Of a stretch of DNA of 20,431 bases, positions 1 through 20,431 are shown piece after piece (the stretch's first letter is position 1; the number at the start of each line of letters is the position of its first letter). The stretch spans positions 1 through 20,431 of IMG/VR virus record IMGVR_UViG_3300035698_011539, one strand, 5' to 3'. A program made the translations under genes and the position numbers. Below the pieces are notes generated by a model, which had not been told where the DNA came from, made no database searches, and worked only from the letters and a program-made list of their open reading frames with translations. Origin of the DNA: a virus.

Positions 1-117
1 ATCAAGGGGAAATAACGATTATTCGCAATTTTATCGAAAAATATCAGTTCGGACATTTCGTACATTTAATATATATACTATTATACACAGTTTGTTTGAT
101 TTTTTTTAGAATTAAGC
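1..117. other. Left edge, no gene supported
   Basis: Two plus-strand frames are open from the window edge and run out by about 105 and 156. Neither has recognisable protein character, and either could be the 3' end of a gene that begins outside the window. The remainder up to the promoter at 118 is AT-rich. Confidence 0.3.
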
Positions 118-153
118 TTGTTTTTTTATTTTAACACTGTATATTAATATAGT
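118..153 (+). promoter_or_regulatory. Early/middle-type promoter for the amidoligase-like gene
   Basis: TTGTTT (118-123), a 16-bp spacer, then TATATT (140-145) followed by AATATAG. The same architecture and spacing recur at 1055-1091 (+) and 6217-6181 (-). This supports a sigma70-like promoter class distinct from the TATAAATA late boxes. Transcription would start roughly 25 bases before the gene at 182. Confidence 0.6.
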
Positions 154-181
154 AAAGAAACATAAGGTTAGGTTCTGATCC

Positions 182-955
182 ATGAATAAATACACCCGCA
201 ATTTTGGAATTGAGCTAGAGGTTTCAACACCTCGAGAATCGATAAAAGAGATACTGGGACCATATCTTTCGAAATTTAATTATAATCCAGATATGGGTTA
301 TGTTGAGAGTAGAGGTAAAAGCTGGGATCTTAAGTATGATAGTTCTACTGAGTGTGAATTAGCAACACCTATCATGACCCTAAAATCAAAAGAATTTAGA
401 ATATTTAAACGAATAGTAAAAGAACTAAAGAAAAACAAAGTCAAAACTACCAAAAATGACGGTCTTCACTTACATATAAATTGTTCAGATGTATCTAAAG
501 ATGCTGTTACATTAGTTTGGATTCTGTTCGAACGAGCCTTTTTAGACATATTACCAAGTCATCGACGTGGTCATGGTAGTAGCTTTGCTACCAATTATAT
601 GGAAACATATGCTGATGGTAAAAGAGTAGCTTCGGTTGCTAATATATTTGTTGATAACAGATATAAGGTTGAGGATCATCACACAACAGTTAATGGTTAT
701 TATTACGATGTAAGAAAAACGTTCGAGTTTAGACCATTTCCAGGAACTTTAGATATTGTAGATATCGAAAATTGGACTAAGCTTTGTCTATCATTTATTA
801 GCTATGTGAAAAAGAAAGATAATAAAAAAGATCTTATCAATATAATGTGTAAGTCAATTGGACAATATAACATACTTGATATGATGGTTCGGTTGGATAT
901 AAGAAGTAAACAGTTACAAAGTTGGGTTGAAGACCAATATGACAAGTACGCGTAA
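182..955 (+). CDS. Amidoligase-like protein (Amidoligase_2 type)
   Basis: A 257-residue protein resembling the phage amidoligase family, ATP-grasp-like enzymes related to glutamine synthetase that join carboxylates to amines. Visible family features are GIELEVS near the N-terminus (residues 9-15), where acidic residues bind metal and ATP, the stretch D53 to P63 with the ECELATP motif, GLHLHINCS (94-102) with paired histidines, and FEFRPFPGTLD in the C-terminal third. The substrate is unknown; proposals for the family include peptide tagging and cell-wall or protein modification. It has its own promoter at 118-153 and a terminator at 1004-1033, so it is a single-gene unit. The upstream ribosome-binding site is weak (AAGGTTAGG is 12 or more bases away). 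The family call rests on motif recall, not alignment. Confidence 0.75.
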   Translation: MNKYTRNFGIELEVSTPRESIKEILGPYLSKFNYNPDMGYVESRGKSWDLKYDSSTECELATPIMTLKSKEFRIFKRIVKELKKNKVKTTKNDGLHLHINCSDVSKDAVTLVWILFERAFLDILPSHRRGHGSSFATNYMETYADGKRVASVANIFVDNRYKVEDHHTTVNGYYYDVRKTFEFRPFPGTLDIVDIENWTKLCLSFISYVKKKDNKKDLINIMCKSIGQYNILDMMVRLDIRSKQLQSWVEDQYDKYA

Positions 956-1000
956 AAAACTTTGGTACGATTAAAAATTAATTTTTAGAACCTTTAACGT

Positions 1001-1033
1001 AAAAAGAATATCATATATGGTATTCTTTTTTTT
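1001..1033 (+). terminator. Rho-independent terminator after the amidoligase-like gene
   Basis: A nine-pair stem (AAGAATATC, 1004-1012, with GGTATTCTT, 1019-1027, one G-U pair), loop ATATAT, then a run of T. It begins 46 bases after the stop codon at 955 and separates this gene from the next promoter at 1055. Confidence 0.85.
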
Positions 1034-1054
1034 CTTTTTTTTTCGTAAAATCGC

Positions 1055-1091
1055 TTGTATTTTCTGTTTAAACCACTATATTATAATATAG
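1055..1091 (+). promoter_or_regulatory. Promoter with palindromic -10 region
   Basis: TTGTAT (1055-1060), 16-bp spacer containing GTTTAAAC, TATATT (1077-1082). The -10 region lies inside a perfect 16-base palindrome, CTATATTATAATATAG (1076-1091), which could also be an operator. It drives the leader ORF at 1125 and the gene at 1162. Confidence 0.6.
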
Positions 1092-1124
1092 AAAGATCAA
1101 ATTTAACAAGGAGTAAAGAAAATA

Positions 1125-1157
1125 ATGTTAACAAATAAAATAACAAAGCATTGTTAA
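1125..1157 (+). CDS. Ten-residue leader peptide MLTNKITKHC
   Basis: A ten-codon ORF with a good ribosome-binding site (AAGGAG, 1108-1113) and a promoter directly upstream. It ends four bases before the start of the gene at 1162, which has no ribosome-binding site of its own, so translational coupling is plausible. The peptide nearly equals the last ten residues of that gene (MLANKIIKHC), and the DNA is 31/33 identical to 1402-1434. It may be a real leader peptide, or the relic of a duplication that carried in a ribosome-binding site. Confidence 0.4.
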   Translation: MLTNKITKHC

Positions 1158-1161
1158 ACAT

Positions 1162-1434
1162 ATGAGGAAAATTTACAAGTATACTAGTAAATATAGGAAT
1201 GTTTGTTTCCAATTCTTCGAGGTTCCTATTTTCCCATTATTTAGGCATAGGTATGTTCGTCTTTTCACTGGTGAGAAAAAAATACCAGTAATTTATTTAA
1301 ACGATAGTACTTTTTTATCTGATCGTGATCACGACATGCCTGATTATAGTTTTAATAAAACAAAAGCGGTGGAAAACGAAATATATATATTTAAAAAAAC
1401 AATGTTAGCAAATAAAATAATAAAGCATTGTTAA
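1162..1434 (+). CDS. Hypothetical protein, 90 aa
   Basis: Not recognised. The protein is basic and aromatic-rich in its first half (many Tyr, Phe and Arg). It has no signal peptide, cysteine cluster or nucleotide-binding motif. The last eleven codons are duplicated upstream at 1125-1157. No Shine-Dalgarno sequence precedes the ATG; translation probably depends on re-initiation after the leader ORF, which ends at 1157. The promoter at 1055-1091 lies upstream. The next gene has its own late promoter. Confidence 0.55.
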   Translation: MRKIYKYTSKYRNVCFQFFEVPIFPLFRHRYVRLFTGEKKIPVIYLNDSTFLSDRDHDMPDYSFNKTKAVENEIYIFKKTMLANKIIKHC

Positions 1435-1466
1435 TATTCTTACCTAAAATCTTCACCCTCTGATCG

Positions 1467-1474
1467 TATAAATA
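1467..1474 (+). promoter_or_regulatory. T4-type late promoter
   Basis: Exact TATAAATA, the T4 late -10 element, 22 bases before the gene at 1496. A GGAGGG ribosome-binding site lies at 1487-1492. Confidence 0.75.
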
Positions 1475-1495
1475 GTATTAACAACTGGAGGGATA

Positions 1496-1720
1496 ATGAA
1501 AAATGACCCGGACATTGATTTTGATAAATTTATAGAAATAGAGATTCCTATTATTGAAAAGATTATACAAAATGAAGCGTGGCTTGAAGGGGAAAGAAGG
1601 GGTGAATATGTTGACCCCAACGATGAAATTGTTCAAGAAAAGGTCCGTCAGATAATTTTAAAGTCTGGAAATGAAATATACAATATGGTAATAGAAAAAT
1701 TAAAAGAAGCTTCTATTTGA
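1496..1720 (+). CDS. Small acidic conserved-type protein, 74 aa
   Basis: Not assigned a function. The protein is short, acidic and probably all-helical. It contains the phrase WLEGERRGEYVDPNDEIV (residues 29-46), which I recall from small phage and bacterial proteins of unknown role. It is expressed from its own late promoter (1467-1474) with a strong ribosome-binding site, so it is probably made late in infection. Its 3' end overlaps the end of the convergent primase gene by eight bases (1713-1720), so no terminator fits between them. Confidence 0.75.
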   Translation: MKNDPDIDFDKFIEIEIPIIEKIIQNEAWLEGERRGEYVDPNDEIVQEKVRQIILKSGNEIYNMVIEKLKEASI

Positions 1721-2669
1721 ATCTTAATGTTATAACAGCTTTGTCTAAAGTTATTATGCGGGATTGAATATAACTCTCGCTAAAAAACTCTAAATTATCT
1801 AGTTTACAAACCGTCTCATTAATATCCTTGCACTTAATATTTTTATCCCACATAAACACCTTTTGTTTAGGTATTTTCTTACCTAATGAAATAATCTTAT
1901 CTCTTGTTGTATCATCTACCCAGGGATTATCCGGAAACCATACCAACTCACTTAAGTAACTAGACAACTTTTCCATCTGGTTATTATTAGGAAATACCTG
2001 ACCAATAGCAACTGCATTTTTAATAAAAATAGAATCAAAACTACCCTCTGTAAAATAGATATATGGTGATGTTTCATCAATAGCATCTATATTAAATATG
2101 GCCTTTTCAGTATCAAAAGGGAATAGGTATTTCGGATCTTGATATGTTTTAATCGCTCGTTCCTGATAGTAGTTTAGTTCACCATATTCATTCCATGGTA
2201 TAATTAAGCGATTTGATTTTATGTTTAGATAAAATTTCCATTTCTTAGGGGAGTATGGTGCTTCTAATATTCGTCGTTTTACAATAATATCTTGATATAC
2301 ATCTTCTGGTAGTTCAACCCAGTTTTTTGGAATACTTTTGATTTGTTGTAATTTTGGTTTCGGTTCTTCAAACATAATAGTAGGTTTTGATATCTTTTTG
2401 ATACTAGACAGAAAACCCTTTTTGATATCAGATAGTTCCCTACCCTCTATTTTTACTAATATCCATAGACCCTTAGCTGAAACACCACAATTAAAACAAT
2501 AGTAGGAATCATCCTTTATATAGTAGTTACCTCGCATTTTGTTTCTATGCTTCTTACTATCGCCACATATAGGACATCTAAAATTCCATCTATTACCACA
2601 CTTTTTTATTGGTGATACTAGTTCATACAACTTTTCTTGCACATAGAAGGGGATTTGTTCTTCAAACAT
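1713..2669 (-). CDS. 61: DNA primase, T4 gp61-like
   Basis: A DnaG-type primase that makes RNA primers for lagging-strand synthesis; in T4 it works with the gp41 helicase, also encoded in this window. The N-terminal CHC2-type zinc module is visible as C32PIC35 and C58FNC61. A TOPRIM-like core follows, with the acidic motif YFTEGSFDS (residues 205-213) and a later acidic stretch, WFPDNPW. At 318 residues it is slightly shorter than T4 gp61 (about 340). The start at 2669 overlaps the stop of the upstream zinc-ribbon gene by one base (TAATG), so the two are coupled. Primase and helicase are about 12 kb apart here; in T4 they lie close together. Confidence 0.9.
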   Translation of the reverse strand: MFEEQIPFYVQEKLYELVSPIKKCGNRWNFRCPICGDSKKHRNKMRGNYYIKDDSYYCFNCGVSAKGLWILVKIEGRELSDIKKGFLSSIKKISKPTIMFEEPKPKLQQIKSIPKNWVELPEDVYQDIIVKRRILEAPYSPKKWKFYLNIKSNRLIIPWNEYGELNYYQERAIKTYQDPKYLFPFDTEKAIFNIDAIDETSPYIYFTEGSFDSIFIKNAVAIGQVFPNNNQMEKLSSYLSELVWFPDNPWVDDTTRDKIISLGKKIPKQKVFMWDKNIKCKDINETVCKLDNLEFFSESYIQSRIITLDKAVITLRFK

Positions 2670-2884
2670 TATATTCTTTTATTAAATTCTTCGGGGTTTA
2701 ATGTTGGAATTAATTGTTTAGTTTTACACTTGTTACAGTCAAATATATCATCATCGCTTTCAATAATATTTAATTCACCACATTTGCAACATATAGCAGA
2801 TATCTTCCATATTAACATCATTTCAAAAATGTCTTCATTAGAAGTGTCTTCAGGAAAACTACTATATAATTCTTCCTCGGTCAT
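2669..2884 (-). CDS. Zinc-ribbon protein, 71 aa
   Basis: A small acidic protein with two CxxC knuckles, C33-K-C35-like (ICCKCGELN) and CNKCKTK about 15 residues later. This spacing is typical of a zinc ribbon and suggests nucleic-acid or protein binding. It lies immediately upstream of and overlaps the primase start by one base, and is preceded by the 80-aa gene with a one-base gap, so the three form an operon. The specific family was not recognised; a role linked to primase is an inference from position only. Confidence 0.75.
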   Translation of the reverse strand: MTEEELYSSFPEDTSNEDIFEMMLIWKISAICCKCGELNIIESDDDIFDCNKCKTKQLIPTLNPEEFNKRI

Positions 2885-2885
2885 T

Positions 2886-3128
2886 TTATTTTCGCTCTGT
2901 TATTGAATTAAATAAATCTTGAACAGAACCGTCAACAGTAATTTTAGTATTGTCTTTTAATATAATAACTGATTTAACAACAACCTTTTCTGGTGTTATA
3001 GTATCATTATTAAGCAAATTTTCCATATGAGAAACTATTTCATCATTAGACTTTGGTTCATATGGAACAATTTGAGCGATAGTCTCGGTATCAATAGCTA
3101 CGTTAGCAGATGGTATGTATATAAGCAT
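2886..3128 (-). CDS. Hypothetical protein, 80 aa
   Basis: Not recognised. It starts MLIYIPSANVAIDTETIAQI and ends in a segment with alternating hydrophobic residues (VVVKSVIILKDNTKITVDG), suggesting beta strands. It begins a three-gene operon with the zinc-ribbon gene and primase. An AAGGAAATTTA sequence precedes the ATG. Upstream, on the minus strand, ACTATATTATA (about 3155-3145) resembles the -10 part of the promoter class at 1055, but without its TTG -35 element. Confidence 0.7.
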   Translation of the reverse strand: MLIYIPSANVAIDTETIAQIVPYEPKSNDEIVSHMENLLNNDTITPEKVVVKSVIILKDNTKITVDGSVQDLFNSITERK

Positions 3129-3181
3129 TTAAATTTCCTTTTTTATAATATAGTATGATTAAAAGAAGATTTAAACTTTTA

Positions 3182-3628
3182 TTACCTGTTCGCGGCTTTT
3201 ATTTCTTCTGTAGTTTTATATTTGCGTATAAAAGGTTCTGGTAAGACAGTGTTAAGCTTCTTAAGAATTTTATTATTAGTTTTATTATTAACCTCTAATC
3301 GTTTAGTATTACTAAATAAACTATATTGATAATTATCATCAGCATTTTTTGAATACTCTAAACCAAGAATAAAATCGAAATTACCTCTATTTGTAACAGT
3401 ATAATGAAGGGCATCATTTCCAGGCCAATAATATATATCTAAATTCTTAGTAATACCCATTCGTAAACTATCAAATTTATCCATTTTTATTAATTCAGAT
3501 ATTTCTTTTTTATTGGCGTTTTTAACTATATCTACATAATCATCAGCCGCACCTCTTCGTTGGGTTATCATAAGATAATCCCAATCACCTTCTATAATAA
3601 TTTTCTTATATGCTTCAGTAAATTTCAT
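3182..3628 (-). CDS. Late protein with possible capsid-targeting N-terminus, 148 aa
   Basis: The body is not recognised. The N-terminus, MKFTEAYKKIIIE then GDW, resembles the short targeting peptides of T4 internal head proteins. Residues I11-I12-E13 then G14 fit the T4 prohead protease (gp21) consensus of L/I-x-E before A/G. A late promoter (3648-3655) lies 20 bases upstream, as expected for a head component. It sits directly downstream of the capsid-like gene. The N-terminus MKFTE-x-Y is shared with the late gene at 5071. The remainder (about 135 residues) is mixed and polar, with no metal-binding or nucleotide-binding motif visible. Head packaging is an inference. Confidence 0.7.
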   Translation of the reverse strand: MKFTEAYKKIIIEGDWDYLMITQRRGAADDYVDIVKNANKKEISELIKMDKFDSLRMGITKNLDIYYWPGNDALHYTVTNRGNFDFILGLEYSKNADDNYQYSLFSNTKRLEVNNKTNNKILKKLNTVLPEPFIRKYKTTEEIKAANR

Positions 3629-3647
3629 ATTTACATCACTTTTAAAT

Positions 3648-3655
3648 TATTTATA
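3648..3655 (-). promoter_or_regulatory. T4-type late promoter
   Basis: TATAAATA on the minus strand, 20 bases before the ATG at 3628 and just after the end of the capsid-like gene (stop at 3668). Confidence 0.75.
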
Positions 3656-3667
3656 GCACTCGACCCT

Positions 3668-4873
3668 CTACTGACTCAATGACTTCATATAGTTTTTTCT
3701 AATTTCTTTATTTTCTTTAATTTTAAAAATGTGGTAGAAACCAGCAGCGGTTTTCGTAGTTGGAAAATTCTTTGTAATTTTTGTTAATCCAAACCTACTA
3801 CGATAAAGATATTCTTGTGTAAGAGTTCTGCTTAACATAATAGTATCGAAATCATCATTTTTTAAATCGGAAGCCAATGATTCACAAACATCTAATAATA
3901 TATATGGGCAGAATAACACACCTGCATCATATTCTACCACACCCTTATAGGCTAATATTATGTTATCTATATTATCAGAATATATTGTTGTTATTGTCTT
4001 TATTTCACTAATACCAATATTAGTAAAAAGTTGTACATATCGTTCAGGAACTAAAAGGACACAACCAGACCCTCTTCTTGTATTAATAGCTATTTGAACA
4101 GCATTGTCTAATATGTCTACAGCCGATAATTCTGGTTCATCAATTACACTAACATTACCATTCTCTTCACATATATTTTCAATTTCTTTAAATACTATGC
4201 GATCAATTTCGTTGCTTATTTTTCCAACATCTTTAGTATCAATTTTTAAAGTTTTAAATAACTTATGTGATTTGCTTTCAACAATAGTTTTATCCATAAT
4301 AATTTTAGCTGTTGGCATATCGGATTTTAAGGAATCTTCATACTGTTGACACTTTAATTTAGCAAAGGTTTCAATACTTAAATTATCTATTTTATCTTCT
4401 ATTAATTCTGGTGAAAAAAAAGAACAGTCAGGGCTAGCCATATTTTTAATTAATGATTCCTTTCCTTCTCTGACTTTCCACGGCATTATTTTTTCCATTT
4501 GTTTACATTTTTCTAAAACTTCTTCATATGTCATTTGAAGTGGTGTATGTATCTCCCCGGTTTTATATTTTACACCTCGTAATGCAAATGCAAAGCTTAC
4601 AGGACCATTTATTGGTTGAACGCCAACAACGTTCTTACATAAAAGATTATTATATGTATTAATGGTTAATGCTGCTAAATCTATATTTTCTCTTTCACAT
4701 AGCGACTCAGGAGATTTAATATTTACCTTGTGCATATTTTCTAACAGTTGGGCAACTGTAATTTTATCAGTTTCACTATAGTTAGGTTGGGTTGCAAGCA
4801 CTGAAGCATATTTTTCAATAAGATTTTCTTTATATTCTGGGGTTAAATGGATAAGAGGGTTGTTGGTAGACAT
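3668..4873 (-). CDS. gp23/gp24-family capsid-like protein
   Basis: Probably a capsid subunit of the T4 gp23/gp24 type (HK97 fold). The strongest sign is NVVGVQPINGPVSFAFALRG (residues 80-99), close to the family's VGVQP-x-GP-x-G-x-x-x-ALR signature. A later segment, VLLVPERYVQLF followed by AGVLFCPYILLDVC, also fits. At 401 residues it is nearer to gp24 (about 430) than gp23 (about 520). I chose the ATG at 4873 (MSTNNPL): AAGGAAAG precedes it by a normal distance, and the in-frame TTG at 4900 is an extension only. The late promoter at 4959-4966 supports a structural role. No clear prohead-protease site is seen near its N-terminus. The window does not show whether it is the major capsid protein or a vertex paralogue. 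Confidence 0.6.
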   Translation of the reverse strand: MSTNNPLIHLTPEYKENLIEKYASVLATQPNYSETDKITVAQLLENMHKVNIKSPESLCERENIDLAALTINTYNNLLCKNVVGVQPINGPVSFAFALRGVKYKTGEIHTPLQMTYEEVLEKCKQMEKIMPWKVREGKESLIKNMASPDCSFFSPELIEDKIDNLSIETFAKLKCQQYEDSLKSDMPTAKIIMDKTIVESKSHKLFKTLKIDTKDVGKISNEIDRIVFKEIENICEENGNVSVIDEPELSAVDILDNAVQIAINTRRGSGCVLLVPERYVQLFTNIGISEIKTITTIYSDNIDNIILAYKGVVEYDAGVLFCPYILLDVCESLASDLKNDDFDTIMLSRTLTQEYLYRSRFGLTKITKNFPTTKTAAGFYHIFKIKENKEIRKNYMKSLSQ

Positions 4874-4958
4874 TTGTACTTTCCTTATAATTTTATTCAA
4901 ATCATTTGCAAACCTTTCGGTTCACTATCAATCTTTTACGATTGCATACTTACATATA

Positions 4959-4966
4959 TATTTATA
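4959..4966 (-). promoter_or_regulatory. Late promoter (minus half of a two-way promoter)
   Basis: TATAAATA on the minus strand, 86 bases before the capsid-like gene. It overlaps the plus-strand late box at 4965-4972 by two bases; together they form the perfect palindrome TATTTATATAAATA (4959-4972). Confidence 0.7.
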
Positions 4967-4972
4967 TAAATA
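4965..4972 (+). promoter_or_regulatory. Late promoter (plus half of a two-way promoter)
   Basis: TATAAATA on the plus strand, about 99 bases before the gene at 5071. A further AT-rich TATAATATA stretch at about 5039-5048 could be a second promoter closer to that gene. Confidence 0.65.
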
Positions 4973-5070
4973 GTGTTGTTTAAGTTGTATTATTTAATAA
5001 ATAAATAAAATAAAGTTACTATTATTATATAATCATAGTATAATATACATATAATTAAAAGGTATTAAAT

Positions 5071-5433
5071 ATGAAATTTACAGAAAAATACGATGAAGTT
5101 ATGAATCTACAGGAAAAGGCACAAAAAGTGGATGATGTGGATTTAACAGTATTAAAGAAAATAATTAAGAAATATAAACCAGCTGATATTAATAAAATGG
5201 CAAAAGATGAAAATAATATTGTCACTAATATCACAAAGGTATTCGGCGATAAGGTTAAATTTGTTGTTAATACAGGAGAAGAAGCAGTGGAAGCATATTT
5301 TAATGCTGAATATTATGATAACATCGAAGAAAAAACTGGTGGTGCTGGGATTCTTATTAAATATGATATAGATGATAATAAAGTTTTAAGTGTTGAATTT
5401 GGTGGTGCGGGTGCGTGGCCATTTATAAAATAA
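5071..5433 (+). CDS. Late protein with MKFTEKY N-terminus, 120 aa
   Basis: The family is not recognised. The N-terminus, MKFTEKYDEVMNLQEKAQ, resembles that of the gene at 3182-3628 (MKFTEAY). L13-Q14-E15 partly fits the T4 prohead-protease site, although K16 follows instead of A or G. The middle is lysine-rich and helical. The C-terminal third is strand-like and ends in a glycine-rich tail, FGGAGAWPF. AAAAGG precedes the ATG by about nine bases. Transcription probably comes from the two-way late promoter at 4959-4972, and a strong terminator follows at 5456-5485. It could be an internal head protein. Confidence 0.7.
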   Translation: MKFTEKYDEVMNLQEKAQKVDDVDLTVLKKIIKKYKPADINKMAKDENNIVTNITKVFGDKVKFVVNTGEEAVEAYFNAEYYDNIEEKTGGAGILIKYDIDDNKVLSVEFGGAGAWPFIK

Positions 5434-5455
5434 ATCCACAGTCAAAAAAAAATAA

Positions 5456-5485
5456 AACCCATTATTTAATTATAATGGGTTTTTT
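5456..5485 (+). terminator. Rho-independent terminator, possibly two-way
   Basis: A perfect ten-pair stem, AACCCATTAT (5456-5465) with ATAATGGGTT (5472-5481), six-base loop, and a T run after it. An A-rich stretch before the stem would give a T-rich tail on the other strand, so it could also work leftward. Confidence 0.9.
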
Positions 5486-5498
5486 ATTGTAATTAATT

Positions 5499-5506
5499 TA
5501 TAAATA
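5499..5506 (+). promoter_or_regulatory. T4-type late promoter
   Basis: Exact TATAAATA just after the terminator and 33 bases before the ATG at 5540. Confidence 0.7.
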
Positions 5507-5539
5507 ATATTATTAAGCCACCGCCAACAAAGGTATCAT

Positions 5540-5794
5540 ATGAAATCTATAATAGACCAAAACAACTCAAAGCAATATTATAAAATATTTAAATATCAAC
5601 ACCCTAAATACTATAATGATATTATATCTAAAACTTTATTCTTAAACAAAGTTTCATTTTCAGAAAAATTGTTTTGTTTTATAAACAAAATAACATCACC
5701 AATGCTATGTGACAATATTAATTGCAATGAAAAAACAAAATTTATAAATTTTAAATCCGGATATAATGACTATTTTCTCAACAGTGCTCCTTAA
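5540..5794 (+). pseudogene. Truncated endonuclease-like protein, N-terminal part
   Basis: The 84 residues resemble the N-terminal part of larger phage (homing) endonuclease-like proteins. Those begin with a Tyr-rich helical segment and then a zinc knuckle of the form C-x-x-C, K/T, KFI-x-F-x-x-GY, FC-S-x-x-C. Here the first half is present (CDNINC, then TKFINFKSGYNDYF). Where the second cysteine pair should start, the protein reads LNSAP and stops. The end overlaps the convergent repeat-protein gene by 17 bases, so the rest was probably lost by recombination that brought that gene in. A late promoter (5499) precedes it. The family assignment is from memory. Confidence 0.5.
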
Positions 5795-6155
5795 TTTTCT
5801 TACTGAGAAAGTGTTTCTTTAACTCTTTTAAAAGATTTTTTGATGGGTTATGAATGAACTGAATAGCATAACTATCCTTTTTAACAGCAGCTAATTGTAC
5901 TTTCTCTGTTGGATCATGAGTGTACCTAAGAGCATCACCATTCTCGTTAACAGCTATTAATTGTACTTTTTCTGATGGTTTATGAATGACCTTAATAGCA
6001 TCAATATTCTGTTTAACAGCTTCTAATTGTACTTTTTCAGACGGGTTATGAATGTCACAAATAAAACCACTATACCATTTAACAGCTTCTAATTGCAGTT
6101 CTTCAGTTGGGTACAGTTTATTATCTATTCTGTCGATAAGATCTTGATAATTCAT
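5778..6155 (-). CDS. 22-residue repeat protein, 125 aa
   Basis: Four tandem 22-residue repeats at residues 16-37, 38-59, 60-81 and 82-103, followed by a partial fifth. The consensus is P-S/T-E-K-V-Q-L-x-A-V-K, about six variable residues, then A-I-x-x-I-H-N/K. The pattern predicts an alpha-helical solenoid and resembles DUF4116-type repeat proteins of bacteria, phages and giant viruses. It probably binds other proteins; no catalytic motif is visible. It has its own promoter at 6181-6217, of the same class as those at 118 and 1055, so it is likely expressed before the late genes. The end overlaps the truncated gene at 5540-5794. Confidence 0.7.
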   Translation of the reverse strand: MNYQDLIDRIDNKLYPTEELQLEAVKWYSGFICDIHNPSEKVQLEAVKQNIDAIKVIHKPSEKVQLIAVNENGDALRYTHDPTEKVQLAAVKKDSYAIQFIHNPSKNLLKELKKHFLSKKIKEHC

Positions 6156-6180
6156 TTTAATCCATTATTAGTGTTTCATT

Positions 6181-6218
6181 CTATAATATAATATATAGGT
6201 TTAAACAAAAAAATCAAG
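6181..6218 (-). promoter_or_regulatory. Early/middle-type promoter for the repeat protein
   Basis: On the minus strand: CTTGATT (from 6218), 16-bp spacer containing GTTTAAACC, TATATT (6195-6190), then ATATTATAG. The spacing is identical to the promoters at 118 and 1055. The ATG at 6155 follows about 26 bases later. Confidence 0.6.
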
Positions 6219-6227
6219 GAGAATATT

Positions 6228-6290
6228 TTATTTTTCTTTTATTTTAAAGACGTGATAATAATTCGCAGTAAATATCTTATAAATTTTAAA
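6228..6290 (-). pseudogene. Possible capsid-gene 3' fragment
   Basis: Directly after the nrdD stop, and in its frame, 20 sense codons are followed by TAA. Their end, TANYYHVFKIKEK, resembles the segment near the C-terminus of the capsid-like protein at 3668-4873, TAAGFYHIFKIKEN. It has no start codon or ribosome-binding site. It may be a relic left by rearrangement, or chance similarity in AT-rich DNA. Confidence 0.25.
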
Positions 6291-8192
6291 TTATACTGAT
6301 AGAGAACCATTTTTATAAAATACTCTATCCTTATATTCATCTTGACGTTCTTTACTCCAATCTGAGATTGATGTAAGAAATCCAACTACCCTTAGGTATA
6401 TCTTTACAGGTGCGTTATGACATGGTGAAACATCATACTTTCCTACAAATACCTTACCGCAATTAGTACATTGCGCATAATTGTAATTAATAGCGAAGTA
6501 TACTACGCCTTTACTAGAGGCATATGAGATTAGTTTCATCATTTGAGGTTTAGTAACTTTCTCTTCGAGATTTAAATGTAATATACTTCCACCTCCCGAC
6601 ATAGCATCAAATTTACCTTGCACGATAATTCTATCACTTAATGAAGCATTTTTTATTAATGGAACATACTGATTACTATATAAAATATATCTAGCATCAG
6701 AAAATAGTATTGCATCTTTTTTAGCTAAATTACTAGCTGCAGATTCACCTGGTACTTGTTCAACATTTCTGATCTTACCATCTTGTTTTGAACGCTTAGT
6801 ATTTAAAGCATTAATAATATCAAGTATTTCTTTAGTTTTTTCTTTACCATTATCCTGAAGTATATCTAATCCCATGATTTCGAGACATTCATTCATTCCA
6901 ATAAAACCAATTGTACTAAATTGTTTATCTAGGTTCATATAACCATAATTATACATTGGTAGTCGCTTATCATCAATAATTTTTTGTATTGTATTTCTAT
7001 GAATATCTAGTATATCTTGAGATATATTAACTCTATATTCTAACAGTTTCTTAAACTCATCCCAATCTTCTGATTGATGGGATATTTGTGGTAAATTAAT
7101 TGTAACTACTCTATGACTACCAATAGATGTACCACCAGCACCAAAACTATTCATATACTCTTTATTTGCCTCTTCAATGTTAGAACGAAGTCGACAACAG
7201 CTACTTAATGAATCAACCGAGTCTGATACATAAATGTTAAATAGTCCAGTTTCTGTATTAATATCACTAACAAAATCTAAAAACTCTTTATCTTTTACTT
7301 CATGTGTTTCAGCGTCTGTTAACATTGCTGATGTTATAACTGGAAATGTAAATGGACCTTTCTCTAGATTACGGACCATTTCTTTAACAAATAATCGTTG
7401 TATTCTATCAACATTATCAAAATTTGGTTTACTATAATCAGGATTAACATGATTACCAAATAATGATTCTAACCATGGCCTATCAAATACACTTAAATTT
7501 GTGAAGGGACTTTGGTTACTTCTCCAACTAAAATTAACACTATATATCCAGCTTTGAAAGTGTTGATTAATTGCACTAACAACTTTCTCATCCTCAAACC
7601 AATTTTCACCATAATCTTTTCTTATGAAATAATCTGCATATATGAAAAAATCAGGTAAAGCAATTGCACCAGCTATTTGATTACTTATGTAACATATGTA
7701 TTGTAATGATAGATTTATAAAGCTATAAAAATGTTTTACTTCACCAATCTTAATCTTATCATAAAAGGGCATACCATCACTAACCACCTTACCTAAGCTA
7801 CTAGCCCAACAATAAGGTTTCAACCATAGATGAAAATCATGTATTCTAATAGCTCCTCGAAGTTCATGTTCTATTAGTTTATTAGCTCTCTTAATACCCT
7901 GATCATTTAATGCGCTTTTCCATAGTCTATACATCGCATTTAATTTTTGTATTGGTTTAGAGCTTTCCTTTTCCCAACTTAAAATGCTTGAATCTGACAC
8001 ATTAGCATTACTATCTATCGTCTTATCTGCTGTATTACCATTATTTTTTCTAAAGAAGTTTTTACTATATCTATTAATATCTAGGTCCTTATCACCTATC
8101 CCCTCTAATTCAAACATTTCTTCGCCATATTCTTTTCGTAATCTTTCTAATAGTGAAATAAATCGATCGTCAAATGAGTGCCGTATTAGCAT
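6291..8192 (-). CDS. nrdD: Anaerobic ribonucleoside-triphosphate reductase (large subunit)
   Basis: A class III, glycyl-radical ribonucleotide reductase that makes deoxynucleotides without oxygen. At 633 residues it is near T4 NrdD (about 605) and, like it, shows no N-terminal ATP-cone domain. Visible features are C128 in KPYCWASS, the CCRLR motif (C332-C333, matching the region of the T4 thiyl-radical cysteine), VEQVPGESAA, and the C-terminal glycyl-radical loop RVVGF with G604. The C-terminal zinc site looks changed: C575-x-x-C578 is normal, but the second pair reads S589-P-C591-H592 instead of C-P-x-C. A polar insert lies at about residues 47-70. It overlaps nrdG by seven bases, so the two are coupled. 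Confidence 0.95.
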   Translation of the reverse strand: MLIRHSFDDRFISLLERLRKEYGEEMFELEGIGDKDLDINRYSKNFFRKNNGNTADKTIDSNANVSDSSILSWEKESSKPIQKLNAMYRLWKSALNDQGIKRANKLIEHELRGAIRIHDFHLWLKPYCWASSLGKVVSDGMPFYDKIKIGEVKHFYSFINLSLQYICYISNQIAGAIALPDFFIYADYFIRKDYGENWFEDEKVVSAINQHFQSWIYSVNFSWRSNQSPFTNLSVFDRPWLESLFGNHVNPDYSKPNFDNVDRIQRLFVKEMVRNLEKGPFTFPVITSAMLTDAETHEVKDKEFLDFVSDINTETGLFNIYVSDSVDSLSSCCRLRSNIEEANKEYMNSFGAGGTSIGSHRVVTINLPQISHQSEDWDEFKKLLEYRVNISQDILDIHRNTIQKIIDDKRLPMYNYGYMNLDKQFSTIGFIGMNECLEIMGLDILQDNGKEKTKEILDIINALNTKRSKQDGKIRNVEQVPGESAASNLAKKDAILFSDARYILYSNQYVPLIKNASLSDRIIVQGKFDAMSGGGSILHLNLEEKVTKPQMMKLISYASSKGVVYFAINYNYAQCTNCGKVFVGKYDVSPCHNAPVKIYLRVVGFLTSISDWSKERQDEYKDRVFYKNGSLSV

Positions 8193-8665
8193 TTAAAAAG
8201 TTCCTTATGTGTAATACTGTTCCACTTATTATACTGTTTAAGGTATATTTTTTGATTTGTATTTGGATCTGATATTGGCTTACCTTCCCACTTACCGTCT
8301 ACAAGTATATCAACATAATCTAATAAATTACTCATTTGTTGAACTTCTTCAAATAAATAACCAGTGTATATACAATTTACTAAATTATAATTCTGTTTTA
8401 TAAACGTTGATAATTCAATTAATTGATCTAATTGAAATACAGCATCTCCACCTAACCAACACACACTATCAATTAATTCTTTATTCTTATCTATTTCTTT
8501 TTGTAATATCTCTTTAGTAAGGTAATACCTATTAGGATGATTAAAATTTTGCAACTCTGGTAAGTGACAACCTGAACAATTATGAGAGCACCCCACCGCA
8601 AAAATATTTAATGATATTTTATTGGGAATCTCAGCAAATCCAATTGTTGTTGTTAATATATTCAT
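8186..8665 (-). CDS. nrdG: Anaerobic ribonucleotide reductase activating enzyme
   Basis: A radical-SAM activase that installs the glycyl radical on NrdD using a 4Fe-4S cluster and S-adenosylmethionine. The cluster-binding motif is C26-SHN-C30-SG-C33. A variant of the glycine-rich SAM-binding motif (CWLGGDA) follows at about residues 69-75. At 159 residues it matches T4 NrdG (about 156). It lies upstream of nrdD with a seven-base overlap, the reverse of the more common nrdD-nrdG order. A TATAAATA box (8677-8684) is only 12 bases before the ATG, which would give a very short leader; no clear Shine-Dalgarno sequence is present. Confidence 0.92.
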   Translation of the reverse strand: MNILTTTIGFAEIPNKISLNIFAVGCSHNCSGCHLPELQNFNHPNRYYLTKEILQKEIDKNKELIDSVCWLGGDAVFQLDQLIELSTFIKQNYNLVNCIYTGYLFEEVQQMSNLLDYVDILVDGKWEGKPISDPNTNQKIYLKQYNKWNSITHKELFKC

Positions 8666-8676
8666 TAATTCAATTA

Positions 8677-8684
8677 TATTTATA
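8677..8684 (-). promoter_or_regulatory. Possible late promoter before nrdG
   Basis: TATAAATA on the minus strand, 12 bases before the nrdG ATG. A transcript from here would have a leader of only a few bases, so it may be nearly leaderless or the match may be chance in AT-rich DNA. Confidence 0.4.
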
Positions 8685-8783
8685 TAATATACTACAGTAT
8701 CTATCTTTTTTTAATAGATTATTAGCAACAACCTATATAAAATATATAATTTGAAGGAGATAAGAGGTAGATACGACATAATC

Positions 8784-8820
8784 TATAGAAATATATATGT
8801 TTATGTATAGAAATATATAT
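8784..8820. repeat. 15-base direct repeat
   Basis: TATAGAAATATATAT occurs at 8784-8798 and again at 8806-8820, a 22-base period. It lies in the 154-base gap between nrdG and the WYL_2-like gene that ends at 8820. The gap contains no supported gene. Confidence 0.6.
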
Positions 8821-9305
8821 TATGTATCACTAAAATGCTTTTTACGTTGTTCAGGTAAGGGTCTAATAGCGGCTCGATAGAAAGCTACAAATTTTGCTTG
8901 ATCCATTAATTGTTGAGCTGATGTGTATCCAACTATAATATAATCATCTAGACTTATCATTCTAAACTCTCTACACATAAGGTCCCACACGATAATTAAT
9001 TTTCTTTTACGGTACCAGGCTTTACCACGTCTTGTTTTAGGTTTTTTCCACTTAAATAATCTTCTTGTTAGCGCGGAGCTAACAAACATCCAGTTTCCTG
9101 TACATAACATTCTTCTAGTGGTTTTCATATGTCCGGTAGTACGCTGTGCAACTTTCCAGGGAATATTTTTTAGGTCTCTTCTTTTGAATCTAACTTCTAC
9201 AACATTTGCAGCAAAAAACTGTTCTAAAGTTGCTCTAGGTAAATTTGTTTTACGCGGAACAACCTTCTCTCTAAGAATAAGTGGTGTGCGTCTACCTGTT
9301 GGCAT
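8820..9305 (-). CDS. WYL_2/DUF2693-like protein, second copy
   Basis: 161 residues, strongly basic. It matches what I recall of the DUF2693 (WYL_2, SH3-barrel-like) pattern: VEVRFKRRD near residue 35, TRRMLCTGNW in the middle, then LIIVWDLMCREFRMISLDDYIIV towards the C-terminus. It is clearly paralogous to the gene directly upstream (9305-9892). Both share RML-x-T-x-x-W, FKW, RGK-x-WY-x-x-K-LIIV-x-DL, and ISLD-x-Y-x-IV. It starts on the base where the upstream gene stops, so the two are coupled and probably share the late promoter at 9914. The function is unknown; WYL-type barrels in other proteins sense ligands or nucleic acids. Confidence 0.7.
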   Translation of the reverse strand: MPTGRRTPLILREKVVPRKTNLPRATLEQFFAANVVEVRFKRRDLKNIPWKVAQRTTGHMKTTRRMLCTGNWMFVSSALTRRLFKWKKPKTRRGKAWYRKRKLIIVWDLMCREFRMISLDDYIIVGYTSAQQLMDQAKFVAFYRAAIRPLPEQRKKHFSDT

Positions 9306-9892
9306 TATTTATTAAACCATTTTATAAGTTTTTTACGACCGTATTTCTTCAATAAGTTTTTATACTTCTTTATGAAATCGTCTTGTTGTTGTTTATTCTT
9401 TACAGGTATTATATTAACAATTGAGTATTCATCTAATGATATATGACGCCACTGTTGACGTATAAGGTCATGTACAATAATCAATCTTTTTCTTTTATAC
9501 CATACCTTACCTCTAGGTGCAACCCCACCTGGTGGTTCCCACTTAAATACACTTTTATTTGAATTTAAATACTTCCAATCAGCTGTTGCTAACATTCTTC
9601 TAACAGGTGTTTGTTGACCTGGATTAGGAAATTTAATAGGCCAAATTCGACGAGTGAACACAACTTCAATTATACTATTATCTAATAGACTACGTATATT
9701 TCTATCATTTATACCTTTAGCTCGTTTACCTTTAATAAAAAGGCCCTTACTCTTAGGTACAACATCGTCTTGTTCGTCTTTTGAAAGTTTCTTTTTCTTG
9801 GGTGATTTCTTCTTAAGACTCGCTAATTCTTTCTTAGCAGCATCAGCCCATTCTTTAGATTTAAATTCTGGAAAATCATGGTCTTCTGGCAT
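9305..9892 (-). CDS. WYL_2/DUF2693-like protein with Lys-rich N-terminus, first copy
   Basis: 195 residues. The C-terminal 120 match the neighbouring 161-residue protein: RRMLATADW, FKWEPP, RGKVWYKRKRLIIVHDLI, WRHISLDEYSIV. It also carries an extra N-terminal region of about 65 residues that is highly lysine-rich (KKKSPKKKKLSKDE), probably disordered and possibly nucleic-acid binding. A late promoter (9914-9921) and an AAAGG ribosome-binding site precede the ATG. The tandem arrangement points to gene duplication followed by divergence of the N-termini. The function is not known. Confidence 0.7.
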   Translation of the reverse strand: MPEDHDFPEFKSKEWADAAKKELASLKKKSPKKKKLSKDEQDDVVPKSKGLFIKGKRAKGINDRNIRSLLDNSIIEVVFTRRIWPIKFPNPGQQTPVRRMLATADWKYLNSNKSVFKWEPPGGVAPRGKVWYKRKRLIIVHDLIRQQWRHISLDEYSIVNIIPVKNKQQQDDFIKKYKNLLKKYGRKKLIKWFNK

Positions 9893-9913
9893 ATACTACA
9901 AATACCTTTATAG

Positions 9914-9921
9914 TATTTATA
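9914..9921 (-). promoter_or_regulatory. T4-type late promoter for the WYL_2-like pair
   Basis: TATAAATA on the minus strand, 21 bases before the ATG at 9892. It overlaps the stop codon of the upstream gene (9917). Confidence 0.75.
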
Positions 9922-10243
9922 CTGGCAAACCATTATTAATATCACTATAGTTAATATCTTCCATTAAATTATGTAATATATCAACAACTGTATTAATACT
10001 TTTCGTCTTTACAATAATGTTACGTTTACGTTTACTGTCTAGTACAAACCAAAAGTCCTCTGGAGAGTTTCTATAACATGTAACTATAATATTGTTTCTT
10101 CCTTCTTTAACACCGGGATCAACAACTATAGTCCATTTACGGATATCATCAGAAGCATAAACGTTTAATTTTTGAATGTTAAATTCATTTTCAATTAAAC
10201 GTTTAATAAAATATGATTGTGTATATAGCCTATTCTTCGGCAT
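9917..10243 (-). CDS. Hypothetical protein, 108 aa
   Basis: Not recognised. I chose the ATG at 10243 (MPKNRLYTQ) because AAGGAAG precedes it at good distance; an in-frame upstream extension to 10270 would run through the end of the preceding gene. The protein looks like a small alpha/beta domain: strands around KWTIVVD and NNIIVTCY, then FWFVLDSKRKRNIIVKT and a C-terminal helix. It overlaps the upstream gene by 14 bases, so translation is probably coupled. Confidence 0.7.
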   Translation of the reverse strand: MPKNRLYTQSYFIKRLIENEFNIQKLNVYASDDIRKWTIVVDPGVKEGRNNIIVTCYRNSPEDFWFVLDSKRKRNIIVKTKSINTVVDILHNLMEDINYSDINNGLPV

Positions 10244-10457
10244 TTTCTTCCTTAATAGTAATAGAAGCAACTAATGCTAATGCTTCAACATTTTTAGTTA
10301 GAACACATGATACAAGTTCAGCCGCAACAGTAGTATTTAGAACTTCAATATTATTTACAATACAAGTAATATTGTCTCGAGCGACCATACAGGTATCTAT
10401 TAAAAGTTCATTAAATTTATCATTGTTAACAATATTAATTGATGGTTTATTCTTCAT
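10230..10457 (-). CDS. Hypothetical protein, 75 aa
   Basis: Not recognised. I prefer the ATG at 10457 (MKNKPSINIV), preceded by AAGAAGAAA, to the longer frame starting at 10499, which would overlap the previous gene by more than 50 bases. The middle is rich in Val, Thr and Ala and may form one or two helices; it is not hydrophobic enough to call a membrane segment. Overlaps both neighbours slightly. Confidence 0.6.
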   Translation of the reverse strand: MKNKPSINIVNNDKFNELLIDTCMVARDNITCIVNNIEVLNTTVAAELVSCVLTKNVEALALVASITIKEENAEE

Positions 10458-10644
10458 TTTTCTTCTTTTCCGATTCAATTGATTTTTTAAGAATGTCAAT
10501 AATTGCCCAGTTTATCTTAATCTGATCAAATTCAGTGCCCCGGCAGAAATCATCAAAATATTTAGTAAAGGATGCTATATCACTAGCATCCATTTCTACT
10601 TCCATATTTACTACTTTTTTTTCTTTTTCGCTTAAAAAAATCAT
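10447..10644 (-). CDS. Hypothetical acidic protein, 65 aa
   Basis: Not recognised. It is short, charged and probably helical, with no cysteine cluster. The ATG shares a base with the stop of the upstream SNSSSSSF gene (TAATG-type junction at 10644), and the end overlaps the next gene, so it belongs to the same operon. Confidence 0.6.
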   Translation of the reverse strand: MIFLSEKEKKVVNMEVEMDASDIASFTKYFDDFCRGTEFDQIKINWAIIDILKKSIESEKKKNEE

Positions 10645-10982
10645 TATTCGTCCCTTCCTCCATCAGTGTACCAATATAATTCATCAACTTTTATATTAAT
10701 ACCAGCCTTTTTAAATTCGTCAACAATACGCTGCTTGAATTGCAATAAGGTTTCATCATCTTTCATATTATTTGGTTCTAAACCAAATATATGACATTCA
10801 TAATATTCTTCAATTCCGCTACTATAGTTTAATTTGTATGGAGTATCTTTATTAGACCAACTCCATGAATTGTCTGCTATTTCCTCATAAGCTTCTGTGT
10901 ATTCATCAGAGTCTACACATACTCCTAAAATACAAAAACTACTACTTGAACTATTACTTACGAACCCTTGTCTAATTTTCAT
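10644..10982 (-). CDS. SNSSSSSF-leader protein, copy 3, 112 aa
   Basis: The N-terminus MKIRQGFVSNSSSSSF is shared with the two genes directly upstream. The remaining sequence differs: it is acidic and aromatic (Asp, Glu, Tyr, Trp), with a helical stretch around residues 75-95 (DDETLLQFKQRIVDEFKKAG) and no obvious catalytic motif. It overlaps the upstream gene by one base. I recall this N-terminal phrase at the start of many unrelated phage and bacterial proteins, and know of no assigned function for it. Confidence 0.75.
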   Translation of the reverse strand: MKIRQGFVSNSSSSSFCILGVCVDSDEYTEAYEEIADNSWSWSNKDTPYKLNYSSGIEEYYECHIFGLEPNNMKDDETLLQFKQRIVDEFKKAGINIKVDELYWYTDGGRDE

Positions 10983-11386
10983 TAATAATCACCTTCATGT
11001 ATAAATATAAAATCATCAGAAACATAATTAAGCCTTATATCACATAATAAGGTTTCTATACTTTCGCTGTCACTACAAAAGGAACCATATTGAACAACCA
11101 TTCCTTTGTCAATTGCGTCCAACGTTCGTTGTATATCTGAATTTGGGTTGATGTCATCAGATTCGTCATACCCATATTTGTCCAAAACTTCTTGTTTTGA
11201 TTTGAATGTTTTTTCAATACAATCATAAGTACAATTAATAGCATCCGTGATAACTGGTGCAAATATATTAGTATCTGGTATTGTAAACTTTTCTAACATG
11301 TATTTTTTAATATCAATATTAGATTTATGACAAATAACAAACGAGCTACTTGAACTATTACTAACAAATCCTGTTCTAACTTTCAT
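10982..11386 (-). CDS. SNSSSSSF-leader protein, copy 2, 134 aa
   Basis: Begins MKVRTGFVSNSSSSSFVIC. The body is unrelated to the other two copies by eye. It is acidic, with a run of residues DESDDINPNSD near 75-85 and scattered cysteines that form no clear metal site. The stop overlaps the next gene's ATG; twelve bases separate it from the upstream copy. Serine codons in the shared segment come from both TCN and AGY families and differ between copies, which points to selection on the peptide. Confidence 0.75.
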   Translation of the reverse strand: MKVRTGFVSNSSSSSFVICHKSNIDIKKYMLEKFTIPDTNIFAPVITDAINCTYDCIEKTFKSKQEVLDKYGYDESDDINPNSDIQRTLDAIDKGMVVQYGSFCSDSESIETLLCDIRLNYVSDDFIFIHEGDY

Positions 11387-11398
11387 TCTAATCTCCTA

Positions 11399-12007
11399 TC
11401 AACTATATACATATTCGTATAATTCGTCATATGTTTTAAAGGTTTTTTTAATATCCTTTTTGGCTTGTTCAACTGTTAAACCAGCTTCCTTTTTAACGTA
11501 GTTAAAGTATTCACCATTGCATATCGATTTACACTCTTTATGTTCCTTCTTAACGTCTTGATAAACTTCATTCCTGGATATACCAGTTTTCTTTACCATA
11601 TATTCAACACACATATCACCTACTGTTGTGTGTAACGAACAAATTGGACATAAATCTTCAGGAACATTATAATGCAAATCGGCTATAATATCATCTAACT
11701 CATCATAATTATCTTGTTTCCACTTATTGAATTCATCTTTTGATAAGTCTTTAATTTCATCAAGTAAACTACCATTACCATCTGACAATAATTTTGTAAC
11801 AAATTCTTTATCCATATCATCTATGTCAGAATCTATATTCATAATACTATCATCTATATGGTACAAACAAAATATATGGCCACCAACACATTCAGCCATT
11901 TCAGCTTCACAAAGGCTTATATCCATACCACCGACTTCTTCACCACAAACATTACATACAAATGAACTACTTGAAGAATTACTAACAAATCCTGTTCTAA
12001 TTTTCAT
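11399..12007 (-). CDS. SNSSSSSF-leader protein, copy 1, with metal-binding body, 202 aa
   Basis: Begins MKIRTGFVSNSSSSSFVCNVC. After the shared leader comes a cysteine/histidine-rich region: C18-x-x-C21, C33, C40, H44, C47 and H50, then CPICSLH and a further cysteine near residues 118-130. This looks like one or two zinc-binding modules of RING or ribbon type. The C-terminal 60 residues are helical and lysine-rich. It is the first of three consecutive leader-bearing genes; its ATG overlaps the end of the frameshifted small gene upstream. Function unknown. Confidence 0.75.
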   Translation of the reverse strand: MKIRTGFVSNSSSSSFVCNVCGEEVGGMDISLCEAEMAECVGGHIFCLYHIDDSIMNIDSDIDDMDKEFVTKLLSDGNGSLLDEIKDLSKDEFNKWKQDNYDELDDIIADLHYNVPEDLCPICSLHTTVGDMCVEYMVKKTGISRNEVYQDVKKEHKECKSICNGEYFNYVKKEAGLTVEQAKKDIKKTFKTYDELYEYVYS

Positions 12008-12228
12008 TTATTTCTACCTCTATATTATTTTTAAAAACTTTAAACTCACCCCAATCACACAATTCTTCATCTTCTTTTTTATCAGAAGCGCGTGAGACCT
12101 CTAAATAATCCACAATGAGCACAATTAGCTAATAATAGACATTCAGTACCTTTAGTATACCAGGTACCGTCACTTATAAATTTAAAGTTATCATCATTTT
12201 CTTTTATATCACGGGATTGAATTTTCAT
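11997..12228 (-). pseudogene. Small gene split by a +1 frameshift
   Basis: From ATG 12228 the frame encodes 48 residues (MKIQSRDI... TECLLLANCAHCGLFRG) and stops at TGA, 12082. The +1 frame is open from 12128 and continues with a protein-like sequence (SRASDKKEDEELCDWGEF) to TAG at 11997, which overlaps the start of the next gene. The whole is 232 bases, 77 codons plus one base. The GTWYTKGTE segment resembles small phage proteins of the form DGTWF-x-KGTE. This could be a broken gene, a sequencing error, or programmed +1 frameshifting. The start lies five bases after the clamp-like gene's stop. Confidence 0.5.
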
Positions 12229-12232
12229 TCTA

Positions 12233-12994
12233 CTAACCCTTTAATATTGAACAGATTAAATACATATTTACACTACATGTATTTTCTTCATTGTTAAATT
12301 TTGATATTACTTCAAAAACATTTTTATCTGTTAATTTAACTTTAATTTTATCTGTTGGTAATACTGAAAAAAGTTTAAAATTTTCTAATGTTGTACATAC
12401 AACTTTATTAACAGTTCCTGTAACCTTATCGGATAATGGTATACCAATACTATCAGACATTACATTAGTTTTATCGTCTATCTGACCTACCATACCATTA
12501 TTATTACTAATAAAATACACTTTAGATTCTGTATCATTAATAATATGTGAACACTGAATTAAATTTTTAACCTTTTCTTCGGATGTTTCAAACTCATAGA
12601 TAGGAGTTAATTTTATTGATATAGCATTAGAGATATACCTCTCAACAATATCTGGTTTAACAACCTTTAGTTTAAAATTACAACCCTTTTTTGAAAAGGT
12701 TAAAAATGATCCAGTAAAAATAATATCAGCACTAGTAATACCAATATTTTTAATCAATAGAAACGATTTGTATAGTTTAGATAAATCCTGAAAAGAAAAA
12801 TCTGTTTTCTCTTCACAGCACATCGAGTTAGTATTAAAGAAAGCTCTAATCGTTTTACTTTCGTTAATGATACCAACATAGGTACCCTTCTCGTCAACCT
12901 CGAATTTAGCGCCCCCAGTTGTACTAGGGGCTACTCTTAATACCGATCGTAAAAACGTTAAAAATATCTCAACATTACAAACGTTAAACTTCAT
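12233..12994 (-). CDS. Sliding-clamp-like protein (T4 gp45-like)
   Basis: 253 residues with the layout of a two-domain DNA sliding clamp. Each half starts with a helix and then strands in PCNA/gp45 style. Examples are FLTFLRSVLRVAPSTTGGAKFEVDEKG near the start, and KVKNLIQCSHIINDTESKVYF at the beginning of the second half. Clamps of this type form rings that tether the polymerase; in T4 gp45 also activates late promoters, consistent with the TATAAATA boxes in this window. T4 gp45 is 228 residues. The gene follows gp32 directly, with a two-base gap, instead of lying by the clamp loader as in T4. The call rests on fold-like pattern and context, with no diagnostic motif. Confidence 0.55.
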   Translation of the reverse strand: MKFNVCNVEIFLTFLRSVLRVAPSTTGGAKFEVDEKGTYVGIINESKTIRAFFNTNSMCCEEKTDFSFQDLSKLYKSFLLIKNIGITSADIIFTGSFLTFSKKGCNFKLKVVKPDIVERYISNAISIKLTPIYEFETSEEKVKNLIQCSHIINDTESKVYFISNNNGMVGQIDDKTNVMSDSIGIPLSDKVTGTVNKVVCTTLENFKLFSVLPTDKIKVKLTDKNVFEVISKFNNEENTCSVNMYLICSILKG

Positions 12995-12996
12995 TA

Positions 12997-14046
12997 TTAA
13001 TTATAATCCTCTTCGACTTTCTTTAATAATGCAGCAATGTCTAATGTCTCATCCGAATCCGAACCCATTGAAAGCTCTTCATTTTCGCTTCCAGCTTCGG
13101 TTCCATCATCCTTTACTTCATCAGATAGAATTTTTGGATTCTCTTTTACGTCTTTCTCGAATTGTTCAACAATTTTTTCTTGTTCAACATTTCTTTTTGC
13201 TGGTGGTGGTAGTTCTGCTTCAGTTTCACCATCAACAGTATCATTTTTTAGAATATGTTTACTTTGGAAACTTAGCAGTTCATTTTTTGTAGATTTAAGA
13301 TAGAATCGACTTTCAAATCCAAGTTCTTTTTCCTGTTCAGTAATCTCAGCTTCTGTAATATCAATCTTTGTAAGCTTATGGTCAAACTTACAAGAGTAGT
13401 CATTAAAAGTAACTTCCTTACCGCTAATATTAACAGTCTTTGATGTTACAGTAATTTTAAGATTTAGACCTTTATCAAGATCAAATGCTGATGTACCGAT
13501 AATATCTTCTTCTGTTGAAATTACGGAACGGTCTTTAATATCAATACCAAAGATTTCTCTTTTAAGGAATTGATTAATTAATACACCATAACGCATAATT
13601 TTAACAGTACCATTATTTTCGGGAACCGTTGGATCATTAACAACATATACTAATACAAAGCCGTTAAATTTTCTCTTAAATCTATCATAAAGTTGTCTTG
13701 CTGATGGTGATCTCTCACCCTCTTTATAAAAGTTACTACAATCTCCACAAACTGGACAATCTTTAAATCCACGACGATCTAAAATATATTCACTTGTTGG
13801 ACAGGTAACCCAATACAATCTTTGTGCTGAATCATCCCAATAGTCATGAGTATACCTGTTAATAAAGGGATACTGACGTTCACTATCTTTAGGAATGAAA
13901 TACAATAGTCGTAGAACATATGTATTTTTTGGTTTGAAATGAATCAATCCCGGATCTTGATTTAGTGAAACAAACTCCGATTTTTCATTGATTCTTTTGA
14001 CTTCTTTTTCACGAATTTGGTTGAAGAGATTTTGTAGGTTAGACAT
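12997..14046 (-). CDS. 32: Single-stranded DNA-binding protein, T4 gp32-like
   Basis: 349 residues. gp32 coats ssDNA during replication, recombination and repair and regulates its own translation in T4. The zinc site of the core domain is visible as H67, C82 and C97-x-x-C100, the same order as H64, C77, C87, C90 in T4. The N-terminal basic segment (KEVKRINEK) fits the cooperativity domain. The C-terminal third is strongly acidic (DDGTEAGSENEELSMGSDSDETLD), as expected for the tail that recruits partners such as gp59 and UvsX. Total length exceeds T4 gp32 (301), mainly in this tail. A late promoter at 14121-14128 gives a leader of about 70 bases, A-rich and without an obvious strong ribosome-binding site. 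Confidence 0.93.
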   Translation of the reverse strand: MSNLQNLFNQIREKEVKRINEKSEFVSLNQDPGLIHFKPKNTYVLRLLYFIPKDSERQYPFINRYTHDYWDDSAQRLYWVTCPTSEYILDRRGFKDCPVCGDCSNFYKEGERSPSARQLYDRFKRKFNGFVLVYVVNDPTVPENNGTVKIMRYGVLINQFLKREIFGIDIKDRSVISTEEDIIGTSAFDLDKGLNLKITVTSKTVNISGKEVTFNDYSCKFDHKLTKIDITEAEITEQEKELGFESRFYLKSTKNELLSFQSKHILKNDTVDGETEAELPPPAKRNVEQEKIVEQFEKDVKENPKILSDEVKDDGTEAGSENEELSMGSDSDETLDIAALLKKVEEDYN

Positions 14047-14120
14047 AATGCTATCTTTCTATTTTTGCTTGTCTTTCTATTAATCTGTTGATCTAGCTTT
14101 TCTAATTATCTTATTTCTAT

Positions 14121-14128
14121 TATTTATA
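14121..14128 (-). promoter_or_regulatory. T4-type late promoter before gene 32
   Basis: TATAAATA on the minus strand, between the gp59-like stop (14133) and gene 32. The leader from about 14115 to 14047 is A-rich; in T4 this region carries the pseudoknot at which gp32 represses its own translation. I could not confirm a pseudoknot here. Confidence 0.75.
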
Positions 14129-14132
14129 GTTT

Positions 14133-14768
14133 TTAAATCATGTTATTAAAGACTTTTTTAATGTTATCAGACAATTTTCTTAACTTAGTGTTGGATATAA
14201 CTATAGCTCTTGTTGAATTATAGTTATCGAAAAAGTCATTAAAGTAATCGGATATCACATCATTTGGAAATTGGCTTATTATCAGTTGCACATTTGGAAT
14301 CATTACTAATAAGTAAATACTAATAATTCCTGATTTATAATGCTTTGCTAATGTTGGAATTAGGTTTCTATTTTCGTTTAAATAAATATCGATGTCCTTT
14401 ATGTTCCTCTCTATACAATAATCTACTATTGATTTAGTGTTTTTTATAATAGTATTTTCAATTTCTTTTATGTCTCTTGAGGAATTAAGTCTGTTTATAG
14501 CACTCCTATATATTTTAAAACCCTTAGGATGAATTAGCATCTTAGGGTTAAAATAACCATCATAAAAATCTGCTAATGATGAAATATATAGTTTATAGTT
14601 AAGTTGTCCAGCACCATCATTAACCATTTTTGATAATCGTTCAAAATACACCCATGTTTCCTTTTTCATGGCACTATTATAATTTTTTATCTTCTTTGGA
14701 TATATTCCTTTCTTCTTAAAGAATATACACCTGTGATATTCGTTATATATGGTTTCTGGATTAACCAT
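14133..14768 (-). CDS. 59: gp59-like helicase loader
   Basis: 211 residues, close to T4 gp59 (217), the all-helical protein that loads the gp41 helicase onto gp32-coated DNA. The support is context and general character: it is basic and helical, with conserved-looking stretches (YNEYHRCIFFKKKG at the N-terminus, YYFNDFF-like SDYFNDFFDNY near the C-terminus), and lies immediately upstream of gene 32, as in T4. It starts where the 95-aa gene stops. A profile search would be needed to be certain; no catalytic motif is expected for this protein. Confidence 0.6.
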   Translation of the reverse strand: MVNPETIYNEYHRCIFFKKKGIYPKKIKNYNSAMKKETWVYFERLSKMVNDGAGQLNYKLYISSLADFYDGYFNPKMLIHPKGFKIYRSAINRLNSSRDIKEIENTIIKNTKSIVDYCIERNIKDIDIYLNENRNLIPTLAKHYKSGIISIYLLVMIPNVQLIISQFPNDVISDYFNDFFDNYNSTRAIVISNTKLRKLSDNIKKVFNNMI

Positions 14769-15056
14769 TTAGCGTCTCTTGGGTTTTAAGTGATTTTCTT
14801 TAATAAATTTTATAAGGTGATGATTAAACATAGAAGGGAAAATATATACTAACATTTCAATTAGTTCCCTAGAATCTAGTTTAATACTCGCTTTTAATTT
14901 AGTAAAACGATCTTTATTTTTTATAACCTTTTTTACTTCTTTTTCTAACTTTATAATATCGTCAGTTTCATATATTTTTTTTAACTTAACTAATAATTGA
15001 TCATGATCGATTGTATCAATAAAGTCCTTTGAACTATTATTAAATCCGTATAACAT
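14769..15056 (-). CDS. Hypothetical protein between gp41 and gp59-like genes, 95 aa
   Basis: Not recognised. It is basic and helical (KLEKEVKKVIKNKDRFTKLK in the middle), ending KPKRR. It shares one base with the gp41 stop (TAATG-type junction at 15056) and abuts the gp59-like ATG, so all three are translationally coupled. T4 has gene 33 (late-transcription co-activator) near 59, but this protein lacks the hydrophobic clamp-binding C-terminus of gp33, so I do not call it that. Confidence 0.65.
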   Translation of the reverse strand: MLYGFNNSSKDFIDTIDHDQLLVKLKKIYETDDIIKLEKEVKKVIKNKDRFTKLKASIKLDSRELIEMLVYIFPSMFNHHLIKFIKENHLKPKRR

Positions 15057-16402
15057 TACATATTCTCCAATTCATCTACAAACTCCTCTACTACATCATT
15101 TTCTGATTCGGTTTCGTGTTCTGTTTTAACTGTATCAGAAACTCTTAAAGTATTATAATTAACATGATACTCATCCGTTTTTCCGACCATTCCATATCTA
15201 CTTTTTATTACCGTAGTATTTAATCTACAAGCTTCTCTATCTCCTTCCACTTGCCATAATGCTAAAATAAAATCTGCGTTATGTACAATACCCGCAGATT
15301 CACCAACTTGATCCATTCTAATTTCTGATGTGTCCCAACCGCTCCTGTTAGATTGGCAACTCGTAACTACTGGACACTCATATACATAAGATAATGCTCT
15401 TAATTCTTTAGTAATTTCTCCACAACGTTCATACATCCCTGGTAAACTTTTTAAATTAGGAAGCATAATGTTTAAATAATCAACCATAATAATATCTGGT
15501 TTTCTACCAAGGGTATTTACTTTATCAATATATGCTTTAATATTATTTGAATTAATACTTGATGGTGGAAAATCTTTTATTAACAATTTAGCATTCGGAT
15601 TTAATTGTGCAAAACTGTGAATTTTATCTTTTACTTTATCTGCATTAAACTGCATATCATTAACATTTTCACCACTAATATGTGCGTCAATACGCTTACT
15701 ATATACAATTTCTGGCATCTCTAGTGTAATAATAACTACAAATAACCCCTGCATTAAATAATTAACTGCTAGATTGCTTTTAAATAACGATTTACCAACA
15801 TTACTTTGTGCCATTATAACGGTAATAGATTTACCATCTCTTGGCAAACCACCGTTAAGAACATGGTCTAGTTGTTTATACCCAGTACTAATTACTTCTT
15901 CTGGGTTCTTATACTTTTCAAACCTATCATCATCTTTAAGATAGTCCATACCCAACTCTACGTCAAAATTAATCGTAGATACTTTTTGGAAAGTTTCAAT
16001 ACATTTGGTAACATCACCATATTTTTCAATATGATCTAAGTTATCCATAATAGCATGGTATATTGCCTTGTTCTTAATGAACTCTAGAAGATTTGATTTT
16101 ATAAACTCTTTATCTTCATATTCATCTGTATTAGTAATATTTTTAAAGGTAAATTGTAATTCGGTGGGATCTATATCTGGAAACTGCTCAGATGTTTTTT
16201 GTAATACTAAGTCGACTGTACTAGCTTTTGGTAATTTACTATATGTTTGGTAATAGTTAATTAACACTCTCAGTATTAATTTTAGTTTTTCATCTACAAT
16301 GAATCTTTCATCATAATGGTTTAATACTAATGGTATATAATCACCACCATCATAAAACTTTTTAACTAATAATTGCTCTGCTTGAGACTCCGATATCTGC
16401 AT
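15056..16402 (-). CDS. 41: Replicative DNA helicase, T4 gp41-like
   Basis: 448 residues (T4 gp41 is 475). It is a DnaB-type hexameric 5'-3' helicase that unwinds the fork and associates with the primase. The RecA-like core shows Walker A AQSNVGKS (198-205), TLEMPEI (H1a-like, 226-232), Walker B IIMVDYLN (304-311), TSCQSNRSG (H3, 347-355) and KSRYG with the likely arginine finger (400-404). The N-terminal 150 residues form the helical primase-interaction domain. It lies between the SLOG-family gene (two-base gap) and the 95-aa gene (one-base overlap). Confidence 0.93.
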   Translation of the reverse strand: MQISESQAEQLLVKKFYDGGDYIPLVLNHYDERFIVDEKLKLILRVLINYYQTYSKLPKASTVDLVLQKTSEQFPDIDPTELQFTFKNITNTDEYEDKEFIKSNLLEFIKNKAIYHAIMDNLDHIEKYGDVTKCIETFQKVSTINFDVELGMDYLKDDDRFEKYKNPEEVISTGYKQLDHVLNGGLPRDGKSITVIMAQSNVGKSLFKSNLAVNYLMQGLFVVIITLEMPEIVYSKRIDAHISGENVNDMQFNADKVKDKIHSFAQLNPNAKLLIKDFPPSSINSNNIKAYIDKVNTLGRKPDIIMVDYLNIMLPNLKSLPGMYERCGEITKELRALSYVYECPVVTSCQSNRSGWDTSEIRMDQVGESAGIVHNADFILALWQVEGDREACRLNTTVIKSRYGMVGKTDEYHVNYNTLRVSDTVKTEHETESENDVVEEFVDELENM

Positions 16403-16404
16403 AT

Positions 16405-16752
16405 TTAATCCTTAATAATATGTTCTTCTATTAGTATATTGTGTTTTCTAGCTTCTTTTAACATGCTTTTCGATCCTTTTGATTCACCATCCCAAAATAG
16501 GATTAGCGCATCTGCATGTTCTGCCATTTGTTTATTTCTCATTGGTCCAGCAGCATGACTATGTTTTACCCAATCAGCTTTAAATACTTGACAGGGTATA
16601 TTATTTTTAATAGCCCAGTTTTCACCAATTATATCAGGACCGGCGCAATGACCAGAAACCACTTCAGTAATATTAAAACCTGTCTCATCAATTAATTTAA
16701 ATAACCTTTCACTATCAAGTATTGTCCTCTTCCCCGCTATCACTACCTTCAT
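16405..16752 (-). CDS. SLOG-family (YspA-like, DUF2493) protein, 115 aa
   Basis: A complete small Rossmann-like SLOG domain. Visible motifs are MKVVIAGKR at the N-terminus, SGHCAGPDIIGENWA (33-47), FKADWVKHSHAAGPMRNKQMAE (57-78) and ALILFWDGESKG (82-93). SLOG proteins bind nucleotides or nucleotide-derived ligands; some act in signalling or in antiphage defence, and the role of the phage versions is not known. Its first 38 bases overlap the 3' end of uvsX, and gp41 follows after two bases, so it is made together with recombination and replication proteins. Confidence 0.85.
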   Translation of the reverse strand: MKVVIAGKRTILDSERLFKLIDETGFNITEVVSGHCAGPDIIGENWAIKNNIPCQVFKADWVKHSHAAGPMRNKQMAEHADALILFWDGESKGSKSMLKEARKHNILIEEHIIKD

Positions 16753-17833
16753 CTACATTATCCTCGATTTGAATTGTTTCATATTTGCTATATTGCATAT
16801 CTTTAACTGATGCTTCTTCAAATTTATCTAAAATGGTTCCCCAAGCTTTATCAGCTTCATCGCCTTCTAGTAATTGAGATTTACGAAACATTTTATCACT
16901 ATATTCGGGTATTTGATAATAGCCTTGTTTAGGATTAAGAAGTAACCCATAATCTTTAGCTGGCTCAAAAAGTCCGTCATATTTCTTAATACCCTTACCA
17001 AAATCAATATACATTTCAGTTTCATAAAATGGTTTAACTATACGATTTTTAATAGTAAAGAATTTAAGATGGGTACCCTTGTATTTAGCTTCTACATCAT
17101 CTGTAGATTCAGCCTTTTCTAATGATTTAGTACATTGAATACCAACATGATTAAGATATATAATACCCTTTCCACCACCTTGTCGTTTAATCTTTGATGG
17201 GAACATACTCGCCGGGTCATCATATACATGGTTTGTAACAATAAATCCTGTATTTGTCAACAATGAAGGCATCATCAAACCCTTCATAAGATTATTTTTT
17301 AGCTTTGCAGCCAACCCCATATCCTGAACTTGTTTACCCTTAGCAGCATCAGTTTGTAATTTAGTTGCAACCAAAGCGCCTAGTGAATCTAAGATACATA
17401 AGAACTTAGCATCTGGATTAGTCTTTTTAAAATCTTCAATTGCGTTATAAACACCTAATATAGTAACTGTAGCATCTTCAATACTTTTCAACGGGACGTG
17501 TTCAATCTTGTCTGAATCACAACCGCGATTTTCAAAAAATTCTTTTAATGCTCCACCTTCACTATCAAAATAAAATATATGATCATAGTTGTTTCTATTA
17601 ATAGCATTACCAGCAATTTGGGCTGCAATAAGACTTTTCCCCGTTGCTGATTCACCACTTATTAAAATAATGCGGCCACAAGGAATCCCCTTATGTATAC
17701 TACCACTTACAATACGGTTTAATGCATAACAACCCGTATCTATATAGTGATCAATTGAACCTAATTTACTTTCTTTAAATGAGGCGCTGCCCGTTTTCTT
17801 TCGTATGCCTTTTAATAAACCATTTACAGACAT
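16715..17833 (-). CDS. uvsX: UvsX recombinase (RecA-like)
   Basis: 372 residues (T4 UvsX is 391). It catalyses strand exchange and drives recombination-dependent replication with gp32 and gp41. Walker A is GESATGKS (60-67), the catalytic segment is YFDSEGGA (88-95), and Walker B is LCILDSLGA (145-153). The end is acidic (DEGSDSGEED). I chose the ATG at 17833 (MSVNGLLKG) because AAAGG precedes it by a normal distance; the frame extends to an ATG at 17848 that would overlap that site. Upstream, CTGTATATTATATAG on the minus strand (about 17880-17866) resembles the -10 part of the early promoters but lacks their -35. Confidence 0.95.
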   Translation of the reverse strand: MSVNGLLKGIRKKTGSASFKESKLGSIDHYIDTGCYALNRIVSGSIHKGIPCGRIILISGESATGKSLIAAQIAGNAINRNNYDHIFYFDSEGGALKEFFENRGCDSDKIEHVPLKSIEDATVTILGVYNAIEDFKKTNPDAKFLCILDSLGALVATKLQTDAAKGKQVQDMGLAAKLKNNLMKGLMMPSLLTNTGFIVTNHVYDDPASMFPSKIKRQGGGKGIIYLNHVGIQCTKSLEKAESTDDVEAKYKGTHLKFFTIKNRIVKPFYETEMYIDFGKGIKKYDGLFEPAKDYGLLLNPKQGYYQIPEYSDKMFRKSQLLEGDEADKAWGTILDKFEEASVKDMQYSKYETIQIEDNVDEGSDSGEEDNT

Positions 17834-17888
17834 TATATAACCTTTCATTAATTATTGTTATTTTTGTCTATATAATATACAGTTATAG

Positions 17889-17896
17889 TATAAATA
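17889..17896 (+). promoter_or_regulatory. T4-type late promoter for the AAA+ ATPase
   Basis: Exact TATAAATA, 26 bases before the ATG at 17922, in the 88-base gap between divergent uvsX and this gene. A GGAGA ribosome-binding site lies at 17912-17916. Confidence 0.75.
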
Positions 17897-17921
17897 ATTT
17901 AAATTAAGTTTGGAGACAAAT

Positions 17922-19361
17922 ATGAAATTGAATTATGTTAAGATATTTGAAAAATATATGCTATTTGAGGCCTTCAGTGAAAAAGATATGTTTAAAGCTA
18001 CAACGTTAATTAAAAAGGCATTAGAAAGACAAACTGGTAAAAAATTAGTACAAATGCGCGGGCAAGAGCAATTTAAAAATTCTGCTGGTTCGGGTTTTGG
18101 TATTAGATATTTTATTTCCAGTACAACTGATTCTATTAGATTTAATTTTAGCAACAAAAGAGAAATCACATCAGTAGATATCTGGGGACCTAATGGCGAT
18201 AAAAATCCACAAGTAAGAGTCGAGACTAGTGGTATCTCTATTGTTAAAATTATTCCAGCTATAGCCGATCAAATTAAAAATCCTAAAGTAGGTACATTTG
18301 AGGTTGATTTAACAGAATCTGTCGTATCTAAGGATGACGATGCTATTAATGAAGTTAAAATTACCATCGGTAAAAAAACATATAAATCTAAAAAAGATGC
18401 TGTAGCAGATCTATTAGGTCAAGGATATAGTAAAAAGGACGTAAAAAATATTACTGGTGCTAGTGATATGTTAATATATAGTGTCGCTAAAAATACAGGT
18501 CTAATAACCGATGTTGTTGTAAACAAGGGATTACCCGAAACTCAATTAGCAACACCTGAAATGACAGAAGCTGAAAAATTATTTAGAGAACAGCAAGTTG
18601 CATCACCAGAAGAGCTATTTAAGGACCTAGAGACACTAATTACTATGGTAGTTAAGAGGATTTCTAACTCATTAATAATAACTGGAATGGCTGGAATTGG
18701 CAAAACAAAAACTGTAACAGAATTATTAAAACATTTTGGTATTGAAAAAGTAAAGGACTATATTCATGTTAAGGGAACATCATCAGCTGCTGGACTATAT
18801 AGAACATTATTCCTGAACAGACACTCAAATAAGTTAATTGTATTTGATGACTGTGATGATGTTGTTAAAGATAAGGTTGCTATTAACATTCTTAAGGGTG
18901 CTTTAGATAGTGATGATCCTAGGGAAATTAGTTGGATATCAGCCAATTCATTTAATGCTATTGGTATGACTGATGATCAGATTCAAGATGAATATGACGA
19001 ACATGCAGGTAATAAATTTCCTAATATGTTTACATATAAGGGGAGAGCGATTTTCATTTCTAACTTAAGTAAAGGTCAATTTCCGAAGTCTATAATTTCT
19101 AGATCATTTACAATTGATATTGATCTAAAAGCAAAAGATGTTATTTTAAGAATGAAATCTATTCTAGATAAAATTCAACCAGAATATTCTATGGAGAGTA
19201 AAGGAGAGGTTATGGGTTATTTAGAAGAGGTTGGTACTTTCATGTCAAATGATGATAGTCCATTAAATATTAGAACATTAATGCAAGCTAATAAGCTGAA
19301 AGAAATATCTAAGGAATTAGGTACAAACTGGAAAGTTATGACCGGAAGATACGCGTCATAA
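17922..19361 (+). CDS. AAA+ ATPase with possible capsid-targeting N-terminus
   Basis: 479 residues from the ATG at 17922; a TTG start at 17910 would overlap the ribosome-binding site. The C-terminal half is an AAA+ ATPase: Walker A GMAGIGKT (255-262), Walker B LIVFDDCDD (305-313), a sensor-1-like segment AIFISNLS (375-382) and a likely arginine finger in SRSF (about 393-396). The first 120 residues form an unrecognised domain. Residues 160-191 (DAVADLLGQGYSKKDVKNITGASDMLIYSV) look like a helix-turn-helix. The N-terminus MKLNYVKIFEKYMLFE then AFS matches the T4 prohead-protease site L-x-E before A. With its late promoter, this suggests a protein packaged in the head. Its ATPase subfamily and substrate are unknown. 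Confidence 0.8.
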   Translation: MKLNYVKIFEKYMLFEAFSEKDMFKATTLIKKALERQTGKKLVQMRGQEQFKNSAGSGFGIRYFISSTTDSIRFNFSNKREITSVDIWGPNGDKNPQVRVETSGISIVKIIPAIADQIKNPKVGTFEVDLTESVVSKDDDAINEVKITIGKKTYKSKKDAVADLLGQGYSKKDVKNITGASDMLIYSVAKNTGLITDVVVNKGLPETQLATPEMTEAEKLFREQQVASPEELFKDLETLITMVVKRISNSLIITGMAGIGKTKTVTELLKHFGIEKVKDYIHVKGTSSAAGLYRTLFLNRHSNKLIVFDDCDDVVKDKVAINILKGALDSDDPREISWISANSFNAIGMTDDQIQDEYDEHAGNKFPNMFTYKGRAIFISNLSKGQFPKSIISRSFTIDIDLKAKDVILRMKSILDKIQPEYSMESKGEVMGYLEEVGTFMSNDDSPLNIRTLMQANKLKEISKELGTNWKVMTGRYAS

Positions 19362-19366
19362 TTAGT

Positions 19367-19531
19367 TTATTTACCCTTATATCTAGGGTCGTGATATTTT
19401 CTATTTTCAGGATAACATTCATGCGACCTTAGATAATTAAGGCTTAAAAAGCCTTGTCTACATTTCGGACAAATTATATCTGGTAGTTTTCTTTCAGGCT
19501 TTTTTGGTTTATCCCCTGGTGATTTAGTCAT
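19367..19531 (-). CDS. Small zinc-finger protein, 54 aa
   Basis: Begins MTKSPGDKPKKPERK, a basic, Pro/Lys-rich tail, followed by one finger: C21-P-K-C24, then H37-E-C39, with ordinary C2HC spacing (CPKCRQGFLSLNYLRSHEC). It is likely a nucleic-acid-binding zinc finger. The start overlaps the end of the phosphoribosyltransferase-like gene by eight bases. Only five bases separate its stop from the convergent ATPase stop at 19361. A perfect seven-pair hairpin (19439-19455) lies inside the gene. Confidence 0.7.
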   Translation of the reverse strand: MTKSPGDKPKKPERKLPDIICPKCRQGFLSLNYLRSHECYPENRKYHDPRYKGK

Positions 19532-19997
19532 TGTTTTCACTATGCCTTTGTTTAATATTATCTATTGTAACATTACTAAGAGTATCATTATCTCTCTCAT
19601 ATGGAAATACAACCCACTCATCCGTAAATGAAGCCCAATATGTTGAACAGAACGGACTCTTATTTTTTACAAATAAACACGCAGTGTCGTGAGTAATTCT
19701 CCACCTATCTAATGTTTGGCCGGAATCTAAAATATCGTCGATTAATAACACATTACTAGTACGATGTATGGGTAAATGAGTCTTATAAGTAGCATGTCCG
19801 TTTGTGTCACATATATCAGATTCGGCCCAAGGTGATTGCATGACGGGCATATTAGTACGATATGAAATTAAATTTGCTAGTAATTGACCAGCTCTTGGAA
19901 CTCCATAAATTCCACAATAATTTTTAAAATCGATTTTTTCTACTAACATATCAATATAATGGTCATACATAGACCACGATAAGTTCAATTTTTCCAT
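19524..19997 (-). CDS. Phosphoribosyltransferase-like protein, 157 aa
   Basis: A type I phosphoribosyltransferase fold is indicated by the PRPP-binding motif VLLIDDILDSGQTL (83-96): hydrophobic strand, two acidic residues, then the small-residue loop. An N-terminal segment, CGIYGVPRAGQLLANLI (28-44), fits the early PPi-binding loop. These enzymes transfer ribose-phosphate to bases in salvage; some lack enzyme activity and act as regulators. The substrate cannot be told, and the hood region (60-80) matches no specific base-salvage family I recognise. I chose the ATG at 19997 (MEKLNLSW); it overlaps the stop of the interrupted gene upstream by one base (TAATG). Confidence 0.75.
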   Translation of the reverse strand: MEKLNLSWSMYDHYIDMLVEKIDFKNYCGIYGVPRAGQLLANLISYRTNMPVMQSPWAESDICDTNGHATYKTHLPIHRTSNVLLIDDILDSGQTLDRWRITHDTACLFVKNKSPFCSTYWASFTDEWVVFPYERDNDTLSNVTIDNIKQRHSENND

Positions 19998-20218
19998 TAA
20001 CAATACTCTTCAATTTTTTTACTTATTAATTTTTTTCGATATAATTCGATTTCTTCTGGTGATGATGCTCTGTATTTATCTTTATACATTTCTACTCTTG
20101 ATTCGCCATCAAAGGTAAACGTACAATAATCACCAGTTCACCTTTCAACCACAAATAAAGCCCCTGCACTAAATCTTTTAGATATACAAACTAATTTCGG
20201 TGGCATGTAAGAAACCAT
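19997..20218 (-). pseudogene. Small gene with an in-frame TGA
   Basis: A 74-codon frame starts at ATG 20218 (MVSYMPPKLVCISKRF) and ends at TAA overlapping the next ATG, but codon 27 (20138-20140) is TGA. Both halves look like one protein: FSAGALFVVER before, TGDYCTFTFDGESRVEMYKDKY after. TGA serves as a normal stop elsewhere (for example at 1720), so general recoding is not supported. It may be a recent nonsense mutation, a sequencing error, or regulated readthrough. No clear ribosome-binding site precedes 20218; the upstream gene stops at 20221. Confidence 0.55.
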
Positions 20219-20220
20219 AC

Positions 20221-20397
20221 TTAAAGTTTTTCGATAAACTTTATTAAATCGTCTATAACTTTATCAGCCCTATCATCAGGAACAAATGAAGAAAGTATTC
20301 CCATACTATATGCCACAACCTGATTAAGTTGTTTTTTATTCAATCTTTTAAAATTTTCATTATCATAAATTTTTTTAGTTTGTTTGTATAATGACAT
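20221..20397 (-). CDS. Hypothetical protein, 58 aa
   Basis: MSLYKQTKKIYDNENFKRLN and 38 more residues, helical and basic in the first half, ending in DLIKFIEKL. Not recognised. A strong ribosome-binding site (AAGGAGA, about 20402-20408) precedes the ATG. It heads a minus-strand run with the interrupted gene, the phosphoribosyltransferase-like gene and the zinc-finger gene. Its promoter is at or beyond the window edge, where TATATT can be read on the minus strand at 20431-20426. Confidence 0.7.
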   Translation of the reverse strand: MSLYKQTKKIYDNENFKRLNKKQLNQVVAYSMGILSSFVPDDRADKVIDDLIKFIEKL

Positions 20398-20431
20398 TAT
20401 GTCTCCTTGTTTATTTTATTTATTTAATATA

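Follow-up and report, generated by a model that had tools for sequence, protein, structure and literature searches.

Why should three consecutive phage genes begin with almost the same 16 residues and then encode different proteins? The question is raised by a phage fragment of 20,431 bases (virus record IMGVR_UViG_3300035698_011539), the whole of which is referred to here as the window. By inspection of its list of open reading frames (ORFs), the window carries T4-like genes (UvsX, gp41-, gp32-, gp45- and gp61-like, and NrdD/NrdG). The three genes, P1 to P3, and their common starts, or tags, are as follows.

11399..12007, minus strand: tagged gene P1 (202 residues), Cys/His-rich body of cluster 1 (43 members; CxxCG...ECxxGHxFC..H), from ORF call and clustering
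11960..12007, minus strand: tag of P1, codons 1-16, MKIRTGFVSNSSSSSF
10982..11386, minus strand: tagged gene P2 (134 residues), body of cluster 0 (44 members), the family of the tag protein of bacterial STAND cassettes, from clustering, profile comparison and an AlphaFold model
11339..11386, minus strand: tag of P2, codons 1-16, MKVRTGFVSNSSSSSF
10644..10982, minus strand: tagged gene P3 (112 residues), body of cluster 3 (38 members), C-terminus of the family type W/G-x-D-G, from clustering
10935..10982, minus strand: tag of P3, codons 1-16, MKIRQGFVSNSSSSSF

P1 and P2 are 12 bp apart, whereas P2 and P3 have a single base in common (TAATG). The tags follow the consensus MK[IV]R[TQ]GFVSNSSSSSF, after which the bodies diverge. 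A sequence-only reading of the window had picked out these ORFs for their near-identical starts and different bodies, one of them rich in cysteine and histidine. That description holds, and the Cys/His-rich body is that of P1 (10 Cys, 5 His). No Pfam or NCBIfam family accounts for P1, P2 or P3, and their only match in PHROGs was phrog_7397 ('unknown function'), which covers hardly more than the tag.

The tags proved to be conserved as peptides. Any two of the window tags differ at 1-2 of their 16 amino acids, compared to 5-10 of the 48 nucleotides, with 3-5 synonymous codon changes per pair. The codon for Ser11 is TCT in P1 and AGT in P2 and P3, and that for Ser15 is TCA in P1, TCG in P2 and AGT in P3, which bears out the earlier statement that serine codons switch between TCN and AGY. 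The same behaviour was found across 248 neighbouring pairs of tagged genes, where the serine codon class switched at 424 of 1374 serine positions (the median spacing of consecutive tagged genes was 11 bp). As TCN and AGY are used freely at the tag serines, selection acts on the peptide and not on the DNA, as had been proposed; selection at the codon or RNA level is ruled out by the freely varying synonymous codons.

A tblastn search of isolate phages with a 23-residue tag gave no match, very probably as a result of masking of the serine run by the low-complexity filter, and the tag was therefore searched for with DNA patterns. These found at least 119 stretches in IMG/VR, compared to 35 in approximately 85,000 bacterial and archaeal genomes, showing that the tag is mainly a phage feature. 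A degenerate core pattern was present in all 49 longer records chosen by motif (1 to 8 copies each), while the reversed pattern was present in none, so its recurrence is not due to chance. The highest copy number, 10 tags in one phage record, emerged later from a search for the enzyme described below.

The position of the tag is as constant as its sequence. In a first scan, whose pattern included K2 and R4, 249 of 256 occurrences of the motif began exactly 5 residues past an ATG, and most of the remainder had a GTG or TTG start or a start shifted by one residue. A second scan, which demanded neither these two residues nor a start codon, again placed the motif at the N-terminus. Among 405 tagged proteins, K2, N10, S11 and S12 were each present in at least 404 and R4 in 404, F7-V8-[ST]9 was nearly invariant, and position 5 was free. 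Conservation ended after residue 18, and from residue 19 the entropy of the body was near 4 bits. In Bacillota, the tags found beside the enzyme gene (see below) were often of a variant type, MK[IV][RK]x[GD]F[VI]TNSSS[TAES]SF. No paper describing the motif was found among open-licence PMC papers. The start MKxRxG|F resembles a type IV prepilin cleavage site; processing of this kind was rejected by inspection, as most bodies have no hydrophobic stretch after the tag and position +5 is not Glu.

What follows the tag is highly varied. The 431 different complete tagged proteins from the fetched loci, with a median length of 134 residues and a range of about 80-690, fell into 116 body clusters, 86 of them singletons, in support of the proposal that the tag is a modular N-terminus on differing bodies. 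Homology of the bodies along their full length, which would have spoken against modularity, was not found in a profile-profile comparison of the bodies without their tags, for which the 12 largest clusters supplied 13 profiles. Just two pairs were linked, namely the phage and bacterial profiles of cluster 0 (97% probability, E 3e-11) and clusters 2 and 9, and the bodies of P1, P2 and P3 had no detectable relation to each other in this comparison.

The sequence-only reading had allowed that the tag might be simply the first strand of one known fold, and the tagged proteins could accordingly be members of one widespread fold whose first strand is conserved. The AlphaFold model of P2 (mean pLDDT 88.8) partly fits this, with residues 13-20 forming strand 1 of a confidently predicted alpha/beta domain, and most families have hydrophobic residues after the tag. 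However, residues 1-10, the most invariant of all, are disordered (pLDDT about 46) and lie outside the P2 fold. In addition, the 12 large clusters are mostly unrelated to each other, and tags are also found on Cys-rich bodies and on apparently membrane-bound bodies of about 480-690 residues. We therefore regard a conserved first strand as a very improbable explanation, and a fold common to all tagged proteins was rejected on the profile-profile comparison. The P2 body had no confident match in a fold search of the PDB and BFVD, which does not prove the fold to be new.

Does the tag have a partner? The largest family among ORFs near tags was an untagged radical-SAM protein, present at 83 loci before curation. 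The uncurated family included a few dUTPases and other proteins, and a curated alignment (A1/A4) was used for later work. The enzyme was found full-length (E 1e-108 or better), and almost always as a single copy, in 39 of the 49 tag-bearing viral records (≥53 kb), and in all 15 tag-bearing cellular genomes. The association also held in the opposite direction. A pattern for the enzyme only retrieved 42 viral records, of which 38 contained the strict tag and 40 the tag or its variants MKRRKTFVSNSSSSSF and MKVRHGFISNSSSSSF; the remaining two are 38-kb fragments. Similarly, a screen of 398 Bacillota genomes that started from the enzyme gave 9 matches, and a tagged gene was adjacent in all 9.

For a control we took viral records >50 kb bearing PhoH, since a marker scan with the UvsX of the window found no relatives. 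None of these 37 records had the tag, and none had the enzyme save for one weak, generic radical-SAM match. The Fisher p values for the association (2e-15 and 3e-18) serve to rank it rather than to measure it, as the control is not matched by lineage. The two components are usually close together, with <6 kb between the enzyme and the nearest tag in about 29 of 31 records. The nearest relative of P2 in the collected set (41% identity; L197:1307-1693) directly adjoins an enzyme gene (L197:1703-2746). In isolates, the enzyme matched 173 phage records and the RB16-type tag protein about 174 (an approximate number from N-terminal matches only), with a nearly identical breakdown by organism.

Ten of the 49 tag-bearing viral records lacked the enzyme. 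Most are fragments and two are 214 and 222 kb long; searches of the ten with PHROG 7293 and Radical_SAM found no member of the enzyme family, five having a generic Radical_SAM match and five none. The majority of all records are metagenomic and possibly fragments. The window, itself only a 20-kb fragment, lacks the enzyme, whose gene must therefore be in another part of the phage genome. An amidoligase was the first idea for a partner, as a ligase modifying the peptide tag, but Amidoligase_2 occurs in only 4 of the 49 tag-bearing records. The window itself encodes an Amidoligase_2 protein (PF12224, E 1e-16) at 182-955 on the plus strand.

Escherichia coli phage RB16 provides an example from an isolate. 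Its enzyme, RB16p156 (E 5e-128 to a member from a tag locus), is encoded about 20 kb from two tagged proteins, RB16p106 and RB16p111. The tryptic N-terminal peptide of RB16p106 is SGFVSNSSSSSFIIGIGLVRPGK. The body of RB16p106 (L208:16613-17077) matches phrog_132, a head-tail adaptor (E 3e-10, residues 64-147), which may be due to chance or may reflect a real link to virion assembly. A protein with a VWA domain, RB16p109 (L208:17920-20139), is encoded between the two tagged genes, and a VWA-like gene is present in other tag loci too (L082:8167-9078).

The data above show that the tag is under selection as a peptide, is strictly N-terminal, precedes unrelated bodies, and co-occurs, usually in close proximity, with one enzyme family in both phages and bacteria. 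What kind of enzyme is this? It is a radical-SAM/SPASM enzyme, listed in PHROGs as phrog_7293 ('unknown function'). Alignment A1 shows invariant cysteines at positions 60, 67 and 70, the last followed by Tyr, and at positions 251, 273, 291 and 339. The first three form the CX3CX2C motif, which is exact in the bacterial enzymes, while the first spacing (Cys60-Cys67) is often longer in the phage enzymes. Cys273 and Cys291, in CES...CSF, together with Cys339, are as expected for a SPASM domain, for which the Pfam model scored above cut-off in 3 of 4 enzymes. Pfam Radical_SAM was above cut-off in two enzymes (L073 and L149), below it in a third (L030), and unlisted for RB16p156. The best NCBIfam relatives were maturases, at scores far below the cut-offs, which places the enzyme outside the named families. 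Two loci (L039:8585-10331 and L146:1-924) have a radical-SAM gene that by eye seems to carry an intein-like insertion exactly in the catalytic cysteine motif, ending ...VYNFHCLPNE...THN|CYK.

The predicted structure agreed with this assignment. The AlphaFold model (pLDDT 94.9) matched SuiB (Z 24.1 over 305 residues), SkfB (23.2), CteB (19.2) and anSMEcpe (19.0), with lower scores for viperins and PqqE, and by sequence profile SkfB was the best plausible solved relative. Thus, both the fold and the iron-sulphur cysteines of the enzyme are those of maturases that act on peptides and proteins. Such maturases have a conserved substrate peptide encoded with them, a role that the co-occurring tag would putatively fill.

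The closest solved folds are those of the RiPP maturases SuiB, SkfB and CteB, which, like the enzyme here, are encoded beside genes with a common, conserved short peptide (SuiA, SkfA and CteA). In contrast to those systems, the peptide here stands at the start of numerous proteins that are unrelated and often folded, several per genome, with one phage-encoded enzyme, and no recurrent protease or transporter neighbour was seen in the phage tag loci. Nor do the tagged proteins look like RiPP precursors, which are short, consist of a leader and a modified core and have no folded domain; the median tagged protein has 134 residues and P2 is predicted to fold. In acting, putatively, on a residue of a full-size protein, the enzyme resembles anSME, another radical-SAM/SPASM enzyme. 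However, anSME acts on the active site of one enzyme family, whereas the site proposed here is a tail at the N-terminus of unrelated proteins.

Two further systems share a sequence motif with the tag. The triceptide enzyme MscB links C4 of Phe to Cβ of Ser, and F-x-S is a triceptide motif (PMC11002830). The tag contains F-x-S as F7-V8-[ST]9 and so has the aromatic-x-Ser/Asn/Asp/Arg pattern, which is a necessary feature only; it lies at the N-terminus of a protein, unlike the small C-terminal core of triceptides, and a cross-link here is only a candidate. FxSxx peptides occur with radical-SAM/SPASM enzymes in VMAP conflict systems (PMC7159879), which likewise combine such an enzyme and a conserved F-x-S peptide with an NTPase. 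In those systems the motif is at the C-terminus of a protease-processed peptide, whereas the tag motif is found almost without exception at the N-terminus and its NTPase is an Avs-like STAND protein.

We consider it likely that this dedicated radical-SAM/SPASM enzyme (phrog_7293 in phages) recognises its substrates by the tag and, most likely, also modifies them there. A single enzyme per genome would serve every tagged protein encoded there. It would bind the flexible decapeptide M-K-x-R-x-G-F-[VI]-[ST]-N and the serine run, and would install a radical-chemistry modification in or beside the bound tag. As F-x-S is a known triceptide motif, we propose a Phe-Ser cross-link at F7-V8-S9 as one candidate, which is a guess; oxidation of Ser or another change would be equally possible. 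The modified N-terminus might then be what allows small, acidic and otherwise unrelated proteins to function or to be recognised, with stability, docking to a common partner and signalling as candidate roles.

The modified residue could also sit outside the tag, because some body families keep their C-termini. In clusters 0, 3, 4, 5 and 14 the last residues (EGGY/GGW, W-x-DG, SHH, GAGRNG and NDNY) are the best-kept part of otherwise diverged bodies. The tag might therefore be a classical leader, which the enzyme binds in order to modify the body, for example at these C-termini, and which a protease may later remove; RiPP precursors work in this way. We think this quite unlikely, as clusters 1, 2 and 7-9 have no conserved C-terminus, the bodies have no residue motif in common, P2 is predicted to be a folded domain, and the phage loci show no recurrent neighbour of the protease or transporter type.

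In bacteria, the tag and the enzyme are found in a distinctive setting. The tag gene accompanies an Avs-like STAND NTPase at 10 tag loci, in 9 of which the enzyme is also on the fetched stretch. In Veillonella parvula SKV38 the gene order is a metallo-β-lactamase (MBL) protein similar to Avs1a/LmuA (LmuA 4e-56, Avs1a 2e-36), a trypsin-STAND protein of 925 residues (matching only Avs2, 1e-17, and Avs1b, 7e-7), a 136-residue protein, the tag protein (137 residues), the radical-SAM enzyme (338 residues) and a 302-residue protein. The STAND protein of a Verrucomicrobium (L133) has a restriction-enzyme-like N-terminus in place of trypsin. This arrangement looks like a putative defence cassette. AVAST (Avs) systems of type 1 combine an Avs1a-like MBL protein with the trypsin-STAND protein Avs1b; the bacterial tag cassettes have an Avs1a/LmuA-like MBL protein and Avs-like STAND NTPases, to which the tag protein and the radical-SAM enzyme are added, and phages carry these last two without STAND. 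Some bacterial tagged proteins are long (L157:2376-4451, L371, L373 and L374; about 480-690 residues) and have a hydrophobic, apparently membrane-spanning stretch straight after the tag, and adjoin a divergent copy of the enzyme.

The compact bacterial operon bears on the role of the tag. Co-occurrence is compatible with the tag as a substrate or as a docking partner, and does not tell which. As a docking partner, the tag would be an unmodified address by which tagged adaptors recruit the enzyme; their bodies would bind different host targets, and the enzyme would modify those. Such an arrangement explains why a genome with many unrelated bodies has a single enzyme, and fits a disordered tag beside a folded body. 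Nevertheless, we judge docking to be unlikely, since a compact operon with a single tagged protein is a better fit to an enzyme with one substrate, and the near-invariance of almost all tag residues exceeds what docking usually needs.

A tag that directs proteins into the virion has also to be considered. T4 internal proteins are variable small phage proteins with a constant, capsid-targeting N-terminus, and that system tracks the prohead protease. A packaging signal of this kind would have the same architecture as the tag, in which small proteins of T4-like phages vary behind an unchanging N-terminus. However, the T4 sequence is a different one, and the tag tracks a radical-SAM enzyme rather than a prohead protease. 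In addition, the tag occurs in bacterial chromosomal cassettes without capsid genes, and an informal look revealed no cleavage motif of the T4-protease type in the tag. Packaging is thus highly improbable as its function. The sequence-only reading had offered processing, modification, localisation or packaging as roles for the tag. Of these we favour modification, given the almost one-to-one co-occurrence of the tag and a radical-SAM/SPASM enzyme; no positive evidence emerged for cleavage, localisation or packaging. That reading had also called the bodies effectors, which is plausible.

Taking the tag as a site of modification, it is possible, albeit speculative, that a radical-SAM system modifying the N-terminal tails of many unrelated proteins is common to phages and bacterial defence cassettes, with P2-like bodies acting as decoys or inhibitors of the Avs-like cassette, or with the cassette having captured a phage module. 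That Avs-like STAND cassettes contain both tag and enzyme, the tag protein being a related one, provides a link to the arms race between phages and bacteria.

In many phages and some bacteria, the tag and the radical-SAM enzyme probably constitute a protein-modification system, apparently undescribed in phage biology as covered by the open-access papers searched. Its parts, radical-SAM/SPASM enzymes and conserved peptides, are of known kinds; it is their arrangement that seems to be undescribed in those papers, and the best reading is of a RiPP-like system that acts on whole proteins. Hundreds of phage 'hypothetical proteins', so far annotated singly and with no common thread, thereby acquire a candidate function, as does a radical-SAM family of common laboratory and therapy phages (RB16, RB43 and KP15; about 170 records of Klebsiella, Enterobacter, Cronobacter and Citrobacter phages). 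If true, a radical-SAM enzyme that can modify arbitrary folded proteins on a short N-terminal tag would be a useful tool for protein labelling.

The window has two other sets of genes with features in common. Those at 3182-3628 (minus strand) and 5071-5433 (plus strand) both begin MKFTE[AK]Y and then diverge; this is possibly a second common N-terminus, perhaps resembling the T4 capsid-targeting sequence. The consecutive genes at 8820-9305 and 9305-9892 (both minus strand) appear by eye to be diverged paralogues (RRMLxTxxW...WY+KRKLIIVxDL...ISLD[DE]Y).
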